From NCBI GenBank assembly GCA_019689635.1, contig JADGHB010000006.1, positions 1-64,000 of the forward strand: a stretch of 64,000 nt of DNA. The letters are read 5' to 3'. Shown piece after piece: positions 1 through 64,000 of this stretch (within the stretch, counting starts at the first letter, position 1; each line of letters opens with the position of its first letter). The notes under the pieces were generated by a model. That model did not search any database and had not been told where the DNA came from. It worked only from the letters and a program-made list of their open reading frames with translations. This DNA is from Nevskia sp. Its GTDB lineage: Bacteria > Pseudomonadota > Gammaproteobacteria > Nevskiales > Nevskiaceae. The position numbers and the translations under genes were made by a program.

Positions 1-841
1 CGGCCGGTCGGGCCGCGCCCAGTCCTCCATTTCGAAGACGTCGGCGGCGTAGCCGCCGAGACGGCCGCGTTCGAGCGCTTCGAGCACCGCCGCTTCGTCC
101 ACCAGCGAACCGCGCGAAGGGTTGATGAGCAGGCAGCCGGGCTTGATGCGCGACAGCGCCCGCGCATCGATGACCTGCGTGGTCTGCGGCGTGAGCGGTG
201 CGGCCAGCACCAGGTAGTCGGCCCACTCCAGCAGCGCTTCCAGCGCGGCCACGCGCGTGAGTCCGAGCGCGCGCTCTTCGTGCGCCGCGAGCGCGACGGG
301 GTCGCAGTAGCGCTGCTGCACGCCGAAGGCTCGCAGCCGTTCGGCGACGGCGCGGCCGATCACGCCCATGCCGAAGTAACCCACGTTACGGCCGGCCAGC
401 CCCACGCCGTAGAAGCGCGGCTGCCAGCCGCGGAAACGACCCGAGCGCACCCAGCGGTCGCCGGCGAGCAGGTGCCGGCCGAGCCCGATCATCAGCGCGA
501 TGGTCAGCTCCGCCGTGGGCACGGTCAGCAGGTCCGGGACCAGGCTGAACCAGACGCCGCGCCGCGTGCAGGCCTCGAGATCGAAGTTGTCGGCACCCTT
601 GAGCGCGCCGGCGATGAGTTTCAGCCGCGGGCAGGCGGCCAGCAGTGCGGCGTCCGCCGCATCCGGCATGAACGCCATCCAAGGCGTCGGCTCGGGCCAG
701 CGCGCGGCGCAGGCGCGCCGGCGGCAGCGCCTCGCGGTCGCGCGGCGCCGTCACGCTGGCGTACGGTTCCAGCAGCGCCAGCGTGTCGTCGAACACACGG
801 TGGGAGATGACGACGCGCGGCTGCGTGGAACTCGAGTTCAT
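1..841 (-). pseudogene. ptxD: Phosphite dehydrogenase (NAD:phosphite oxidoreductase), 3' end outside window, frameshifted
   Basis: PtxD oxidises phosphite to phosphate with NAD+. The ATG at 841 overlaps the ptxC stop by 4 bases (ATGA). The first ~53 residues (RVVISHRVFDDTLALL) resemble the PtxD N-terminus. At 679-680 one extra G shifts the frame. From the ATG at 678 the second frame stays open for 226 codons to base 1 and continues the family: [22 protein letters not shown], the Rossmann motif GMGVIG, NPSRGS with the conserved Arg, and DVFEMEDW with the conserved Glu. The catalytic His lies beyond the window. The rest is intact, so this is either a very recent inactivation, a sequencing error, or re-initiation at the in-frame ATG 678. 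D-2-hydroxyacid dehydrogenase family membership is certain. The PtxD assignment also rests on the ptxABC-like transporter beside it. Confidence 0.8.
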
Positions 842-2223
842 GCCGGGATCTGGTTGAGTTTGTAACGCCGGCGCAGCGCCTCGCTCGCGTTGTCGACGAG
901 GGCCACGAGCACCCAGGTGATGAGGATGTAGGCCATCATCTGGCGGTAGAAGAACAGTTGCTGGGCGTCATAGAGCGCCTGTCCGATGCCGCCGGCGCCG
1001 ATCAGTCCCATGACGGTGGCCATGCGCAGATTCCACTCCAGGCGGAACAGCGAGTGCACCGCCACCGGTCCCAGCGCCAGCGGCACGGTCGCCCAGGCGG
1101 TGACGACGACGGCCGAGGCGCCGGTGCCGGCGATGGCCAGTTGCGGCGCACGCGGCGCGTTTTCCAGCGACTCGGCGAACAGGCGCGCCAGGCAGCCGGC
1201 CGAGTGCAGTCCCAGCGCCGCCGCGCCCGCGGTCGGCCCGACGCCGGCCACGGCGATTAAGATCAGCCCCCACACCACTTCCGGGATCGAACGCAGCACT
1301 TCCATCAGGCGCCGCAGCGGCCAGGCCAGCCACGGCGGCGCGAGATTGCGCGCCGTCAGCGCGCCGAACAACGCAGCGGCGAGCACGGCCCCGCCGGTGC
1401 CGGCCAGCGCCATCCATGCCGTCTCCCACAGCCGCGGCAGCAGCGCGGCCCAGTCGCGCTCGGTCAAGCGCGGCGGAAACATCTCGCCGAACACGTGCAG
1501 GGCATGGTCGAACGCCAGCAGTCGCGGCGCGTAGGCTGCGAGCGCGGCGAGGCCCAGCGGCGCCAGCGCCAGCAGCCAGCGCGGATGCCGGCGCAGCCAA
1601 ACGGCGAGCTGATCGAGCACGGCCACCACCGTTACCAGCACGATGAGCTGCGTGGTGACGCGCGGGAAATCCAGCGCCGCCAGCGATCCCACCAGCTCGC
1701 TGCCGAGTCCGCCGCCGCCCACCGCGCCGACCACGATGGACGCGCGCAGCGCGCTCTCGAATTCGTAGGCGCCGTAAGTGAGCAGATCCGCGCGCTTGAG
1801 CGGTAGCAGACCGAACAGCGCGAGCTGCAGGCGCCTGGCGCCGGTGGCGGCCAGCGCCTCCAGCGGTGGGCGGGGCGCAGTGCGCAGGATGTCGGCGAAC
1901 ATCTTGGCCACCACCGCGCCGTAGTAGATCGCCAGCGCCAGCAATCCGGCGCCGGGGCCGACGCCGAACAGGATCACGCACAGGATCGCGACCGTGAGAT
2001 CGGGAATGGCGCGCACCGCGGACAACACCGCCAGCAACGGTCGCGTGCCGGGCAGCCGCAGGCCCGCGGCGATCCCCAGCGGCAGGCTGATGAGGAACGC
2101 CAGAAACATCGACCCGGCGGCCAGCCCCAGCGTTTCCACCACCGGCGGTAGCAGGGCGCGCAGGTACGACGGCGTGAGGACCGGCGGAAAGAACGCGCTC
2201 AGCAGAGGCCAGAGCGAATCCAT
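838..2223 (-). CDS. ptxC: Phosphite/phosphonate ABC transporter permease, fused double PhnE domain
   Basis: Inner-membrane permease of an ABC importer for phosphite or a related reduced phosphorus compound. The 461-residue protein holds two binding-protein-dependent permease domains in tandem: roughly residues 1-210 (RAIPDLTVAILCVILFG, then VGAVGGGGLGSELVG) and 235-455 (RSIPEVVWGLILIAV, then GLIGAGGIGQALYD). Each has its own membrane helices and a G-rich EAA-type loop. PhnE/PtxC proteins are usually single-domain (~270 residues), so one chain here probably supplies both halves of the channel. It starts 12 bases after ptxA and overlaps ptxD by 4 bases, so translation with the dehydrogenase is likely coupled. 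Confidence 0.88.
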   Translation of the reverse strand: MDSLWPLLSAFFPPVLTPSYLRALLPPVVETLGLAAGSMFLAFLISLPLGIAAGLRLPGTRPLLAVLSAVRAIPDLTVAILCVILFGVGPGAGLLALAIYYGAVVAKMFADILRTAPRPPLEALAATGARRLQLALFGLLPLKRADLLTYGAYEFESALRASIVVGAVGGGGLGSELVGSLAALDFPRVTTQLIVLVTVVAVLDQLAVWLRRHPRWLLALAPLGLAALAAYAPRLLAFDHALHVFGEMFPPRLTERDWAALLPRLWETAWMALAGTGGAVLAAALFGALTARNLAPPWLAWPLRRLMEVLRSIPEVVWGLILIAVAGVGPTAGAAALGLHSAGCLARLFAESLENAPRAPQLAIAGTGASAVVVTAWATVPLALGPVAVHSLFRLEWNLRMATVMGLIGAGGIGQALYDAQQLFFYRQMMAYILITWVLVALVDNASEALRRRYKLNQIPA

Positions 2224-2235
2224 CGACGGCGTCGC

Positions 2236-3012
2236 TCAGGCGGTGAGCCGCAGAGGCTGCGCTGCGTGCACCGCGGCGCTGCCGGTGAGGGTGCCTTCGC
2301 GGACCTCGAGGACACGGTCGAAATAGCGCGTCGCGAGCTCCGGTTGATGCAGCGAGCAGATCAGCGCCATGCCCCGTCGTTTGGCCAGCGACGTCAGCAA
2401 TTCGAGGATCGCACGGGCGGTCACGGGGTCCAGCGAGGCCACCGGCTCGTCGGCCAGCAGCAGGCGCGGCGCCTGCACCAGTGCGCGGGCGATGGCCACG
2501 CGCTGTTGCTCGCCGCCCGACAAGGCCGCGGTCGGTGCGCGCAGCTTGTGCGCCAGACCCACGGCCTCAAGCGCACTGCGCGCCTCGGCCAGCTCGGCCG
2601 AGGTCGGCCGGCACAAGTAGCGCAGCGCGCGCAGCGTGCTCCAGCGGCCCAGCGCGCCGGCCATGACGTTCTGGTGCACGCGCAAGGGTTCGACGAGATC
2701 GTGTTTCTGAGCCACGAAGCCCACCCGGCTGCGCAGGCGGCGCAGCGCCTTGCCGCGCAATGCCGTGAGCCATTCACCGTCGAGCTCGATCGTGCCGGCG
2801 ACGGCGGCGATCTGTCCGCCGAGAGTGCGCAGCAGCGTGGTCTTGCCCGTGCCGCTGGCGCCCACCAGCGCCAGGCACTCGCCCGCACCGACGTCCAGCG
2901 CGATGTCGCGCAGCACGGGTTTGGCGGCACCCAGCGGTGCCACCGCCAGATCGCGCAGCGTCAGCAAGGACCGGCTTGCCGCGCGAACGGCGTCGCCGCG
3001 GGGCTCGATCAT
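2236..3012 (-). CDS. ptxA: Phosphite/phosphonate ABC transporter ATP-binding protein
   Basis: Cytoplasmic ATPase (258 residues) powering the ptx importer. It shows Walker A GASGTGKTTLL, the signature LSGGEQQRVAIARAL, Walker B LLLADEPVASLD and an H-loop SLHQPELA, the standard order of the PhnC/PtxA class. The ATG at 3012 overlaps the TAA of ptxB by one base (TAATG) and ptxC follows 12 bases downstream, so binding protein, ATPase, permease and dehydrogenase form one transcription unit. PhnC of phosphonate systems would look alike. The phosphite assignment comes from the ptxD-type gene at the end of the operon. Confidence 0.9.
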   Translation of the reverse strand: MIEPRGDAVRAASRSLLTLRDLAVAPLGAAKPVLRDIALDVGAGECLALVGASGTGKTTLLRTLGGQIAAVAGTIELDGEWLTALRGKALRRLRSRVGFVAQKHDLVEPLRVHQNVMAGALGRWSTLRALRYLCRPTSAELAEARSALEAVGLAHKLRAPTAALSGGEQQRVAIARALVQAPRLLLADEPVASLDPVTARAILELLTSLAKRRGMALICSLHQPELATRYFDRVLEVREGTLTGSAAVHAAQPLRLTA

Positions 3013-3863
3013 TACAGCAGCCCCAGTTCCTTGCCGACCTTGCGGACGTCGTCGTACTCGGCGTCGTCGGCTTTCACGTAATGCTCGCCGCGCAGGATCT
3101 CGAGGATCGCGTCATCGCGCCCGGGCTGCAGGCGCAGCAGCGCGGCCGAGAACTTCTCTTGCAGCGCCGGCGAGAGATCCTTGCGTGCCGCCCACACGTA
3201 GTCGGCGAACGGCGGCGTGGTGAAGAACACGCGCATCGACTCGCCGGGGATCTTGCCGTCGGCCACCATGGACTTGAAGACCGTTTCGTCCAGCGAGCCG
3301 GCGTCGCACACGCCCGCTGCCACAGCCTGCGCGGTCGCGGCGTGGCTGCCGGTGTAGCGCGTGGACTTGAGATCGGCATCCACGGAGATGCCGGCCTGCT
3401 TCATCGCCAGATACGGAAACAGGTGGCCGCTCGTGGAGTTGATGTCGCCGAAGCAGAACGTCTTGCCCTTGAGATCGGCGAGCGATTTGATGCCGGTGGC
3501 CTTGCGCGTGATGAACAGCGCTTGGAACTGTTGGTCCACGTCGCGCTGCACCAGCGGCACGGCGCCGTAGCGTTCGTGCGCCTTGACGTAGGTCAGGCCG
3601 CCGAAATACGCGATGTCCAGCGAGCCGTTGCCGAGCCCCTCGACGGTGGCGTTGTAGCTCGTGGGGATGACGAGCTTCACCGGCATGCCCATCTGCTGTT
3701 CGAGATATTTCTGCAGCGGCGCTTTCTGTTCCACGGACACCTGGGTGGCGCCGGCGTCGGGGATCATGCCCACGCGCAGCGGTTCGGCGGCTGCGGCGTT
3801 TTCGATGGTGAGCAAGAAACACAGGGCAGCGACCGCACGGGCGGCCGGGCTCGAGTTGAACAT
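3012..3863 (-). CDS. ptxB: Phosphite/phosphonate ABC transporter periplasmic substrate-binding protein
   Basis: Periplasmic receptor (283 residues) of the PhnD/PtxB family. The ATG at 3863 follows an AAGGAG at 3871-3876, and a signal peptide ending near AAAAEPLRV follows. An upstream in-frame start would add an unrelated Arg-rich extension and is rejected. Typical features are VGMIPDAGATQV at the mature N-terminus, VIPTSYNATVEGL, the segment AYFGGLTYVKAHERYG and the phosphate-pocket-type SGHLFPYLAMKQAG. It is the first gene of the ptxBACD unit. About 200 bases separate it from xthA, room for a regulated promoter. The ligand could be phosphite, hypophosphite or a phosphonate. Confidence 0.88.
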   Translation of the reverse strand: MFNSSPAARAVAALCFLLTIENAAAAEPLRVGMIPDAGATQVSVEQKAPLQKYLEQQMGMPVKLVIPTSYNATVEGLGNGSLDIAYFGGLTYVKAHERYGAVPLVQRDVDQQFQALFITRKATGIKSLADLKGKTFCFGDINSTSGHLFPYLAMKQAGISVDADLKSTRYTGSHAATAQAVAAGVCDAGSLDETVFKSMVADGKIPGESMRVFFTTPPFADYVWAARKDLSPALQEKFSAALLRLQPGRDDAILEILRGEHYVKADDAEYDDVRKVGKELGLL

Positions 3864-3998
3864 GGAAATACTCCTTCCGAAAGCGACCGGATGTCTGAGT
3901 GGCGTGACATTGCAGAACCGAATATCGCTCGTGCGTTCATCGCAAAAACGAATGGCCCGCACGCTAACGCGGCTGCATGACGCCCGGATGGCGCGCCG

Positions 3999-4016
3999 AT
4001 GAAATCCGGATGACAT
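3999..4016 (-). promoter_or_regulatory. Pho-box-like direct repeat upstream of ptxB
   Basis: Read on the minus strand the site is ATGTCAT-CCGG-ATTTCAT, two 7-mers separated by 4 bases. It matches the PhoB consensus CTGTCAT-N4-CTGTCAT at 11 of 14 positions. It lies about 135-150 bases before the ptxB start codon. Phosphite uptake operons are commonly phosphate-starvation controlled, so PhoB binding is plausible. I cannot place a convincing -10 element after it and the match was found by eye. Confidence 0.35.
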
Positions 4017-4062
4017 CGGGATCGGTTTCCGGCGCCGCGGGCGGCGAGGAGCGAGACGCGGG

Positions 4063-4860
4063 CTACGCCTCGCCGGTGCCGGACAGCGCGAACCGCGCGA
4101 TCACCGGGACGTGGTCCGACGGGCGGTCGGCACGGCGCGGCTCCACGTCGATGGTGCAGGCCGTGCAGCGGGAGGCTAGCGGGATCGAGGCCAGCACGTG
4201 GTCGATGCGCAGACCCATGCCGCGGCGGAACGCGGCCTGGCGATAGTCCCACCAGGTGTAACTTTTCTCCGGCTGCTCGAACTGCCGGAAACAATCCTTG
4301 AGGCCGAGCGCCAGCAGCGCGTGGAAACGTTGGCGTTCCTCCGTGCTGCACAGCACCCGCTCGCGCCACAGTTCGGGATCGTGCACGTCGCGGTCCTCGG
4401 GGGCGATGTTGTAGTCGCCGCCGGCGGCGAGCAGCGGATAGCGCGCCAGCTCGGTGCGCAAATACTCGCGCAGCGCGTCCAGGAAGCGCAGCTTGTAGGC
4501 GAATTTCTCGCTGCCCACCGCTTCGCCGTTGACGATGTAGAGGCTCAGCAGCCGCAGGGGACCGGCGGGCGTGTCCAGCGTGGCGGCGATGGCGCGCTTC
4601 TGCGCGTCGGGGAATCCGGGCAGATCGCGCACGACCTCGCGCAGCGGATGGCGTGCGACCAGCGCCACGCCGTTGTAGGTCTTCTGGCCGTTGTGCACGG
4701 CGTGATAGCCTGCGGCGGCGAAAGCCGCGAAGGGAAAGACCTCGTCGGCGAGCTTGGTTTCCTGGAGCATCAGCACGTCCACCGGCTGGCGCTTGAGCCA
4801 CTCCAGCACCTGCGGCAGGCGCACTTTCAACGAATTGACGTTCCAGGTGGCGATTTTCAT
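4063..4860 (-). CDS. xthA: Exodeoxyribonuclease III
   Basis: AP endonuclease and 3'-5' exonuclease of the ExoIII/APE1 family (265 residues), acting in base excision repair. The start MKIATWNVNSLKVRL at 4860 is the classical N-terminus and an upstream extension is not family-like. Catalytic motifs appear in order: LMLQETKL (metal-binding Glu), GGDYNIAPED (Asp/Asn pair) and the C-terminal RPSDHVPVIARF (Asp-His). Length and motif spacing are normal. It is transcribed away from the DUF488 gene at 4932 with about 70 bases between them. The bacterial XthA subtype, as opposed to ExoA, is inferred from overall similarity. Confidence 0.93.
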   Translation of the reverse strand: MKIATWNVNSLKVRLPQVLEWLKRQPVDVLMLQETKLADEVFPFAAFAAAGYHAVHNGQKTYNGVALVARHPLREVVRDLPGFPDAQKRAIAATLDTPAGPLRLLSLYIVNGEAVGSEKFAYKLRFLDALREYLRTELARYPLLAAGGDYNIAPEDRDVHDPELWRERVLCSTEERQRFHALLALGLKDCFRQFEQPEKSYTWWDYRQAAFRRGMGLRIDHVLASIPLASRCTACTIDVEPRRADRPSDHVPVIARFALSGTGEA

Positions 4861-4931
4861 CGCGGGCCGATTCCAGGCGCGGGCCGATGCGCGATAATGA
4901 CATCCTACGAGCTTCGCCGACAGGAGCACAC

Positions 4932-5282
4932 ATGGCGAAGGTGAGCGTGAAGCGGGTGTATCTGCCGCCCGACCCGGCGGATGGCTGCCGTGTCCTGGTC
5001 GATCGCCTGTGGCCGCGCGGCCTGTCCAAAGACAAGGCGCAGATCGACCACTGGCTGAAAGCGCTGGCGCCGAGCGACGCCTTGCGCAAATGGTTCAGTC
5101 ACGAGCCCGCCAGATGGGACGAGTTCCGCCGCCGCTATTTCGCCGAACTCGACGACCAGCCCGAGGCGCTGGCGCCGCTGCGCGCGTTGCTCAAGCAGGA
5201 GAAGAAGCTCACGCTGCTGTTCGGCGCCCGGGACGAAGCCCACAACAACGCGGTGGCGCTCAAAGAATATCTGCGCGCTTAG
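4932..5282 (+). CDS. DUF488 family protein (YeaO-like)
   Basis: A 116-residue cytoplasmic protein of the short DUF488/YeaO subgroup, whose function is not established. Hallmarks are RVYLPPDPADGCRVLVDRLW near the start, the WPRGLSK signature, HEPARWDEFRRRYFAEL in the middle and LFGARDEAHNNA near the end. The ATG at 4932 follows AGGAG at 4922-4926, which decides it over an earlier ATG at 4887 whose extension is not conserved. The AhpD-like gene begins 9 bases downstream, so they are probably co-transcribed. A second, different DUF488 protein lies at 5665-6210 on the other strand. Confidence 0.85.
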   Translation: MAKVSVKRVYLPPDPADGCRVLVDRLWPRGLSKDKAQIDHWLKALAPSDALRKWFSHEPARWDEFRRRYFAELDDQPEALAPLRALLKQEKKLTLLFGARDEAHNNAVALKEYLRA

Positions 5283-5291
5283 GAGACCCCC

Positions 5292-5642
5292 ATGGACCAC
5301 CCGATGTATCCGCCAACCGGCGGCGAGCTCGCGGCGCGACGGCGCGAGCTGGCCCCGGAGACCCTCAAGGCCTTCCATGCTTTTTCGCGCCAGGTGTTCG
5401 CCGACGGCGCGCTGGACGGCAAGACCAAGCAGTTGATCGCGGTGGCGGTGGCCCACGTGACCCAATGCCCGTATTGCATCCGAGGGCACACCGAAGCGGC
5501 GCTCAAGGCCGGCGCCAGCGAGGCGCAGATCATGGAGGCGATCTGGGTCGCCGCGGAAATGCGCGCCGGCGGCGCCTACGCGCATTCGCTGCTGGCGCTG
5601 GACGCGATGCGCCAGCACCCCGCGGCGACTGGAGCCGCTTGA
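5292..5642 (+). CDS. Carboxymuconolactone decarboxylase / AhpD-like family protein
   Basis: A small all-helical protein (116 residues) of the carboxymuconolactone decarboxylase/AhpD superfamily. It shows the redox motif CPYC followed by IRGHTEAALKAGAS, the pattern of AhpD-like alkylhydroperoxidase core proteins, so a peroxidase or thiol-reductant role is more likely than ring-cleavage chemistry. LTKQLIAVAVAHV-type residues precede the motif. An AGGAG-like sequence sits just before the ATG. The gene follows the YeaO-like gene by 9 bases, suggesting a two-gene unit. The substrate is unknown. Confidence 0.85.
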   Translation: MDHPMYPPTGGELAARRRELAPETLKAFHAFSRQVFADGALDGKTKQLIAVAVAHVTQCPYCIRGHTEAALKAGASEAQIMEAIWVAAEMRAGGAYAHSLLALDAMRQHPAATGAA

Positions 5643-5664
5643 GCCTCGGGCCTCATCCCGCGTT

Positions 5665-6210
5665 TCACGACCTCGCGGTCAGGGCGAAGGGATAGCTGAG
5701 ACGGAGGCCGTCCACCTGCGCGAACGGCGTGAGGCGGTGCGGCGCGGCGCGACTCGAGCCGCCGATGTGCAGGACGTCCACGCCGCGCACCGTCAGCGCG
5801 TCGGCGATCAGGCTGCGGTGGCAGCGCCAGGGCAGCGCCTCGGCGCACATCATCGCCGTGGGCTTGGCGCGCGCCAGCGCGAGGAGTTCCTCGAGCGCGC
5901 TCGCGAACGCCGCGGTCTGCATGTAATCCGCGAAGCCGCGGAAACTCTCGTTACGCCAGCCGTCGTTGGGCGAATCCTTGCGCGGGCGCCTCAGGCCTCC
6001 CAGCGCCGGGCAATGAAGATAATCGATCCCGGCGGCGGCGAGCGCCGTAGGCAGAGTATCGGCGTTGAACTGCGGGTTCTTGCGCGAGCGTGGGATGCTG
6101 CGTACGTCGGCGAGCTGCGCGATCCCGTGCGCCTTGAGCAGCGCGACCAGCTCGGCGAGCGGCCGCGTGGAGTGGCCGACGGTCCACACGCGCAGGGTTT
6201 CGGCGGACAT
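5665..6210 (-). CDS. DUF488 domain-containing protein (long subtype)
   Basis: A 181-residue protein of the larger DUF488 subgroup. It begins VWTVGHSTRPLAELVALL and carries LADVRSIPRSRKNPQF, ALGGLRRPR and the Cys/His segment MMCAEALPWRCHRSLIAD, typical of the family. The biochemical role is unestablished. The start MSAETLRVW at 6210 is chosen because upstream in-frame sequence does not match the family and would run into the divergent gene at 6260. It faces away from the shortened redoxin gene and converges with the AhpD-like gene. Confidence 0.87.
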   Translation of the reverse strand: MSAETLRVWTVGHSTRPLAELVALLKAHGIAQLADVRSIPRSRKNPQFNADTLPTALAAAGIDYLHCPALGGLRRPRKDSPNDGWRNESFRGFADYMQTAAFASALEELLALARAKPTAMMCAEALPWRCHRSLIADALTVRGVDVLHIGGSSRAAPHRLTPFAQVDGLRLSYPFALTARS

Positions 6211-6259
6211 GCGTCCATGGTAAACCCGCGGGCCTGGCGCGGCGGCTGCGCCACGTGTT

Positions 6260-6595
6260 TTGAGCGGGTATCCGCCGGCGCCGGAATGGCACACCAGCGC
6301 CTGGCTCAACTGCGAGACGCCGCTGTCTCTGTCGGCGCTGCGCGGACGGGTCGTGGTCGTGGAAGCCTTCCAGATGCCGTGTCCGGCTTGTGTGCTGCAC
6401 GCCCTGCCCCAGGCGCAGCGGCGCACCATGCGCGCCTATGCGATGCAGGGCACGCCGACCACGGTGCTGATCGACGCCGCCGGCCGCTTGCCCCGCCAGT
6501 GGTTCGGCGCGGTGGACGATTTGGAGCTAGGCCTCGAGGTCGGCCAATTGCTGGCCGAGGTCCCGGGCGATGCGCCGCAGTGGCGGACCGACTGA
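6260..6595 (+). CDS. Thioredoxin-fold (redoxin/AhpC-TSA-like) protein with internal in-frame deletion
   Basis: The first ~54 residues match the N-terminal half of a redoxin-type protein (LSALRGRVVVVEAFQMPCPAC, with a CPAC motif) up to LPQAQR. The chain then jumps straight to TMRAYAMQGTPTTVLIDAAG, which in relatives I recall lies about 60-70 residues later. The junction is at about 6419-6425. The central beta-alpha segments of the thioredoxin fold therefore seem to be missing while the frame is kept, giving 111 residues instead of roughly 170-180. The start is a TTG at 6260, since no in-frame ATG precedes the conserved region. Probably a decaying gene or a non-folding remnant. Confidence 0.6.
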   Translation: MSGYPPAPEWHTSAWLNCETPLSLSALRGRVVVVEAFQMPCPACVLHALPQAQRRTMRAYAMQGTPTTVLIDAAGRLPRQWFGAVDDLELGLEVGQLLAEVPGDAPQWRTD

Positions 6596-6655
6596 GAGGA
6601 GCCGCCAGCGCTCGTCTTCGAGTCGTCGCTGGTGGCGCTCGCTTCGAGTCGCTGC

Positions 6656-7339
6656 CTAGGCACCCTGTGCCAAGACGAACTCGGTGTATTGGAAGCGTCC
6701 ATCGCGCAAAACGCTCTGGTCGCGCGTCAGCGGCAGTGGCGCGCGGAACAGCGGCCCGCCGTAGGCCAGGGTGTGGAATTCGCCGCGCTCGCCGCAGGGA
6801 TCGACGCCAGGCGGCAGCGCATCGAGGAAGGCCGAATCGAATTCGCGCCCGCAGAACTCGGCGGCGAGCTGCGTGGTGTCCACGCATACCACCACCGCGC
6901 GGTGGCCTTGATCGATGAACTGGCGCGCGAGCGCGGCAGTGTCGGTATTCCACAGGGGATAGACGCCGTGCCATCCCCAACGCGCGAGCTGCGCTTGGCG
7001 ATAGGCGCGCACGTCTTCCAGAAACAAATCGCCGAAGGCGCAGTGGCGCAGCCCGGGGAAACGCTCGGCGGCCTGCGCGAGCGCCGCGTGCTGGGCGCGC
7101 TCGTAGGCGGCGTTGTCGCCGGGCTCTTCGAGCACGGCTTCGATCAGCGGCAGGCCCAGCGCGGCGGCTTGCGCGAGGAGCACGTCGCGGCGCACGCCGT
7201 GCATCGCCACGCGCTGATAACGCTGCGTCACGGTGGTGAGCAGCGCGCACACCTGCCATTGCGGATCGTGCAGCAGCGCGTTCAGCGCCAGCAGGCAGTC
7301 CTTGCCGCCGCTCCAGGCGAGCAGTGTCGGTGTGGTCAT
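6656..7339 (-). CDS. Diphthine-ammonia ligase-like ATP-binding protein (adenine nucleotide alpha-hydrolase family)
   Basis: A 227-residue ATP-pyrophosphatase-fold protein related to Dph6/DUF71. The P-loop-like motif SGGKDCLLAL lies near the N-terminus and is followed by VAMHGVRRDVLLAQAAALGLP. The family motif GEFHTLAYGGPLF is near the C-terminus, and CAFGDLFLEDVRAYRQ with WGWHGVYPLW in the middle. Diphthamide does not exist in bacteria, so the bacterial substrate is unknown, possibly an amide ligation. The ATG at 7339 overlaps the stop of the upstream nuclease gene by 4 bases, implying coupled expression. Confidence 0.85.
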   Translation of the reverse strand: MTTPTLLAWSGGKDCLLALNALLHDPQWQVCALLTTVTQRYQRVAMHGVRRDVLLAQAAALGLPLIEAVLEEPGDNAAYERAQHAALAQAAERFPGLRHCAFGDLFLEDVRAYRQAQLARWGWHGVYPLWNTDTAALARQFIDQGHRAVVVCVDTTQLAAEFCGREFDSAFLDALPPGVDPCGERGEFHTLAYGGPLFRAPLPLTRDQSVLRDGRFQYTEFVLAQGA

Positions 7340-8226
7340 CGTTCGTCTCCCAGCGCGCGATCCAGCAGCCAAGCCAGCCGCACGCCGGATTTTTGCAATT
7401 GCTGTGCGACGACGCGCCGCGCGTTTTCCACGTATCGCGCATCGAGGCGGCATACGCCTGGGGCGCACGGCGGCAGGCGGCCATAGGCCTGGGCCTTGGC
7501 GATGCGCCAGGATTCCCAGGCCCAGTCCTCCGGCGTGCCGCGCCGCCACGCGCGGCGCTGCGTGTCGGTGATCGACTGCTGCAGCGCTTGAGCCACGACC
7601 TGCGGATCGTGCCCGAGGGCTTGCACGAAGGCGCTGTCCCAGGCGCGGTGCAGCGATTCCACCGTGCCGTCGGGCAGTCGCACCCGAAGGTCGTTGCCGC
7701 CGTGATCGTGATCGTCGGCGGCGTGCAGCGGCTGGTGCAGATCGGCCACGAGGTGCAGCAGGAATTTGAGCGCCAGCAGCCGTTCGGAGGCGGCCGTTCC
7801 CGGCGCGGCGAGTTCGGTTTCGAACTGCTCGATCTTGTCCACGATGCAATCGTGCCAGGGGCCTTGCGCAGCCGGGACGCCGGCGGGCAGCGGCTGGCGT
7901 CGCCAACAGGCCCAGGAGAAATCCGGCCGGCGCAGCTCTAGATTGAGGTAATGCCAGGGCGCGGTGCGATGACGGCCGGAGGCATCGAGATCGCCGCCGG
8001 CATCGCGCCACACGTCGGCCCAGCTCGCTGCGCTCGCGATATCGTGCGCGGTGAGCAGATCGCGGTCGGCGGCGAGCAAGTCTTCCACCTTGGCGCGCGC
8101 GCGCGCCGACATTTCCCGGACGGCGATCCGCGCGGCGATGGCATGGCCCTCCGGCCCCCAGGCGGACACCGGTGCGTGGGCCGCCAGCAGCCACGCTAGA
8201 CTGAACGCCATGCAACGCTGGATCAT
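7336..8226 (-). CDS. S1/P1 nuclease family protein, secreted
   Basis: A zinc-dependent single-strand nuclease of the S1/P1 family, exported to the periplasm or medium. The signal peptide ends at VSA and the mature chain begins WGPEGH, whose N-terminal Trp is itself a zinc ligand in this family. Other ligand motifs are ASWADVWR, PWHYLNL and LHLVADLHQPLHAADDHDHG. The start is uncertain: ATG at 8226 gives MIQRCMAFSLAWLL with a positive n-region, while ATG at 8211 would share its bases with the divergent DUF2905 start. An ATG at 8238 is also possible. It precedes the Dph6-like gene with an ATGA overlap. Confidence 0.88.
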   Translation of the reverse strand: MIQRCMAFSLAWLLAAHAPVSAWGPEGHAIAARIAVREMSARARAKVEDLLAADRDLLTAHDIASAASWADVWRDAGGDLDASGRHRTAPWHYLNLELRRPDFSWACWRRQPLPAGVPAAQGPWHDCIVDKIEQFETELAAPGTAASERLLALKFLLHLVADLHQPLHAADDHDHGGNDLRVRLPDGTVESLHRAWDSAFVQALGHDPQVVAQALQQSITDTQRRAWRRGTPEDWAWESWRIAKAQAYGRLPPCAPGVCRLDARYVENARRVVAQQLQKSGVRLAWLLDRALGDER

Positions 8227-8410
8227 CGTCTTCGGCATCCTGTGCGTCGTCATCGGCCTGCTGTGGCCCTGGCTGAGCAAACTGCCCCTCGGCCGTCTGC
8301 CCGGCGACTTCGTCATCCGCCGCGACGGCTTCAGCTTCTATTTCCCGCTGACCACCTCGATCCTGATCTCGCTGTTGCTGTCGCTGTTGTTCTGGCTGCT
8401 GCGCAAGTGA
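8210..8410 (+). CDS. DUF2905 family small membrane protein
   Basis: A 66-residue protein with two transmembrane helices: IIVFGILCVVIGLLWPW and STSILISLLLSLLFWLL. They flank the conserved hairpin LPLGRLPGDFVIRRDGFSFYFP, the diagnostic stretch of DUF2905. Function is unknown. Its ATG at 8210-8212 lies inside the start region of the oppositely oriented S1/P1 nuclease gene, so its promoter must lie within that gene's coding sequence. It converges with the oligopeptidase gene 15 bases downstream. Confidence 0.88.
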   Translation: MQRWIIVFGILCVVIGLLWPWLSKLPLGRLPGDFVIRRDGFSFYFPLTTSILISLLLSLLFWLLRK

Positions 8411-8425
8411 ATCTCAGCTCGGGGC

Positions 8426-10459
8426 TTAAGCCTCGATCAAGCCGTCCTGCCGCAGCAGCGGCTCGAGCGCGGGATCGCGTCCGCGGAATTCGCGGTACAC
8501 CTCGGTGGCTTCCTTGGAGCCGCCCAGCGCCAGCACGGTGTCGCGGAAACGGCGGCCGACGTCCGGCGCGAAACCGGCTTCCTCGAAGGCGGCGAACGCG
8601 TCGGCGGAGAGCACCTCGGCCCATTTGTAGCTGTAATAACCCGCCGCGTAACCGCCGGCGAAGATGTGCGAGAAGGCGTGCGGCATGCGGTTCCACGCCG
8701 GCGGCTTGAGCAGCGCGACCTCGTCGCGCACGCGTTCCAGGAGCGGGTAGATCTGCGGTTTTTCCTCGAGGTGCAGGCGCAAGTCGAACAGCGCGTACTC
8801 GATCTGGCGCAGCGTGGCGAGCCCCGCCTGGAAGCGGCGGCTGGCCTTGAGCTTGCGCAGCAGTGCCTCGGGCAGCGGCGCGCCGGTCTGGAAATGGCGG
8901 GCGAAACGCGCGAGCGCCGGGCCGTGATAGGCCCAGTTTTCCATGAACTGGCTGGGCAGCTCCACCGCGTCCCAGGCCACGCCGCGGATGCCGGACACCG
9001 CGGCTTCGTCCACGCGCGTGAGCAGGTGCTGCAGGCCGTGACCGAACTCGTGGAACAGGGTCAGCACTTCCTCGTGCGTGAGCAGCGCCGGCTGGCCGGG
9101 CAGCGGCGGCGCGAAGTTGCAGGTGAGATACGCCGCCGGCCGCTGCAGCCCGGCGCGCGTGCGGCGCCGGCCGAGGCATTCGTCCATCCACGCGCCGCTG
9201 CGCTTGTCCGGCCGCGCGTAGGCGTCGAGATAGAACACTCCGATCTCGGCGCCGTCCGGTTCGCGCAGCGCATAAACGGTGACGTCGGGATGCCAGACCG
9301 GCACGCCGTCCACGCGCGCGATGCGCACGCCGTAGAGTTCCTCGGTGAGCGCGAACAGCCCGTCGATGACCTGCGGCGCGGGGAAGTAGGGGCGCAGTTG
9401 CTCCTCGTTGAAACCGAGTTGCTCGTGCTTGAGTTTTTCCGAGTAGTAGGCGACATCCCAGGGCTGGAAATCCGTCACGCCGTCGCGGCGGGCGAGCTCG
9501 CGCAGCTCGGAGAGTTCCTGCGCGGCGCGCGGCCGGGCGCGCTGGGCGAGGTCGAGCAGGAAGCGCTCCACCGCCTGCGGCGATTCCGCCATCTTGGTTT
9601 CCAGCGACAGTTCCGCGTAATTGCGAAAGCCGAGCAGTCGCGCCTCTTCGTGCCGCAGGGCGAGGATCTCCTCCATCAGCGGGCCGTTGTCGTAGCGGCC
9701 GGCGAGCGGTCCCTGATCGGAGGCGCGGGTGGCGTAGGCCTCGTACAGCTCGCGGCGCAGCGCGCGGTCGTCGGCGTAGGAGATCACCGCGTCGTAGCTG
9801 GGGAAATCCAGCGTCAGCAGGTAGCCGTCGAGGTTTCTGGCGCGCGCCTTTTGGGCGGCTTGCGCCTTGCCCTGCTCGCTGACGCCGGCGAGCCGCGTCG
9901 CGTCGGGGAGGTGCTTGCTCCAGGCCTGGATCGCGTCGAGCAGATTTTCCTCGAAGCGGGTCTGCAGCTCGGACAGACGCAGGGCGATTTCCTTGTAGCG
10001 CACCTTTTCCTTGGGCGGCAGCGCCACGCCGGCGAGACGGAAGTCGCGCAGCGCATCGTGGATGACTTTCCGGCGCGCGGCGGAATAGCCGGCAAAGGCG
10101 GGCGATTCCGCAAGGCGCCGGTAGGCCGCGTACAGGCGTTCGTTGTGCGACAGTTCCAGGCTGTATTCGGTGACCTTGGGCAGGCCGGCGTTGTAGGCCG
10201 CGCGCCATTCGGGCGTGCTGGTGACCGCGAACAAGTGCGTCACCGGGCCCCACACCCGCGCCAGGCGGTCGGCGAGGTCTTCCAGCGGCTCGATCAAGGT
10301 CTCCCAGCTCGGTGCGCGGCCGTCGGCGAGCAGGTGCGCCAACTCGCGGCGGTTGTCGGCGAGCACCGTCTCCAGCGCGGTCAGCGCGTGTTCGGGGCGG
10401 ATGCGGTCGAAGCGGGGCAGGGCGCCGGGCGCAGCCGGCGCGAGCAGCGGATTGTCCAT
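8426..10459 (-). CDS. prlC: Oligopeptidase A (M3 family metallopeptidase)
   Basis: Cytoplasmic zinc oligopeptidase that degrades short peptides, including cleaved signal peptides. The protein has 677 residues, the normal length. The HEFGH zinc motif is at residues 470-474, preceded by LTHEEVLTLF and followed by the C-terminal zinc-ligand region and HIFAGGYAAGYYSYKWAEVL, all diagnostic of M3A OpdA/PrlC. The start MDNPLLAPAAPGALPRFDRI at 10459 is chosen because this N-terminus is family-like, whereas further in-frame sequence upstream is only antisense to the neighbouring esterase. The two genes are divergent with about 100 bases between them. Confidence 0.95.
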   Translation of the reverse strand: MDNPLLAPAAPGALPRFDRIRPEHALTALETVLADNRRELAHLLADGRAPSWETLIEPLEDLADRLARVWGPVTHLFAVTSTPEWRAAYNAGLPKVTEYSLELSHNERLYAAYRRLAESPAFAGYSAARRKVIHDALRDFRLAGVALPPKEKVRYKEIALRLSELQTRFEENLLDAIQAWSKHLPDATRLAGVSEQGKAQAAQKARARNLDGYLLTLDFPSYDAVISYADDRALRRELYEAYATRASDQGPLAGRYDNGPLMEEILALRHEEARLLGFRNYAELSLETKMAESPQAVERFLLDLAQRARPRAAQELSELRELARRDGVTDFQPWDVAYYSEKLKHEQLGFNEEQLRPYFPAPQVIDGLFALTEELYGVRIARVDGVPVWHPDVTVYALREPDGAEIGVFYLDAYARPDKRSGAWMDECLGRRRTRAGLQRPAAYLTCNFAPPLPGQPALLTHEEVLTLFHEFGHGLQHLLTRVDEAAVSGIRGVAWDAVELPSQFMENWAYHGPALARFARHFQTGAPLPEALLRKLKASRRFQAGLATLRQIEYALFDLRLHLEEKPQIYPLLERVRDEVALLKPPAWNRMPHAFSHIFAGGYAAGYYSYKWAEVLSADAFAAFEEAGFAPDVGRRFRDTVLALGGSKEATEVYREFRGRDPALEPLLRQDGLIEA

Positions 10460-10558
10460 GGGAGCGTGCGTCGCGGCGATGCGCCTATTGTCGCGCGCCT
10501 TCGCCGCGCGCGCGAGTGTTTTACTATTGCAGCCGCCAAATTCGGATCGAGAACAAGG

Positions 10559-11461
10559 ATGAAGCTCTTGCGCGCGCTCCTGGCCGCATGCGTCGTGGCG
10601 GCACTCGCCGGCTGTGCCGGCCAGCAATTTCTCAATGCGATCACGCCCGACAGCGGCTACGCGCTGGCCTCCGATCTGGTTTACGACGCCGCCACGGGCG
10701 AGAAACTGGATGTTTACACGCCGCCCAACGCGCGCGGCGCGCCGGTGGTGGTGTTTTTCTTCGGCGGGCGCTGGGAACGGGGCGACAAGGCGGAATACAA
10801 GTTCGTCGGCCAGGCGCTGGCGGCGCGCGGTTTCGTCGCGGTGATCCCGAACTACCGGCTGTATCCGCAGGTGCGCTATCCGGCCTTCCTGCGGGATTGC
10901 GCGCACGCGGTGGCCTGGGTGCACGCCCATGTCGCTGCGTACGGCGGGGATCCGAACAAGATCGTGTTGATGGGGCATTCCGCCGGCGCCTACAACGCCG
11001 CCATGCTGACGCTGGATCCCGAGTTCCTGCAGCAGGTCGGCGGTTCGCGCGCCTGGATCCGCGGCATGATCGGCCTGGCCGGCCCTTACGATTTCCTGCC
11101 CATCACCGATCCCGACCTGCGCGAGCTGTTCGGGCCGCCGGAGAATTTCCCCAGGACCCAGCCGGTGCTGTACGTGGACGGCCGCAATCCGCCGGTGTTG
11201 CTGATGCACGGCGAGCAGGACCAGACCGTGTCGGTCAAGAACACCAACGAGCTCTACGACCGCATCCAGCGCGCCGGCGGTCCGGTGGAGAAGGTGCTGT
11301 ATCCCAAGCTCGACCACAAATGGTTGATCGCCGACGTGGCCACGCGCTTCCAGGGTTACGCCGATGTGATGAACCACATCGAGGAGTTCGTGCGCCGCGT
11401 GACTTCCGGGAGCGCGCCGTCCGCGCCGCCTTCGTCCATCCAGACCATCGTCCCCGACTGA
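10559..11461 (+). CDS. Alpha/beta hydrolase (carboxylesterase-like) lipoprotein
   Basis: A predicted lipoprotein of 300 residues with signal peptide MKLLRALLAACVVAALAGC, the lipobox being LAGC. The fold markers of the acetyl-esterase/kynurenine-formamidase branch follow: VVVFFFGGRWERGDKAEYK (oxyanion region), nucleophile elbow GHSAGAYNA, acidic residue in LLMHGEQDQTV and catalytic His in KLDHKWLI. The substrate is unknown, probably a short-chain or polymer-derived ester at the cell envelope. The HMG-CoA lyase gene starts 11 bases after its stop, so it may head the ketone-body operon. Confidence 0.87.
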   Translation: MKLLRALLAACVVAALAGCAGQQFLNAITPDSGYALASDLVYDAATGEKLDVYTPPNARGAPVVVFFFGGRWERGDKAEYKFVGQALAARGFVAVIPNYRLYPQVRYPAFLRDCAHAVAWVHAHVAAYGGDPNKIVLMGHSAGAYNAAMLTLDPEFLQQVGGSRAWIRGMIGLAGPYDFLPITDPDLRELFGPPENFPRTQPVLYVDGRNPPVLLMHGEQDQTVSVKNTNELYDRIQRAGGPVEKVLYPKLDHKWLIADVATRFQGYADVMNHIEEFVRRVTSGSAPSAPPSSIQTIVPD

Positions 11462-11472
11462 GAACGTGGCGC

Positions 11473-12398
11473 ATGAAAGACGCGGTGCGCGTGGTGGAGG
11501 TCGGTGCGCGCGACGGCTTGCAGAACGAGGCGGCGCACGTGCCCGCCGCGGTCAAGCTCGAATTGATCGAGCGGCTCGCCGCCGCGGGGTTGCGCACCAT
11601 CGAGGCCACCAGCTTCGTCTCGCCGCGCTGGGTCCCGCAGATGGCGGATGCGCCGGAAGTGCTGGCCCGGCTGCCGCGGCGGCCGGGCGTGCGCTATCCG
11701 GTGCTGGTGCCCAACCTCCAGGGCCTGGAGCGCGCCATCCAGGCCGGCGCGCGCGAGATCGCGGTGTTCACCGCCGCCTCCGACGCGTTCAACCGCCGCA
11801 ACATCAACTGCGACGTGGCCGGCTCGCTGGCGCGCCTGCAGCCGGTGGTGGCGCAGGCCCGCGCCCGGGGATTGTGGGTGCGCGGCTACGTCTCCACCGC
11901 TTTGGGCTGCCCCTATCAGGGCGTCGTTGCGGTCGCGGAAGTCGTGCGCGTGGCGGCGCGTCTGGCGGAAATGGGCTGCGAGGAGATCTCGCTGGGCGAC
12001 ACCATCGGCGTGGGCACGCCGCGCGCGGCGCGGGACATGTTGCGCGCGGTCGCGGAAGCGGTGCCGATGGCGCATCTGGCGGTGCATTTCCACGATACCC
12101 GGGGCCAGGCGCTGGCCAATGTCTATGCCTGCCTGGAAGAAGGCTGCCGCATCGTGGACGCCAGCGTGGCCGGGCTGGGCGGCTGCCCCTATGCCGCCGG
12201 CGCCAGCGGCAACCTGGCCAGCGAGGATCTGGTCTACATGCTGCAGGGGCTGGGCTGCGAGACCGGCATCGACTTGGAGGCGCTCGCCGCCGTGGCGCGC
12301 TGGATCAACGCCAGGCTGCACCGCAGCCCCGTCAGCCGCCTGGCGCGGCTGCCGCCCGGAAAAATTTTTCTGAACCCTCGCGGGGAACGACACGGCGC

Positions 12399-12402
<4 letters not shown>
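11473..12402 (+). CDS. mvaB: Hydroxymethylglutaryl-CoA lyase
   Basis: Cleaves 3-hydroxy-3-methylglutaryl-CoA to acetyl-CoA and acetoacetate, the last step of leucine catabolism. The 309-residue protein has the DRE-TIM signature VEVGARDGLQNE, then EATSFVSPRWVPQMAD, LGDTIGVGTP, VHFHDTRGQALAN (metal-binding His pair) and the lyase loop GLGGCPYAAGASGN with the catalytic Cys. This separates it from isopropylmalate and homocitrate synthases. It overlaps aacS by 4 bases (ATGA). That gene re-activates the acetoacetate made here, a functional as well as translational link. Confidence 0.94.
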
Positions 12403-14365
<1,963 letters not shown>

Positions 14366-14369
<4 letters not shown>

Positions 14370-15127
14370 CCACCCGCACCCTGATGTTGCTGCGCCACGG
14401 CCAGAGCCAGTGGAATCTCGACAACCGCTTCACCGGCTGGGTCGATGTGGACTTGACCGCCACCGGATGCGAGGAAGCGCGCGCGGCCGGCGAGCTGATG
14501 AAGGCGGAAAAATTCCGCTTCGACTGCGCCCACACCTCGGTGCTCAAGCGCGCCGTGCGCACGCTGTGGATCGCGCTGGAGGCGCTGGATCAGATGTGGA
14601 TCCCGGTGCAGAACTCCTGGCGTCTCAACGAACGCCACTACGGCGCCTTGCAAGGGCTGGACAAAACCGCCACCGCGGCCAAATACGGCGAGGCGCAGGT
14701 CAAACTCTGGCGGCGCAGCTATGACGTGCCGCCGCCGCCGATGGCCGACGACGATCCCGGCCATCCGAAGAACGATCCGCGCTACGCCGGCCTCGATCCG
14801 CGCGTGCTGCCCGCCACCGAATCGCTGGCCACCACGCTGCAGCGCGTGCTGCCCTACTGGCACGACGCGATCGCCCCGCAGCTCAAGGCCGGCCTGCGCG
14901 TGCTGGTCGTGGCGCACGGCAACTCGCTGCGCGCGCTGTACAAATACCTGCTCGCGGTGCCGGATCGGGAGATCGTGGAACTCAACATCCCCACCGGCAT
15001 TCCGCTGCTGTTGGAACTCGACGAGACCCTCGCGGTGAAGCGCCACCGCTACCTCGGCGATCCCGAGGCTGCCGCGCGCGCGGCGGCGGCGGTGGCCGAT
15101 CAGGCAAAAGCGCAGGCGGCGCGCTGA
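14366..15127 (+). CDS. gpmA: 2,3-bisphosphoglycerate-dependent phosphoglycerate mutase
   Basis: Glycolytic/gluconeogenic enzyme interconverting 3- and 2-phosphoglycerate through a phosphohistidine. The 253-residue protein begins with the [16 protein letters not shown] motif (phosphorylated His) and continues with [17 protein letters not shown] and [15 protein letters not shown] (second catalytic His), the complete dPGM pattern. The ATG overlaps the aacS stop by 4 bases, an unusual operon partner for a glycolytic enzyme. Its TGA stop sits in the 3-base loop of a perfect 10-bp hairpin (15115-15137). Confidence 0.95.
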
Positions 15128-15137
15128 GCGCGCCGCC
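15115..15137 (+). terminator. Perfect 10-bp GC hairpin with the gpmA stop codon in its loop
   Basis: GGCGGCGCGC at 15115-15124 and GCGCGCCGCC at 15128-15137 are exact reverse complements, leaving only TGA, the gpmA stop codon, as the loop. No run of T follows on the plus strand, so it is not a canonical intrinsic terminator. It lies between the convergent gpmA and DUF4382 genes and could serve as a bidirectional terminator or mRNA 3'-end stabiliser. Confidence 0.4.
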
Positions 15138-15177
15138 TTCATCACCAACATTCAGCGATCTTGCGCCGAAATCCGGA

Positions 15178-16092
15178 TCACGGACTGCCGGTGAAATCGG
15201 CTTCGGCGGTCTGGCCGGCGGTCACGGCGATGCCGCTATCGATCGGATTGAAGCTCACCGTGGAATCCGCCTGGTCCGGATTGTCCTGTGCCGCTTGGCA
15301 TGTGAAGGCGGCGGTGTAAGTGCCCGGAGGCAGGAAAGTGAACTGGTAGTAGTAGCCGGTGCCCGCGCTGTTCAACTGCGGTACTTTCGAAGCGATGGGC
15401 TGATTGGGGTCGCCGGACGCGGCGGCGCTGTTGTAGTCCTCGGGCGCGGTGACCGTGCCGTTATACAGGTACACACCGGGCGTGCAGCCATTCGGCACCA
15501 GCGATGCGCCCACCGTGCCCTGGATGTTGCCGACGCTGGCGTCGTTCACCAGCCGCAACGCCGGTTTGAGGAAACAGGCGCTTTGGCCATTGGGACAGGT
15601 GATCGCCTGGCGCAGATCGAAGTCGATGGTGTAATCGACCACGCCACTGTCGGGTACGGAAAAGCCGCTGACCAGTTTGAGCCCGGTTTGACTGCCGCTC
15701 GGTACCTGCAGCCCGCGCGTGCTGCCATCGCTGAGGACGATGTAGGAATGGCTCGGATCGCCATCGGCGACTACCATCAGGCGGATCTGGCCGTACTGGC
15801 CGGAAGGAATCGGCTGGTCGAACAGCACCGCCGAAGCCGTGCCGCTGTCTTTGAGCAGATCGATGGTTTTGGGCGTCGAGAAATTGATGGTGACGGGATT
15901 GCCGCTATTGGCCGTCAACTCCACGCCGGTGAATTGGACCCCCACGCTTTGCGCACCATCCACCGGCGCGTCTGCGACCGACAGTTTCATCTGACCCGTG
16001 CTTGCGTTGCTGCCCCCGCCGCTGCAAGCCGCGAGCAGGAGGGTGCCGAGCAGCGCAAGCGCGTCAGCAACGAGATTGGGCGTTCTTTTCAT
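15178..16092 (-). CDS. DUF4382 domain-containing lipoprotein
   Basis: A 304-residue predicted lipoprotein: the signal MKRTPNLVADALALLG leads to a lipobox LAAC followed by SGGGSN. The DUF4382 domain starts at QMKLSVADAPVDGAQSVGVQF and spans about residues 33-190, including ITCPNGQSACFLKPALRLV. The remaining C-terminal part resembles a carboxypeptidase-regulatory-like Ig fold (FTFLPPGTYTAAFTCQ). The function of DUF4382 is not established. The domain is common in surface lipoproteins of Gammaproteobacteria and Bacteroidetes. The gene stands alone on the minus strand and converges with gpmA. Confidence 0.85.
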   Translation of the reverse strand: MKRTPNLVADALALLGTLLLAACSGGGSNASTGQMKLSVADAPVDGAQSVGVQFTGVELTANSGNPVTINFSTPKTIDLLKDSGTASAVLFDQPIPSGQYGQIRLMVVADGDPSHSYIVLSDGSTRGLQVPSGSQTGLKLVSGFSVPDSGVVDYTIDFDLRQAITCPNGQSACFLKPALRLVNDASVGNIQGTVGASLVPNGCTPGVYLYNGTVTAPEDYNSAAASGDPNQPIASKVPQLNSAGTGYYYQFTFLPPGTYTAAFTCQAAQDNPDQADSTVSFNPIDSGIAVTAGQTAEADFTGSP

Positions 16093-16220
16093 GACCTATT
16101 CCTCGGTTTCCCCACGGGGCGGGGAGACGGAAGAATAATGAAAAGCGCCCTGAACGAGGCCTGAACTGCGTGGCGAGCGACGAATGGCCGGCGACCGCCG
16201 TCCGGGGCGTTGCGGGGTCG

Positions 16221-16472
16221 CTACTTCGCTGCCTTGCGGAGGAAGCCCACCACCACCAGGAGCACGATGGCGCCGATCAGCGCGCCGACGAAGCCGGCGG
16301 TCTGGCCGGGTTCGTAGATGTGCAGCATCTGGCCGCCGTAAGTGGCCACGAAGGCGCCGGCGATGCCGAGGATCGTGGTCAGCACGATGCCCATCTTGTC
16401 CTCGCCAGGATGCAGCCAGCGCGCGAGCAGGCCGACGACGAAACCGATGATCAGCGTTCCAAGCAGGTGCAC
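16221..16472 (-). CDS. GlsB/YeaQ/YmgE family stress-response membrane protein
   Basis: An 83-residue inner-membrane protein with three hydrophobic helices and the family motif ARWLHPGEDKMGIVLTTILGI followed by GAFVATYGGQ. The start is a GTG at 16472, chosen because a strong GGGAGG (16479-16484) lies 6 bases upstream. The longer ATG form (16505) would place charged residues before the first helix. Members are induced by general stress in several bacteria, but their mechanism is unknown. It lies between two minus-strand genes but is not tightly packed with either. Confidence 0.87.
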   Translation of the reverse strand: MHLLGTLIIGFVVGLLARWLHPGEDKMGIVLTTILGIAGAFVATYGGQMLHIYEPGQTAGFVGALIGAIVLLVVVGFLRKAAK

Positions 16473-16501
16473 GGTTTGCCTCCCGTTCGACCGAGTACGG
16501 T

Positions 16502-17014
16502 TCACGCCGCAGTGTGGCCTTGCGACCGTTGCGGGTCAATGACGGCGGGCTCGAGCAGGCCGGCGCGTGCGAGCCAGGCGCGCGCGTCCTCGGCGTCTTC
16601 CTCGAACCAGCGGCGCGCCGAGCCGAGGCGGAAGTGGTAGCCCCAGGCATCCATGTCGGCGAACAGGCGGCTGCGGCCGTAACCCGGAATCGCGTCGGCG
16701 AGCAGGCATTGCAGATAACAGACCGCGACTTCCTCGGCGTCGTCGCCGCCGGCATCGGTGTGCACGCTCAGCCGTCGCGCCGGGTCCATGCACAGCCAGT
16801 GGCAGGCGGTGTGCAAAATCGAATGCAGCGGCGTGTCGGCACGCGCGTAGAGCGTGTTGCCGATGAGGCCCGCCTCCGGCGCGCCCCAGTAGCTGGCGGG
16901 GATGTCCTCGCCCTCGGCGACGAGTTTCAGGCGCAGGCCATACCCGGCCAGGAAATCCCGGATCGGCTCGGGCGCGAATTCGCCCAGGCGCGCGACCTGC
17001 GCCACGGAATTCAT
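16502..17014 (-). CDS. Conserved protein of unknown function, zincin-like segment
   Basis: A 170-residue protein I recognise only as a conserved proteobacterial hypothetical. The N-terminal part (RDFLAGYGLRLKLVAEGEDI) precedes LIGNTLYARADTPLHSILHTACHWLCMDP, a segment that looks like a short metallopeptidase helix with HTACH in place of an HExxH. The C-terminal part has AVCYLQCLLADAIPGYG and the acidic/aromatic stretch DMDAWGYHFRLGSARRWFEED. No signal peptide or membrane helix is visible. It follows the NnrS-family gene by 4 bases and is probably co-transcribed with it. No function can be assigned. Confidence 0.72.
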   Translation of the reverse strand: MNSVAQVARLGEFAPEPIRDFLAGYGLRLKLVAEGEDIPASYWGAPEAGLIGNTLYARADTPLHSILHTACHWLCMDPARRLSVHTDAGGDDAEEVAVCYLQCLLADAIPGYGRSRLFADMDAWGYHFRLGSARRWFEEDAEDARAWLARAGLLEPAVIDPQRSQGHTAA

Positions 17015-17018
17015 CCGC

Positions 17019-18203
17019 TCAGCGCGTAGCGGCGGGGCGCAACAGGATCGGTGCGTAGCGCCACGCGAAGACTCCGAAGGCAGCGATCCACAAAGTCGCC
17101 GAGAGCACCAGCAAGGTCCAGGTCCAGCCGGCCGCCAGGGTGGCGGCGATGCGCAGCGCGGCCGCCGCGTTCACCAGCGCGAAGGTCGTCACGGTCCACC
17201 GGTCGGCGGTCAGCGCGCGGCCGGTGTGGCCGCGTGCCACGCGCGGCATCACGGCCAGGATCATGGTCCCCATCGTGCCGGCGGTCAACGCGTGGATCGC
17301 CGCGCTCAGGGGAAACGCCGGCGCGAGGCTCGCCACGCCGAGCAGCGCCGTGCCCGCGGCGAGCCAGGCGTAGCCGAGATGCAGCACGAACAGCAGCGGC
17401 TCGGCGAACGTGGCCAGGCCACGCCAGCGCGCGAGGCGAACGAACGTCAGCGCCGCGGCCGCGAGCAGCAGCACGCCGACCGCCGCGTGGGTCGGAAAGA
17501 GCACCCAGCCGACCAGGCCCAGGTGCAAGCCGGCCAGCGCGACGCGGTCCAGCAGTCCGTGGGGCGCCGGCAGTGGGGCTTGACCGCGCTGCACGAGCCA
17601 GTTGCGGGTGAAGTTCGGCACGATACGCGCGCCGATCACCGAGACGAGGATGAGGATGGCCGCCAGCCCCAGGCGCCAGCCATAGGCTTGCAGGCCGCGC
17701 GTGCCGGCCGGATCGAGCCACATCAGGAGATCGGCGCAGCCCAGCACGAGCAGCGGGGCGATCATCGGCAGGTTGCGCCGGTTGCGCGCCGCGACCAGTT
17801 CCCGCGCCACGACCAGCGCCAGCGCGGCGGGAAAGGCGAGTTCGAGACCTGCGGCGAGTTCCAGCGGCAACGCGCTGCTCAGCAGCGTGTCGATCCGCCC
17901 GACCAGCCACAGTGCCGCCAGCGCCGCCAGCGACGCGCCGTGCACCGGCTGCCGCTGCGTCCAGTTCGGGATTGCGGTGAGCAGGAAGCCCGCCACCGCG
18001 GCCATGACGAAACCGAACAGCATCTCGTGGACGTGCCAGGCCAGCGGCGTGAAGCGGCTCGGCACGGCCCAGCCGCGCGCCAGCATCCCGATCCACAGCG
18101 CGATGGCGAGCGCGGCCCAGATGCCGGCGGCGAGGAAGAACGGCCGGAAGGCGAGCGACAGCCAGGGCGCGCTCCTCGCGGGGGGATTCTTTGCGGGCGT
18201 CAT
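17019..18203 (-). CDS. nnrS: NnrS family membrane protein
   Basis: A 394-residue inner-membrane protein with about twelve helices of the NnrS family, haem- and copper-associated proteins linked to nitric oxide and nitrosative stress tolerance. Recognisable segments are LAFRPFFLAAGIWA near the start, AWHVHEMLFGFVMAAVAGFLLTAI with conserved His residues, VIGARIVPNFTRNWL, and HALTAGTMGTMILAVMPRVARGHTGR. The start MTPAKNPPARSAPW at 18203 is chosen because the chain upstream is not membrane-like. No denitrification genes are in the window, so it may act as an orphan stress gene. It is divergent from the penicillin-acylase-like gene. Confidence 0.9.
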   Translation of the reverse strand: MTPAKNPPARSAPWLSLAFRPFFLAAGIWAALAIALWIGMLARGWAVPSRFTPLAWHVHEMLFGFVMAAVAGFLLTAIPNWTQRQPVHGASLAALAALWLVGRIDTLLSSALPLELAAGLELAFPAALALVVARELVAARNRRNLPMIAPLLVLGCADLLMWLDPAGTRGLQAYGWRLGLAAILILVSVIGARIVPNFTRNWLVQRGQAPLPAPHGLLDRVALAGLHLGLVGWVLFPTHAAVGVLLLAAAALTFVRLARWRGLATFAEPLLFVLHLGYAWLAAGTALLGVASLAPAFPLSAAIHALTAGTMGTMILAVMPRVARGHTGRALTADRWTVTTFALVNAAAALRIAATLAAGWTWTLLVLSATLWIAAFGVFAWRYAPILLRPAATR

Positions 18204-18336
18204 CGCTGGGCAGGGTGTCAGGGAATTGCACCGGGACCGATCGGGAGAGCCGATTTTCCTAGTGCCGGCCGGCGTGGGCAAAGAGTAAGCTTCATGTGTT
18301 CCGATGACAAGAAATCCACTGGGCGAGGGGGCGATC

Positions 18337-21300
18337 ATGAAATTCCGGAATTTCCGCGCGGACGTCGTTGCCGCCGCTGCGGCGGCGCTGTGGCTTGCGG
18401 CCTGCACCGGCAGCAGTCCGGCGAGCGCGCCGCCCGGCGGCGAAGGCGGCGGAGGCGGCAGCTCGGGCGATGGCACCAGCGTTTATCTCAACGTGCTGCC
18501 GCCGGGTTCCAACGGCAATTCCGCCGGCGGCCTCGGCGCACCGGTGCCGGGCGTGCCGGTGCTCAAGTATCCGCCCAATTTCGAAGACCAGCTCGCGCTC
18601 TACGGCGATCTGTCCTACGCCCAGCCCAAGCTCAAGGACGCGCCGTGCACGCCGCCGACCGATGCCAGCCAGCACGCGACGGCCTCCGATTTGGCCTGTA
18701 ATTATTTCAAACACGAAGGCCTGACGCCGGACACCGTGGCGTCCACCGAGACGCTCACCGCCCCCTCGGGCAACAAGGTCACGATCACGCGTGACGACTG
18801 GGGCGTGCCGTTCATCGACGCGCCGACGCGCTCGGACGCGATGTACGGCGTGGGCTATGCCAACGCCGAGGATCGGCTGTGGCTGGACGATCTGCTGCGC
18901 CATCTGGGGCGCGGCATGATCACCCAGTACCTGGGCGTGGCACCGGGCGTGACCGAGTTCGACGCCAATCTCGCCGCGGTCGCCGGCTACAGCGAAGACG
19001 AGCTGACGCAGATGACCCAAGACGCCGCGGCCCAGCTCGGTTCGCTGGGGCCGGTGTTCCTCGACGACGCCAGCCAGTTCGTCGCCGGCGTGAACGCCTA
19101 CATCGCCACGCTCTCCGGCGCCAACCTCGCCAAGATCCCGCCGGAATATGCCACGCTCAAGCCGCTCGGTTTTCCGCCGGCGCCGTTCACCGTCAACGAC
19201 ATCGTCGCCTCGGCGATCCTGATCCAGTCGATCTTCGCCACCGGCGGCGGCGGCGAGGTCACCAACGAGCTGTTGTTGCAGACGCTGGATCCGACCCTCG
19301 CGCCGGGGGCGAGCAGCGTGGCCGCCGACGCTTGCCGGTTCTGGCGCGACCTGCGCCACGCCGATGACCCGCAGACGCCGGTGACGATCGACACGCGCTT
19401 CGCCACCCAGTCGCCCGCGGCGCTGGACGAAACCTGCCCGCACGCGTTGCCCGCCGGCGCGGCGATCTGGGACCGCGGCAGCTACGCGCCCTTCGTGAGC
19501 TTTAGCTACGGCAACCTCGGTGGACTGCCGCTGTCGGTGCCCGCGCAGGGTCAGCCCCGGCTCAAGGATCTCAAAGGCATCGCCGCGCCCGGCGGACCGC
19601 AGGCGCGCTCGGCGCAACCGCCGAAGCTCGCCGCGGCATCGAAAATGCACCCCGTGCGCGTGGCGCTGAATCCGATTCAGGGCGCGCGCGCCGGGCTGGC
19701 GCGCGCCGGCATGCCGGTGCCCGACACGCTGTCCAACTGGATCGGCGTCACCGCCGCGCACACCGCCACCGGCCATCCGATCGCGGTGATGGGGCCGCAG
19801 ACCAGTTACTTCGTGCCGCAGCTGTTGTGGGAGTTCGCGGTGCGCTCGCACGGCGGCACTACGCTGGACTTCGACGGCCGCGGCATCGACTTCGCCATGC
19901 TGCCCTACATCGAGATCGGCCGCGGCATCGACTACGCCTGGAGCGCGACTTCGGGCGAGAGCGATCTGATCGACACGCGCGTGTCGAAGATGTGCAACAC
20001 CGACGGCAGCCAGCCCACGGGCGCCATCGTCAACGGCTTCCCGGACGCCGACGGTTATCTGTACGACGCGCACGACGGCAAAGGCCCGGTGTGCCGCAAG
20101 TTCTACGAGCGCGCCGACACCTGGACCGCGCTGCCCACTCCGGCCTCGCTGGCGCTGGGCGGGCCGGCGCTGCCGCAGACCGTCAAGCGCTACGTGCTGC
20201 GCACCCACTACGGTCCGGTGATGGGCATCGCCAAGGTCGCGGGCGCGCCGGTGGTCATCAGCCAGCAGCGCGCGACTTTCTACAACGAGCTGGGCACCGC
20301 CGCGCCGTTCGCGCTGGCCAGCACCACGCTGATCCACGATCCCAAGAGTTTCCAGCAGGTGTTCAACGGCGTCACCGGCAGCTTCAACTGGCTGTACATC
20401 GACCGCGATCATCTGGCCTATCTGCACAGCGGACTGTATCCGCAACGCGACCCGCAACAGGATCCCGACCTGCCGGTGTGGGGCGACGGCGATTACGAAT
20501 GGGCCGACGACGCGCGTGCGCTCAACGGGACTTCCGCCACGATGCCGGGATTCTTCAGCCAGTATGGCGGGAACACGCCATATCCCTCGCGCGTGGTGAT
20601 CCTGCCCCAGGGCGATCCCCGCAAGACCGGCTATTACGAGTTCCAGGATTTCCTGCCGCTGTCCGCCCACCCGCAGACGGTGGATCCCGCGCGCGGCTTC
20701 CTCGATTCGTGGAACAACAAACCCGCGCCGGGCTGGTGGGCGGCCGACAGCAACGGGTCCTACGGTCCCACCCATCGCGTGGCGATGCTCGCCGACCGGC
20801 TCAAGGCCTTCATGGCCAGCGGCGCCAAGTTCAACTTCGCCAACATGGTCGAAGTCATGGCCGACGCGGCCTACACCGACCTGCGCGGCCAGGACGTGCT
20901 CCCGCTGCTGCTGCAGATCATGCAGCAGGGGCCGCTCACCGCCGACCAGCAACAGGTGGTGACGCTCATGCAGCAGTGGCTCGACGGCGCAAGCTCGGAA
21001 GCCTGGATCGGGCCCACGGCGAAAGGACTCGGCGCCTGGCGTCGCGACCGCGACGACGACGGCGTGTACGATTTCCGCCATCAAGCCGTGTTGATGGACG
21101 CCTGGTATCCGCACCTGATCGACACCCTGCTGCCGCAGATGACCGCGGTGCAGAGCGCGCTGGGCAGCGACAGCTTCCTGTTGCAAGGACGCTACGACGC
21201 GCCGCGCGCGCAGGGCTCCGCGTACCAGAACGGCTGGTTCGAGCAGATGAAGCGCGTGCTGGAGATGGCGCTCGGCACGCCCAACCACACCGACTACCGT

Positions 21301-21576
21301 GCGCTCAAGTGCGCCGGCACCGGCACGCTCGAGGACTGCCGCCACGCGGTGCTCGCCGCGCTCGACGCCGCGCTCACCGACTTGGGCGGGCTGTCCAACC
21401 TCGATCACTGGGACGGCACGCAGTTGGCGAATCCGGCCGACGGCAAGACCGGCGAGACGGTGGAAACCTACGACGAGGTCAAGCACACCGACTTCAGCCT
21501 CTTGCCGGTGCCGCCGATCCGCTGGCTCAATCGTCCCACGTTCCAGCAGGTGATCGAGATCCACAACCGGCGCTGA
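18337..21576 (+). CDS. Penicillin acylase-like (Ntn-hydrolase) lipoprotein, unusually long
   Basis: A 1079-residue member of the penicillin amidase/acyl-homoserine-lactone acylase superfamily. A signal peptide ends at a lipobox LAAC, followed by a Gly-rich linker (about residues 35-60). The alpha-chain region includes ITRDDWGVPFIDAPTRSDAM and YGVGYANAEDRLWLDDLLR. The predicted autoprocessing site and nucleophile is Ser466 in DTLSNWIGV, followed by TATGHPIAVMGPQ. The nucleophile lies much later than the usual 200-290, so the alpha chain and spacer are enlarged. Substrate is unknown: lactone, peptide-like amide or lipid. The start ATG 18337 follows a GAGGGGG ribosome site. Divergent from nnrS. 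Confidence 0.87.
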   Translation: MKFRNFRADVVAAAAAALWLAACTGSSPASAPPGGEGGGGGSSGDGTSVYLNVLPPGSNGNSAGGLGAPVPGVPVLKYPPNFEDQLALYGDLSYAQPKLKDAPCTPPTDASQHATASDLACNYFKHEGLTPDTVASTETLTAPSGNKVTITRDDWGVPFIDAPTRSDAMYGVGYANAEDRLWLDDLLRHLGRGMITQYLGVAPGVTEFDANLAAVAGYSEDELTQMTQDAAAQLGSLGPVFLDDASQFVAGVNAYIATLSGANLAKIPPEYATLKPLGFPPAPFTVNDIVASAILIQSIFATGGGGEVTNELLLQTLDPTLAPGASSVAADACRFWRDLRHADDPQTPVTIDTRFATQSPAALDETCPHALPAGAAIWDRGSYAPFVSFSYGNLGGLPLSVPAQGQPRLKDLKGIAAPGGPQARSAQPPKLAAASKMHPVRVALNPIQGARAGLARAGMPVPDTLSNWIGVTAAHTATGHPIAVMGPQTSYFVPQLLWEFAVRSHGGTTLDFDGRGIDFAMLPYIEIGRGIDYAWSATSGESDLIDTRVSKMCNTDGSQPTGAIVNGFPDADGYLYDAHDGKGPVCRKFYERADTWTALPTPASLALGGPALPQTVKRYVLRTHYGPVMGIAKVAGAPVVISQQRATFYNELGTAAPFALASTTLIHDPKSFQQVFNGVTGSFNWLYIDRDHLAYLHSGLYPQRDPQQDPDLPVWGDGDYEWADDARALNGTSATMPGFFSQYGGNTPYPSRVVILPQGDPRKTGYYEFQDFLPLSAHPQTVDPARGFLDSWNNKPAPGWWAADSNGSYGPTHRVAMLADRLKAFMASGAKFNFANMVEVMADAAYTDLRGQDVLPLLLQIMQQGPLTADQQQVVTLMQQWLDGASSEAWIGPTAKGLGAWRRDRDDDGVYDFRHQAVLMDAWYPHLIDTLLPQMTAVQSALGSDSFLLQGRYDAPRAQGSAYQNGWFEQMKRVLEMALGTPNHTDYRALKCAGTGTLEDCRHAVLAALDAALTDLGGLSNLDHWDGTQLANPADGKTGETVETYDEVKHTDFSLLPVPPIRWLNRPTFQQVIEIHNRR

Positions 21577-21651
21577 ACCGGCGCGCCGCATGTTAGGATG
21601 CGCGCCGCTGCGCGCAGGCCCAACGCCGCTCGCGCGGCATCAAGAACCGCG

Positions 21652-23517
21652 ATGAATCGCCCGTCCGAACCTGCCGCCGCGACCGAACGGCCCAGCCTGC
21701 AAAAGCCGGCCGCCGCCGATAGCGCGACGGCGGCGGGCCCGGCCACCGAGGACGAGATCCGCTCCATCGGCTTGGTGCGCCACTCGCTTCTCGCTTTGGT
21801 GGTCGGTCTCGTCACCGGTTTCGGCGCGGTCGGCTTCCGCGCCCTGATCAGCCTGATCCACAACGCGATGTTCCTCGGCGAGTTCGTGGTGCGTTACGAC
21901 GCCAACTTGTTCACGCCGCCGAGTCCGTGGGGCCCCTGCGTGATCCTGGTGCCGGTGCTGGGCGCGCTGGGGGTCACGTTCCTGGTCACCAAGTTCGCCC
22001 CCGAAGCGCGCGGGCACGGCGTGCCGGAGGTGATGGACGCGATCTATTACAAGGGCGGCGTGATCCGCCCCGCAGTCGCGGCGGTCAAGTCGCTGGCTTC
22101 GGCGCTCGCCATCGGCACCGGCGCGGCGGTCGGCCGCGAGGGCCCGATCATCCAGATCGGTTCGGCCTTAGGCTCGACGCTGGGCCAGCTCGTGCGCATG
22201 CCGGCCGGGGAACGGATCATCCTGGTCGCCGCCGGCGCCGGCGCGGGCATCGCCGCCACCTTCAACACGCCGATCGGCGGTGTGATGTTCGCCATCGAGC
22301 TGATGATGCCCGAGGTCAGCGTGCGCACCTTCCTGCCGGTGGCGCTGGCCACCGGCACGGCGACCTTCATCGGCCGTTTCTACTTCGGCATGCAGCCGGC
22401 CTTTGCCGTTCCGCATCTCGCGCCGCTGACCGCAGACACGACCTCAGCGCTCACCTTGTGCGCTTACGCCCTGCTCGGCGTGGTCACCGGCGTCGCCGCC
22501 GCCGTCTTTATCCGCGCACTGCATCTTGCCGAGGACGTCTTCGAGAGGATCAAGGGTCCCTACCTGCGGCACGCGCTGGGCATGCTGCTGGTCGGCGTGC
22601 TCATCTACGCCTTGTACCAGCGCTACGGCCACTACTACGTCGAGGGCGTGGGCTACGCCACGGTGCAGGCGCTCCTGCTCGGGCAACTGTCCGCGGCGAA
22701 ACTGCTGGTGCTGCTGTTCGTGTGCAAGGTGCTGGCCACTTCGCTGAGCCTCGGCTCCGGTTCCTCCGGGGGCATCTTCTCGCCCTCGCTGTTCATGGGG
22801 GCGACCCTCGGCGGCGCGTTCGCCGCCGGGCTGGCCGCCCTGCACCTGCCGCTGGCGATCAACATCCCGTCCTTCGCCATGGTCGGCATGGGCGCGATGG
22901 TCGGCGGCGGCACCGGGGCGGTGATGACCGCGGTGACGATGATCTTCGAGATGACGCGCGACTACGACATCGTCCTGCCGATGATCGTGGCGGTGGCGGT
23001 GAGCGTCGGCGTGCGGCGCCTGCTGTCGCGCGAGAGCATCTACACACTCAAGCTGGTGCGTCGCGGGCGCACGGTGCCCAAGGCCCTGCACGCCAACATG
23101 TTCCTGGTGCGCCGCGCCAAGGACGTCATGGACACCGACGTGGTGCTGGCGCCGGCGGCCATGAGCTTCGAGGAGTTCCTCGCCAGCCCGGAGCACCAGG
23201 GCCGCATGCGCCACCTCGCGATCACCCAGGGCAATCACATCGTCGGTGTGCTGCGCGTCAACACCGGCTTGCGGCGCGCGGTGCAGGGTGCGCCGTCGGC
23301 CGTGACCCTGGGCGACATCGCCAGCCGGCGCTTCACCGTGGTGCGCGAAGACGACATCGTTTACAACGTCATCCAGCGCATCTGGCGCAAGCGCGCGTGG
23401 ATGGCGCTGGTCATGCGCGGGCACGGCGTGCCGCGGCCGGACAATATCGCCGGCGTGATCACCAAGGAGCACGTCGCCGATTCCGTGGCCAGCAGTACCA
23501 AGGTGTATCCGGCCTGA
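21652..23517 (+). CDS. ClC-type chloride channel/antiporter with C-terminal regulatory region
   Basis: A 621-residue ClC membrane protein. The selectivity motifs are GHGVPEV (in place of GSGIP), GREGPIIQIG with the gating-type Glu at residue 163, and GSGSSGGIFSPSLFMGA. The proline-rich cytosolic N-terminus is followed by about ten helices, then a C-terminal region (residues ~480-615) resembling paired CBS modules, with VMDTDVVLAPAAMSFEEFL and TLGDIASRRFTVV. Whether it is a channel or a Cl-/H+ exchanger cannot be told here. The ATG at 21652 is chosen over an earlier start whose extension is Arg/Ala-rich. The ROK kinase gene follows 43 bases later. Confidence 0.9.
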   Translation: MNRPSEPAAATERPSLQKPAAADSATAAGPATEDEIRSIGLVRHSLLALVVGLVTGFGAVGFRALISLIHNAMFLGEFVVRYDANLFTPPSPWGPCVILVPVLGALGVTFLVTKFAPEARGHGVPEVMDAIYYKGGVIRPAVAAVKSLASALAIGTGAAVGREGPIIQIGSALGSTLGQLVRMPAGERIILVAAGAGAGIAATFNTPIGGVMFAIELMMPEVSVRTFLPVALATGTATFIGRFYFGMQPAFAVPHLAPLTADTTSALTLCAYALLGVVTGVAAAVFIRALHLAEDVFERIKGPYLRHALGMLLVGVLIYALYQRYGHYYVEGVGYATVQALLLGQLSAAKLLVLLFVCKVLATSLSLGSGSSGGIFSPSLFMGATLGGAFAAGLAALHLPLAINIPSFAMVGMGAMVGGGTGAVMTAVTMIFEMTRDYDIVLPMIVAVAVSVGVRRLLSRESIYTLKLVRRGRTVPKALHANMFLVRRAKDVMDTDVVLAPAAMSFEEFLASPEHQGRMRHLAITQGNHIVGVLRVNTGLRRAVQGAPSAVTLGDIASRRFTVVREDDIVYNVIQRIWRKRAWMALVMRGHGVPRPDNIAGVITKEHVADSVASSTKVYPA

Positions 23518-23560
23518 AGCGGCGCTTGCGCGCTCCAGCCGTTGCCCGCAAAGTTGATTC

Positions 23561-24481
23561 ATGCGCATCGGCATCGATTTGGGCGGCACCAAAATCGCGG
23601 GCATCGTCCTGCGCGGGGAGTCCGAGGTATGCGCCATGCGCCGCGTCGCCACGCCCGCGGGCGATTACGCGGGCACGCTCGAGGCGCTGGTCAAGATGGT
23701 CGGCGCCCTCGAGCAAACGGTGGGGCGCACGAGGCTGCCGGTGGGCATCGGCCATCCCGGCTCGCTGTCGCCGGCCACCGGCTTGCTGCGCAACGCCAAC
23801 TCCACTTGTCTCAACGGGCGGCCCTTCAAGCAGGATCTGGAGGCGCGTCTGGGGCGCGAGGTTCGCCTGGCCAACGATGCCGATTGTCTGGCGGCTTCGG
23901 AAGCTTGTGACGGCGCCGGCGCGGGCGCGCGCTCGGTGTTCGCGGCGATCCTGGGCACCGGCGTGGGCGGTGGCCTCGTCGTCGACGGGCATCTGGTGCA
24001 GGGGGCGAGCGGCATCGCCGGCGAATGGGGCCACAATCCGCTGCCCTGGCCGCGCGCCGAGTGGGGCGAGATTCCCGGGCCCTTGTGCTGGCACGGCCTG
24101 CACGGCTGTCTCGAAACCTGGCTGTCCGGCGTCGGGCTTGCGGCCGATCACGCGCGCGCCACCGGCCAGCCACTCGGCGCCGAAGCCATCGCCGCGCGCG
24201 CCGCGCAGGGCGAGGCGTCGGCAGCGGCCACGCTGGAGCGCTACTATGATCGTCTGGCGCGCGCCCTGGCCGGCGTGATCAACCTGCTCGATCCCGAGGT
24301 GATCGTGCTCGGCGGTGGCGTCTCGCGCATCGCGGCGCTCTATCGCGAGGTGCCGCGGCGCTGGGGCTCGTGGATTTTTTCCGATGTCGTGAACACGAAA
24401 CTGGTGCCGGCGCGCTTCGGCGACGCTTCCGGCGTGCGCGGCGCCGCGCGCTTGTGGCCGTTGGAGGGTAAAGAACCATGA
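23561..24481 (+). CDS. ROK family sugar kinase (fructokinase-like)
   Basis: A 306-residue cytoplasmic kinase of the ROK family, probably phosphorylating fructose, mannose or glucose. Motifs in order: phosphate loop GIDLGGTKIAGIV, the substrate-binding GHPGSLSPATGL, catalytic Asp in LANDADCLAASE, the second ATP motif ILGTGVGGGLVVDG, and the zinc-loop-like segment GPLCWHGLHGCLETWLSG. In that loop one usual Cys appears as His. ROK repressors have an N-terminal DNA-binding domain, absent here, which supports an enzyme. It resembles E. coli Mak, but the sugar is not certain. Confidence 0.89.
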   Translation: MRIGIDLGGTKIAGIVLRGESEVCAMRRVATPAGDYAGTLEALVKMVGALEQTVGRTRLPVGIGHPGSLSPATGLLRNANSTCLNGRPFKQDLEARLGREVRLANDADCLAASEACDGAGAGARSVFAAILGTGVGGGLVVDGHLVQGASGIAGEWGHNPLPWPRAEWGEIPGPLCWHGLHGCLETWLSGVGLAADHARATGQPLGAEAIAARAAQGEASAAATLERYYDRLARALAGVINLLDPEVIVLGGGVSRIAALYREVPRRWGSWIFSDVVNTKLVPARFGDASGVRGAARLWPLEGKEP

Positions 24482-24574
24482 AGCCGCGTGATGCGCGAGC
24501 GGCGCTTGCGGCACAATGCGGCGCAGGAACCTCCGTCCTGTTTTGCGTTCCAAGCCTGCGCCGACCCTGAAGCG

Positions 24575-25441
24575 ATGCCGATGTCCCGATCACGCCTGAT
24601 GCGACTGTGCGTGCGCTGCGCCGCGTCGCTCGCCGCCGCGCTGCTGGGCGCCGGCTGTGTCAAGAACCACACCGCGTACGCGCTGACCCAGACCGGCACG
24701 ATCCTCCAGTTCCAGACCCACAAGCCCACCAAGATCACTCAAACGGCGACGGTCAGCGGCCTGGCTTCGGGCGTGGGCCTGGTGCAGATCGTTTACCGGC
24801 CCGCGAACCAGACGCTGTATTGCCTCACCAGCGACAATCACCTGTGTACCGTCAATCCGGACACCGGCGCCGTCGCGCTGCTCGGCGCGGCGTTCGATGG
24901 CGACACCCTCAGGGACCAGGTGCTGGCCTTCGATCCGGTGGTCGATCAGGTGCGCCTGATCGCCAGCGACAGCACCGCCGGCAGCGGCCTGGACAACACC
25001 AACCTGCGCCTGTCGCCGACCGACGGCAACGTGCTCCACAGTGGCAGCGGGCTCGGCTACGCCTCCGGCGACCTCAATGTCAACAAGACCCCGCGGCTCG
25101 GCGGCCTGTCCTACACCAACGCCACCGCCGGCGCCTCCAATGCCACGCTGTACGGGCTGGACCTCACCACCCAAAGCCTGGTGCGCGTCGGCGACAAGAA
25201 CGCGAGCGCGCCGGCTTCCGCCGACAACGGCGCGCTGACCACCGTCGGCAGCCTGGGCGTGAGCTTCGGCCTGGCCGCCTTCGACATCGAAACCGCCGAT
25301 AACCTGGGCTATGCCGCGCTGACGCCGACCGGCAGCGGCGCCGTGCTCTACACCGTGGATCTCGACACCGGCGCGGCGACCAAAATCGACAACATCGGCG
25401 CCGGCGACCGGGTCGTCATCTCGCTGGCGCTGAAACCCTGA
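24575..25441 (+). CDS. DUF4394 domain-containing lipoprotein
   Basis: A predicted lipoprotein of about 288 residues. The signal contains RLMRLCVRCAASLAAALLG and the lipobox GAGC is followed by VKNH. The rest is a repeated beta-propeller-like DUF4394 domain: repeats of the form LYCLTSDNHLCTVNPDTGAV and LYTVDLDTGAATKIDNIG recur through the chain. Function is unknown. Proteins with this domain are secreted or surface-attached. Start is either 24575 or 24581 (MP or M in the same frame), and a longer start at 24488 would precede the signal peptide with an unlikely 29-residue extension. A small GC hairpin lies just past the stop (25449-25464). Confidence 0.83.
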   Translation: MPMSRSRLMRLCVRCAASLAAALLGAGCVKNHTAYALTQTGTILQFQTHKPTKITQTATVSGLASGVGLVQIVYRPANQTLYCLTSDNHLCTVNPDTGAVALLGAAFDGDTLRDQVLAFDPVVDQVRLIASDSTAGSGLDNTNLRLSPTDGNVLHSGSGLGYASGDLNVNKTPRLGGLSYTNATAGASNATLYGLDLTTQSLVRVGDKNASAPASADNGALTTVGSLGVSFGLAAFDIETADNLGYAALTPTGSGAVLYTVDLDTGAATKIDNIGAGDRVVISLALKP

Positions 25442-25497
25442 AACCGGCGCCGGCGTTCGCCGGCTAGAATGAGACGGCACGAAGATCCGAAAGCCCC

Positions 25498-27282
25498 TTG
25501 CAGCCCGTCCGCTACCACGTAGTTGCCGACCCCGCGGCGCACCGTTTCCGCGTGCGCGGCGTGCTGCGCGCGCCGGCCGCGAATCCCGTGTTCCGGCTGC
25601 CGTCGTGGATCCGCGGCAGCTATCGGGTGCGCGATTTCGCCAAGCACGTGATGGATCTGCGCGCGCGCGTCGAGGGCGCGCCGGCGGCGATCGAACGCCT
25701 GGACAAGCGCAGCTTCGGCCTGCGCGCGCGGGCGGGAGAGAGGATCGAACTGGAATACCAGGTGCACGCGCTCGACCCTTCGGTGCGCAAGGCCTATCTC
25801 GATACGCGCCGCGGTTTCTTCAACGGCAGTTCGCTGTTCTATTGTCCGCAGGGCGCGGAAGGCGCGCCGTTCGCAGTCGAGATCGCGCGGCCGGCGCACC
25901 TGGCCTGCGCGCGCTGGCAGCTCGCCACGGCGATGACGCCGCAGGCCGTCGACGCCGAGGGGTTCGGCGTCTATCGCGCGGCGGACTACGAGGAGCTGAT
26001 CGACCATCCGGTGGAGATGGCCGAGTTCCGGCGCGTGGCCTTCGAGGTGGACGGGATCCCGCATGCGTTCGTGCTCTCCGGCCGCTGCGCGCCGGACGAA
26101 GCGCGGCTGGCCGCCGACGCGGCGCGCCTGTGCGCCGCGCAACGCGCGCTGTTCGACCACGAGCCCGAGCTCGAGCGCTACTTGTTTCTCACCCAGGTGA
26201 CCGGCAACGGCTACGGCGGCCTGGAGCATCGCGCTTCGAGCGCGCTGGTCGCCGCGCGCGACGCGCTGCCGCGTCCCGGGGAAACGAGGCTGCGCAAGGG
26301 CTATCGCGATTTCCTGGGGCTGGTGAGCCACGAGTATTTCCACCTGTGGAACGTCAAGCGCATCGCGCCGCGCGCGTTCCTCGAATCCGACCTCGGCGCC
26401 GAGGCCTATTCGCGCGACCTGTGGGCCTACGAGGGCGTCACCAGCTATTACGACGACCTGATGCTGCTGCGCGCCGGCCTGCTCGACGCGCCGGCCTATC
26501 TCGACCTGCTGGCGATCCAGGCCACGCGCCTGCAGCGCACGCCGGGCCGCCGCGTGCAGACGCTCGCCGAGGCGAGCTTCGAGGCCTGGATCAAGTTCTA
26601 TCAGCCGGACGACAACACGCCCAATGCCGCGGTCAGCTATTACGTCAAGGGCGCGCTGGTCGCGGTTTGTCTGGACCTGCATCTGCGCCGGCATTCGAGC
26701 GTGAACCTGGACGAGGTGCTGCGCGCGCTGTGGCGCCGCTACGGGCGCCAGGGCACGCCGGCGCCGGAAGGCGCGCTGGAAGCCGTCGCCGCCGAAGTGT
26801 CCGGCCTGGATCTGCGGCCCCAGTTCGATGCCTGGCTGCGGAGCACCGAAGAATTGCCACTGGCCGAGCTGCTGGCGGAGTTCGGCGTGCAGGCGGAGCG
26901 GCGCGCCGCGCGGGGCGCCGAGGACGAAGGCGGGCGGGTGGAGCCGCGCAACGGCGCGCCCGTCTGGCTGGGCCTGCGGCTGCGCAGCGGGGAGGCCACG
27001 ATCGCCCAGGTGCTGGAGGATTCCCCGGCGCAGCGCGCCGGGCTCGCCGCCGGCGATGCGCTGGTCGCGCTCGACGGTCTGCGCGTGTCGGCCGCGACCT
27101 GGGACCAGAGGCTAGAGACGCTGGCGCCGGGCCGCGAGGTCGAGCTGCATTTCTTCCGCGGCGACGAGCTGCACCGCGTGCGTCTGGTGGCCGAGGCGCC
27201 GCCGCAGGATACCTGGACCTTCACGCTGGCCAAGGTGGACGGCGAACGACTCGCACGCCGCCGCGCCTGGCTGGGCGTATGA
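25498..27282 (+). CDS. M61 family peptidase (glycyl aminopeptidase-like) with PDZ domain
   Basis: A 594-residue zinc aminopeptidase of family M61. The N-terminal beta domain includes FRLPSWIRGSYRVRDFAKHV. GYGGLEHRAS precedes the zinc site HEYFH at residues 278-282 in SHEYFHLWNVKRIAPRAF, and the third ligand is in DLWAYEGVTSYYDDL. A PDZ domain covers roughly residues 495-575 (LEDSPAQRAGLAAGDALVALDG). The start is a TTG at 25498, as no ATG fits the conserved N-terminus. No signal peptide is visible, so it is probably cytoplasmic. plsY follows 10 bases downstream, suggesting the operon M61-plsY-birA-coaX. Confidence 0.9.
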   Translation: MQPVRYHVVADPAAHRFRVRGVLRAPAANPVFRLPSWIRGSYRVRDFAKHVMDLRARVEGAPAAIERLDKRSFGLRARAGERIELEYQVHALDPSVRKAYLDTRRGFFNGSSLFYCPQGAEGAPFAVEIARPAHLACARWQLATAMTPQAVDAEGFGVYRAADYEELIDHPVEMAEFRRVAFEVDGIPHAFVLSGRCAPDEARLAADAARLCAAQRALFDHEPELERYLFLTQVTGNGYGGLEHRASSALVAARDALPRPGETRLRKGYRDFLGLVSHEYFHLWNVKRIAPRAFLESDLGAEAYSRDLWAYEGVTSYYDDLMLLRAGLLDAPAYLDLLAIQATRLQRTPGRRVQTLAEASFEAWIKFYQPDDNTPNAAVSYYVKGALVAVCLDLHLRRHSSVNLDEVLRALWRRYGRQGTPAPEGALEAVAAEVSGLDLRPQFDAWLRSTEELPLAELLAEFGVQAERRAARGAEDEGGRVEPRNGAPVWLGLRLRSGEATIAQVLEDSPAQRAGLAAGDALVALDGLRVSAATWDQRLETLAPGREVELHFFRGDELHRVRLVAEAPPQDTWTFTLAKVDGERLARRRAWLGV

Positions 27283-27292
27283 CGGAAGTGCG

Positions 27293-27943
27293 ATGATCGA
27301 AGCGCTCGCCAAAGGGCTGATCGCCTATCTGCTCGGCGGCATGATGGGCGGCGATCTCATGCGCGGCCTGTTCGGCGGCGGCGATCTGCGCGCGGCCGGT
27401 TCCGGCAACGTCGGCGCCACCAACGCGCTGCGCACGCGCGGCCCGGCCTTCGCGCTCGGCGTGCTGGCCATCGACGCCGGCAAGGGCGTGGCCGCCGCGC
27501 TGGCGCTGCCGTCGCTGCCATGGCCGTGGGCGGAGAATCTGGTGCTGCCGCAGGGCTGGATCGCCTATGGCTGCGGCGCCTGCTGCGCGCTCGGCCACTG
27601 CTACCCGCTTGCGCACCGCTTCCGCGGCGGCAAGGGCGTGGCCACCCTGGCCGGCGTGTACGGCGCGCTGCTGCCGGGCGCTTTCGTGTGGATGTTTCTG
27701 GCGTTCGCGCTGACCGTGATGCTCACCGGCTACGTGGCGCTGGCCTCGCTGGCCGGCGCCTTGACCGCGCTGCTGATCGTCGCGGTGTCGGGCGACGGAA
27801 TCTTTTCCGCCGCCGGCGCGTTCACGCTGGCGATGGTCTTGCTGGTGGGGTTCAAACACCGCGAAAACCTCGCGCGGCTCAGGCGCGGGACCGAACACCG
27901 CTTCGAGAAAGCCATGGTGCTGCGGCGATGGCTCGCGCGTTGA
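27293..27943 (+). CDS. plsY: Glycerol-3-phosphate acyltransferase PlsY
   Basis: Inner-membrane enzyme transferring an acyl group from acyl-phosphate to glycerol-3-phosphate, the first step of phospholipid synthesis. The 216-residue protein has the active-site motifs GSGNVGATNALRTRG, GHCYPLAHRFRGGKGVAT and GFKHRENLARLRRGTEHRF, in the right order across about five helices. It lies 10 bases after the M61 gene and its last 16 bases overlap the birA start. The acyl-phosphate maker plsX is not in the window, though fabH is found at 57424. Length is slightly above the usual ~200. Confidence 0.95.
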   Translation: MIEALAKGLIAYLLGGMMGGDLMRGLFGGGDLRAAGSGNVGATNALRTRGPAFALGVLAIDAGKGVAAALALPSLPWPWAENLVLPQGWIAYGCGACCALGHCYPLAHRFRGGKGVATLAGVYGALLPGAFVWMFLAFALTVMLTGYVALASLAGALTALLIVAVSGDGIFSAAGAFTLAMVLLVGFKHRENLARLRRGTEHRFEKAMVLRRWLAR

Positions 27944-28932
27944 ACGAAAGCGAGCTCTTGGCGCTGGTCGATGCGCTGGCGCCGGGCGGCTGGCAGTCGG
28001 GCGAGAAGCTCGCGGCGGCGGCTGGCGTCACCCGCGCGGCGCTGGCCAAGCGCATCGCGCGTTTGCGCGAGTGGGGACTCGAGATCCACGCCGAAGCGGG
28101 CCGCGGTTACCGGCTGGACCCGCCGCTCGAACGTCTGGACGCCGGGCGCATCGATGCGCTGCTTCCGCAAGCCGCGCGGGAGCGCCTGCGCGCGCTCGCG
28201 GTGCTGGCGCAGACCGACTCCACCAATCAGCGCCTGCTGGAAGCGGCGCGCGACAACGATCCGCAGGCCTGCTTCGCCGAGATGCAAACCGCCGGCCGCG
28301 GGCGCCGCGGTCGCGCCTGGCGCTCGCCGTTCGGCGCCAACCTGTATTTCTCGCTCGCCTGGCGCTTCGCCAACTGGCCGGCGCAGCTTCCCGCGCTGCC
28401 GCTCGCCGCCGGCATCGCCTGCGCGCGCGCGTTGCGCGCCTGCGGCCTGCGCGAAGTCAAGCTCAAATGGCCCAACGACCTGCGCCTGGGCGAGGCCAAG
28501 CTGGGCGGCATCCTCGTCGAGCAGCGCGGCGAGGCCGGCGGCGACTGCCGCGCGGTGATCGGCGTGGGCGTCAACTACGCGATGAGCGCACGCCAGGCCG
28601 GCGCGCTCGACCAGGCGTGGACCACGGTGCGCGCCGCTTTAGGCGAACGCGCGCCGGCGCGCAACGCGCTCGCCGCCGCGCTGCTCGGCGAGCTGGTGAA
28701 CGCCCTGGCGCGGTTCGAAGCCGGCGGCTTCGCCGCCTTCGCTTCGCAGTGGAGCGAGTTCGACGCCCTCGCCGACCAGCCGGTGCACGTGGCCGGCAGC
28801 GGTGGTGTGCTCGCCGGCATCGCGCGCGGCATCGACGCGCAGGGCGCGCTCGTCGTGGAGGCCGCCGGCCGCCGCCATCACCTCTATGCCGGCCAGGTCA
28901 GCATCCGTACGCCGAGCGGGACGGCCGCGTGA
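27928..28932 (+). CDS. birA: Biotin-[acetyl-CoA-carboxylase] ligase / biotin operon repressor
   Basis: A 334-residue bifunctional BirA. It begins with a winged-helix domain (about residues 1-65, GEKLAAAAGVTRAALAKRI), so it can repress as well as ligate. The catalytic domain has TDSTNQRLLE, the biotinyl-AMP loop TAGRGRRGRAWRSPFGANL, LKWPNDLRLGEAKLGGILVE and the C-terminal SH3-like part. It attaches biotin to the acetyl-CoA carboxylase carrier protein, linking it to fatty-acid synthesis. The gene overlaps plsY by 16 bases and coaX by 4 bases. Confidence 0.95.
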   Translation: MARALNESELLALVDALAPGGWQSGEKLAAAAGVTRAALAKRIARLREWGLEIHAEAGRGYRLDPPLERLDAGRIDALLPQAARERLRALAVLAQTDSTNQRLLEAARDNDPQACFAEMQTAGRGRRGRAWRSPFGANLYFSLAWRFANWPAQLPALPLAAGIACARALRACGLREVKLKWPNDLRLGEAKLGGILVEQRGEAGGDCRAVIGVGVNYAMSARQAGALDQAWTTVRAALGERAPARNALAAALLGELVNALARFEAGGFAAFASQWSEFDALADQPVHVAGSGGVLAGIARGIDAQGALVVEAAGRRHHLYAGQVSIRTPSGTAA

Positions 28933-29660
28933 GGTTTCTGCTGCTCGACGTCGGCAACACCCGGCTCAAGTGGACCTTGAGCGACGGCGATCGTCTGGGC
29001 GAGGTCGCCGCGGTGATGCATCGCGGCGATCCGGCCGCGGCGCTTCGCGCCCTGCCCAAGCTGCCACTCGACGCGATCTGGATTTCCAACGTCGCGGGCG
29101 AGGCCGCGGGCAAACAGCTCGCCGCGGCGCTGCGCGCGCGCTATCGTCTCGCGCCGCATTTCGCGCTCGTGGAAAAGCGTCGCGCCGGATTGACCGTCGC
29201 TTATCGCGATGCGCGGCGCCTGGGCGTGGATCGCTGGCTTGCGCTGCTCGCCGGCTGGCGGCGCGTGGGCGGCGCGTTCTGCGTGGGCGGCTGCGGCACC
29301 GCGCTGACCTTCGACGCGGTGGACGCGCGCGGCCGCCATCGTGGCGGCATCATCGCGCCGGGCCTGCGCGCCGCGCAGGACGCGGTGCGCGCCACCACGC
29401 GGTTTCCGTTGCGCGCGGCGGCGGCGCCCTACGCCCGCGGTCTGGGTCGCGACCCTGAAAGCTGCGTGCGTCAGGGCGCGCTGCACGCCGCCGCCGGCGC
29501 GCTCGAACGCCTCGCCGCGCGCTACGCGCCGCAAGCCCCGTGCCTGCTCACCGGCGGCGATGCGCCGCTCCTGCGCCGCGCCCTGGGCAGGGCCTGGCAA
29601 CTGCGCCCGCACCTGGTGCTTGAAGGCCTGTCCGTGCTCGCCGCGGAGGAGGCCGAGTGA
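28929..29660 (+). CDS. coaX: Type III pantothenate kinase
   Basis: Phosphorylates pantothenate, the first step of coenzyme A synthesis. The 243-residue protein starts at a GTG that overlaps the birA stop (GTGA). The N-terminal phosphate motif FLLLDVGNTRLKW, the middle LGVDRWLALLAGWRR and the ATPase motif VGGCGTALTFDAVDARGRH with the catalytic Asp, followed by GGIIAPGLRAAQDA, define CoaX. The birA-coaX arrangement is typical of beta- and gammaproteobacteria and links biotin with CoA supply. The tRNA-Thr gene follows 54 bases later on the same strand. Confidence 0.93.
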   Translation: MRFLLLDVGNTRLKWTLSDGDRLGEVAAVMHRGDPAAALRALPKLPLDAIWISNVAGEAAGKQLAAALRARYRLAPHFALVEKRRAGLTVAYRDARRLGVDRWLALLAGWRRVGGAFCVGGCGTALTFDAVDARGRHRGGIIAPGLRAAQDAVRATTRFPLRAAAAPYARGLGRDPESCVRQGALHAAAGALERLAARYAPQAPCLLTGGDAPLLRRALGRAWQLRPHLVLEGLSVLAAEEAE

Positions 29661-29714
29661 TTGCCGCGCGCCGAACACGCGCCTACACTGCGCGCGCTGC
29701 GCCGTTTCATTCGA

Positions 29715-29790
29715 GCCGGCTTAGCTCAGTCGGTAGAGCAACCGCCTTGTAAGCGGTAGGTCGTCCGTTCGATTCGGACAGCCGGCACCA
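29715..29790 (+). tRNA. tRNA-Thr (anticodon TGT)
   Basis: A 76-base cloverleaf with the 3' CCA encoded. Acceptor arms GCCGGCT and AGCCGGC pair, then discriminator A and CCA at 29788-29790. The D-arm region is TAGCTCAGTCGGTAGAGCA. The anticodon stem ACCGC/GCGGT closes a CTTGTAA loop with TGT at 29748-29750, decoding ACA. The T-arm is GTCCG TTCGATT CGGAC. It lies 5 bases from the end of the convergent gene at 29796. I saw no second copy of its 3' end that would mark an integrated element. Confidence 0.96.
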
Positions 29791-29795
29791 GACCC

Positions 29796-30383
29796 TCACA
29801 GGCCCGCGATGTGCACCTTGTGCTTGGCCGGTCGCTTCGGGCCAGGCACCATCGTACGGCGCATGCGGCGCAGTTCCGCAGCGTCGTGGGAGTCGCGGTA
29901 GGGGGTGAGATCGAGGTTATCGGGCACGCGCTTCAAGCTTTCGTCGCCGATGACCTTGATGTACTGCTGCATGAAATCATCGTAGGCCTGCCACTCAATG
30001 CCCGCGGCGCGCACCGCCGCCTGTTCGGCGCGCAGGGCGATCTGGTGGGCGTGCAGGTAGTGCAGACCGAGCAGCTGGATCAAGGATTTCTCCACCGCTT
30101 CGTGGACGATCAGAAAGGGATCGGTGGCGATGGACTGCCGGCGCCAGACGAAGCGCTTGGGCATGTGGCGGTCGATGAAGATGACGTGCCCGTCGCGGCT
30201 GTAGCCGGCGAGGTAGGGGATGTCGTAGCGGCGCTCCAGGTGGATCCGTGCGCGGATCGATCTCACTGCCTGGTCCATCATCCATCGGTCGATCCACCAG
30301 TCCGGCCGGTGATCGCCAGCCGGTTTCCTGGTCGGCAACGCGAGGCTGCGCTGCGGTTGCCGGTGTTTCCTCGATTCGTACAT
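29796..30383 (-). CDS. Conserved protein of unknown function, His/Asp-rich
   Basis: A 195-residue cytoplasmic protein with a basic N-terminus. I remember similar unnamed proteins in alpha- and betaproteobacteria. Conserved-looking parts are IPYLAGYSRDGHVIFIDRHMP, DPFLIVHEAVEKSLI, GLHYLHAHQIALRAEQAAVR and IGDESLKRVPDNLDLTPYR. The His, Glu and Asp residues in HEAVEK and HYLHAHQ could bind a metal, but no catalytic motif is clear. It ends 5 bases from the tRNA-Thr gene, converging with it, and lies 39 bases upstream of pldA's stop. Function is not assigned. Confidence 0.72.
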   Translation of the reverse strand: MYESRKHRQPQRSLALPTRKPAGDHRPDWWIDRWMMDQAVRSIRARIHLERRYDIPYLAGYSRDGHVIFIDRHMPKRFVWRRQSIATDPFLIVHEAVEKSLIQLLGLHYLHAHQIALRAEQAAVRAAGIEWQAYDDFMQQYIKVIGDESLKRVPDNLDLTPYRDSHDAAELRRMRRTMVPGPKRPAKHKVHIAGL

Positions 30384-30422
30384 GGCGTTCCTCCGTGAGG
30401 CAAACGACTCAGCTTAGAACCG

Positions 30423-31307
30423 CTAGCGCGCCAGCGCCACGCCGATGCCCACGCGGGTGATGGAGCGGTTGTAGTCGATCAGGCTTTCGCCGTAGCCCTG
30501 CCAGAAGTAGAACATCCAGAAAAAACTCGGGTCGCTGGCGCGGTCGGGGATGGTGTACTGCAGGCTGAAGGCGGCGTGGCCGGTGAGCGGGTTCCAGCGC
30601 AGCATGGCGTGCGCGAGCTGGCGGTCGAACAGTTGTTGCTCGTAGTGCAGCTCGCTGTAGCCGTAGTAGGAGCCGATGTCGGGGTTGTCGTCGCGGTTGG
30701 GGTCGGTACGCGGCAGGCTCTTGTCCTCCGGCAGGCGCCACCACCACTTCCAGTAGATCAGGTGTTCGCCCGCCGCCTGGAAGGGCGCGATGTAGAGGCG
30801 GTTCCAGCTCCGCGAATCGGGCAGGCCCTTGCCGTTGGACTCGTGCTCGAAGCCGAAGTCGGCGCCGAGGTGGTGCCACTTCACCGCGTCCTTGGGAATG
30901 AGGCGGTAGAACAGCTCCGGGTTGTAGTCGCTCTCGCGGAAGGGTTTGGACTGCGAGGAATCGAACACGTCGAAAAACGATTTCTGGGTATATCCGAAGT
31001 ACAGCGGCACGCCGAACAGCCGTTGCTTGAGGCTGATCTGGAACAGCACTTCGGTGCGGCGGCCGTGGTAGTCCTCGCTCCAGGTCGCGGGCAGCACGAA
31101 CATCGGCTTGTGCAGCGACAAGCCGCGGCCAGCGGTGACGATTTGATACGCGTCGGGGTCCGCCTGCAGCGGGCCGTAGCTCTTGTTGGATGCCGTCGGC
31201 GTGGCGGGCACGAGCGTGGTGTCCGCCGGCGCGGGATCGGCTGCCGCCCGCGCGGCGAGCAGTCCGCAGGCGATGGTGCACGTTATGATGGGGCCGAGCC
31301 GTTTCAT
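30423..31307 (-). CDS. pldA: Outer membrane phospholipase A (OMPLA)
   Basis: A 294-residue outer-membrane beta-barrel hydrolysing phospholipids that leak to the outer leaflet. It has a signal peptide (MKRLGPIITCTIACGLLAA), and the catalytic triad is visible as His155 and Ser157 in FEHESNGKG and Asn169 in SRSWNRLYI. The spacing (+2, +14) equals His142/Ser144/Asn156 of E. coli PldA. The segment FYFWQGYGESLIDYN near the C-terminus carries conserved calcium/dimer-region residues. The start at 31307 is chosen because upstream sequence is not signal-like. It is divergent from the antiporter gene at 31379. Confidence 0.93.
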   Translation of the reverse strand: MKRLGPIITCTIACGLLAARAAADPAPADTTLVPATPTASNKSYGPLQADPDAYQIVTAGRGLSLHKPMFVLPATWSEDYHGRRTEVLFQISLKQRLFGVPLYFGYTQKSFFDVFDSSQSKPFRESDYNPELFYRLIPKDAVKWHHLGADFGFEHESNGKGLPDSRSWNRLYIAPFQAAGEHLIYWKWWWRLPEDKSLPRTDPNRDDNPDIGSYYGYSELHYEQQLFDRQLAHAMLRWNPLTGHAAFSLQYTIPDRASDPSFFWMFYFWQGYGESLIDYNRSITRVGIGVALAR

Positions 31308-31378
31308 GTTCCGTTGAGCGGCGTTTTTCAGCGCTTTCGAAGTCAATCACGCGGCGCAAACGCCGCGCAGGATAGCCG

Positions 31379-33151
31379 ATGCTCCTCGCCGACGTCGCTT
31401 TGTTCCTCGCCGCCGCGGTGCTGGCGGTGCCGCTGTTCAAGCGCCTGGGCCTGGGCGCGGTGCTCGGTTATTTGTTCGCCGGCATGGCCATTGGCCCGCA
31501 CGGCGCCGGCCTGATCGCCGACGTGGGCAGCGTGCTCGACTTCTCGGAGTTCGGCGTGATCCTGCTGCTGTTCGTGATCGGCTTGGAGCTGCAGCCCGCG
31601 CGTCTGTGGCGCCTGCGCGCGCAGGTGTTCGGCTTGGGCGGCGCGCAGGTGCTGCTGACCACGCTCCTGCTCGCGGCGCTGGCGGTGTGGCGCGGGCTGC
31701 CGTGGACCGCCGCGCTGGTGGCCGGGTTCGGGCTTTCGATGTCCTCCACCGCGCTGGTGTTGCAGATGCTGTCCGAGCGCAAGGAACTGACCGACCGCCA
31801 CGGTCGCGCCGCCTTCGCCATCCTGCTGTTCCAGGACCTGGCGGTGATCCCGTCCCTGGCCTTGCTGCCGATGCTCGGCGTCCGTGCCGCCGCGGCGACC
31901 GGCGGCAGCGCCTGGCTCGGCGCGCTCAAGGTCGTGGCGGCGCTCGCGGTCGTGGTGCTCGGCCGTTATCTGCTGCGGCCGGCGCTGCGCCTGCTGGCGG
32001 CCACGCAGATGACGGAAGTGTTCACCGCCGCCGCGCTGCTGCTGGTCGTCGGCACCACCTTGCTGATGAACGCGGTGGGGTTGTCGGCCGCGCTCGGCGC
32101 CTTCCTGGCCGGCGTGCTGCTGGCGGATTCCGAATACCGGCACGAGCTCCAGGCCGACATCGAGCCGTTCAAGGGCTTGCTGCTGGGCCTGTTCTTCATC
32201 GCGGTGGGCATGTCCGCCGACCTGAGCCTGCTGCGCGCCGGGTGGCTGCCGGTGCTGACGCTGGTGGCGGCGCTGATGGCGGTCAAGGCCGCGGTGCTGT
32301 TCCTGGTGGGTCGCGTCGGCGGGCTGCCGCCGCAGGCGGCGTGGGGTCTGGCCTTGGCGCTGCCGCAGGGCGGCGAGTTCGCCTTCGTGCTGTTCAATCT
32401 CGCCGCCGGCGCGGGGCTGCTCGAACCCGCGCTGCGCGAGCGGCTGGTGCTCGCGGTGACCGCCTCGATGATCCTCTCGCCGCTGTTGTACGCGGCGACC
32501 GCGTGGCTGCGCCGCGCCCCGGAACAGGCGCCGCCCTACGACGAGATCGAGGTGCCGGAGAATCCGGTGCTCATCGCCGGCTTCGGCACCTCCGGCCAGA
32601 TTTTCGGCCGCCTGCTGCGGCTCAAGAAAATCCCGTTCACCGTGCTGGAGAAGAACTGGCAGCACGTGGACTTCGTGCGCCGCTTCGGCAACCGCATCTT
32701 CTACAGCGACGCCAGCCGTCTGGAAGTGCTGCGCGCGGCGCGCGCCGACAAGGCGCGCTTCTTCGTGCTGGCGATCGCCGACGCGGAGGAGTCCCTGCGC
32801 GTGGCCGAGACCGTCAAGCGCCATTTCCCGCAGTTGCGCATCTTCGCCGTCGCGCGTGACCGCCGGCACGCCATGCGGCTGATGGAGCTCGGCATCAAGG
32901 ACGTGGTGCGCCGCTCCTACGGTTCCAGCCTGGAGCTGACCGGCGCGTTGCTGCGCGCGCTGGGCGACAGTCCGGAACAGGTCGAACGCGACCTGGCGCG
33001 TTTCCGCCGCCACGACGAGGCGACCCTGCTGCGCCAAGCCGCGGTGTCCGCGTACCGCGACGAGCAGCGCTGGATCCAGACCGCCAAGGAAGCCGCCGCC
33101 GAGCTGGAGCAGTTGTTCGAGGCCGATCGCCACAGCGGCGCGTCGTCGTGA
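31379..33151 (+). CDS. CPA2 family monovalent cation:proton antiporter (KefB/KefC-like) with TrkA-N domain
   Basis: A 590-residue inner-membrane antiporter. The membrane domain (residues 1-380, about twelve helices) holds ILLLFVIGLELQPARLWRLR, FGLSMSSTALVLQML, FQDLAVIPSLALLPML and GLALALPQGGEFAFVLFNL. The Rossmann RCK/TrkA-N domain starts at about residue 395 (VLIAGFGTSGQIFGRLL) with D/E-type nucleotide-binding residues. KefC exports potassium in exchange for protons and is gated by glutathione adducts. Glutathione sensitivity cannot be read from sequence here. A KefF/KefG oxidoreductase is not adjacent. A second antiporter gene follows 16 bases downstream. Confidence 0.9.
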   Translation: MLLADVALFLAAAVLAVPLFKRLGLGAVLGYLFAGMAIGPHGAGLIADVGSVLDFSEFGVILLLFVIGLELQPARLWRLRAQVFGLGGAQVLLTTLLLAALAVWRGLPWTAALVAGFGLSMSSTALVLQMLSERKELTDRHGRAAFAILLFQDLAVIPSLALLPMLGVRAAAATGGSAWLGALKVVAALAVVVLGRYLLRPALRLLAATQMTEVFTAAALLLVVGTTLLMNAVGLSAALGAFLAGVLLADSEYRHELQADIEPFKGLLLGLFFIAVGMSADLSLLRAGWLPVLTLVAALMAVKAAVLFLVGRVGGLPPQAAWGLALALPQGGEFAFVLFNLAAGAGLLEPALRERLVLAVTASMILSPLLYAATAWLRRAPEQAPPYDEIEVPENPVLIAGFGTSGQIFGRLLRLKKIPFTVLEKNWQHVDFVRRFGNRIFYSDASRLEVLRAARADKARFFVLAIADAEESLRVAETVKRHFPQLRIFAVARDRRHAMRLMELGIKDVVRRSYGSSLELTGALLRALGDSPEQVERDLARFRRHDEATLLRQAAVSAYRDEQRWIQTAKEAAAELEQLFEADRHSGASS

Positions 33152-33167
33152 GCGCGGCGGGCGTCCG

Positions 33168-34892
33168 ATGGCCTTGAGCGATCAGTTGATCTTCGTCGCG
33201 GGAACGCTGTTCCTGCTGAGCATTCTGGCCACCGCCTTCACGCCGCGGCTGGGCGTGCCGCTACTGCTGGTGTTCCTGATCGTCGGGCTGGCGGCCGGCG
33301 AGGACGGACCCGGCGGCATCCGTTTCGACGACTATCCGCTCGCCAATCTCGCCGGCACCGCGGCGCTGGCGGTGATCCTGTTCGACGGCGGCATGCGCAC
33401 GCCGTTGGCGAACTTCCGCGTCGGCCTGTGGCCGGCGCTGTCGCTCGCCACGGTCGGCGTGCTCGTCACGACCGCCTGCGTGGGCGCGCTCGCCGCCTGG
33501 GTGCTGCATCTGTCCTGGGCGCAGGGCGCGCTGATCGGCGCGATCGTCGGTTCCACCGACGCCGCCGCGGTGTTCTCGTTGCTGCACACCAGCGCGGTGC
33601 GGCTCAACCAGCGCGTGACCGCGGTGCTGGAAATCGAATCCGGCAGCAACGACCCGATGGCGGTGATGCTGACCCTGGCGTTGATCGCCTATTTGCAAGC
33701 GCCGGAGCAGTACACCGCCGGTGTTGCGGCGCTGTTCTTCCTGCGCCAGATGGGCGTCGGTCTGGCGGTCGGACTCGGCGGCGGTGGCCTTCTGGCGTGG
33801 ATGCTGCGAAAACTGGAGCTGTCGGAGTCCCTGTATCCGCTGCTGGCGCTGTCCGGCGGCTTTTTGATCTTCGGTGGTGCCGCGCTGCTCGGCGGCAGCG
33901 GCTTTCTGGCCGCGTATCTGGCCGGCTTGGTCCTGGGCAACCGGCCGCTGCGCGCACAGGCGGCGATCCGCCGTTTCCACGACGGCATCGCCTGGCTGGC
34001 GCAGATCGGCATGTTCTTGATCCTCGGCTTGCTGGCCACGCCCAGCCGCGTGCTGCCCTGGGCGCTGCCCGGTTTGCTGATCGCCGCCGGCCTGATCCTG
34101 GTCGCGCGCCCGCTGGGCGTGGCCTTGTCGCTGGCGCCGTTCCGGCTGCCCTGGCGCGAGCAGGCGTTCATCGCCTGGGTCGGCCTGCGCGGCTCGGTGC
34201 CGATGGTGCTGGCCACGTTCCCGCTGCTCGCCGGTCTGCCGCAGGCGTTGCTGTTCTTCGACATCGCCTTCTTCATCGTGCTGGTGTCGCTGGTGGTGCA
34301 GGGCTGGAGCGTGGCGCCGATGGCGCGCCTGCTCGGGCTGGACATGCCGGCCACCGGTTCGCGCGTGCGCCGCATCGAGGTCGATTTGCCTGGCAGCAGC
34401 GGTTACGAGATCGTCAGTTACCGGATCGGCGCGAGCAGCGCGCTGGTGGGGCGCAAGCCGAAAGATCTGCCGATCGGGGATGCCTCGCGCATCGTCAGTC
34501 TGTCGCGCGGCGGGCGGCTGCTGCCCTACCGCGAGTGGAACGTCCTGCAGGTCGGCGATTACGTGTCCTTGCTCGCGGCGGCTGCCGAGTTGCCGCAGCT
34601 CGATGCGGTGTTCAGCGCGCGGCGCGTCGCCGGCGGGCCCGAAGAGCAGCGCTATTTCGGCGAGTTCGCGCTGCGCGGGGATGCCAGGATCGACGATCTC
34701 GCCGCGGCCTACGGCCTCGAGATCCCAGCCGCAGCGCGCGGCCAGACCCTGGCCGAGTTCTTCGCCCGCTATATGAGTCGTCCGGTGGTCGGCGACCGCC
34801 TGCGCCTGGGCGAGACGGAACTGGTGGTGCGGCGGATGGAGGGCGAGCGCATCGTCGAGCTGGGTCTGCGCCTGCCGCACGAAGCGGCCTGA
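33168..34892 (+). CDS. cvrA: K+/H+ antiporter (CvrA/NhaP2 family)
   Basis: A 574-residue CPA1-type antiporter exchanging potassium (or sodium) for protons. The membrane domain includes GLAAGEDGPGGIRFDD, VILFDGGMRTPL, IVGSTDAAAVFSLL and LEIESGSNDPMAVMLTLAL (the ion-binding Asp region), then WVGLRGSVPMVLATFPLL. The C-terminal part after residue 400 is a TrkA-C/RCK-like and CorC_HlyC-like regulatory region (GRKPKDLPIGDASRIVSLSRGG). It follows the KefC-like gene by 16 bases, so the two antiporters are probably co-transcribed, giving potassium and pH control. Confidence 0.9.
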   Translation: MALSDQLIFVAGTLFLLSILATAFTPRLGVPLLLVFLIVGLAAGEDGPGGIRFDDYPLANLAGTAALAVILFDGGMRTPLANFRVGLWPALSLATVGVLVTTACVGALAAWVLHLSWAQGALIGAIVGSTDAAAVFSLLHTSAVRLNQRVTAVLEIESGSNDPMAVMLTLALIAYLQAPEQYTAGVAALFFLRQMGVGLAVGLGGGGLLAWMLRKLELSESLYPLLALSGGFLIFGGAALLGGSGFLAAYLAGLVLGNRPLRAQAAIRRFHDGIAWLAQIGMFLILGLLATPSRVLPWALPGLLIAAGLILVARPLGVALSLAPFRLPWREQAFIAWVGLRGSVPMVLATFPLLAGLPQALLFFDIAFFIVLVSLVVQGWSVAPMARLLGLDMPATGSRVRRIEVDLPGSSGYEIVSYRIGASSALVGRKPKDLPIGDASRIVSLSRGGRLLPYREWNVLQVGDYVSLLAAAAELPQLDAVFSARRVAGGPEEQRYFGEFALRGDARIDDLAAAYGLEIPAAARGQTLAEFFARYMSRPVVGDRLRLGETELVVRRMEGERIVELGLRLPHEAA

Positions 34893-34921
34893 GCGCCGGC
34901 TGCGGCGAAAAATCGTCCGAC

Positions 34922-34965
34922 AAAAAAAGAGGCCGCTAGAACATGTTGGGATGTTCGTCGCGGCC
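34922..34965 (-). terminator. Intrinsic terminator of the MHYT-like/GGDEF gene
   Basis: On the minus strand a stem GGCCGC/GCGGCC (34960-34965 with 34931-34936) encloses an inner stem GAACAT/ATGTTC (34951-34956 with 34939-34944). It is followed by CTTTTTTTG, a T run read from 34928 to 34922. It lies about 30 bases after the stop at 34994, the right position to end transcription of that minus-strand gene. It also separates it from the convergent antiporter operon. Confidence 0.75.
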
Positions 34966-34993
34966 CAAGGCTCAGGGACCGGTCTGGGCGTGG

Positions 34994-36268
34994 CTAGGCC
35001 ATGAAGTAAGCCGCCATCGCGCTGCTGGGGCGCTCGGTGGCGGCGATTCTCCGCTGCGGCTTCATCGCCGCGCGCACCAGGGCGCGCGTCGAGTTGCCGT
35101 GGTCGGGATAGCGACTGCGGCCCACGCTCCAGTTGAACTTGAAAAACTCGCCCTCGCTCTGCACCGGCGTATTGAGCACGCTGCAGATCGAGTCGAAAGC
35201 CGTGCCGAGATCGCGGTCGGCGGATTCGCGGACCAGGAACACGAAGCTGTCGTAGGATTCCCGCGCCAGGAGATCGCCTTCGCGCAGCACGCGTCGGAGA
35301 TGGTCGGAAAGGCTTTGCAGCACGCGCTGCATGCGCTCGGCGCCGAGTTCGTCCACCGCTTCGCGGTAGCTTTCCAGCTCCGCGTAAATCACGCCGAAAG
35401 GCGGCGGCGTGCGGCCGTTGACCTTGACCAGTTGCCGCAGCAGCGTCTCGTTGAACAGGCTGCGGTTGGGCAGGCCGGTGGCGGCGTCGTAATACGCCAG
35501 ACGACGCAGCCGCTCGTGCTCCGCCCGCATCTTCGCGTGCCGGCGGTCATCTTCCACCGCCTGGGCATCGACGTAGGCGAGCAGCAGCACGGCGGCGATG
35601 GCGATGATCGCGGCGACCGCCAGCGGCAGACCCAGCCAGCCCACGTCGGGTGCGCCCGCTGTGGCTACGACGGGGTGGCGAGGCAGCGCCGCGATGCCCA
35701 GCCCCTCGGCGCCGAACAGCGCGCCGCCCAGCCCCACCGCGGCGGCGCAGCGCGCGCCGAAGCGTCGCCCCGGCGGCAGGCGGCGCAGCCAGAAACTCGA
35801 ATACAGGAGCGCGCCCGCGAAGAGCAGGGTCAGTGCTGCCGCGCCGACGGCCAGGCCGCTGCGCAGTTCGACCCCCGGCAGGTGCAAGGCGCGTGCTCCG
35901 GCGAGAAACATCAACGCCGCCGTCAGCGTGATCAGCGCGGCGCCGCCGGCGAATCCGCGCGCGGACAATGCCGGCTGGCCGCTGCCGTGAAGCGCAAGCG
36001 CGACGACGGCGACCGCCGCCAGCGCGCAAACCGCCGCGTCGATCGGATCGACGCCGGCAGCGCCGGGCGGGAACAGGGCGGCGAGCGCGGTCAGATGCAT
36101 GGCCCACAGTCCGCCGCCGCCGGCGATGGCGCCGGCCGTGAACCAGGCCAGGCGGCGTGCGCCGTTGAAACCGTTCAGACGCCCGCCCATGTCGAACACG
36201 GCGTAGGCTGCGGCGACGGCGGCGCATGCAGCGGCGGCGAACGACAAGAAGGCTTGCGGGGCGGTCAT
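34994..36268 (-). CDS. Membrane MHYT-like/GGDEF protein with degenerate active site
   Basis: A 424-residue inner-membrane signalling protein. Residues 1-240 form about seven helices with an MHYT-like motif (GLWAMHLTALAALF), a putative metal-binding sensor. Residues ~255-410 are a GGDEF domain (AYYDAATGLPNRSLFNETLL). The signature GGDEF is replaced by SYDSF at residues 338-342, and the upstream metal-site motif DLDxFK is replaced by AELESYREA. Diguanylate cyclase activity is therefore unlikely and it may be a GTP- or c-di-GMP-binding scaffold. The start MTAPQAFLSF lies 211 bases from the divergent cyclase gene. Confidence 0.85.
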   Translation of the reverse strand: MTAPQAFLSFAAAACAAVAAAYAVFDMGGRLNGFNGARRLAWFTAGAIAGGGGLWAMHLTALAALFPPGAAGVDPIDAAVCALAAVAVVALALHGSGQPALSARGFAGGAALITLTAALMFLAGARALHLPGVELRSGLAVGAAALTLLFAGALLYSSFWLRRLPPGRRFGARCAAAVGLGGALFGAEGLGIAALPRHPVVATAGAPDVGWLGLPLAVAAIIAIAAVLLLAYVDAQAVEDDRRHAKMRAEHERLRRLAYYDAATGLPNRSLFNETLLRQLVKVNGRTPPPFGVIYAELESYREAVDELGAERMQRVLQSLSDHLRRVLREGDLLARESYDSFVFLVRESADRDLGTAFDSICSVLNTPVQSEGEFFKFNWSVGRSRYPDHGNSTRALVRAAMKPQRRIAATERPSSAMAAYFMA

Positions 36269-36480
36269 GAACTCGGGCGGTGCGGGTTCGTCACGGCGCA
36301 CATCTTCGCCACAGTCGCGGGCGGCGGACGACGGCACCGACGACCGGCACCGCCGAGTGCGACGAGCGGAAGTCGTGGCGGCGTGAACGTCTCGTCAGCG
36401 GTGCGGCGCAACCGATGAGTGGCGCGCCCGCGCGCTCGCCGACCCTCCTCTTGCATAATGAGCTTCGCTTGGGGCCTGGC

Positions 36481-37794
36481 ATGCGTGCCGCGACGATGAG
36501 TTCCATCATTCCGCAGATTCTGGTGTCGCTGGTCGCGCTGGGCATGGCGGTGGCTTTCGTCATCGCCGACCGTCAGTCGCCCACCTCGCGGGCCTTGAGC
36601 GCGGCGCTGTTCTTCATCGGCCTGGCGATCGTGCTCAACGCCGGCTTCCTCAGTTTGCGCGCGAGCGCGCCGGCGTGGTCGGGCTGGCTGGCGTTGCCGG
36701 AAACCGGCGCCATGGCCGCGGTGCTGGAATGGGTGTTGCGCGTGCGGCGCACGGTGCCGGCCGGCGAACGCGACGTGAAGCTCGGCGATTTCATGCTGCG
36801 CCTGGGCCAGGCGGTGGCGCTGCTCTATAGCGGGCTGTCGCTCCTGTTCCCGGACGTGCGGGCGCGGGATTTCCTGTTCGCGTTCAGCCACGGCGACGCA
36901 CTCGCCCGGCCCGGCTTCTGGTTGTTCGCCACGCCGGTGCTGTTCACCGCGCTCACCGGCGTGTTTTCCGGTGCGCTGCTGCTCAACCGCCGGCCAGACC
37001 GCACCGAGCGCCTGCGCATCCTCGCGCTGGCCCTGGCCACGCCGTTTCTGGTCGCCGGCTTCGTGTTGCGTCCGGACTACGGCGCGGTGAGCGAAGTGCT
37101 CGGCCAGATGATCTTCCTGGTCGGTGCGGTGCAATACCACGTGCAGCAGGGCCAGCGCGGCCAGTTCATGTCGCGCTTTCTCTCCGCGCAAGTGGCGGCG
37201 CTGGTGCGCGAACGCGGACTGGCCGGCGCCATGCAGCAGAACTATCTGGAGATCACCGCCGTGGTCTGCGACCTGCGCGGATTCACCGCCTTTGCGCAGG
37301 CCCATCCGTCCTCGCGCGTGATCCAGGTGCTGGGCGATTACTACGATGCCGTCGGGCGCGTGGTCGCCGCCCACGGCGCGACGATCAAGGATTACGCCGG
37401 CGATGGCGTGCTGATCCTGGTCGGCGCGCCGCTACCGCTGGCGGACCACGCTTCCGTGGGCCTCGCGATCGCGCGCGAGCTGCGCGAGACGGTGGGCACC
37501 GTGACGCGCAAGTGGAGCAGCGGCGCACACCGGCTGGGCGTCGGCATCGGCGTGGCCAGCGGCTTCGTCACCGTCGGGGTGATCGGCTCGGCCTCGCGCC
37601 TGGAATACACCGCCGTGGGGCCGGCGGTGAACCTCGCCTCGCGCCTGTGCGAGCAGGCCGCCGACGGCGAGATTCTGGTGGACGCGCGCACCCGCGAACT
37701 GGCCCGCGAGGTGCCGCTCGAACCGCGCCCGCCGATCAGCGTGAAAGGCTTCGACGAAGCGGTGGCGCTTTACGCGCTGCCGCTCGCGGCTTGA
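36481..37794 (+). CDS. Class III adenylate/guanylate cyclase, membrane-anchored
   Basis: A protein of 438 codons with a multi-helix N-terminal membrane region (about residues 5-215) and a C-terminal class III cyclase domain. Metal-binding aspartates are Asp264 in VVCDLRGFTAF and Asp308 in KDYAGDGVLILVG. The transition-state Asn and Arg are in GPAVNLASRLCEQA. Canonical adenylate cyclases have Asp before the VN; this one has Pro (EYTAVGPAVN), so purine specificity is unsure. Start could be 36481 or the ATG at 36496. It is divergent from the degenerate GGDEF gene, pairing two second-messenger proteins around one 211-base promoter region. Confidence 0.88.
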   Translation: MRAATMSSIIPQILVSLVALGMAVAFVIADRQSPTSRALSAALFFIGLAIVLNAGFLSLRASAPAWSGWLALPETGAMAAVLEWVLRVRRTVPAGERDVKLGDFMLRLGQAVALLYSGLSLLFPDVRARDFLFAFSHGDALARPGFWLFATPVLFTALTGVFSGALLLNRRPDRTERLRILALALATPFLVAGFVLRPDYGAVSEVLGQMIFLVGAVQYHVQQGQRGQFMSRFLSAQVAALVRERGLAGAMQQNYLEITAVVCDLRGFTAFAQAHPSSRVIQVLGDYYDAVGRVVAAHGATIKDYAGDGVLILVGAPLPLADHASVGLAIARELRETVGTVTRKWSSGAHRLGVGIGVASGFVTVGVIGSASRLEYTAVGPAVNLASRLCEQAADGEILVDARTRELAREVPLEPRPPISVKGFDEAVALYALPLAA

Positions 37795-37892
37795 GCCTTT
37801 CACCGCCGGCAGCCAGGATGCTCAGGGCGCGGCGCTCGCCGCGGATTTTCCCGCTCGCTGCCATCCGTGAGATCCGCGAGCGAAGCGGGGCT

Positions 37893-38861
37893 TCAGTCCG
37901 CGTCCTGCGGTCGGCTCGCCGTATGGACGCGGCCGTCGGCGCCGACCCAGGCGCGGTACATGCTGCGCGCGTTGAACGGCAGCGCCAGCTGGCCGTCGCG
38001 GTCCACCGCGATGCAGCCGCCGCGGCCTCCGTAGCGGCGCACGGCGTGCAGCGCTTCCGCGCAGGCGCGGTCCAGATCCCAGCCGCACCAGCTGAGGCGC
38101 GCGTGCACGGCAAGACCGAAGCCGGCACGGATGAAGGCCTCGCCGGTGCCGGTGCAGGACACGGCGCAACTGTGGTCGTCGGCGAAGGTGCCGGCGCCGA
38201 TGACCGCGCTGTCGCCGACGCGGCCGGGCAGCTTGTTGGTCAGTCCGCCGGTGGAGGTGGCGGCGGCGAGATGGCCGCGCGCGTCGCGCGCCACCGCGCC
38301 CACGGTTCCGAAGGCCGCATCGTCGTCGCGCGGCCGATCACCCGCGGATTCGTGGTCGTGATCGAGCGTGATGGCGCCGGCCTTGCGCGCCTGCGCGAGC
38401 TGACGGCGCCGCGCATCCGTGATGAAGTGATCCGGCTCGACCATTTCCAGTCCCAGCTCGCGCGCCAAGGCTTCCGCGCCGGCGCCGGCGAAGAACACGT
38501 GCGGCGTGCGCTCCAGGATCGCGCGGGCCAGCCGCACCGGGCTTTTGACGCGCGCAAGGCCGGCGACCGCCCCGCAGGCGCGGACGCGGCCATCCATCAC
38601 CGCGGCGTCGAGTTCGGGGCGGCCGTCGCGGTTGAGCACCGCGCCCACGCCCGCGTTGAACAGCGGACATTCCTCCAGGCGTTCGACCGCCAGCGTCACC
38701 GCGTCGAGCGCGCTCCCGCCCGCCACGAGCAGCGCATGGGCTTGGACGGCGATGGCGCGCAATGCCTCGCGCTGCGCCCGGCCATCGGCGTCCGGCGGCG
38801 GGTCGCCGGCGCCGCCATGCAGCGCCAGACGGACGTGGCCGGGGTCTGGTGTGAGATTCAT
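37893..38861 (-). CDS. iaaA: Isoaspartyl peptidase / L-asparaginase (Ntn hydrolase)
   Basis: A 322-residue plant-type asparaginase that degrades isoaspartyl dipeptides and asparagine. It matures by cleaving before a nucleophilic Thr, here Thr186 in DDDAAFGTVGAVARDARGHL. Other signatures are LALHGGAGD near the start, AVERLEECPLFNAGVGAVLN, and GRVGDSAVIGAGTFAD with CTGTGEAFIR, which form the substrate pocket. Length and processing site resemble E. coli IaaA. The start MNLTPDPGHVRL at 38861 is chosen because in-frame sequence further upstream is antisense to the CsgG-like genes. It is divergent from the lipoprotein gene at 38919. Confidence 0.93.
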   Translation of the reverse strand: MNLTPDPGHVRLALHGGAGDPPPDADGRAQREALRAIAVQAHALLVAGGSALDAVTLAVERLEECPLFNAGVGAVLNRDGRPELDAAVMDGRVRACGAVAGLARVKSPVRLARAILERTPHVFFAGAGAEALARELGLEMVEPDHFITDARRRQLAQARKAGAITLDHDHESAGDRPRDDDAAFGTVGAVARDARGHLAAATSTGGLTNKLPGRVGDSAVIGAGTFADDHSCAVSCTGTGEAFIRAGFGLAVHARLSWCGWDLDRACAEALHAVRRYGGRGGCIAVDRDGQLALPFNARSMYRAWVGADGRVHTASRPQDAD

Positions 38862-38918
38862 CGCGTCGATTATTGTCCAATGTACGTAAACTGTGGCAAA
38901 ACGACCCGGAGAGATCCC

Positions 38919-39581
38919 ATGCGCATCCTGTCGAGCTTGTTCGTCGTTGCGGCCGTCGCTGCCGCGATGGCCGCCTGCACCAGCACCGCCACGGTGGTCA
39001 GCCCGACCAACGGCCCGACCATCACCCAGGCGGTGAACGAGCCCTACAACGGTCCCAAGTACCGCATCGCGGTGAGCGCCTTCGACTACCGCGCCGCGCA
39101 GCGTTCCGACATCGGCCAGGGCATGGCCGACATGCTGGCCGATGCGCTGTTCAACAGCGGGCGCTTCATCGTGCTGGAGCGCGAGCATCTCAACGAAGTG
39201 ACGCAGGAGCAGGACCTGGCCAACAGCGGCCGTTTCAAGAAGGACACCGCGGCGCCGATCGGCCAGCTCGAGGGCGCGCAGTTGCTGATCCGCGGTTCGA
39301 TCACCGCCTTCGAACCCAACTGCAAGGGCGGCTCGCTGATCATCGTCTCCGGCAATGAGGCTTGCGTCACCCTCAATCTGCGCATCATCGACGCCGCCAC
39401 CGGGCGCGTGGTCAATGCCACCACGGTCAACGGCACCTCGGCGCAGAACAGCATCGGCTTGATCTTCGCCACCGGCGACCTCCCCGTCGGGCTGGGCGCC
39501 TACAGCCGCACGCCGATGGAGCAAGCGATCCGCAACTGCATCGACGCCGCGGTTCAGCACATCGTCGCCACCAAGCTGTAA
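38919..39581 (+). CDS. CsgG-family lipoprotein, first of a tandem pair
   Basis: A 220-residue predicted lipoprotein with signal MRILSSLFVVAAVAAAMAAC, lipobox MAAC. The mature part carries CsgG-like features: KYRIAVSAFDYR, GMADMLADALFNSGRFIVLEREHLNEV and QLEGAQLLIRGSITAFEP, then VTLNLRIIDAATGRVVNATTV. CsgG itself is a curli secretion pore of about 260 residues. This is shorter and has no curli genes nearby, so a pore or envelope-assembly role is unproven. The paralogue at 39615 follows 33 bases later, implying duplication and co-transcription. Confidence 0.84.
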   Translation: MRILSSLFVVAAVAAAMAACTSTATVVSPTNGPTITQAVNEPYNGPKYRIAVSAFDYRAAQRSDIGQGMADMLADALFNSGRFIVLEREHLNEVTQEQDLANSGRFKKDTAAPIGQLEGAQLLIRGSITAFEPNCKGGSLIIVSGNEACVTLNLRIIDAATGRVVNATTVNGTSAQNSIGLIFATGDLPVGLGAYSRTPMEQAIRNCIDAAVQHIVATKL

Positions 39582-39614
39582 GGCGCCGCCGATCCGCTCC
39601 GCAGGACTCGCTCC

Positions 39615-40448
39615 ATGAGGCGCGCGCTGACCGCGGCGCTGTGCACGGCTGCGCTCGCGGCGCTCACCGCCTGCGCGAACACCGCCACCGTGACCCGCGG
39701 CGGCGGCCAGACCATCGCCCAGGCGCGGGCCGAACCGGCCAACGGTCCGAAGTATCGCATCGCCGTCGGCGCCATCATCGACAAGACCGATCCCAAGGCC
39801 GAGGATTCGCTCGCCCAACAGCTGCTGGCGATGAACGCCGGGTTGCCGCAAGACCGTCAGCTCACCGCCGCCGCCGTCACCGAGGGCGTGCGCGACATGC
39901 TGGTGACCGAACTGTTCGACACCGGGCAGTTCATCGTGCTCGACCGCCAGAACCTCAACGAGGCGATGGTCGAGCAGGAGTTCTCGCAAGCGGCGCGCGC
40001 GGGCGAGGCCACCCGCATCCCCTTGGGGAACCTCGAAGGCGCGGAGTTGCTGGTGGTGGGCGCGATCACCGCCTTCGACGCGGGCGCTTCGGGCATGGCC
40101 TTGCCGATCCCGGTGCCGCTCGGGAGCTGGCGCAACGGTGTGGGTATTTTCAATCTCAGTTTCAAGCGCGGCTTCGTCGCCATGAACCTGCGCGTGATCG
40201 ACGTGGCCAGCGGCCGCATCGTCGCCGCCGAAACGGTGGAGGGACGCAACACCAGGTTCGGCCTCGATCTGGAAGGGCTGGCCGGCGGGCATTTCGGTTA
40301 CGTGCCCTTGCCCAAGGGTCTGCTCGGCTATTTCCAGAACACGCCGGTGGAGGAAGCCTTGCAGAAGATGGTCACGGCGGCGGTCGCCAAAATCGCCGAG
40401 CAGAAACCGAGCAAGTCGCCGACCGCCGCCGTAAGCGGTGCCGGCTGA
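39615..40448 (+). CDS. CsgG-family lipoprotein, second of a tandem pair
   Basis: A 277-residue paralogue of the preceding gene. The signal MRRALTAALCTAALAALTAC ends in a lipobox LTAC. Matching blocks are GPKYRIAVGAIIDKTD, GVRDMLVTELFDTGQFIVLDRQNLNEA, LEGAELLVVGAITAFDAG and AMNLRVIDVASGRIVAAETV. It has a longer middle segment (GMALPIPVPLGSWRNGVGIFNL) and a C-terminal tail absent from its partner. This length is closer to true CsgG. The TGA stop is directly followed by the stop of the convergent dsbD gene, with no spacer. Confidence 0.85.
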   Translation: MRRALTAALCTAALAALTACANTATVTRGGGQTIAQARAEPANGPKYRIAVGAIIDKTDPKAEDSLAQQLLAMNAGLPQDRQLTAAAVTEGVRDMLVTELFDTGQFIVLDRQNLNEAMVEQEFSQAARAGEATRIPLGNLEGAELLVVGAITAFDAGASGMALPIPVPLGSWRNGVGIFNLSFKRGFVAMNLRVIDVASGRIVAAETVEGRNTRFGLDLEGLAGGHFGYVPLPKGLLGYFQNTPVEEALQKMVTAAVAKIAEQKPSKSPTAAVSGAG

Positions 40449-42539
40449 TCAGCTCGAAGGCAGTGCGTCGATGACGGCGGCAGGCGTCAGGAGCTGCGGC
40501 AACACCTCGGGTGCGCCGCCTTTGGGATACAGCAGGTACAGCGGCACGCCGGAGCGTCCGAAGCGCTGTAGCGTGGCGGTGATTTCGGGGTCGTAGCGCG
40601 TCCAGTCGCCCGTGAGCCACACCACGTCGTGCGCGGCGAAGGCCGCGCGCACCGCGTCGTTGTCGAGAGCGACGCGTTCGTTGAACTTGCAGGTGAGGCA
40701 CCAGTCGGCGGTGAAGTTGACGAACACGGTGCGCCCCTGGCTGCGCAGTTCTTGCAGTCGTTGTGGCGTGTAGCTTTCGTGGGCCGCGGCGGCCATCGGT
40801 GCCGGGGTCGCGGGGACCGCGCGCAACGGCGGCGCGGCGAGTAGCGCCAGGGCCGCCGCGAGCGCGGCGAGTTTCAGCGTCCCGGCCAGCGCGCCGCGGC
40901 GCGGCCACAGCCACAGGGCGAAGGCGAGCAGCACCAGCCCCACCGCAGCCAGCGCCATGCCGTCGCGCGAGGACAGACCGCCGAGCACCCACAGCAGCCA
41001 GGCGACGGAGAGATACAGCGGGAACGCCATGGCTTGCTTGAAGGTTTCCATCCAGGCGCCGGGCTTGGGCAGCCAGGCGCCGAGCCGCGGAAAGTAGCCC
41101 AGCAGCAGAAACGGCAGTGCCATGCCCAGACCCAGGGCGAGGAACACCGCGACGGCGATCGCCGGCGGCTGGGTCAGCGCATAACCCAGCGCGGTGCCCA
41201 TGAAGGGCACGGTACACGGCGTGGCCACCAGCACCGCCAAAACGCCGGTGAAAAACGAACCCCGGTATCCGCCGGTCGCCGCCAACGACTGACCCACGCC
41301 CATCAGGCGCACGCCGAACTGCACCACGCCCGACATCGACAGCGCCATGGCGAACATCAGATAGGCCAGGGCCGCGACGAACACCGGCTGCTGCAACTGG
41401 AAGCCCCAGCCCACCGCGCGGCCGCCCGCGCGCAGCGCGAGCAAGGCCCCGGCCAGCGCCGCGAAGGCGAGCAGCACGCCGGCCGTGTAGGACAGCGCGT
41501 GCGCGCGCTGGCGCCGTGCCACCGCGCCGCGCGCTTCGATCAGGCTCACCGATTTGATCGACAACACCGGGAACACGCAGGGCATCAGATTGAGGATCAG
41601 GCCACCGAGCAGCGCGAAGACCAGCGCCAGCCACAGTCCGACCTCGTTCGCGGGAGGCGCTGGCACCAGGGCCGGCGCCTGCGCGGCGGACGGCGGCACG
41701 GGCGTCACCGCGCCGGGCTGGGCATGGATCTCCCAGGCCTTGACGCTGTCGCCGTCGTGGACCACCAGCACGCCGTCCACCTGCGCCGGAGCCTTGAGGT
41801 AGGCCTCGTTGAGCTGTTGCGACAGGCGCAGCTCGCGGGCCGGATCGTTGTTCACCCGTTGCGGGGCGGAATGTTTGACCAGGTCATTGGCGTAGGGAAA
41901 GAACTCGATGTCGCGTCCCGAGAGCTGGGCGCCTTCCACGCCCAGCGTGAAATCCCCGCCGCGGATGGCGAAGCGCACTTTCCAGTTCGCCGGCGCGGGT
42001 TGCGGAAGTTCGGCGCGCGCCTGGGCAAACGCGGGCTGCGTGCGCGGGTCCGGGGATGGCGTGCTGCCCGCCGCAATGACCGGCAGAGTCAGGGAAAGCT
42101 CGGCCGAACCGGGAATGCACACGTCCTTGCACACCAGCCAGCGCGCTTTGGCGCGCGCGGTGAGCGCCTGGCCGACCGGCCAGTCCGGCGGCACATGCAA
42201 TGCCACCGGCAGCAGCGTTTCGCGGTCGTAGCCGTAGTTGACGATGTCGCCGAGGACCTCGCGATGCGGATACGGCCATTGCAGCGGTCCGGCGGCGACG
42301 CCCGGCGGCAGATTCCAGTCCAGCGCGGTCGGCAGTCCGGAGTCGCCCGGATTGCGCCAATAGATGTGCCAGCCCGCCTGCGGAACGATGCGCAAGGCGA
42401 GCTCGTTGTCGGCGCCCGCGACGAGGCTTTGGTTTTCCGCCACCAGCTCGGCGGTGACGTGCTCGGTGCGCACTTCGTCGGCGGCTGCGGGCAGCAGCGC
42501 GGCGGCGATCCACAAAGCGGTATATGTTAGGTGGCGCAT
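40449..42539 (-). CDS. dsbD: Thiol:disulfide interchange protein DsbD-like, full length
   Basis: A 696-residue membrane reductase that passes electrons from cytoplasmic thioredoxin to periplasmic thiols. It has a signal peptide, an N-terminal periplasmic DsbD domain with CKDVCIPG, then eight or so membrane helices with the two conserved membrane cysteines (LMPCVFPVLSIK and ATPCTVPFM). The C-terminal thioredoxin domain has the CxxC in DWCLTCKFNE (Cys614 and Cys617). The layout fits the DsbD/ScsB class. Its gene converges with the CsgG-like pair with no gap (TGATCA). It could support cytochrome c maturation or periplasmic disulfide repair. Confidence 0.93.
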   Translation of the reverse strand: MRHLTYTALWIAAALLPAAADEVRTEHVTAELVAENQSLVAGADNELALRIVPQAGWHIYWRNPGDSGLPTALDWNLPPGVAAGPLQWPYPHREVLGDIVNYGYDRETLLPVALHVPPDWPVGQALTARAKARWLVCKDVCIPGSAELSLTLPVIAAGSTPSPDPRTQPAFAQARAELPQPAPANWKVRFAIRGGDFTLGVEGAQLSGRDIEFFPYANDLVKHSAPQRVNNDPARELRLSQQLNEAYLKAPAQVDGVLVVHDGDSVKAWEIHAQPGAVTPVPPSAAQAPALVPAPPANEVGLWLALVFALLGGLILNLMPCVFPVLSIKSVSLIEARGAVARRQRAHALSYTAGVLLAFAALAGALLALRAGGRAVGWGFQLQQPVFVAALAYLMFAMALSMSGVVQFGVRLMGVGQSLAATGGYRGSFFTGVLAVLVATPCTVPFMGTALGYALTQPPAIAVAVFLALGLGMALPFLLLGYFPRLGAWLPKPGAWMETFKQAMAFPLYLSVAWLLWVLGGLSSRDGMALAAVGLVLLAFALWLWPRRGALAGTLKLAALAAALALLAAPPLRAVPATPAPMAAAAHESYTPQRLQELRSQGRTVFVNFTADWCLTCKFNERVALDNDAVRAAFAAHDVVWLTGDWTRYDPEITATLQRFGRSGVPLYLLYPKGGAPEVLPQLLTPAAVIDALPSS

Positions 42540-42746
42540 GGGCGGCCGGTGCAGGATGGTGCGAAGTTTAACCCGCCTTCGTCACGAGGTCGCCCGAAAA
42601 TCCGAGGCTAGACTTGATGGAATCTACGCTTGCTGACCGTTGCAACCTGGGAAGGGCGTCTTCCCCGGATTTTCGGGCTGATCGGCACCGACCGCCGCCT
42701 CGACCGACGGGTGAGTGCTCGATCCCCTCATGACGGATGCGGGTTA

Positions 42747-43343
42747 ATGACCTTGTCGAAAGGGTGCAGTTCCGCGCTGCTCTTGTTGCTGGCCTTGTCC
42801 GGGCCTGCGGCGGGCGATGACGTCATGCGCTGCGGCTCGCGCCTGGTCAGCCGGGGCATGCCGACGGCCGAGGTGCGCGCCTTGTGCGGCGAGCCGGCCT
42901 ACCGCGACGCCTGGTACGCGGCCTTGCCCTACGGCGGCTACGCCGCGGACATCGAGGTCTGGTACTACAACTTCGGGCCCAGTCAGTTGCTGCGCCTGCT
43001 CAAGTTCCGCAACGGCGAGCTGGAATCCATCGGCGCCGACGGCTATGGTTTCACGCCGCCGCCGCGGCCGGACTGCGGCCCCGGGGACATCCTGCCCGGC
43101 ATGTCGAAATACCGGCTGCTGTCGAGCTGCGGCGAGCCCTTGAACAAGCGCGCCGAGGATCTCCTGGTACCGGTGCCGCCGCGGTCGGTGGAGGCGCTGG
43201 GCTACGGCGGTTATTACACGCCGGTGTACCGCGAGGAGTGGATCTACAACTTCGGCGCGCGTTATTTCCTGCGCAAGGTGATTCTGGAGAACGGGCGCGT
43301 GAGCGAGGTACGCGACGGAGAACGCGGCTTCGACACGCCCTGA
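42747..43343 (+). CDS. DUF2845 family protein
   Basis: A 198-residue secreted protein with a signal peptide (CSSALLLLLALSGPAAG) and two similar halves. Each half contains a Cys-flanked motif: MRCGSRLVSRGMPTAEVRALCGEP, and DCGPGDILPGMSKYRLLSSCGEP. Each is followed by a WYYNFGP or WIYNFGARYFLR beta hairpin. This is a DUF2845-type repeat domain with probable disulfides. Function is unknown; it may act in the periplasm. The ATG at 42747 is chosen as first Met before a clear signal sequence. About 207 bases separate it from the divergent dsbD, with no further gene visible in that gap. Confidence 0.84.
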   Translation: MTLSKGCSSALLLLLALSGPAAGDDVMRCGSRLVSRGMPTAEVRALCGEPAYRDAWYAALPYGGYAADIEVWYYNFGPSQLLRLLKFRNGELESIGADGYGFTPPPRPDCGPGDILPGMSKYRLLSSCGEPLNKRAEDLLVPVPPRSVEALGYGGYYTPVYREEWIYNFGARYFLRKVILENGRVSEVRDGERGFDTP

Positions 43344-43394
43344 ACCGGCGTGGCCCGATAGAATGGGCGCTCGCGAAAAAACAGGGAGTCCGCG

Positions 43395-44579
43395 ATGAAC
43401 GCGCAACGCCCGTACGATCTCATCCTGTTCGGCGCCACCGGTTACACCGGCGGATTGACCGCGGAATATCTGGCGCAGCACGCGCCGCCCGAGACGCGCT
43501 GGGCACTGGCCGGCCGCAACCGCGCCAAACTGGAGGCGGTACGCGCGCGGCTGGCCGCGCTCAACCCGGCGTGCGCGGGCCTCGAGCTGCTGGCGGCCGA
43601 TTCCAGCGACGCCGACGGACTGCTGCGGTTGGCGCAGTCTGCGCGCGTCCTGGTGAGCACGGTCGGCCCCTACATCCTGCACGGCGCGCCCCTGGTCGCC
43701 GCCTGCGCGCGGGCCGGCACGCATTACGCCGATCTCACCGGCGAACCGGAGTTCGTCGACCGCATGTGGCTGGCGCACCACGCCGAGGCCGAGAACAGCG
43801 GCGCCAAGCTGGTGCACTGCTGCGGCTTCGACAGCATTCCGCACGACCTGGGCGTGTATTACACCGTGCAGCAACTGCCGCCGGGCGTGCCCTTGCAGGT
43901 GGAAGGCTACGTGCGCGCGCGCGGGCAATTCTCCGCCGGCACCTATCACTCCGCGATCAATGCCTTCGCGCGCCTGCGCCAGTACCGGCAAGTGCGCCAG
44001 GAACGCCGCGCGCGCGAGCGCTGGCCGGACGAGCGCCGCATCGGCTCCACGGCCCAGCGCATCCGTTATGACCGCGAGCTGGGGTGCTGGCTGGTGCCGT
44101 TTCCGACCATCGACCCGCAGGTGGTGCGCCGTTCGGCGGCGCTGCTGGAACGCTACGGGCCGGATTTCCGTTACGGTCACTACGTGCAGGTGAAAAAGTT
44201 CGCCAATGTCGCGGCGCTGCTCGGCGGCGCCGGCGCGCTGCTGGCGCTGGCGCAACTGCCCCCCGCGCGGCGCTGGCTTCTGGGGCGTAAATCCTCGGGC
44301 GAAGGACCGACGCCGGAGCAGCGCGCGCGCGGCAAATTCAGCGTACGTTTCGTCGGCCGCGGCGGCGGCGTGCGGGTGGTGACCGAGGTCAGCGGCGGCG
44401 ATCCCGGCTACGGAGAGACCGCCAAGATGCTCTGCGAATCCGCACTGTGTCTGGCTTTCGATCCGCTCCCGCCGCGCGCGGGCCAGCTTACGCCGGCGGC
44501 AGCCATGGGCGAGGCCTTGCTCGCGCGCTTGCAGAGGGCGGGGATCCGTTTCGAGGTGCTGGAGAACGTCCGGGAATGA
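43395..44579 (+). CDS. Saccharopine dehydrogenase NADP-binding domain protein (enoyl reductase-like)
   Basis: A 394-residue protein with an N-terminal NAD(P)-binding Rossmann fold (LILFGATGYTGGLTAEYLA, ALAGRNRAKLEAVRARL, STVGPYILHGAPLVAACA) and conserved HYADLTGEPEFVDRM, then KLVHCCGFDSIPHDLGVYY. The family includes the mycobacterial trans-acting enoyl reductase used in complex lipid synthesis and uncharacterised bacterial reductases. The true saccharopine reaction is unlikely. A central helix (ALLGGAGALLALAQL) may be membrane-associated. It overlaps the DUF423 gene by 4 bases (ATGA). Substrate unknown. Confidence 0.87.
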   Translation: MNAQRPYDLILFGATGYTGGLTAEYLAQHAPPETRWALAGRNRAKLEAVRARLAALNPACAGLELLAADSSDADGLLRLAQSARVLVSTVGPYILHGAPLVAACARAGTHYADLTGEPEFVDRMWLAHHAEAENSGAKLVHCCGFDSIPHDLGVYYTVQQLPPGVPLQVEGYVRARGQFSAGTYHSAINAFARLRQYRQVRQERRARERWPDERRIGSTAQRIRYDRELGCWLVPFPTIDPQVVRRSAALLERYGPDFRYGHYVQVKKFANVAALLGGAGALLALAQLPPARRWLLGRKSSGEGPTPEQRARGKFSVRFVGRGGGVRVVTEVSGGDPGYGETAKMLCESALCLAFDPLPPRAGQLTPAAAMGEALLARLQRAGIRFEVLENVRE

Positions 44580-44956
44580 ACGCGGCGCGCGCGTTTCTCG
44601 CGCTGGGCGCGGCCGCCGGTTTGCTCGGGGTCGCGCTTGGCGCTTTCGGCGCCCATGCCCTGCGCGCGCGGTTCGACGCCCAGTCGCTGGCGGTTTACCA
44701 CACCGCGGTGCAGTACCAGTTCTACCACGCGGCCGCGCTGCTCGCGGTGGGCCTGTGGGCCGCGCTGCGGCCGACGCCCGCGGTGAATTTCGCCGGCGCC
44801 TGTTTCGCCTTGGGGATTCTGCTGTTCTGCGGCAGCCTGTATGTGCTCGTCCTGAGCGGCGCGCGCTGGCTCGGTGTCGTCACGCCGATCGGCGGCGTGC
44901 TGTTCCTGCTCGGCTGGGGGGCGCTGCTCTACGCCGCCGCGGCGTTCAAGCGCTAA
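44576..44956 (+). CDS. DUF423 family membrane protein
   Basis: A 126-residue inner-membrane protein with four helices of the DUF423 (YgdD) family. It shows LGVALGAFGAHALRARFDAQSLAVYHTAVQYQFYHAAALL, the diagnostic block, here running from about residues 18 to 57. Then come LGILLFCGSLYVLVLSGARWLGVVTPIGG and a last helix. Function is unknown. Its ATG overlaps the stop of the saccharopine-dehydrogenase-like gene, implying co-translation. It converges with the response regulator gene, which ends only 2 bases away. Confidence 0.89.
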   Translation: MNAARAFLALGAAAGLLGVALGAFGAHALRARFDAQSLAVYHTAVQYQFYHAAALLAVGLWAALRPTPAVNFAGACFALGILLFCGSLYVLVLSGARWLGVVTPIGGVLFLLGWGALLYAAAAFKR

Positions 44957-44958
44957 AG

Positions 44959-45903
44959 CTAAGCCCGCGCCGCGTTGCGTTTGAGCGCGTGCAGGATCGA
45001 ATCGGCGAGCTGACTCGAGATGCGTGCGGCGGCGTTCATCACCGCGCGTTCGGCCACCGCGTGCGCTTCCTCCACCACCGCTTGGCGCAGGCTGGCGGCG
45101 AGCTGGTCGAGACGCTGGTCCTGCGCGCGGATGCGCTCGTCGAAGCCCGCGCGCAGACGCTCGAGTTGGGTTTCGAGCTGTTGCAGCACGGCGTCGAGCT
45201 GGAGTTCGACCGCGCGCGTGGCCAGCTCGCGCAGGCATTCTTCGTCGCGCACGCCGGCGGCGGCGAGATGCGTGAGCTGGGCCTTGATCTCCGCCACCTG
45301 GACGTACCAGTCCTGGGTGATGCCGCGCAAGCGCGCGTCCAGGGTTTCGCGCAGCCGCTCCAGTTCCCGGGCGGATGCGGCGCCCGGTCCGGGCACTGCT
45401 TCGCGCGGCGTCTCCGGATCCAGGGCGGGCAGCGCGTCGCGCAGATTCCTCATCACCGCCTGCTCGATGGTCACTTCCGGTTCGCGGATCGGCAGCACCT
45501 TGGACGACGACGGAGCGGGAGACGCCGGTCCGTGGAGCCGCTCCAGACGCTCCAGGACCGCGCGGATCTGCTCGGCGCTGGCCGGCTTGGGCAGCACTTC
45601 GGCGGCGCCGGCGGCGCGCGCGCGGCGCACGAATTCGTCCCCTTCGTTGGACGAACACAGCACCACCGGCAGGCCGGCGGTGCGCGGATTGCGCTGGAGT
45701 TCGCGCAGGGCCTCGAAGCCATCGCAGCCCGGCATCAGGTGATCGAGGAACACCACGTCCGGGCGCTGGCTGCGTAGCATGAGATAGGCGTCGTCGGCGC
45801 TTTCCGCGGTATCGACGCGGTAGCCGAAACTTTCCAGCGCCTTGCGCAGGGCAAAGCGCGCGGACTTGGAATCGTCCACCACCAGCGCGGTTTTCGTCCC
45901 CAT
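44959..45903 (-). CDS. Response regulator with long helical C-terminal region
   Basis: A 314-residue protein with an N-terminal receiver domain: acidic pocket LVVDDSKSARFAL (Asp10/Asp11), phosphorylatable Asp54 in VVFLDHLMPGCDG, and Lys106 in EVLPKPASAEQI. After a Pro/Ser linker (about residues 125-140) the rest (140-310) is a chain of amphipathic helices rich in Glu, Arg, Gln and Leu (RELERLRETLDARL, LETQLERLRAGFDERI), likely coiled coil. No DNA-binding or enzyme domain is visible. It resembles chemotaxis/twitching-type or polar scaffold regulators. A GGAGG site precedes the ATG. No cognate kinase is nearby. Confidence 0.86.
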   Translation of the reverse strand: MGTKTALVVDDSKSARFALRKALESFGYRVDTAESADDAYLMLRSQRPDVVFLDHLMPGCDGFEALRELQRNPRTAGLPVVLCSSNEGDEFVRRARAAGAAEVLPKPASAEQIRAVLERLERLHGPASPAPSSSKVLPIREPEVTIEQAVMRNLRDALPALDPETPREAVPGPGAASARELERLRETLDARLRGITQDWYVQVAEIKAQLTHLAAAGVRDEECLRELATRAVELQLDAVLQQLETQLERLRAGFDERIRAQDQRLDQLAASLRQAVVEEAHAVAERAVMNAAARISSQLADSILHALKRNAARA

Positions 45904-45971
45904 GCTCCGCCTCCCTTGCAGATCGGATGGGGAATCTAGCACCGTTTGTGGGGCTTGCGGTACTCCGCGGT

Positions 45972-46532
45972 TCAGCGGCTCGGACCCGTAATCCATTGCG
46001 CGGCCCCGGCGGCATCGTCGACCGCCTGCTCGAGATCGCGCAGCGCCTCCGGCGCGCCGCGACAACCCTCGTCGTGCGCGATGTGCCAGCCACGGCCGTC
46101 GAGAACGACGTCCAGCCGGACCACGGGCATGTCGCTGGTCCACAGACCGCAAGCCGGCGTGCCGCGGAGATAGTCGCCGGCGAGCGCTGCGGTTTGCGGC
46201 TGCGCCAGACGCGCGTGCAGCGCGGCGAGTTTTTGTGGATCCGCGCGCCCCTGCCGTGTGCCGACGACGGCGACGTGGCGATAGCCCGAGTAGTCCACGC
46301 GGCCGTCGGCGTGCAGCGTCAGCTCATAAACCGGGCAAGGGCCCAGGCAGGCGCCGCGCCGCAGACGCACCGTGAAATCGAAATCCTCGGCGGCGGGGTC
46401 CAGATCCGGTTGCGTCAGGCGCCGGACGTGTCCGGCGTCGCCGAAGACGCGGGCTTGCGCAGCGGGCGTCGGCGGAGCGGGCGTGCGGGCCGCGCAGGCG
46501 ATCAGGGCCAGGCCGCAGAGCGGCGCCAGCAT
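45972..46532 (-). CDS. DUF6438 domain-containing lipoprotein
   Basis: A predicted lipoprotein of about 186 residues with a very short signal peptide (MLAPLCGLALIAC, lipobox LIAC). The domain markers are VRLRRGACLGPCPVYELTLHADGRVDYSGYRHVAVVG, across about residues 55-90, and LYLRGTPACGLWTSDMP-like residues further on, a Cys pair that could form a disulfide. Function unknown. The start could be the ATG at 46532, chosen here for its compact signal, or a GTG at 46553. Located between the response regulator and the large M36 protease, both on the same strand. A strong inverted repeat lies upstream at 46575-46604. Confidence 0.72.
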   Translation of the reverse strand: MLAPLCGLALIACAARTPAPPTPAAQARVFGDAGHVRRLTQPDLDPAAEDFDFTVRLRRGACLGPCPVYELTLHADGRVDYSGYRHVAVVGTRQGRADPQKLAALHARLAQPQTAALAGDYLRGTPACGLWTSDMPVVRLDVVLDGRGWHIAHDEGCRGAPEALRDLEQAVDDAAGAAQWITGPSR

Positions 46533-46574
46533 CTCAGGTGAACGGACGTGCACGGCTTGCGAGCGACGGGCGGG

Positions 46575-46604
46575 CGCCCGGAGCGCCGTGCGGCGCTCCG
46601 GGCG
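46575..46604 (-). repeat. Perfect 14-bp inverted repeat, probable hairpin downstream of the M36 gene
   Basis: The arms CGCCCGGAGCGCCG at 46575-46588 and CGGCGCTCCGGGCG at 46591-46604 are exact reverse complements with a two-base TG between them. It begins 17 bases after the M36 protease stop on the minus strand, so it could end or stabilise that transcript. There is no T run, so an intrinsic terminator is not certain. Confidence 0.5.
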
Positions 46605-46620
46605 TCGAAGCTCGTGAAAC

Positions 46621-49600
46621 TCAGCGCGACCGTCTGCGGCGCAAGACGGCCGCGGCGAGACCCGCCAGGAGCAAGCCGGGCGCGAAGCCGCCGCCGCCGG
46701 GGGCCGGCGTGACCTTCACGTTCACCGTGTCGGGCTGATCCGAGGTGTGGCCGTACTGGTCGGTGACCGACAAGGAGAACGTGTAAGTCCCCGTCTTGTC
46801 GGCTTTGAAGCTGGGCATGACCGCGCTCGCGTCGGACAGCGTCACGGGCGGGCCCGCGGTCTGGGTCCAGGCGTAGCTCAGCGTGCCTTGGTACGGATCG
46901 CTCGAACCGCTGCCGTCCAAGGTGACGAGCTTGCCCTGCTCGCGCGTCTGGTCCGGGCCGGCGTCGGCGACCGGATTCTTGAGGCTCGCGCCGGCGTCGT
47001 CCACGGTGGCGCTGAAGGGCAGGTTGGTGATGCCGGTGATCTCGATGTTGTCCACCACCCAGCCCAGCACAGCGCTGGCTTCGTCGCTGGTTTCGCGGAA
47101 GCGCAGGCGCACGCTCTTGCCCGCGAACGCGGTTCCGAAGTCGAGCACCAGGTGTTCCAGCACCGGATTGTTGGGATCCTCGTTGGCGTCGACGAAACCC
47201 GGATGGCAGGAATCGGGATCGGTGCCCGGACCGGTGCAGCCGTCGGTCGGATCGAAGCTGCCATCCCGGTGCAGCGACAGCACATAGCCGTTGTAGCCGC
47301 TGCCGCTGGTGAGCTGAGCGCCGATGGCGGGGTCGAACACGTCGGTCCAGGTCTGGCCGCCGTCCTGGCTCAGCTCGATCACGCCGCCGTCGTAACCGAA
47401 GGCGTTGTTGCTGCCGTCGTAGCCGGCGAATTCGAAGGCGAAGAAGTGATCGAAGGCGACCGTGAAATCCGTCGTGCCGACGACCAGCGCCGGCGTGACC
47501 AGGCGGATGTCGGAGGGGTGGTCGTTGTCCGGGCCGAACCAGGCGTTGCCGGAAGTCTGCTGATCCACGAACAGTCCGGTGGTGTCTGCGATCTGCCAGC
47601 CTGGACCGCTGCCGGCGCTGTCGTCCTCGTCGAGCGTCCAGTCGTGCTGATTGGCGAGCACGTCGGAGATGTCGTCGAGCGCCGAAGCGGGCTGTTCATC
47701 GTAATTGACCACGGTGTCGAACTCCGCGCCCAGCGCGGCGATGCCGCTGCCGTCGGCGGGGAAGGTGCCGCTTTGCGGATCGTTCGCTTGCGGGAACGCG
47801 AGCGTGAGGGCCAGGTTCTCCGCGGTGGTCGCCTGGTTGAGCGTGACGAGCAGGCTGACCTGCGCGGTTTCGCCGACCTTCAAACTCGGCACGGTGAGCG
47901 CGCCGCCATTGGCGAGCGTCACGTCGATGCTCTTGCCCTGGTCCGGCGTGCTGGCCGTCACCGTGCCGGTCACCGGAGCCGACATGTCGCTGGTGCCGTT
48001 GTTGACGAAAGTGAAGGTCAAGCGCGCGGTCTCGCCGGCATCGAGCACGCCGTCGCCGTCGGTGTCGCCGAGGTGGCTGGCGTCGGGCAGGCCGGAGAAG
48101 TCGAGCTTCGCATCGCTGACTTCCACGCCCGCGGCGAGGGCGACGTTGCTTTCCTGAATGTGTGTGACGTCGGGGTTGGCGACGTCGCCATTGCTGGGAT
48201 CGGCGCGGTCGGGACCCACCGCGTCCACGCCCATGCCGCGCTTGGCGAAAGCCTGCGCCATGAGCGCGTAATCCCCGGCGTCCGTGGCGCGTGCCGCCGC
48301 CAGCAGCGCGTCGCGCGCCTCCAGCATGGTCGGGTTCACCGGGGTCATTTTCAGGCCCTCGATGATGTAGTCCTGCATGCGGGAACGTGCCTGCGCGAAG
48401 TTATAACGCGGGTCGTTGAGCAGGGCGGCGTAGATTTCCCAGAGTACCGTGCACCACACCTCGCCGGTGTTGTGGACTTCGGAGTTGTCGGCGCCGCTGG
48501 GGTCGCCGTTGAGCGGCACCCCGGAAGGCAGCGTCTGGTGGTCGGCGATGTCCTTGAAGGTCAGCGGATCGACGCTGAGATCGGTGGAATAGGGATAGCG
48601 CCGGATGCCGAAGTACTGCGGCGCGGTCACGTACAGCGACAAGGGATAAGCGCCCTGGTAGTGATCGTTGCCGCTAACCGCCCGGTCCTCTGGCCGCACG
48701 GTGAGCAGCATGGCGTCGAAGTCGCTCCAGCCCTCGCCCATGCCGCCGGCTTGCTGGGTGTTCAGGCCCAGCGCGTCGCCGACCAGGCGGTTGCTGACGT
48801 AGTGGAAGAATTCATGGGCGATGATCTGGATGTCCATGGTGCCGTCGCGGTCGGGTGCGAAGGCGAGTTTCATATGCGCCGTGACGGTACCGCCGCCCAG
48901 CGCGGTCTTGAGCGTGGCGCCGTCGCTTTGGGTGATCGAGAGCGTGCCGATGCTGATCGTGTCGGTGATGCTGGAATCATCGCCCAGACCGATCGGCGGT
49001 TCGCTGCGGTTGTCGGCGACGATCACCCCCACGGCGCCGGCGTTCTGGGCGTTCAGCGTTTTGGTTTTGAAGGTGCAGGCGCCCCGGTCCACCAGCGCGA
49101 TCTTGCCGCTGAGGTCGTTGGCGGCCGGATTGCAGCCGTCGGTGGCGCCACCGGAATCCTGCATCAGCGCCACATCCGCGGTGACGTCGAAATTGCGTGG
49201 TCCGTAAGCGGCCGTGCCGAATTGCAGCGCGCCGATCGAGGCGGGCTGGGTGATGGTCAGCGTGCTGGTGGAAAGCTGCGGGCCGTCCCACAGGAACATG
49301 CGCTGGATCGGGGAGCCACCGTCCGGGGGCGTGGACATGTTGGCATTGTTGCGGCCGCTGTCATCCTGCGCCTGCGCCTGGATCGGGTCGCCCTCGACGC
49401 CGCCGCGGCCGTAGTTGTCTGCCTGCGCGTTGCCGGCCGCCTCGGTCAGGCCGTGGTCGTACCAGAAGTCGTGCAGCCAGTTGTCCACGAAAAACTGGTT
49501 GACGATGGCCGCCTGGCGCTGGCTGGCGGTGGTCGGGTCGGTGTCGATGGTGTAGGGGTAGTCGAAGGTGTTCGCGCTGCTGACCGCGCCGCGCAGGTCG

Positions 49601-50820
49601 CCAGGATCGTCGAAGCCGTCGTCGCCGACCAGATTGGCGAAGGCGACGACGTTGTTGCCAGTGGTGGTCGTCGCGCCCGGCGGCAGCCAGGGATCGTTGG
49701 CGGCGGCGCTGGTGGCGCTGGTCAGGCCGAGCAGACCGCTGTTGGTCAGCGAGACCAGATTGAATGGACTCGGATTGCGCCCTTGGTCGCCGTTGGGACC
49801 GCCGGTGAAAGGATCGAGCGTGTTGCTGCCGATGGGCTCGTCTTCGGGCTGGAAGGGTGCGCTGGCGGCGGCGAAGACGCGGTAGCCGTAGGCGTCTTCG
49901 TTGGTGAGATTCTTGCGGAACAGGACCCGACCGTCCGCCGCCGAGATCACGTAACCGTAAACGTCGTTGTTGGCGTGGTCGATCGTGGTGGCGTGCACCT
50001 CGACGAACCAGGCCGGCAGATATTGGCCGTCGAGGGGGTAATAGACTTTCTTCGCACGTTGCAGGCCGTCGAGGTGATAATCGGCCCGCGAGCGCCGGGC
50101 GGCGTAGCGTTCGAAGTCGCCGAGTTTGCCGAGCGCGAGCAGCGCCGGCGTCGCGGATCGGCCGGACAGGTCGGAAAAGGCGCGTGCGATGGCGCTCGGC
50201 GCATCGAGGGCGAACGGCGGCGCGGTATCCGTCTGCTTGCCCCGTGCCTTGGGCGCGGCCAGCGGCGCGGGCGCGAAATTGCCAGAGGTCGCCACCGGGC
50301 TGAGATTGCGATCCAGCATCACGTTCAAAGCCCGGCCGAAGACTTCGATGCCGTCCCGGTATTGCTTGAAGCGGACGATGATCGGTCCGCGCCCGAGGTC
50401 GTGCACTTCGATCAAGCGGGCGTTGTCGATCGCCGAGCGGTCGAGTCGCAGATAGGAGGCTTCCCCTCGCAGCACGTCGCGCGCGGCGGTCTCGGCGCGC
50501 TGTGCGGGCTGCACCGGGGAGTAGGCCAGCGCACGAGACGCGCTCTGCGGCCGCAGGGCGGGCGGGGCCCACAGGAAGGTGGCCGTGCCGAGCCTGGCGT
50601 CGTAGCTCGAGGGATAATGGTGCGACTTGAGCGGGTGGCTCGCGCTCAGCGCCTGATGCAGTTTGACGTTGAGCCTGGCGAATCGATGGTCGTCGCTGTG
50701 TGCGGCCCGATCGAGCGCGACCGCGGCCGCGTCGTAGTTGGGTGGCGCGGCGCTGGTGGCGGCCCATGCGCCGGCGCTGGCGAATCCCGCGCTGGCCAGC
50801 AATACCAGAAAATTGCGCAT
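46621..50820 (-). CDS. M36 family (fungalysin-like) metalloprotease with PA, PKD and GlyGly-CTERM regions
   Basis: A 1399-residue secreted protease. In order: signal peptide (MRNFLVLLASAGFASAGAWA, ATG at 50820 after GGGGGA); propeptide about residues 25-330; a PA domain near 520-640 (IALVDRGACTFKTKTLNAQN); zinc site HEFFH at 669-673 with the third ligand Glu696 in GEGWSDFD; beta-rich domains with Asp-rich calcium-type motifs (DTDGDGVLDAGE); a PKD/REJ domain before residue 1370. The C-terminus (1374-1399) is GGGGFAPGLLLAGLAAAVLR then an Arg cluster, a GlyGly-CTERM sorting signal. Probably a cell-surface or secreted degrader of proteins, processed by rhombosortase, which is not in the window. 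Confidence 0.92.
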   Translation of the reverse strand: MRNFLVLLASAGFASAGAWAATSAAPPNYDAAAVALDRAAHSDDHRFARLNVKLHQALSASHPLKSHHYPSSYDARLGTATFLWAPPALRPQSASRALAYSPVQPAQRAETAARDVLRGEASYLRLDRSAIDNARLIEVHDLGRGPIIVRFKQYRDGIEVFGRALNVMLDRNLSPVATSGNFAPAPLAAPKARGKQTDTAPPFALDAPSAIARAFSDLSGRSATPALLALGKLGDFERYAARRSRADYHLDGLQRAKKVYYPLDGQYLPAWFVEVHATTIDHANNDVYGYVISAADGRVLFRKNLTNEDAYGYRVFAAASAPFQPEDEPIGSNTLDPFTGGPNGDQGRNPSPFNLVSLTNSGLLGLTSATSAAANDPWLPPGATTTTGNNVVAFANLVGDDGFDDPGDLRGAVSSANTFDYPYTIDTDPTTASQRQAAIVNQFFVDNWLHDFWYDHGLTEAAGNAQADNYGRGGVEGDPIQAQAQDDSGRNNANMSTPPDGGSPIQRMFLWDGPQLSTSTLTITQPASIGALQFGTAAYGPRNFDVTADVALMQDSGGATDGCNPAANDLSGKIALVDRGACTFKTKTLNAQNAGAVGVIVADNRSEPPIGLGDDSSITDTISIGTLSITQSDGATLKTALGGGTVTAHMKLAFAPDRDGTMDIQIIAHEFFHYVSNRLVGDALGLNTQQAGGMGEGWSDFDAMLLTVRPEDRAVSGNDHYQGAYPLSLYVTAPQYFGIRRYPYSTDLSVDPLTFKDIADHQTLPSGVPLNGDPSGADNSEVHNTGEVWCTVLWEIYAALLNDPRYNFAQARSRMQDYIIEGLKMTPVNPTMLEARDALLAAARATDAGDYALMAQAFAKRGMGVDAVGPDRADPSNGDVANPDVTHIQESNVALAAGVEVSDAKLDFSGLPDASHLGDTDGDGVLDAGETARLTFTFVNNGTSDMSAPVTGTVTASTPDQGKSIDVTLANGGALTVPSLKVGETAQVSLLVTLNQATTAENLALTLAFPQANDPQSGTFPADGSGIAALGAEFDTVVNYDEQPASALDDISDVLANQHDWTLDEDDSAGSGPGWQIADTTGLFVDQQTSGNAWFGPDNDHPSDIRLVTPALVVGTTDFTVAFDHFFAFEFAGYDGSNNAFGYDGGVIELSQDGGQTWTDVFDPAIGAQLTSGSGYNGYVLSLHRDGSFDPTDGCTGPGTDPDSCHPGFVDANEDPNNPVLEHLVLDFGTAFAGKSVRLRFRETSDEASAVLGWVVDNIEITGITNLPFSATVDDAGASLKNPVADAGPDQTREQGKLVTLDGSGSSDPYQGTLSYAWTQTAGPPVTLSDASAVMPSFKADKTGTYTFSLSVTDQYGHTSDQPDTVNVKVTPAPGGGGFAPGLLLAGLAAAVLRRRRSR

Positions 50821-50968
50821 CGTTTGGTCCCCCATATCCCTGGGTTTGCCGACCGCATCGCGGGGCAACCCCCCCAATTTCGACCACGTTCCGGCCTTGC
50901 CGGAATCGCGGCCCCCATGAGTCGATGCTAGCCGCGTCAAGGGAGCCAGGCAATCCGGGGGGCGCCGC

Positions 50969-51994
50969 TCACACCAGCGACTTGGCGGCCAGCTCGTCCT
51001 TGAAGTAGGCGTAATAAATCGGTGCCGCAATCACGCCATGCAGGCCGAACATCGCCTCCATGACGGTCATCGCCAGCAACAGCTCCCAAGCCCGCGCGCG
51101 GATGTGCGAACCGATGATGCGGGCGTTGAGGAAGTATTCGAGCTTGTGGACGGCGACCAGGAAGGCCAGCGAGATCAGCGCCACGGTCAGCGAGTGACTC
51201 AAGCTGACGATGACGATCACGCTGTTGGAAACCAGGTTGCCGGCGATGGGAATGAGACCGGCGAAGAACGTCAGCGCCACCATGGTCTTGGTCAGCGGCA
51301 GCTGCACGCCGGCCAGCGGCAGGATCGCCAGCAGATAAATCGCGGTGAACAGGGCATTGATCGCGGCGATCCAGGCCTGGGCGAAGACCACGCGCCGGAA
51401 CGCGGCGGAAAGCCGCGTGGCGTGTTCGGCGATGATCGCGGTCAGCGGCGCGCGCTGATGGGGCGGCTTCACGTCCTGCAGCGCCAGCAGCGCGCCGATG
51501 ACGATGCCGATGAGGATATGCGCCAACGCGCGCCCGGCGAGAAGGCCGGCGCCGCCGAGCGTGCCCGCGTGCTGGCGCAACCAGCCGACGAGCGCGCTGC
51601 GCAAGGCGTCGGCGTCGGTCGGAAGATAGGCGACCAGGCTCGGCGGCAATTGGTCACGCGTGCCGTCGATGATCTCGGCCAGTTTTTTCAGCAGCGCCGG
51701 CAGGCTGTCGCTGCCGTGGCGCAAACCGGCGGCGATACCGAATATCGCCGCAGTCAGCAACACACCGACAACCGTGGTCAACAGCGCCACGGCCACCGGT
51801 TTGGCCCGCTCGCGCCGGATGGCGCCCAGGCGCAGATAGCGGGCGAGTACGTGAACCAGCTCGTACACCAGCAGGCCGGCGAGCAATCCGGAAAGCAATT
51901 TCAGCCACAGGATCATTCCCAAGGCCAGGGCCGCGGCGGCCCAGACCCACAAATCCCTGACTGTCACGGTAGACGCGGCGGCTTCGCGGTTCAT
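50969..51994 (-). CDS. AI-2E family transporter (permease)
   Basis: A 341-residue inner-membrane protein of the AI-2E (TqsA/PerM) family with about eight helices. Typical residues include LRLGAIRRERAKPVAVAL, the large cytosolic loop, then GLIPIAGNLVSNSVIVIVSL (the G-x-I-P-x-x-G motif) and GSHIRARAWELLLAMTVMEAMFGLHG. The name came from autoinducer-2 export, but members also transport other small solutes or sodium. The substrate is unknown. Start ATG 51994; a longer GTG start at 52018 is possible. It is on the same strand as the M36 gene, about 148 bases upstream of it. Confidence 0.88.
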   Translation of the reverse strand: MNREAAASTVTVRDLWVWAAAALALGMILWLKLLSGLLAGLLVYELVHVLARYLRLGAIRRERAKPVAVALLTTVVGVLLTAAIFGIAAGLRHGSDSLPALLKKLAEIIDGTRDQLPPSLVAYLPTDADALRSALVGWLRQHAGTLGGAGLLAGRALAHILIGIVIGALLALQDVKPPHQRAPLTAIIAEHATRLSAAFRRVVFAQAWIAAINALFTAIYLLAILPLAGVQLPLTKTMVALTFFAGLIPIAGNLVSNSVIVIVSLSHSLTVALISLAFLVAVHKLEYFLNARIIGSHIRARAWELLLAMTVMEAMFGLHGVIAAPIYYAYFKDELAAKSLV

Positions 51995-52114
51995 GAGCAC
52001 GGGCGCGGTTGGCTGCACTCATCATAGCGGCACGGCTGCATCCAGGTCCGCGTCGGGCGCCGGAATGGGGTTGGCCTGCATCAGAGGACGCGCAGACGAC
52101 GGAGCATCGCCAAC

Positions 52115-52145
52115 AAAAAAGGCTCGGCGTCTGGGGCGCCGAGCC
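52115..52145 (-). terminator. Intrinsic terminator of the Lys/Ala-rich mini-protein gene
   Basis: On the minus strand GGCTCGGCG (52145-52137) and CGCCGAGCC (52129-52121) form a 9-bp stem with a 7-base loop. It is followed by TTTTTT, the complement of AAAAAA at 52115-52120. It lies about 20 bases after the stop at 52166. This is the strongest canonical terminator of the region and supports a separate transcription unit for the small gene. Confidence 0.82.
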
Positions 52146-52165
52146 TAAAAACGACGGTGCGCGGC

Positions 52166-52261
52166 TTACTTTTTCTTTTTCCGAGCAGCGGTTTTCTTCT
52201 TCGCCGGTGCCTTCTTCTTGGCAGCGGTCTTCTTTTTCATGGTCTTCTTCGCAGCAGGCAT
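52166..52261 (-). CDS. Lys/Ala-rich mini-protein (histone H1-like, 31 residues)
   Basis: A 31-residue protein, very basic: MPAAKKTMKKKTAAKKK, then PAKKK, TAARKKKK to the end, with only Met, Pro, Ala, Lys, Thr and Arg. A ribosome site GGGAGG lies 5 bases before the ATG at 52261, and an intrinsic terminator follows at 52115-52145. The composition resembles the Lys/Ala repeats of bacterial histone H1-like and AlgP-type nucleoid proteins. DNA or RNA binding is likely but unproven. Being so short it is easily missed. The lysine-rich codons make this stretch locally AT-richer than its neighbours. Confidence 0.75.
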   Translation of the reverse strand: MPAAKKTMKKKTAAKKKAPAKKKTAARKKKK

Positions 52262-52361
52262 GAGAACCTCCCAGCTTGCAGTCAAATTGGCTGTCGCCGC
52301 CAGCGCCTATCGCCGACCGTCACTCAGCCACGACGGATAGTGGCAAACCTCGAGCAAAAAC

Positions 52362-52390
52362 ACAAGATGTAGTAAAGCCGGATTTGTCAA
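52362..52390 (-). promoter_or_regulatory. Candidate promoter for the Lys/Ala-rich mini-protein gene
   Basis: On the minus strand a consensus -35 TTGACA (52390-52385) is followed at 17 bases by TCTTGT (52367-52362), a weak -10. The ATG of the mini-protein lies about 100 bases downstream. The -10 is poor, so the call is tentative. Confidence 0.3.
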
Positions 52391-52506
52391 GCGGTCGGCA
52401 GTCCCATGATCGTGAACCGTGGCGAGTTTGCCGCCGCGCGCGGAACGGGCCGTCGGCGAAACAAGAGGCTGCGGAGTTCCCATGCATGAATGGGGCGCGC
52501 GGCCGA

Positions 52507-53220
52507 TCAATCCGCGGCGAGGCGTTCCGCCAGCACGCCCAACACTTGTTCGTTGACGATCAGACCGAAATGGCTGCTGCGCACTTCCACGTTCTCGGTG
52601 TTCGGTGCGGGGTTTTCCAGGCAGCACTGCCAGGCGACGATGCCGTCGCTTTTGCTGTAGATCGCCGTGCAGGGGACCGGCGGCGGCGTCTGACGGCGGC
52701 GGAATCCTTCCGGATCCGTTTTCACCGGCTGCCCGCGGTTGGCGAGCCGGAACAGCGCCTGCATATGGTTCGCGTCGGGATTGCCGCTGATCGGACTGCC
52801 GAGCGTGAACACCCGCCGCACCGCTTGTGGGTGGTGGCGCGCCATCTCGCGCGCGAACACGCCGCCCAAGCTCCAGCCGATCAAGGCGACGGGCGCTCGA
52901 TGATGCGCGTGCAGTTTTAGCAGGCGCTGGGCCAGCCGCTGCTTGATCTGAGGACGCATCCCGAGGTTGACGCCCTCGTGCCAACCGTAGGCGACATGAC
53001 CCAGACGCGCGAGCGCGCGCCGCAGCGGCAGCGTGGCGAAGTCGCCGGCGAGGAAACCCGGCAACACCATCAGCGGCTGCCCGGTGCCACGCGGCAGGCC
53101 GTGCAGGGACAGACTGCGCCAGGCGAAGCGCGGCAGCTCGGCGAACACGCGCAGCTCCATCGCGAGCAGGGCGGGCGAGGGGGCGCGGATGGCGGACGGC
53201 GGGATCGGGGTTTCGTTCAT
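52507..53220 (-). CDS. Alpha/beta hydrolase (lipase/esterase-like)
   Basis: A 237-residue soluble hydrolase. The catalytic triad is readable: nucleophile elbow IGWSLGGVFA, acidic residue in YSKSDGIVAW, and His in RSSHFGLIVN. The oxyanion region VLPGFLAGDFATLPLRRALA has the typical HG-type turn replaced by PGF. No signal peptide is visible. Related proteins include triacylglycerol lipases and poly(3-hydroxyalkanoate)-type esterases, so substrate is uncertain. ATG at 53220. Divergent from the OsmC gene (53304) with about 80 bases between them. Confidence 0.82.
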   Translation of the reverse strand: MNETPIPPSAIRAPSPALLAMELRVFAELPRFAWRSLSLHGLPRGTGQPLMVLPGFLAGDFATLPLRRALARLGHVAYGWHEGVNLGMRPQIKQRLAQRLLKLHAHHRAPVALIGWSLGGVFAREMARHHPQAVRRVFTLGSPISGNPDANHMQALFRLANRGQPVKTDPEGFRRRQTPPPVPCTAIYSKSDGIVAWQCCLENPAPNTENVEVRSSHFGLIVNEQVLGVLAERLAAD

Positions 53221-53303
53221 GGTGCCTGGGTTCGCGGAGGTTCCGGCGCGGGGCAGAAACCGGCATTATCGCGTGACGCAGAAACGAATCGCACGGAGTT
53301 CGC

Positions 53304-53777
53304 ATGAGCACAAGGCACCAGTACACCGCAACCGTCGCCTGGCAACGTCGCCCAGGCGAGAAGTACACCGACAACCGCTATTCCCGTGCGCACGAGTGGC
53401 GCTTCGACGGCGGCCTCGCGGTACCCGCGTCGAGCTCGCCCAAGGTGGTTCCGCCGCCCTGGTCGGCGGAAAACGCGGTGGATCCGGAGGAGGCGTTCAT
53501 CGCGGCCTTGTCCGCCTGCCACATGTTGTTTTTCCTGTATCACGCCGCGCGCGACGGTTACGTGGTCGAACGCTACACGGACGAGGCGGTGGGAACGATG
53601 GGCAAAAATGCCCAGGGGCACACCGCCATGCTGGAGGTGGTGCTGCGGCCGCAGATCGAATTCGGTGGTGACCAGCGCCCGGCCGCGGACGAACTGGAAA
53701 CGCTCCACCATCGGGCGCACGAAGATTGCTATCTCGCCAACTCGGTCACCACCGTCGTCCGCGTGGAAGGACGCTGA
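53304..53777 (+). CDS. OsmC family peroxiredoxin-like protein
   Basis: A 157-residue OsmC/Ohr-superfamily protein that reduces organic hydroperoxides through two cysteines. They are visible in the segments ALSACHMLFFLYHAARDG (peroxidatic Cys) and RAHEDCYLANS (resolving Cys). The N-terminus YTATVAWQRRPGEKYTDNRYSRAH is typical of the OsmC-like YhfA-type branch. Likely a cytoplasmic defence enzyme. It lies upstream of the cold shock protein gene on the same strand, with 178 bases of leader between them, so separate regulation is likely. Confidence 0.87.
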   Translation: MSTRHQYTATVAWQRRPGEKYTDNRYSRAHEWRFDGGLAVPASSSPKVVPPPWSAENAVDPEEAFIAALSACHMLFFLYHAARDGYVVERYTDEAVGTMGKNAQGHTAMLEVVLRPQIEFGGDQRPAADELETLHHRAHEDCYLANSVTTVVRVEGR

Positions 53778-53912
53778 CGAGTGACAGCCGCCGCGGAAAC
53801 GGGTAAAGTGCGCGTCGCAGTCGTTTCAAGCAGGCCGTTCCGTGGTCCTTACCCGCTTCCCAAAGCGGCGTTGTGTAATGTCTCCGGCAGCTCCTTGATC
53901 GCTTGCAATCCC

Positions 53913-53931
53913 CGGGCGTAAGCCCGTTTTT
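53913..53931 (+). promoter_or_regulatory. Short hairpin with T run in the cold shock gene leader
   Basis: CGGGC (53913-53917), loop GTAA, GCCCG (53922-53926) and five T follow immediately, ending 24 bases before the ATG at 53956. It looks like a small intrinsic terminator or an RNA thermoswitch element in the 5' leader. Cold shock mRNAs are known for long structured leaders, so attenuation by temperature is possible. Confidence 0.35.
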
Positions 53932-53955
53932 CAATGGCTTTAGAAGGAATGTCGT

Positions 53956-54168
53956 ATGGCAGATACAGCTACTGGTACCGTGAAGTGGTTCAACGACGCG
54001 AAGGGTTACGGCTTCATCACCCCGGCAGACGGCGGTGAAGACCTCTTCGCTCACTTCAAGGAAATCCAGGGCACGGGTTTCAAGAGCCTCAAGGAAGGTC
54101 AGCGCGTGGAGTACAAACCCCAGCGCGGCCCCAAGGGCATGCAGGCAACGCAGATTCGCCCGCTCTAA
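53956..54168 (+). CDS. Cold shock protein (CspA family)
   Basis: A 70-residue single-stranded nucleic acid-binding protein acting as an RNA chaperone. The RNP1 motif is [12 protein letters not shown] and RNP2 is [25 protein letters not shown] is the classical N-terminus. Length and fold are standard. The site AAGGAA precedes the ATG and the gene ends with a strong terminator (54211-54236). The long leader upstream is typical of cold-inducible members. The neighbouring fatty acid desaturase suggests a cold adaptation pair, though it has its own transcript. Confidence 0.96.
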
Positions 54169-54210
54169 ACCCAACGGGCGTTTGCGCCCGTCGCAGTCCC
54201 GTTTCAACGA

Positions 54211-54236
54211 ACCGCGGCCATGTGCCGCGGTTTTTT
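54211..54236 (+). terminator. Intrinsic terminator of the cold shock gene
   Basis: The stem ACCGCGGC (54211-54218) and GCCGCGGT (54224-54231) enclose the loop CATGT and run into TTTTTT (54231-54236). It lies 42 bases after the cold shock stop codon. It separates that gene from the desaturase at 54377. Confidence 0.85.
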
Positions 54237-54376
54237 ATGCGGTGGGGCGAAAACCCGCTACGCCGGCGGTGTTGATTGGCGCCGTCCGTCCGCGGCCCTG
54301 GTGCTCAGGGTCGCGACGTGCTGCAATAGGCGCCCCGGCATCGTTCCGGTTGTCTTGCCTGCGAAACGCCAAGTTC

Positions 54377-55519
54377 ATGAACGTGTCTGTCGCCTCTGTT
54401 CGCGCTCCCCTCAACTGGCCTGCGGTGGTGATGTTCACCCTGACCACCGCCGTGGTTCTCACGGTGCTGCCCTGGTACGCGCTGAATTTCGCTTTCAGCG
54501 GCGCCGCCTGGGTGTGGTTCGCCTTCTGCATGGTCGCCACCGGCTTGTCCATCACCGGCGGTTACCACCGGCTATGGGCGCACCGTGCTTACCAGGCGCG
54601 CCTGCCGTTGCGGCTGTTCTATTTGCTGTTCGGTGCGATGGCGCTACAGAACAGCGTGCTGGTGTGGGCCTCGATGCACCGCGTGCATCACCGCTACGTG
54701 GACGATCCCGAGCGCGATCCCTATTCCATCCGCCGCGGGTTCTGGTTCGCCCACCTGGGCTGGATGTTGCGCGATTATCCGAGCGCGCGACTCGATTTCT
54801 CCAACGCCCGCGATCTGCAGGACGACCCGCTCGTCGCGTTCCAGCACCGCCACTATCTCGGCTTGGCCTTGGGCATGAACCTCGGATTGCCGCTGCTGGT
54901 CGGCACCCTGTTCGGAGACCCGTTCGGATTTTTGCTCCTGGGCGGATTCCTGCGGCTCGTGATCAACCACCACCTGACTTTCTTCATCAACTCGCTGGCG
55001 CACACTTGGGGGCGGAGGCCCTACACCGCCGACAACACCGCCCGTGACAACGACCTCGTCGCCTTGTTCACCTACGGCGAGGGTTATCACAATTTCCACC
55101 ACCAGTTCCAGTGGGATTACCGCAACGGCGTGCGCTGGTGGCAGATCGATCCCACCAAGTGGTGGATCGCCGCCTGCGCCGCCCTGGGGTTGGCGCACGG
55201 GCTCAAGCGGGTGCCGGAATTCAAGATCCAGCGTGCCATGCTACAGCGCCAGTTCGAGCGCGCGCGCGAGCGTCTACGCGCCTGCGCGCCCACCGGCCGT
55301 TTCGCCGTGCTACACCGGCTGCTGGAACAGGAGCTGGAGGCATTCAGCGCGACGGTCAACGAGTGGACGCGGCTGCAGGGCGAGCGCTTCGAGGCCGCGC
55401 GCCGCAGCCTCGCCGGCCACTGGAGCCACAGCGAGCTGCGTCGCCGCTTGCAGACGCTGGAACGCGCGCTGCACGACCAGCGCCGACGGTTGCGCCTGCT
55501 CCACTTGCAGGCCGCCTGA
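54377..55519 (+). CDS. Acyl-CoA/acyl-lipid delta-9 fatty acid desaturase
   Basis: A 380-residue membrane desaturase. The three iron-binding His boxes are present: HRLWAH, HRVHH (in ASMHRVHHRYVDDPERDPY) and HNFHH (in GEGYHNFHHQFQWDYRNGVRWW). Two pairs of membrane helices flank them. It introduces a double bond into saturated acyl chains, raising membrane fluidity, and is next to a cold shock gene. The last ~130 residues form an extended helical Arg/Glu-rich tail not usual in bacterial DesC-type enzymes. The start MNVSVASVRAPLNWP is at 54377. Whether the acyl donor is acyl-CoA or phospholipid is uncertain. Confidence 0.92.
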   Translation: MNVSVASVRAPLNWPAVVMFTLTTAVVLTVLPWYALNFAFSGAAWVWFAFCMVATGLSITGGYHRLWAHRAYQARLPLRLFYLLFGAMALQNSVLVWASMHRVHHRYVDDPERDPYSIRRGFWFAHLGWMLRDYPSARLDFSNARDLQDDPLVAFQHRHYLGLALGMNLGLPLLVGTLFGDPFGFLLLGGFLRLVINHHLTFFINSLAHTWGRRPYTADNTARDNDLVALFTYGEGYHNFHHQFQWDYRNGVRWWQIDPTKWWIAACAALGLAHGLKRVPEFKIQRAMLQRQFERARERLRACAPTGRFAVLHRLLEQELEAFSATVNEWTRLQGERFEAARRSLAGHWSHSELRRRLQTLERALHDQRRRLRLLHLQAA

Positions 55520-55594
55520 GGCACGGAACATCCCCGCGACGGCGTGGTCGGAAAGCAGCGCGCCGCCACGCGCGTTTGTCGAGGAGAACACGCT

Positions 55595-56029
55595 ATGCGG
55601 GCCCATCCGAGCTCTTTACACGTCGCGCTCGCAGCGCTTCTGCTCTGCGCCGGGAGCGCTGCTGCGGATGCGCTGACCACGCTCAACGATGCCGGGGTAT
55701 TCAAACGCGCGCAGCAGGACGTGGCGACGCTCGACCGCGCCGAGCTCGACGCGCTGTCGGCCACGGTGGCCACCTGCGTGGCGGTGAGCATCGGCCAGCG
55801 CATGCAGCAGTTCGAATGCGAACGCGGCATCAATCTCTACTGGGCGCGCTACGGCCGCGGCCGCGCGCTGGACGACTACCTCACCGCACTGGGCGGATTG
55901 TTCGCCGCCTTCGACAACAATCCGCTGGGCACGACGCCGCAGATGAACCAGACCTACCGGCGCGCGAGCGAGAACCTGGTGACGCTCACCAAGGACATCA
56001 ACGCGCGCTACCGCCAGCTCGCCCGCTGA
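55595..56029 (+). CDS. Hypothetical secreted protein
   Basis: A 144-residue protein with a signal peptide (SSLHVALAALLLCAGSAAA, cleaved near AAAD) and a mainly helical mature part: FKRAQQDVATLDRAELDALSATVATCV, then FECERGINLYWARYGRGRALDDYLTAL. Two cysteines could form a disulfide. I do not recognise a family. A GAGGAGA ribosome site precedes the ATG at 55595. It lies between the desaturase and the outer membrane barrel protein on the same strand; its function is open. Confidence 0.7.
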   Translation: MRAHPSSLHVALAALLLCAGSAAADALTTLNDAGVFKRAQQDVATLDRAELDALSATVATCVAVSIGQRMQQFECERGINLYWARYGRGRALDDYLTALGGLFAAFDNNPLGTTPQMNQTYRRASENLVTLTKDINARYRQLAR

Positions 56030-56210
56030 CGCGCGGCGACGTCCTCGAAACTCGCGGATCGATTTTCGCACGCCCGTTCAGAAGCGATTCAGCTTTTGCC
56101 CACCATGCTGGGCGCGGCTTCCGCTTTCGGTCCCGCACGAGGCACTCGAGGGCCGGTAGCCAGGCGGGCGGCACGCGCTCCCGCCGTCGATCCATTGCAA
56201 GGAGGCAAAC

Positions 56211-56747
56211 ATGAACCGCATCCCTGTTGTCCGATGTTGTGCCGCGCTCGCGGTCTGCGTGCTGTTCCCGGCGCTGGCCGCGGCCGCGGACTACACCTAC
56301 CTCGAAGGCGGTTTCATCGATCGCCACGACTACGGCACCGACGGCGGCGGCGTGCGCGTCGCCGGTTCGTTCGGCTTGCCGCTCATGCCGCTGGCGGTGT
56401 TCGGCGAGTACGACAGCACCGACAATCTCGACCAGTTCGATGTCGGCGCGCTGTTCCACGCCCCGCTGCTGCCGGTGCTCGACCTGTTCGGCGGTGCCTC
56501 GCTGGAGCATGCCGACGTTCACGACCATAGCGACACCGGCATCGGCGCGCGCGCCGGCGTGCGCTGGCGCGTGCTGCCGCAACTGGAGCTGGCGCCGGAG
56601 CTGCGCTACGTCGATCTCTATCACGATGGCCAGACTTCGGTGCGGCTCAACGCGCTGTACCGCATCGCGCCGCGCCTGGACCTGCAGGCTGCGGTGCAAG
56701 GCGGCGACGAGCGGCGCTTCGAGGCGGGCCTGCGCTTCAATTTCTGA
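56211..56747 (+). CDS. Outer membrane beta-barrel protein (small)
   Basis: A 178-residue protein with a signal peptide (CCAALAVCVLFPALAAA, mature ADYTYLEGGF) and alternating beta strands with aromatic ends: YLEGGFIDRHDYGTDGGGVRVAGS, GEYDSTDNLDQFDVGALFH, LEHADVHDHSDTGIGARAGVRWRV, and the C-terminal GGDERRFEAGLRFNF, a terminal Phe that fits BAM recognition. It resembles OmpW/OmpA-type short barrels without a known function. A perfect AAGGAGG ribosome site precedes the ATG at 56211. Confidence 0.83.
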   Translation: MNRIPVVRCCAALAVCVLFPALAAAADYTYLEGGFIDRHDYGTDGGGVRVAGSFGLPLMPLAVFGEYDSTDNLDQFDVGALFHAPLLPVLDLFGGASLEHADVHDHSDTGIGARAGVRWRVLPQLELAPELRYVDLYHDGQTSVRLNALYRIAPRLDLQAAVQGGDERRFEAGLRFNF

Positions 56748-56777
56748 TTTTGTCGACGCAGCGCGGGTCGCGGCTTT

Positions 56778-57308
56778 TCAAGCGGCGCCCAGATAATCCG
56801 ACTTGCCTAGCTCCACGCCGTTGTGACGCAGAATGCCGTAGGCCGTGGTCACGTGGAAGAAGAAGTTGGGCAGCAGGAATTGGGTGAGGTAGGGCAGGCC
56901 CTTGAAGTGCAAGGGACCGTTGCGCGTGGGAATCGCGATGTCGCGTTCCTCGGAGCCGTCGATCTGCGCTGGCGTGTAGCGCTTGACGTGTGCCACGGTC
57001 TTGTCCAGTCGCGCGTACAAGTCGGAGAAGCTGGTTTCGGTGTCCTCATACTTGGGGGGCTCTTCCCCGGCGAGCCGCGACACGCCGCTTTTGGCCATGT
57101 CGCTGGCGATCTGCACCTGGCGCGTGAGCGGAAACATGTCCGGATACAGACGACTGCCCAGCAGTACCGCCGGGTCGAGGTTTTTGGCCTGGGCGTGTTT
57201 CTCGGCCTTTTCGAGTATGGCGCGCAGGTTGCCGAGGTAGCGCAGCAATACCGGAACCGAAGCCGCGTACATCGAAATGCGTGTGGAACCGACGGTCGTC
57301 GCGTGCAT
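56778..57308 (-). CDS. DUF1993 family protein
   Basis: A 176-residue cytoplasmic protein of the DUF1993 family, mostly helical, DinB-like fold. Family blocks are VPVLLRYLGNLRAILEKAEKHA, LLGSRLYPDMFPLTRQVQIASDMAK, RLAGEEPPKYEDTETSFSDLYARL and YLTQFLLPNFFFHVTTAYGILRHNGVELGKSDYLG. DinB-fold proteins often bind a metal through three His, but which residues do so here is not clear. The ATG at 57308 follows AAGGAGAGG, which decides it over a longer start at 57383. Divergent from fabH with about 115 bases between them. Confidence 0.9.
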   Translation of the reverse strand: MHATTVGSTRISMYAASVPVLLRYLGNLRAILEKAEKHAQAKNLDPAVLLGSRLYPDMFPLTRQVQIASDMAKSGVSRLAGEEPPKYEDTETSFSDLYARLDKTVAHVKRYTPAQIDGSEERDIAIPTRNGPLHFKGLPYLTQFLLPNFFFHVTTAYGILRHNGVELGKSDYLGAA

Positions 57309-57423
57309 CGTCCTCTCCTTTAAAGTGTGATTGATTCGAGCACAAATACGGGACGATTCTAACCGAGTGGACGCCGTCCGCAAGTGCCAGACGATCGACT
57401 GTTTGCGCTAAGCTGCGCTTGCC

Positions 57424-58383
57424 ATGACTTACTCGAAAATCGCCGGCACCGGCAGCTACCTGCCGGAACGGGTGGTGACCAACCGCGATCTCGAGGCGCG
57501 CATCGACACCAGCGACGAGTGGATCGTCTCGCGCACTGGCATCGAGGCGCGCCACGTCGCCGCCGAGGGGGAGATGACCAGCGACCTGGCCTTGCAGGCC
57601 GCGCGCCGCGCGTTGCAAGCGGCCGAGACCGGTGCGGGCGAACTCGATTTGATCGTCGTCGCCACCACCACGCCGGACATGGTGTTTCCGTCCACCGCTT
57701 GCCTGCTGCAGGCCAAGCTCGGCGCGCGCCAGTGCGCCGCTTTCGACGTGCAGGCGGTGTGCACCGGCTTCGTCTATGCGCTGGCCGTCGCGGATCGCCT
57801 GGTCGCCAGCGGCACGCACGGCTGCGCGCTGGTGGTCGGGGCCGAGGTCTTCTCGCGTCTGCTGGACTGGAACGACCGCCGCACCTGCGTGCTGTTCGGC
57901 GACGGCGCCGGCGCCGTGGTCCTGCGCCGCGCCGAAACGCCCGGCATCCTCTCCACGCATCTGTGCGCCGATGGCTCGCTCGCCCACATCCTGCGGGTCG
58001 ATGGCGGCATCAGCCACGGCCAGATCCGCGGCAATCCCTATCTGGAAATGGATGGCCAGGCGGTGTACCGCACCGCGGTGCGGGTGCTGGAGGAATCCGC
58101 GTTTCAAACGCTCAAGCGCAACGGCGTCACGGCGCGCGAGCTCGACTGGTACGTGCCGCACCAGGCGAACATCCGCATCATCAATTCGCTGGCCGACAAG
58201 ATCGGCATTGCGCCCGAAAAAGTGGTGACCACGGTCGCTCGTCAGGGCAACACCTCCGCCGCCTCGGTGCCGCTGGCGCTGGATAGCGCGGTGCGCGACG
58301 GCCGCATCAAGCCTGGCCATCTGGTGCTGCTGCAAGGCGTGGGAGGCGGCATGACCTGGGGCTCGGTGCTGTTGCGCATGTAA
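57424..58383 (+). CDS. fabH: 3-oxoacyl-ACP synthase III (KAS III)
   Basis: Condenses acetyl-CoA with malonyl-ACP to start fatty acid synthesis. The 319-residue thiolase-fold enzyme has the catalytic triad Cys113 ([11 protein letters not shown]), His246 (VPHQANIRI) and Asn276 (QGNTSAASV), with the typical [14 protein letters not shown]-terminus and the C-terminal [12 protein letters not shown]. It stands alone, not within the plsX-fabD-fabG-acpP cluster usual for fabH, so it may be a second copy or a dedicated KAS III. The ATG at 57424 is the family start. Confidence 0.94.
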
Positions 58384-58415
58384 GCCCGCCCGCAGCCCGC
58401 CGGTGGCCGCGGGCC

Positions 58416-58970
58416 TCAGCGCCGATGAAGCTGCACCCAGTCGCGCAAGGCGACCATCAGCCTGCCGATCGCCTCGCGCGTCGGCTCGTGAGTGAGCCGG
58501 CCTTGGGCGTCGAAACGCTCCGCGGCATTGGCGATCATCACCTCCGGCTTGTTGAGAAAACGCAGGTCGAGGAACACGCCGGTCTGGCGCAGGTGGTACT
58601 GGGCGCGCGCCGTGCCGGTCGCTCCGGGGCTGGCGCCCATCAGCGCCGCGGGTTTGCCCGCGAACGGCTGGTTTGGCAGCCGCGACACCCAGTCGATCAT
58701 GTTCTTGAGCCCTCCGGGCAGCGAGTAGTTGTATTCCGGGGTGGCGAACAGCAGGCCGTCGGCCGCGCGGATCTTCTCGCCCAGCGCCTGTACTTCGACG
58801 GGGATGCCCTGCGCTTGCACGTCGGCGTTGTAGATCGGCAGCGCCGGCGTCACCAGGATCTCCAGCTCGAGCTCCGGCGGCGCCAGTTCGCGCGCCGCGC
58901 GCAGCGCCGCGGTGTTGTAGGAGTCTTTGCGCAGGCTGCCGGAAATACCGAGAATGCAAAGTTGGGCCAT
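58416..58970 (-). CDS. NADPH-dependent FMN reductase (chromate reductase-like)
   Basis: A 184-residue flavodoxin-fold oxidoreductase. The FMN-phosphate loop is ISGSLRKDSYNTAAL, followed by ADGLLFATPEYNYSLPGGLKNMIDWVSR, the classic YNYSxPG pattern, and PAALMGASPGATGTARAQYHL. Such enzymes reduce quinones, azo dyes or chromate and protect against oxidative stress. ATG 58970 follows AAGGAG. It is divergent from the UPF0104 membrane protein, whose probable start lies only about 15 bases away. Confidence 0.92.
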   Translation of the reverse strand: MAQLCILGISGSLRKDSYNTAALRAARELAPPELELEILVTPALPIYNADVQAQGIPVEVQALGEKIRAADGLLFATPEYNYSLPGGLKNMIDWVSRLPNQPFAGKPAALMGASPGATGTARAQYHLRQTGVFLDLRFLNKPEVMIANAAERFDAQGRLTHEPTREAIGRLMVALRDWVQLHRR

Positions 58971-58984
58971 TGGAGTCTCCTTCC

Positions 58985-60049
58985 GTGGTTCGATATGGGC
59001 GCAGCATAAAGCAGACCGGGCACACGCGCGCATTGGCGCGCGCCACGCCGTCCACCGCGCGCCGCCGCGTCGCGCTGGTGCTGTTCGCCGCCGGCGTGTT
59101 GCTGATCGCCGCGCTGCTGACGCATTACGGCGTCGCGCGCGTGATGCACGCGCTCGCTGCGGTGGGCTGGGGCGGATTCGCCCTGTTCTGTGCCGTGCAT
59201 CTGGGATTGTTCGTACTGATGGGCGCCGCCTGGTACGCGCTGCCGGTGCGCGCGCCGGGCGTGGGGTTCATGGATTTCGTGTTCGCGCGCCTGGTACGCG
59301 ACGCCGGATCCGAGGCCCTGCCGCTGTCGCAGATCGGCGGCTACTTGCTCGGCGGCCTGGCGCTGTCGCGCCGCGGCGTGCCGGCCTCGCTGACGGCGGC
59401 ATCCACGGTGCTCGACGTGAGCCTGGAAGTGCTCTCCCAGATCGTCTTCGTGCTGCTGGGCTTGATGCTGCTGCGCGGACTGGGACACGCGTCCACCGCG
59501 CTGGTCGCGCCGGTGTCGATCGGGATCGCGACGCTGAGCGCGCTGATCGCTGCGTTTCTGTTCCTGCAGCGCAACGGTGGCGGCCGGCTCAGCCGTGCCG
59601 CGCTGGCCTGGCTGGCGCGCCACTGGCCGGCGGCCGCGGATGCGGCTGCGGAGTTTGGTACGCAGTTGCGTCTGCTGCACGCCAAACCGCGCGCGCTCGC
59701 CCTATGCGCGCTGCTGCATGGGTGCGCCTGGCTGGGCATCGGCTGGGAAGCCTGGCTGGGCTTGAGACTGCTCGGCTCGCCGCTGCCGGTCACCGAAGCG
59801 GTCTCGCTCGAAAGCCTGCTGTTCGCCCTGCGTGCGCTGGCGTTCGCCATTCCCAACGCAGCCGGCGCGCAAGAGGCGATCTACGTGCTGCTCGCCGGCG
59901 TCTACGGCGTTACGCCCACGGCCTTGCTCGCGCTGTCCTTGCTCAAGCGCGGTCGCGATGCGCTGCTCGGCGGCGCCACGCTCGGTCTGTGGCAATGGTT
60001 GGAGCTGCGGCGCGCGCGGGCGTCTGGCGTGCGTCGCGCGTTAGACTGA
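58985..60049 (+). CDS. Lysylphosphatidylglycerol synthase TM-region (UPF0104)-like membrane protein
   Basis: An integral membrane protein of about 354 residues with seven or eight helices of the UPF0104/HpnL-like family, related to the flippase part of MprF. Seen: VALVLFAAGVLLIAALLTHYG, LSQIGGYLLGGLALSRRGVP, and GAQEAIYVLLAGVYGV. The C-terminal ending is LWQWLELRRARAS. Its substrate is unknown; relatives move lipids such as hopanoid precursors or aminoacyl phosphatidylglycerol. The start is uncertain: GTG 58985 is used here, and TTG 59033 is an alternative just before the first helix. No ATG precedes the conserved part. Confidence 0.75.
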   Translation: MVRYGRSIKQTGHTRALARATPSTARRRVALVLFAAGVLLIAALLTHYGVARVMHALAAVGWGGFALFCAVHLGLFVLMGAAWYALPVRAPGVGFMDFVFARLVRDAGSEALPLSQIGGYLLGGLALSRRGVPASLTAASTVLDVSLEVLSQIVFVLLGLMLLRGLGHASTALVAPVSIGIATLSALIAAFLFLQRNGGGRLSRAALAWLARHWPAAADAAAEFGTQLRLLHAKPRALALCALLHGCAWLGIGWEAWLGLRLLGSPLPVTEAVSLESLLFALRALAFAIPNAAGAQEAIYVLLAGVYGVTPTALLALSLLKRGRDALLGGATLGLWQWLELRRARASGVRRALD

Positions 60050-60074
60050 GCGTAGTCGTGAAGCAGGAGCCGCG

Positions 60075-60695
60075 ATGGCGCGATTCGACACAAGCCTGAA
60101 CATCAGCCCGCGCGATTTCCCCGATCCGGTCGAGGACGAGCCGCGTGCCGCCGCGGCGGGGCGCCGGCTCGCGGTGCTCGCCGGCGGCTGCTTCTGGTGC
60201 GTGGAGGCGGTCTATCGAGCGCTCGACGGCGTGCTGGAAGTGACCAACGGCTACTCCGGCGGCAGCCGCGAGACGGCCGATTACCGCACGGTGTGCACCG
60301 GGACCACCGGCCACGCCGAAGTGGTGCAGATCGCCTACGATCCTTCGCGCACCACTTACGGCCAATTGCTCAAGATTTTCTTCTCGGTGGCGCACGACCC
60401 CACCCAGCTCGACCGCCAGGGCAACGACGTCGGGCCGCAGTACCGCTCGGCGATTTTTTACGCGGACGAACGGCAAAAGCGCATCGCCGAACGCTACATC
60501 GCCCAGCTCGACGCGGCCGGCGTGTTCCGTTCCAAGATCGTCACGCGCTTGGAACCGCTCGGCGAATTTTTCGAGGCGGAAAGGTACCACCAGAACTACG
60601 CCGCGCTGCACCCCGATGAACCCTACATCGCGCTGGTCGCGCGGCCCAAGGTGGAAAAACTGCGCGCTTACTTCGGCGATCGTCTCAAGTCATGA
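60075..60695 (+). CDS. msrA: Peptide methionine sulfoxide reductase MsrA
   Basis: Reduces the S epimer of methionine sulfoxide in oxidised proteins. The 206-residue enzyme has the active site [16 protein letters not shown] with catalytic Cys39. Next come [31 protein letters not shown] and [11 protein letters not shown], matching MsrA. An N-terminal extension of about 35 residues precedes the active site, and the Cys-pair tail of some MsrAs is not obvious. MsrB is not adjacent. It converges with arfB, about 10 bases apart. Confidence 0.95.
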
Positions 60696-60705
60696 AGTCG
60701 GCGCT

Positions 60706-61119
60706 TCATTCGACCACGCGCCCGCGCAGCGACTTGATGCGCGCGCGATGGGCCTTGGCTTCCAGGCGCTGGCGCCGCGGGGCGGCGCCGGGCCGCGTCG
60801 GCTTGCGCGGGCGCGGCGGCGTCGCGGCCACGGCGATCAGCGCACGCAGGCGCTCGAGCGCCGCGGCGCGATTGCGTTCCAGGCTGCGATACTGCTGGGC
60901 CTTGATGACCACCACGCCCGCGCCGCCGATGCGGCGATCGCGCAAGGCCAGCAGTCGCGCCTTGACGTCCTCCGGCAGCGAGGAGGCGCGGATATCGAAG
61001 CGCAGCACCGCGGCGCTGGCGGTCTTGTTGACGTGCTGGCCGCCGGCGCCCTGCGCGAGCACGGCGTCGAATTCGATTTCGGACAGCGGCAGCTGCAAAC
61101 CCGGGGCGATCGAGAGCAT
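60706..61119 (-). CDS. arfB: Alternative ribosome-rescue factor ArfB (peptidyl-tRNA hydrolase)
   Basis: A 137-residue release factor-like protein that frees ribosomes stalled without a stop codon. The GGQ catalytic loop is visible in [20 protein letters not shown], followed by [18 protein letters not shown] and the basic C-terminal tail ([26 protein letters not shown]) that enters the empty mRNA channel. Size and layout match YaeJ/ArfB. The start [17 protein letters not shown] is at 61119; an upstream start at 61131 is possible. It is divergent from mtgA with about 50 bases between them. Confidence 0.93.
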
Positions 61120-61167
61120 GCCGCACAGCATAATCGTGGCAAGGCCGCGCCCGCACGCCCGGTGACG

Positions 61168-61995
61168 ATGAGCGAGCGCCTGGAACCCGCGCTGGGCCCG
61201 CCGCCGTCACTGCCTCCGCTGCCGGACCTGCGTCCCGGGCGCCCGCGTCTGGAACGCCCGACACCGCGGCCCCACGGCGGCGCGCTGCGGGCTTTGCTGC
61301 TCGTGCCGCTGGCACTCCTGCTGTTGGTGCTGGGGCCGATCGTGGCGCTGCGCTGGTTGCCGCCGCCGACTACGAGTTTCATGCTGCAAAGCCCGGTCAA
61401 GCCGGTGCGCTACCGCTGGGTCCCGATGCGCGATATCGCCAAGACCATGCAGCGCGCGGTGATCGCCTCCGAAGACCAGAAGTTCTGGGTGCACCACGGC
61501 TTCGACGTCGAGGCCATCGAGAAAGCCTACGCGCACAACCGCCGCAGCCGGCGTATTCGTGGGGCGTCCACCATCAGCCAGCAGACCGCCAAAAACCTGT
61601 TTCTGTGGCCGGGCGGCGGCTATTTCCGCAAGGCGCTGGAAGCGGGCCTCACGGTGCTGCTCGAAACGCTGTGGGGCAAGCCGCGCATCCTGGAGGTGTA
61701 TCTCAACGTCGCCCAGTTCGGGCCGGGGATCTACGGCGTGGAGGCCGCTGCGGAATATTATTTCCACGAACACGCCTCCCGGCTCAGCGCCGAGCAGGCG
61801 GCGCGTCTGGCCGCGGTGCTGCCCAATCCGGACCACTGGCGCGTGCTCTCGCCCGGGCCCTATGTCCAGTCGCGGGTCGACTGGATCCTGGGCCAGATGG
61901 GCGATCGCACGGCGCAGACGCCGGTCGAGGAGCCAGAACCGCCGCCCGGCGAGGCGCCGCCCTCCGACGACGACAGCGGACCGCCGCCGTATTGA
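61168..61995 (+). CDS. mtgA: Monofunctional biosynthetic peptidoglycan transglycosylase
   Basis: A 275-residue inner-membrane glycosyltransferase that polymerises lipid II into glycan strands. One N-terminal helix ([21 protein letters not shown]) follows a Pro-rich cytosolic tail. The catalytic domain has the motif [14 protein letters not shown] (catalytic Glu), [21 protein letters not shown], and [26 protein letters not shown]. No penicillin-binding transpeptidase domain follows, defining MtgA, not a class A PBP. A Pro/Glu-rich C-terminal tail is present. ATG 61168. Confidence 0.95.
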
Positions 61996-62010
61996 GGAGC
62001 GCGGTGCGCG

Positions 62011-63378
62011 CTAGTGCCGAAGACCCTTGACGCGCACCTTGAAATTCATCGCCGGCCCTGGCGTGGGCGCGGTCTTGGTCTTGAGCACGTAGTCCGGCGA
62101 GGGCAGCTCGAGGTCGAGTTTGTAGAAGAGGCGCGCCATGCTCAGGGCGATCTGCACTTCGGCCAGGCTCTTGCCCAGGCAGGTGTGCGGGCCGCGACCG
62201 AACGGCGAATACACGCCGGGCTTGAGGTGCTCGGCGCGCGGTTTCTCGTAACGGTCGATGTCGAATTTTTCGGCGTTGGGGTAGTACTCGTCCATGAAGT
62301 GCGGCACGCTGGTGCCGATGTAGAGTAGTTCGCCCTCGCGGATGCGATGGCCTTCGAACACGAAGTCTTTGGTCGCGGTGCGCATCTGCGCCACCGCGAT
62401 GGGATACAAGCGCATGGTCTCCATGATCGCGCCGTTGAGCGCGGGGATGCGCTTGAGCAGGGCATCCTCGTCGAGCGGGCCGGCGGCGAACAGCGCGTCC
62501 ACTTCCTTGAGCACCCGCGCTTTGACTTCGGGATGTTTGAGGACGGTATAGACGATCGCCGCGGTGGTGTTGGCGACCGTGTCCAGACCGGCGACATAAG
62601 GCCCGGTGAGCGTCACGATCAGATCGGAGGCGGGCATGATCTCCGGATGCTTGAGGTGCGTCTCCATGATGTCGTCGATCAGGGTCTTCTCATCGTCGGG
62701 AATGCGCCCGGCGCGTTCCTTGGCCTGGGCGATCATCTTGCGGCCCAGTTCGAAGACGCGTGCCTTGGAGCGTTTGTACTTGGGATTGAGCAGAAAGAAG
62801 CGCGGGCGCTGGCGCGTGACCAGCACGTTGAGAATGTAGAGGATGGTGGTGCGGATATCCTTGACGTATTCCAGCGGCGCGTTGCCGGTGAGGATGGTGC
62901 CGAGCTGGTCCACCACGAGGTACTGCATGGCCTGCACCACCGGCACCCACTGGCCGGGTTTCCAGTCACGCGCCAGCACGCGGTCGGTGATCGCCACCAG
63001 CTCGTCGTAACGGCCCTTGATCGACTCCTTGGAATAGCCGCGGCGCATGATGTCGCGCAATTGCTTGTGCGACTCGCCGTCCTCGCCGGTGAGCACCCGG
63101 GTGGCGCCATATTCCTTGACCAGGCCTTCCCAGAACTCCTTGGACCGCAGGCACTCTTTGCCCTCGCGAGTGCCCATGAAATTGGCCGCTTCCGCGCCGG
63201 CGATCACGGTATAGGTGTGGCCGAGGATGCGGACCTTGAACACCGGTCCGTGTCTGCGGTAGCACTTGACGAAGAAGCGCGCCGGATCGCGCGCCATGTC
63301 CAGAAGATTTCCGAGCAGCGGCAGGCCCGCGACCAGCGGCGGTTCGCGGACGGCGAGGGGTTCGGCGGCGGTGTTCAC
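62011..63378 (-). CDS. Cytochrome P450
   Basis: A 455-residue haem monooxygenase. Seen: the oxygen-binding I-helix region YVAGLDTVANTTAAIV, the ExxR motif METMRLYP, and the haem loop YSPFGRGPHTCLGKSLAE with the axial Cys. The start is placed at GTG 63378 (VNTAAEPLAVREPPLVAG) after GGAG, because upstream extension is not P450-like and would overlap the divergent gene. No ferredoxin or reductase gene is near, so the electron donor lies elsewhere. Substrate unknown, possibly a sterol, terpene or fatty acid. Confidence 0.9.
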   Translation of the reverse strand: MNTAAEPLAVREPPLVAGLPLLGNLLDMARDPARFFVKCYRRHGPVFKVRILGHTYTVIAGAEAANFMGTREGKECLRSKEFWEGLVKEYGATRVLTGEDGESHKQLRDIMRRGYSKESIKGRYDELVAITDRVLARDWKPGQWVPVVQAMQYLVVDQLGTILTGNAPLEYVKDIRTTILYILNVLVTRQRPRFFLLNPKYKRSKARVFELGRKMIAQAKERAGRIPDDEKTLIDDIMETHLKHPEIMPASDLIVTLTGPYVAGLDTVANTTAAIVYTVLKHPEVKARVLKEVDALFAAGPLDEDALLKRIPALNGAIMETMRLYPIAVAQMRTATKDFVFEGHRIREGELLYIGTSVPHFMDEYYPNAEKFDIDRYEKPRAEHLKPGVYSPFGRGPHTCLGKSLAEVQIALSMARLFYKLDLELPSPDYVLKTKTAPTPGPAMNFKVRVKGLRH

Positions 63379-63550
63379 GGCTTGCTCCGCGGCGGACCAG
63401 AAGGATCCTGTGGCGGGTTTTAGCAGATCGGCGGGCGTTGGCGTCTCCCCCGAGTGGAGGAGGCGGCCGCCGACCGGAGATGCGCGCGAGCATCGATTTG
63501 TGGCAGATTGCGTCGAACCGCCAAACCCCAAGGCAGCGACGGATCGAGCA

Positions 63551-64000
63551 ATGAACCGCACGAGCTGGCTGATCGCCGCGTTCATCACCGCAGTGCTGGT
63601 CGCGGGGGTCTACTGGTATCAGCACCGGCGAGCGGGCGCGCCGGCTTCCGAGAACGGACCGGCGCCGGCCGTCGCGGCATCCGCCGCGCCGCCGCCGCAA
63701 CAGCATTACCCGGTGCCCGAAACGCCCCAGATCCCCGCGCCGCCGCCGCTGCCCACGCTGGATGAGAGCGACCGGCCACTGGTCGAGGCGCTGGCGCAGG
63801 CGCTCGGTCCCGGTGTGGAATCCTTCCTCATTCCGCGCGCGCTGATCCGACACCTCGTGGCCACCGTGGACAGCCTGGACCGACCCGCGCCGGTGCCGCT
63901 GCGTCTGCGCCCGGTACCGCCGACGCCCGGCGTGCCAGCCGTGGAAACGATCAACGGCGGTTTGTACTTAAGCGCGGCCAACGCCGAACGCTACCGGCCT
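63551..64000 (+). CDS. DUF3014 domain-containing protein (partial, runs off window)
   Basis: The first 150 residues of a DUF3014 protein. A single N-terminal membrane anchor (WLIAAFITAVLVAGVYWY) and a Pro/Ala-rich linker are followed by the domain start LDESDRPLVEALAQALGP, FLIPRALIRHLVATVDSLDR and PVPLRLRPVPPTPGVPAVE. The frame is open to the last base, so the 3' part is missing. Function unknown; the protein probably faces the periplasm. The ATG at 63551 lies 172 bases from the P450 start on the other strand. Confidence 0.88.
   Translation, partial: MNRTSWLIAAFITAVLVAGVYWYQHRRAGAPASENGPAPAVAASAAPPPQQHYPVPETPQIPAPPPLPTLDESDRPLVEALAQALGPGVESFLIPRALIRHLVATVDSLDRPAPVPLRLRPVPPTPGVPAVETINGGLYLSAANAERYRP

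Follow-up and report, generated by a model that had tools for sequence, protein, structure and literature searches.

The first 4,016 positions of a 64,000-nucleotide stretch of DNA from a Nevskia species (referred to below as "the window") hold a compact group of genes that the earlier note had read as a phosphite uptake and oxidation operon, ptxBACD. The question raised by this locus is whether these genes encode the import and oxidation of phosphite and, if so, whether the importer is the known PtxABC transporter. Base 1 of the window is the end of contig C64, and the last gene of the group is cut off there.

Gene layout and its continuation on a second contig

Reading of the sequence placed four genes (binding protein, ATPase, permease and dehydrogenase) on the minus strand of the window between positions 1 and 4016. 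These and the associated features are as follows:

3871..3878, minus strand: Shine-Dalgarno sequence GGAAGGAG preceding the ATG at 3863, assigned from the sequence
3012..3863, minus strand: ptxB-type periplasmic binding protein, 283 aa with signal peptide
2236..3012, minus strand: ptxA-type ABC ATPase, 258 aa
838..2223, minus strand: ptxC-type permease, 461 aa, two fused PhnE permease domains
1..841, minus strand: ptxD phosphite dehydrogenase, cut at PtxD residue 274 by the contig end
681..682, no strand given: one-base frameshift in ptxD, located by comparison with the homologous stretch of locus L016
1..60: identity to G000:C33:17416-17475, linking the operon with the LysR gene and the C-terminal part of ptxD
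C33:16355-17233, minus strand, outside the window: ptxE, LysR gene

When the sequence was re-read, the single-strand cluster with 1-, 12- and 4-base junctions proved exact. The stop codon of the binding protein gene overlaps the start codon of the ATPase gene by one base (TAATG), a gap of 12 bases separates the ATPase gene from the permease gene, and the permease and dehydrogenase genes overlap by four bases (ATGA). The coordinates also bear out a gene order that begins with the binding protein rather than the ATPase. The open reading frame of the binding protein extends back to position 4016, and its probable start is the ATG at 3863, which follows GGAAGGAG and stands ahead of a predicted signal peptide. 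An exonuclease III-like gene (xthA, 4929-4063; named by reading its translation) lies upstream in the same direction.

A search of the Nevskia genome revealed a piece of the same ptxD gene at the end of another contig, C33. Over its first 60 bases the window matches C33:17416-17475 exactly; the last 50 bases of C33 (G000:C33:17476-17525) then depart from C64 in a region where ptxD is conserved, which points to a contig end of poor quality. C33 supplies the missing C-terminus of PtxD (...TPHLGSAVTEVRR...), including the catalytic His292, together with a gene for a LysR-family regulator that overlaps the end of ptxD by ATGA. The encoded protein, which carries the Pfam domains HTH_1 and LysR_substrate and is 38% identical to its homologue in Burkholderia vietnamiensis G4, is PtxE by both its family and the position of its gene. 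The full order is B-A-C-D-E, with a tail resembling that of ptxABCDE. Past ptxE, the contig continues with an HD-domain gene, ggt, coaD and rsmD (names again from reading translations), and this region is ordinary chromosome.

As assembled, ptxD is frameshifted: after about 53 N-terminal codons the frame changes by one base near 681-682, as judged against the Caulobacterales homologue (L016). The frame after the shift is open for 226 codons in the window and about 60 more on C33, and intact homologues exist in L016 and in the B. vietnamiensis locus (L104). Probably the frameshift either was introduced during assembly or arose very recently; if real, it should be recent, since all of the checked active-site positions downstream have been kept.

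The dehydrogenase and an importer apart from PtxABC

The PtxD-like nature proposed for the dehydrogenase was borne out by two comparisons. In the PDB, PtxD (4E5K and relatives) matched the fragment at 293 bits, whereas the best match outside PtxD, a glyoxylate reductase, reached 146 bits. In a tree with other D-2-hydroxyacid dehydrogenases, it fell within PtxD as sister to the Caulobacterales PtxD of L016 (100/98), and the Nevskia genome's own enzymes of this family stood well apart. The catalytic triad of PtxD, Arg237, Glu266 and His292, has been named previously (PMC10127272). Active-site residues K76, W134, Y139, R237 and E266 are encoded in the window and H292, S295 and R301 on C33, and the protein is PtxD-like at all 11 positions checked (M53, K76, L100, T104, W134, Y139, R237, E266, H292, S295 and R301). 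The genome's other dehydrogenase shares only W134 and the triad among these positions and lacks the PtxD-specific K76, Y139, S295 and R301. For the positions other than the triad, the roles are those that we take them to have in PtxD, and the Asp found at position 175 presumably favors NAD over NADP. To judge from the PDB match, the tree and these residues, the dehydrogenase is a true PtxD.

The ATPase matches PF00005 and a PhnC-type NCBIfam model and is 68% identical to the B. vietnamiensis G4 homologue. The permease gene described in the earlier note is present, but its product is not a single permease domain: both TIGR01097 (PhnE, 351 bits) and PF00528 match it in two stretches, giving two PhnE domains within 461 aa. 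In a tree, the two halves form separate clades, each common to the five genomes in which this transporter type was found (see below), so the fusion is older than the split of the five lineages. No relative of the permease was detected in the viral contigs searched.

The binding protein belongs to PF12974 (227 bits), and its PDB scores to PtxB (5O2J, 140 bits) and PhnD1 (7S6G, 138 bits) are close. Its AlphaFold model (pLDDT 88) likewise has PhnD1 and PtxB as its best PDB folds, with 5LQ8 as the top match, and the fold search matches the two about equally without separating them. In the binding protein tree, the five variants form one clade (100) apart from that of canonical PtxB (98), and they group toward the NCBIfam putative selenate transporters (TIGR04553), not PtxB. 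The score against TIGR04553 was 231 bits for the window protein and 214-239 bits for all five variants, compared with 168 for canonical PtxB, 306 and 379 for genuine members, and a cut-off of 250 bits. Designation of the transporter as ptxBAC in the canonical PtxABC sense was not sustained, as the binding protein and the permease form a lineage of their own, in which the permease is a fused double and the order is B-A-C, in place of a single-domain permease and the order A-B-C. By these sequence comparisons, the transporter is not orthologous to PtxABC.

Bisson et al. (PMC5700983) reported that phosphite in Te_PtxB is contacted by Y55, Y100, S130, T131, S132 and H160 under a Y208/D22 cap, and that in Pm_PhnD it is contacted by Y46, S126, T127, S128, H158 and D205 under a Y206/D13/N176 cap, with F90 in place of Te_PtxB Y100. 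The predicted pocket of the window protein (D36, Y70, F113, S143, T144, S145, H174, D221 and Y222) keeps every contact and cap residue of phosphite-bound Pm_PhnD except N176 (PMC5700983), the equivalent of which is Asp192, an Asp in all five variants. It holds the oxygen-ligand residues and the capping Tyr with its Asp that are seen in phosphite-binding PtxB and PhnD, in the PhnD1 version, in which Phe and Asp replace Tyr100; the His-to-Phe change of HtxB is absent from the window protein. Marine picocyanobacterial PhnD1 (PDB 5LQ5, 7S6G) has the same Phe and Asp-Tyr pair around phosphite at only about 29-33% identity to the window protein, and the PhnDCE systems of these organisms mostly occur without ptxD (PMC10284923). 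Phosphite is not the only ligand of PhnD1-type proteins, which bind phosphate and methylphosphonate as well (PMC10284923). Most of the pocket residues recur in proteins of the putative selenate clade, so the pocket, though suited to phosphite, is no proof that phosphite is the ligand.

In two putative selenate transporters of TIGR04553 (L106:2484-5780 and L136:3251-6898), the Asp-Tyr cap is present along with most residues of the phosphite pocket. As selenite is pyramidal like phosphite, the TIGR04553 family might carry selenite.

Distribution and relation to known systems

Among 80 PtxD loci surveyed from named genomes, most have the canonical A-B-C-D(-E) arrangement with a permease of about 275 aa, and only two share the gene order and double permease of the window (B-A-CC-D): L016, from a Caulobacterales MAG (70% identity to the window in the binding protein, 64% in the ATPase and 69% in the permease), and L082, from an Acidobacteriota MAG. 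A fourth copy is on plasmid pBVIE02 of B. vietnamiensis G4 (L104), annotated as a phosphonate transporter and phosphonate dehydrogenase, and a fifth is in a second Acidobacteriota genome (G1096). The fused permease type adjoins ptxD in all five genomes. PtxD-bearing relatives of the window's genome (G048 and G071) have a canonical operon instead. A simple search found no motif, LysR-box or other, common to the five operons upstream of ptxB.

The fused-permease variant is rare in the samples tested. The binding protein was detected in one of 369 genomes of the window's class, only the window's own, and among 146 relatives no full-length permease was found besides the window's own. For the class of the Caulobacterales MAG, the count was one in 385 (the starting MAG itself), and the Acidobacteriota sample gave two in 297, one of them in addition to the starting genome.

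The five PtxDs do not form one clade, a single clade being rejected with a p-AU of 0.0013, a value to be read with caution because long rows are present and the group had been picked after a first quick tree. In particular, the G4 PtxD groups with that of L081, whose operon is canonical (100/99). These results suggest that the pairing of this transporter with ptxD is not just the shared descent of one block and that, as the transporters form a clade while the PtxDs are split, at least two PtxD lineages have come to stand beside the same transporter.

The G4 operon (CP000618, Bcep1808_7215-7210) has the same B-A-CC-D-E layout as the window, with identities of 79% for the binding protein, 68% for the ATPase and 75% for the permease. 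Its PtxD is about 54-57% identical to that of the window and lies on a different branch, beside one from a canonical operon. An integrase/transposase gene stands between its ptxD and ptxE (L104:12066-13121), and the unit is flanked by Tn3 transposases on a conjugative plasmid; the G4 copy is thus mobile and partly interrupted. In the Nevskia genome, by contrast, a mobile element was considered and rejected: no transposase was recognized on either flank, and the GC content of the operon is unremarkable, similar to that of its surroundings.

The canonical ptxABCDE operon (Pseudomonas stutzeri type; for example, L014 on P. aeruginosa pPA942-IMP45) provides the same functions, its PtxD is about 56-60% identical to that of the window, and in both a LysR gene overlaps the end of ptxD. 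It differs in its A-B-C order, its single-domain permease of about 275 aa and its PtxB, which belongs to another clade and has Tyr, not Phe, at Te_PtxB position 100. The nearest family model for the binding protein, TIGR04553, includes a Sphaerotilus system (pSna507_unt10); permeases can be fused in these systems too, as in the window. However, the Sphaerotilus binding protein is only 38% identical to that of the window, which scores under the family cut-off, and its system adjoins mnmH and selD whereas that of the window adjoins ptxD.

Other arrangements were noted in the survey: two tandem ptxD genes after ptxABC in a Nitrospirae MAG (L040:4814-6846); alphaproteobacterial ptxD genes without a recognizable adjoining ptxABC (L037, L051, L084 and L087); and a distant htx-like binding protein-permease-ATPase set directly upstream of ptxD or ptx genes (L022-L024:3117-5831 and L081:491-3102).

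Proposed function, alternatives and significance

We consider it very probable, from the genes and their relationships, that this operon takes up phosphite through an ABC importer of a second, rarely found lineage and oxidizes it for assimilation. Phosphite would be captured by the binding protein in the periplasm and imported at the expense of ATP by the fused double permease and its single ATPase; PtxD would then use NAD+ to oxidize it, yielding NADH and phosphate for growth, and PtxE probably regulates the unit. That the transporter carries phosphite, that PtxE is the regulator and that the organism lives on phosphite are what we infer; growth on phosphite in particular is reasonable to expect, though less so given the frameshift in the assembly. 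Also to be counted against this reading are the C64-C33 join, which depends on 60 identical bases, and TIGR04553 being the top-scoring model for five of five binding proteins, though below its cut-off.

The last point leads to an alternative that we consider unlikely, namely that the transporter imports a selenium (or other) oxyanion and merely lies beside ptxD. TIGR04553 outscores the phosphite/phosphonate model in the five variants, the variant clade is on the putative selenate side of the tree, and in Sphaerotilus a genuine TIGR04553 system, its permease fused, does occur between mnmH and selD. However, all five variants remain below a cut-off that real members clear, all five permeases adjoin ptxD, and the neighbors in Nevskia are ptxD and ptxE, not selD or mnmH, with overlapping junctions that suggest co-translation. 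Moreover, neither PhnJ nor a SelD over the cut-off was found in the 98.5%-complete Nevskia genome, so that this transporter would have no home in phosphonate use by C-P lyase or in selenium use that depends on SelD.

It is fairly unlikely that the operon is decaying, with ptxD a pseudogene in this population and phosphite no longer used. The one-base shift after about 53 codons is what such decay might look like; yet the long open frame beyond it, the retention of every checked active-site residue, the intact state of the remaining genes and the location of ptxD at a contig end, a place prone to error in a fragmented draft assembly, all argue otherwise. Dissimilatory oxidation, with phosphite as an energy source, seems very improbable. 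PtxD is common to both modes (PMC11933879), but here an ABC importer and a LysR regulator accompany it, as in assimilatory operons, and no ptd-like genes (ptdCFGHI) were recognized on the operon flanks (the xthA side and the HD-domain, ggt, coaD and rsmD side). As for a glyoxylate, glycerate or 2-ketogluconate reductase, generic NCBIfam models do match the dehydrogenase at 100-160 bits, but these scores are far under the cut-offs, and the twofold higher bit score to PtxD, the position in the tree and the PtxD-specific residues rule it out for practical purposes.

Phosphite operons are well known, the G4 copy is already in public records, and its PtxD has been included in a published alignment (PMC10473253). 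In the open literature (subscription papers aside, and with the "hybrid" group of PMC5700983 not compared by sequence), we found no account of a phosphite transporter other than PtxABC that has a fused permease and is linked to ptxD. On balance, we favor the view that assimilatory phosphite uptake here involves a second, independently derived importer lineage (binding protein plus fused double permease) that is closer to selenium-type transporters than to PtxABC, has moved between at least two phyla and has joined different PtxD lineages; surveys using ptxABC markers would then miss or misname it. Environmental phosphite surveys use ptxA, ptxB and ptxC to mark import, and in some of them ptxD is reported where these genes are lacking (PMC11933879). 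A non-orthologous phosphite importer, if true, would explain some of these cases and would alter what ptxB can be taken to say about when phosphite uptake arose and how it spread. It would also offer a natural comparison for how this family of binding proteins tells phosphite from selenite-like and phosphate ligands.

Follow-up and report, generated by a model that had tools for sequence, protein, structure and literature searches.

Phosphite dehydrogenase (PtxD) is a member of the D-2-hydroxyacid dehydrogenase superfamily with several solved structures (4e5k, 4e5n, 4ebf and 6ih2). Arg237 and Glu266 are characteristic residues of the enzyme. So are Lys76, His292 and Arg301 (PMC12676663, PMC3909101). 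Among the described operons, that of plasmid pBVIE02 from Burkholderia vietnamiensis G4 shares about 70% DNA identity with our query over 70% of the query and carries, in this order, genes for a binding protein, an ATPase, a permease (1383 nucleotides), PtxD and a LysR regulator, with ptxD in one frame and an annotated integrase catalytic region between ptxD and the LysR gene. In plasmid pPA942-IMP45 and in plasmids of Azonexus and Skermanella, the LysR gene is annotated directly after ptxD and the ATPase gene comes first, before that of the binding protein. A Klebsiella plasmid (MN956836.1, positions 141289-147965) has most of its ptx genes annotated in pieces, ptxD in two; this piecewise annotation is apparently sequence noise.

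The stretch of DNA that we analysed, hereafter the window, comprises 64,000 nucleotides from the genome of a Nevskia sp. (assembly GCA_019689635.1, contig JADGHB010000006.1, positions 1 to 64,000 of the forward strand), and its first features are collected in Table 1. What the locus holds is a phosphite-use operon of the ordinary kind, made up of genes for a binding protein, an ATPase, a fused permease, PtxD and a LysR regulator; the permease gene of pBVIE02 is similar in length to the fused one here. As in pBVIE02, the binding protein precedes the ATPase, and as in the other three plasmids the regulator gene follows ptxD directly. The ptxA, ptxB, ptxC and LysR genes are all open. The true start of the binding protein may be at 3863 instead of 4016. 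The ATG of ptxD at 841-839 overlaps the permease stop at 840-838 as ATGA (841-838), which supports position 841 as the start of ptxD. The gene differs from those of the solved PtxDs in that it is cut into two frames by a single base and has its 3' end on a different contig.

Table 1. Features at the ptx locus, with positions in the window and supporting evidence
Feature	Position	Strand	Evidence
Exact overlap with C33 17416-17475	1..60	.	base-for-base identity
ptxD body, second frame, 226 codons, runs off contig end	1..678	-	matches PtxD residues 50-274
Frame-change interval, shift of one base	679..683	-	codon-usage model and codon scores
ptxD N-terminus, first frame, 54 codons	680..841	-	open reading frame and 45 aligned residues, 51% identity to closest relative L025
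Phosphite/phosphonate ABC permease, 461 aa, ptxC-like, two PhnE-like domains fused	838..2223	-	TIGR01097, 350.7 bits, 2 stretches
ABC ATP-binding protein, ptxA/phnC-like	2236..3012	-	TIGR02315, 205.7 bits, below curated cut-off of 266.1
Periplasmic substrate-binding protein, ptxB/phnD-like	3012..4016	-	PF12974 Phosphonate-bd, 225.9 bits
Exodeoxyribonuclease III-like gene (xth), upstream of ptx operon	4063..4929	-	

The identity of the gene is clear from its larger part, the body encoded by the second frame, whose first methionine aligns with PtxD residue 50 (4e5k, residues 50-274, E 1.3e-86). Phosphite or phosphonate dehydrogenases fill the first 14 places among the PDB sequences (E from 1e-86 to 3e-83) and the next family follows at 9e-42, so that the body is more like the solved PtxDs than like other 2-hydroxyacid dehydrogenases. 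It is about 60% identical to the annotated PtxD of a Pseudomonas aeruginosa plasmid, and 53-67% identical, in the best segment, to the products of 79 relative loci retained when the best 80 of 258 candidates were kept. Lys27, Arg189 and Glu218 of the body, at the positions of PtxD Lys76, Arg237 and Glu266, are invariant in our alignment (A1). By eye, a histidine and an arginine are found at the positions of His292 and Arg301 in the reading frame on C33, a second contig of the same genome, so that all five residues are present across the window and C33. The preliminary description of the locus had claimed that all conserved motifs are intact in the second frame; this is true of the part in the window, but His292 and Arg301 correspond to positions past base 1, outside the window.

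The one-base frame break in ptxD is confirmed as present in the sequence as given. The coordinates first described are right. On the minus strand, 54 codons from ATG 841 and 226 codons from ATG 678 encode two parts of one PtxD, offset by one base, and the frame of ATG 678 is free of stops down to base 1; the chance that this frame alone would be stop-free is about 0.01 at the local GC content. The gene thus lacks one continuous frame from N- to C-terminus: the unshifted frame from ATG 841 continues into 97 further codons of non-PtxD sequence and stops at 388-386 (codon 152). A model of codon usage, trained on this genome (74 long frames), switched, unprompted, from the first to the second ptxD frame at 680. 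The codon scores of the two frames trade places between about 700 and 656, and the codon pattern is strong on either side of the junction. The shift had been ascribed to a surplus G in the GG at 679-680; the size of the shift stands, but the exact base does not, because several choices within about 679-683 are equivalent.

The break is peculiar to this sequence. It is absent from all 85 relatives compared, in each of which the N-terminus and the body share one open frame across the site. These relatives comprise L005, L024, the 79 retained loci and L104-L107 (51 distinct sequences), the 79 being the closest of the confirmed candidates rather than all of them; they include the Klebsiella plasmid with its ptx genes in pieces, whose frame runs unbroken across the corresponding site. 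Nor does the break reflect a genome full of frame errors, a possibility that we rejected because a scan covering 239,210 bases of this genome (the window and 20 further stretches) met 69 junctions between coding segments and flagged just 2 of them; given 200 simulated insertions of one base, it called 180. Besides the ptxD site, it flagged L111:9286, where the junction coincides with a start codon and a stop follows 75 bases on; from its sequence, this looks like two genes with an ordinary 75-base overlap. At the remaining tips sampled, the scan found no convincing frame break. By our own arithmetic roughly 6% of the bases are no more than 700 bases away from a tip (the sample contains about 20 tips), and we regard it as mildly suggestive that the only good candidate for a frame break is located near one.

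Base 1 of the window is the end of its contig (C64) and falls within ptxD; the 3' end of the gene and an overlapping, ptxE-like LysR gene are found at the end of C33. Over the last 110 bases of C33 (17416-17525), an exact 60-base match to the window is followed by 50 bases of which only 31 agree with window positions 61-110 in an ungapped comparison, and this read-like tail lacks the conserved NPxRGSxVDE stretch. Since three other tips (the right end of C64 and the left ends of C33 and C11) have exact overlaps of 97-99 bases, the break in ptxD differs in kind from the other joins. These three and the two sides of the ptxD break are among eight tips of four contigs that we compared; one further tip, the left end of C54, shares a short repeat with another contig, and no tip overlap was found at the right ends of C54 and C11. 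With a contig ending inside the gene and the tail of C33 degraded, the assembly is poor in ptxD itself, and we infer that the break is a dead end from poor coverage rather than a repeat branch. A second copy of ptxD as the cause of the break is not supported: four matches are listed for the genome, namely this locus, the end of C33 and two others, which at 38% and 30% identity we take for other 2-hydroxyacid dehydrogenases.

A junction between C54 and C69 was considered as a second degraded join and rejected, as the two contigs have in common just a short repeat (C54 32-99), with flanks that differ on both sides. This 68-base repeat has a palindromic stretch and occurs exactly in C54:32-99 and C69:32954-33021 (in L111 and L158, respectively). 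Weaker matches to it are present on C75, C63 and C24, and it is perhaps a member of an interspersed repeat family.

The wider setting of the operon bears on whether the two contigs belong together. Beyond the LysR gene, C33 carries a fragment encoding a second 3' end of xth (L004 377-439; counterpart in the window 4063-4131), with an exact 22-base direct repeat between this fragment and window positions 4131-4110. The local alignment of the two xth ends scores 53, whereas 200 shuffles reached at most 31. Behind the fragment lies a frame of 345 codons. In 12 of 15 relatives from the genus, its counterpart comes immediately after xth and on the same strand; in the remaining three it was not found within 1.5 kb of xth. 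(The 15 are those of 17 other genus genomes that have a close xth match.) Among the matches listed for these 17 genomes there is no ptxD-like match above 41% identity, and among the matches listed for 60 relatives searched, one genome alone (G050, from another family of the same order) has a ptxD-like match, at 58%. From the second xth end and the flanking gene order in genus relatives, it appears that the ptx operon is an insertion next to the 3' end of xth and that C64 and C33 are probably neighbours on the chromosome. Their apparent adjacency also argues that the two pieces of ptxD belong to one gene.

From these observations, we lean slightly, as the best explanation of the frame break, towards an intact ptxD whose sequence contains a local error from the reads or the assembly. 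The assembly breaks in ptxD itself, 679 bases from the offset, the rest of the operon is undamaged, and frame breaks are otherwise rare in this genome. Several of our observations weaken this reading: 679 bases is beyond the length of a usual short read, the tip of the window is clean wherever it can be compared (60 bases), the degraded tail of C33 holds substitutions rather than insertions or deletions, and the other tips in the sample are without a convincing frame break. Of the three options that the preliminary description had offered, assembly error has thus gained support, from the contig break and the degraded tail, and there is little support for a second start at ATG 678.

The remaining option, a pseudogene, survives as a real and recent one-base mutation that would have inactivated ptxD, in this strain or in a fraction of a mixed population, and would be too young for further decay. 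We consider this a serious contender, with somewhat less than an even chance of being correct. Short-read assemblies, if this is one, seldom create false insertions or deletions, as is generally known. The distance of the offset from the tip and the clean overlap on the window side, which weaken the case for an error, speak for a mutation; so does the origin of the operon, which looks horizontally acquired, accessory genes being often lost. A mixed population could, we infer, also account for the assembly break at ptxD. On the other side, the operon is otherwise intact and there is no second lesion in either the 226 codons of the body or the 54 of the N-terminus. The estimates of dN and dS against L025 (0.263 and 0.936 for the body, 0.237 and 0.95 for the intact permease) are close to one another, and they count against old decay only; dS is high throughout and roughly estimated, and the values for the binding protein are unusable (implausible dS, partial alignment). 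An old pseudogene was rejected on the lack of a second lesion, the strong codon periodicity, and dN and dS values like those of the intact neighbour.

Readings in which the sequence is used as written fare much worse. Internal initiation at ATG 678, which would yield a shorter functional protein with or without a separate 54-codon N-terminal peptide, is improbable. An ATG is indeed present at the junction with 226 open codons after it, but it encodes a conserved residue inside the protein (83 of the 85 relatives have Met there and 2 have Val), and the restart product would lack the first 49 residues of PtxD; on these two grounds we consider a restart unlikely. In addition, no obvious purine-rich stretch or ribosome-binding site precedes this ATG by eye, and every one of the 85 relatives has an N-terminus in frame upstream of its position. 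It is a shade less probable again that the sequence is correct and the gene working, whether by a restart at Met50 plus a separate 54-residue peptide or by a ribosomal shift; such a gene would represent a two-piece or recoded phosphite dehydrogenase. Among the matches listed, literature on frameshifts in ptxD or phosphite dehydrogenase consisted of reviews touching on marker genes. Programmed ribosomal frameshifting to join the two frames is the least probable reading of all, since, although the frames meet exactly at a codon boundary of the PtxD family, the arrangement is conserved in none of the 85 relatives and no stop lies near the shift site in the unshifted frame, and no known shift signal was recognised at the junction by eye.

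Most likely, then, the frame break is no novelty, being an error in the sequence or a mutation of very recent date. If it is an error, as we slightly prefer to believe, poor local data would have introduced the one-base offset into ptxD, and the living gene would encode a normal full-length PtxD, predicted to oxidise phosphite to phosphate with NAD. The break would then matter for annotation only, in that phosphite oxidation would be wrongly scored as absent from the genome, and C64 and C33 could be placed as neighbours. If the mutation is real, it would represent the recent loss, in one strain, of an accessory phosphorus-scavenging enzyme.
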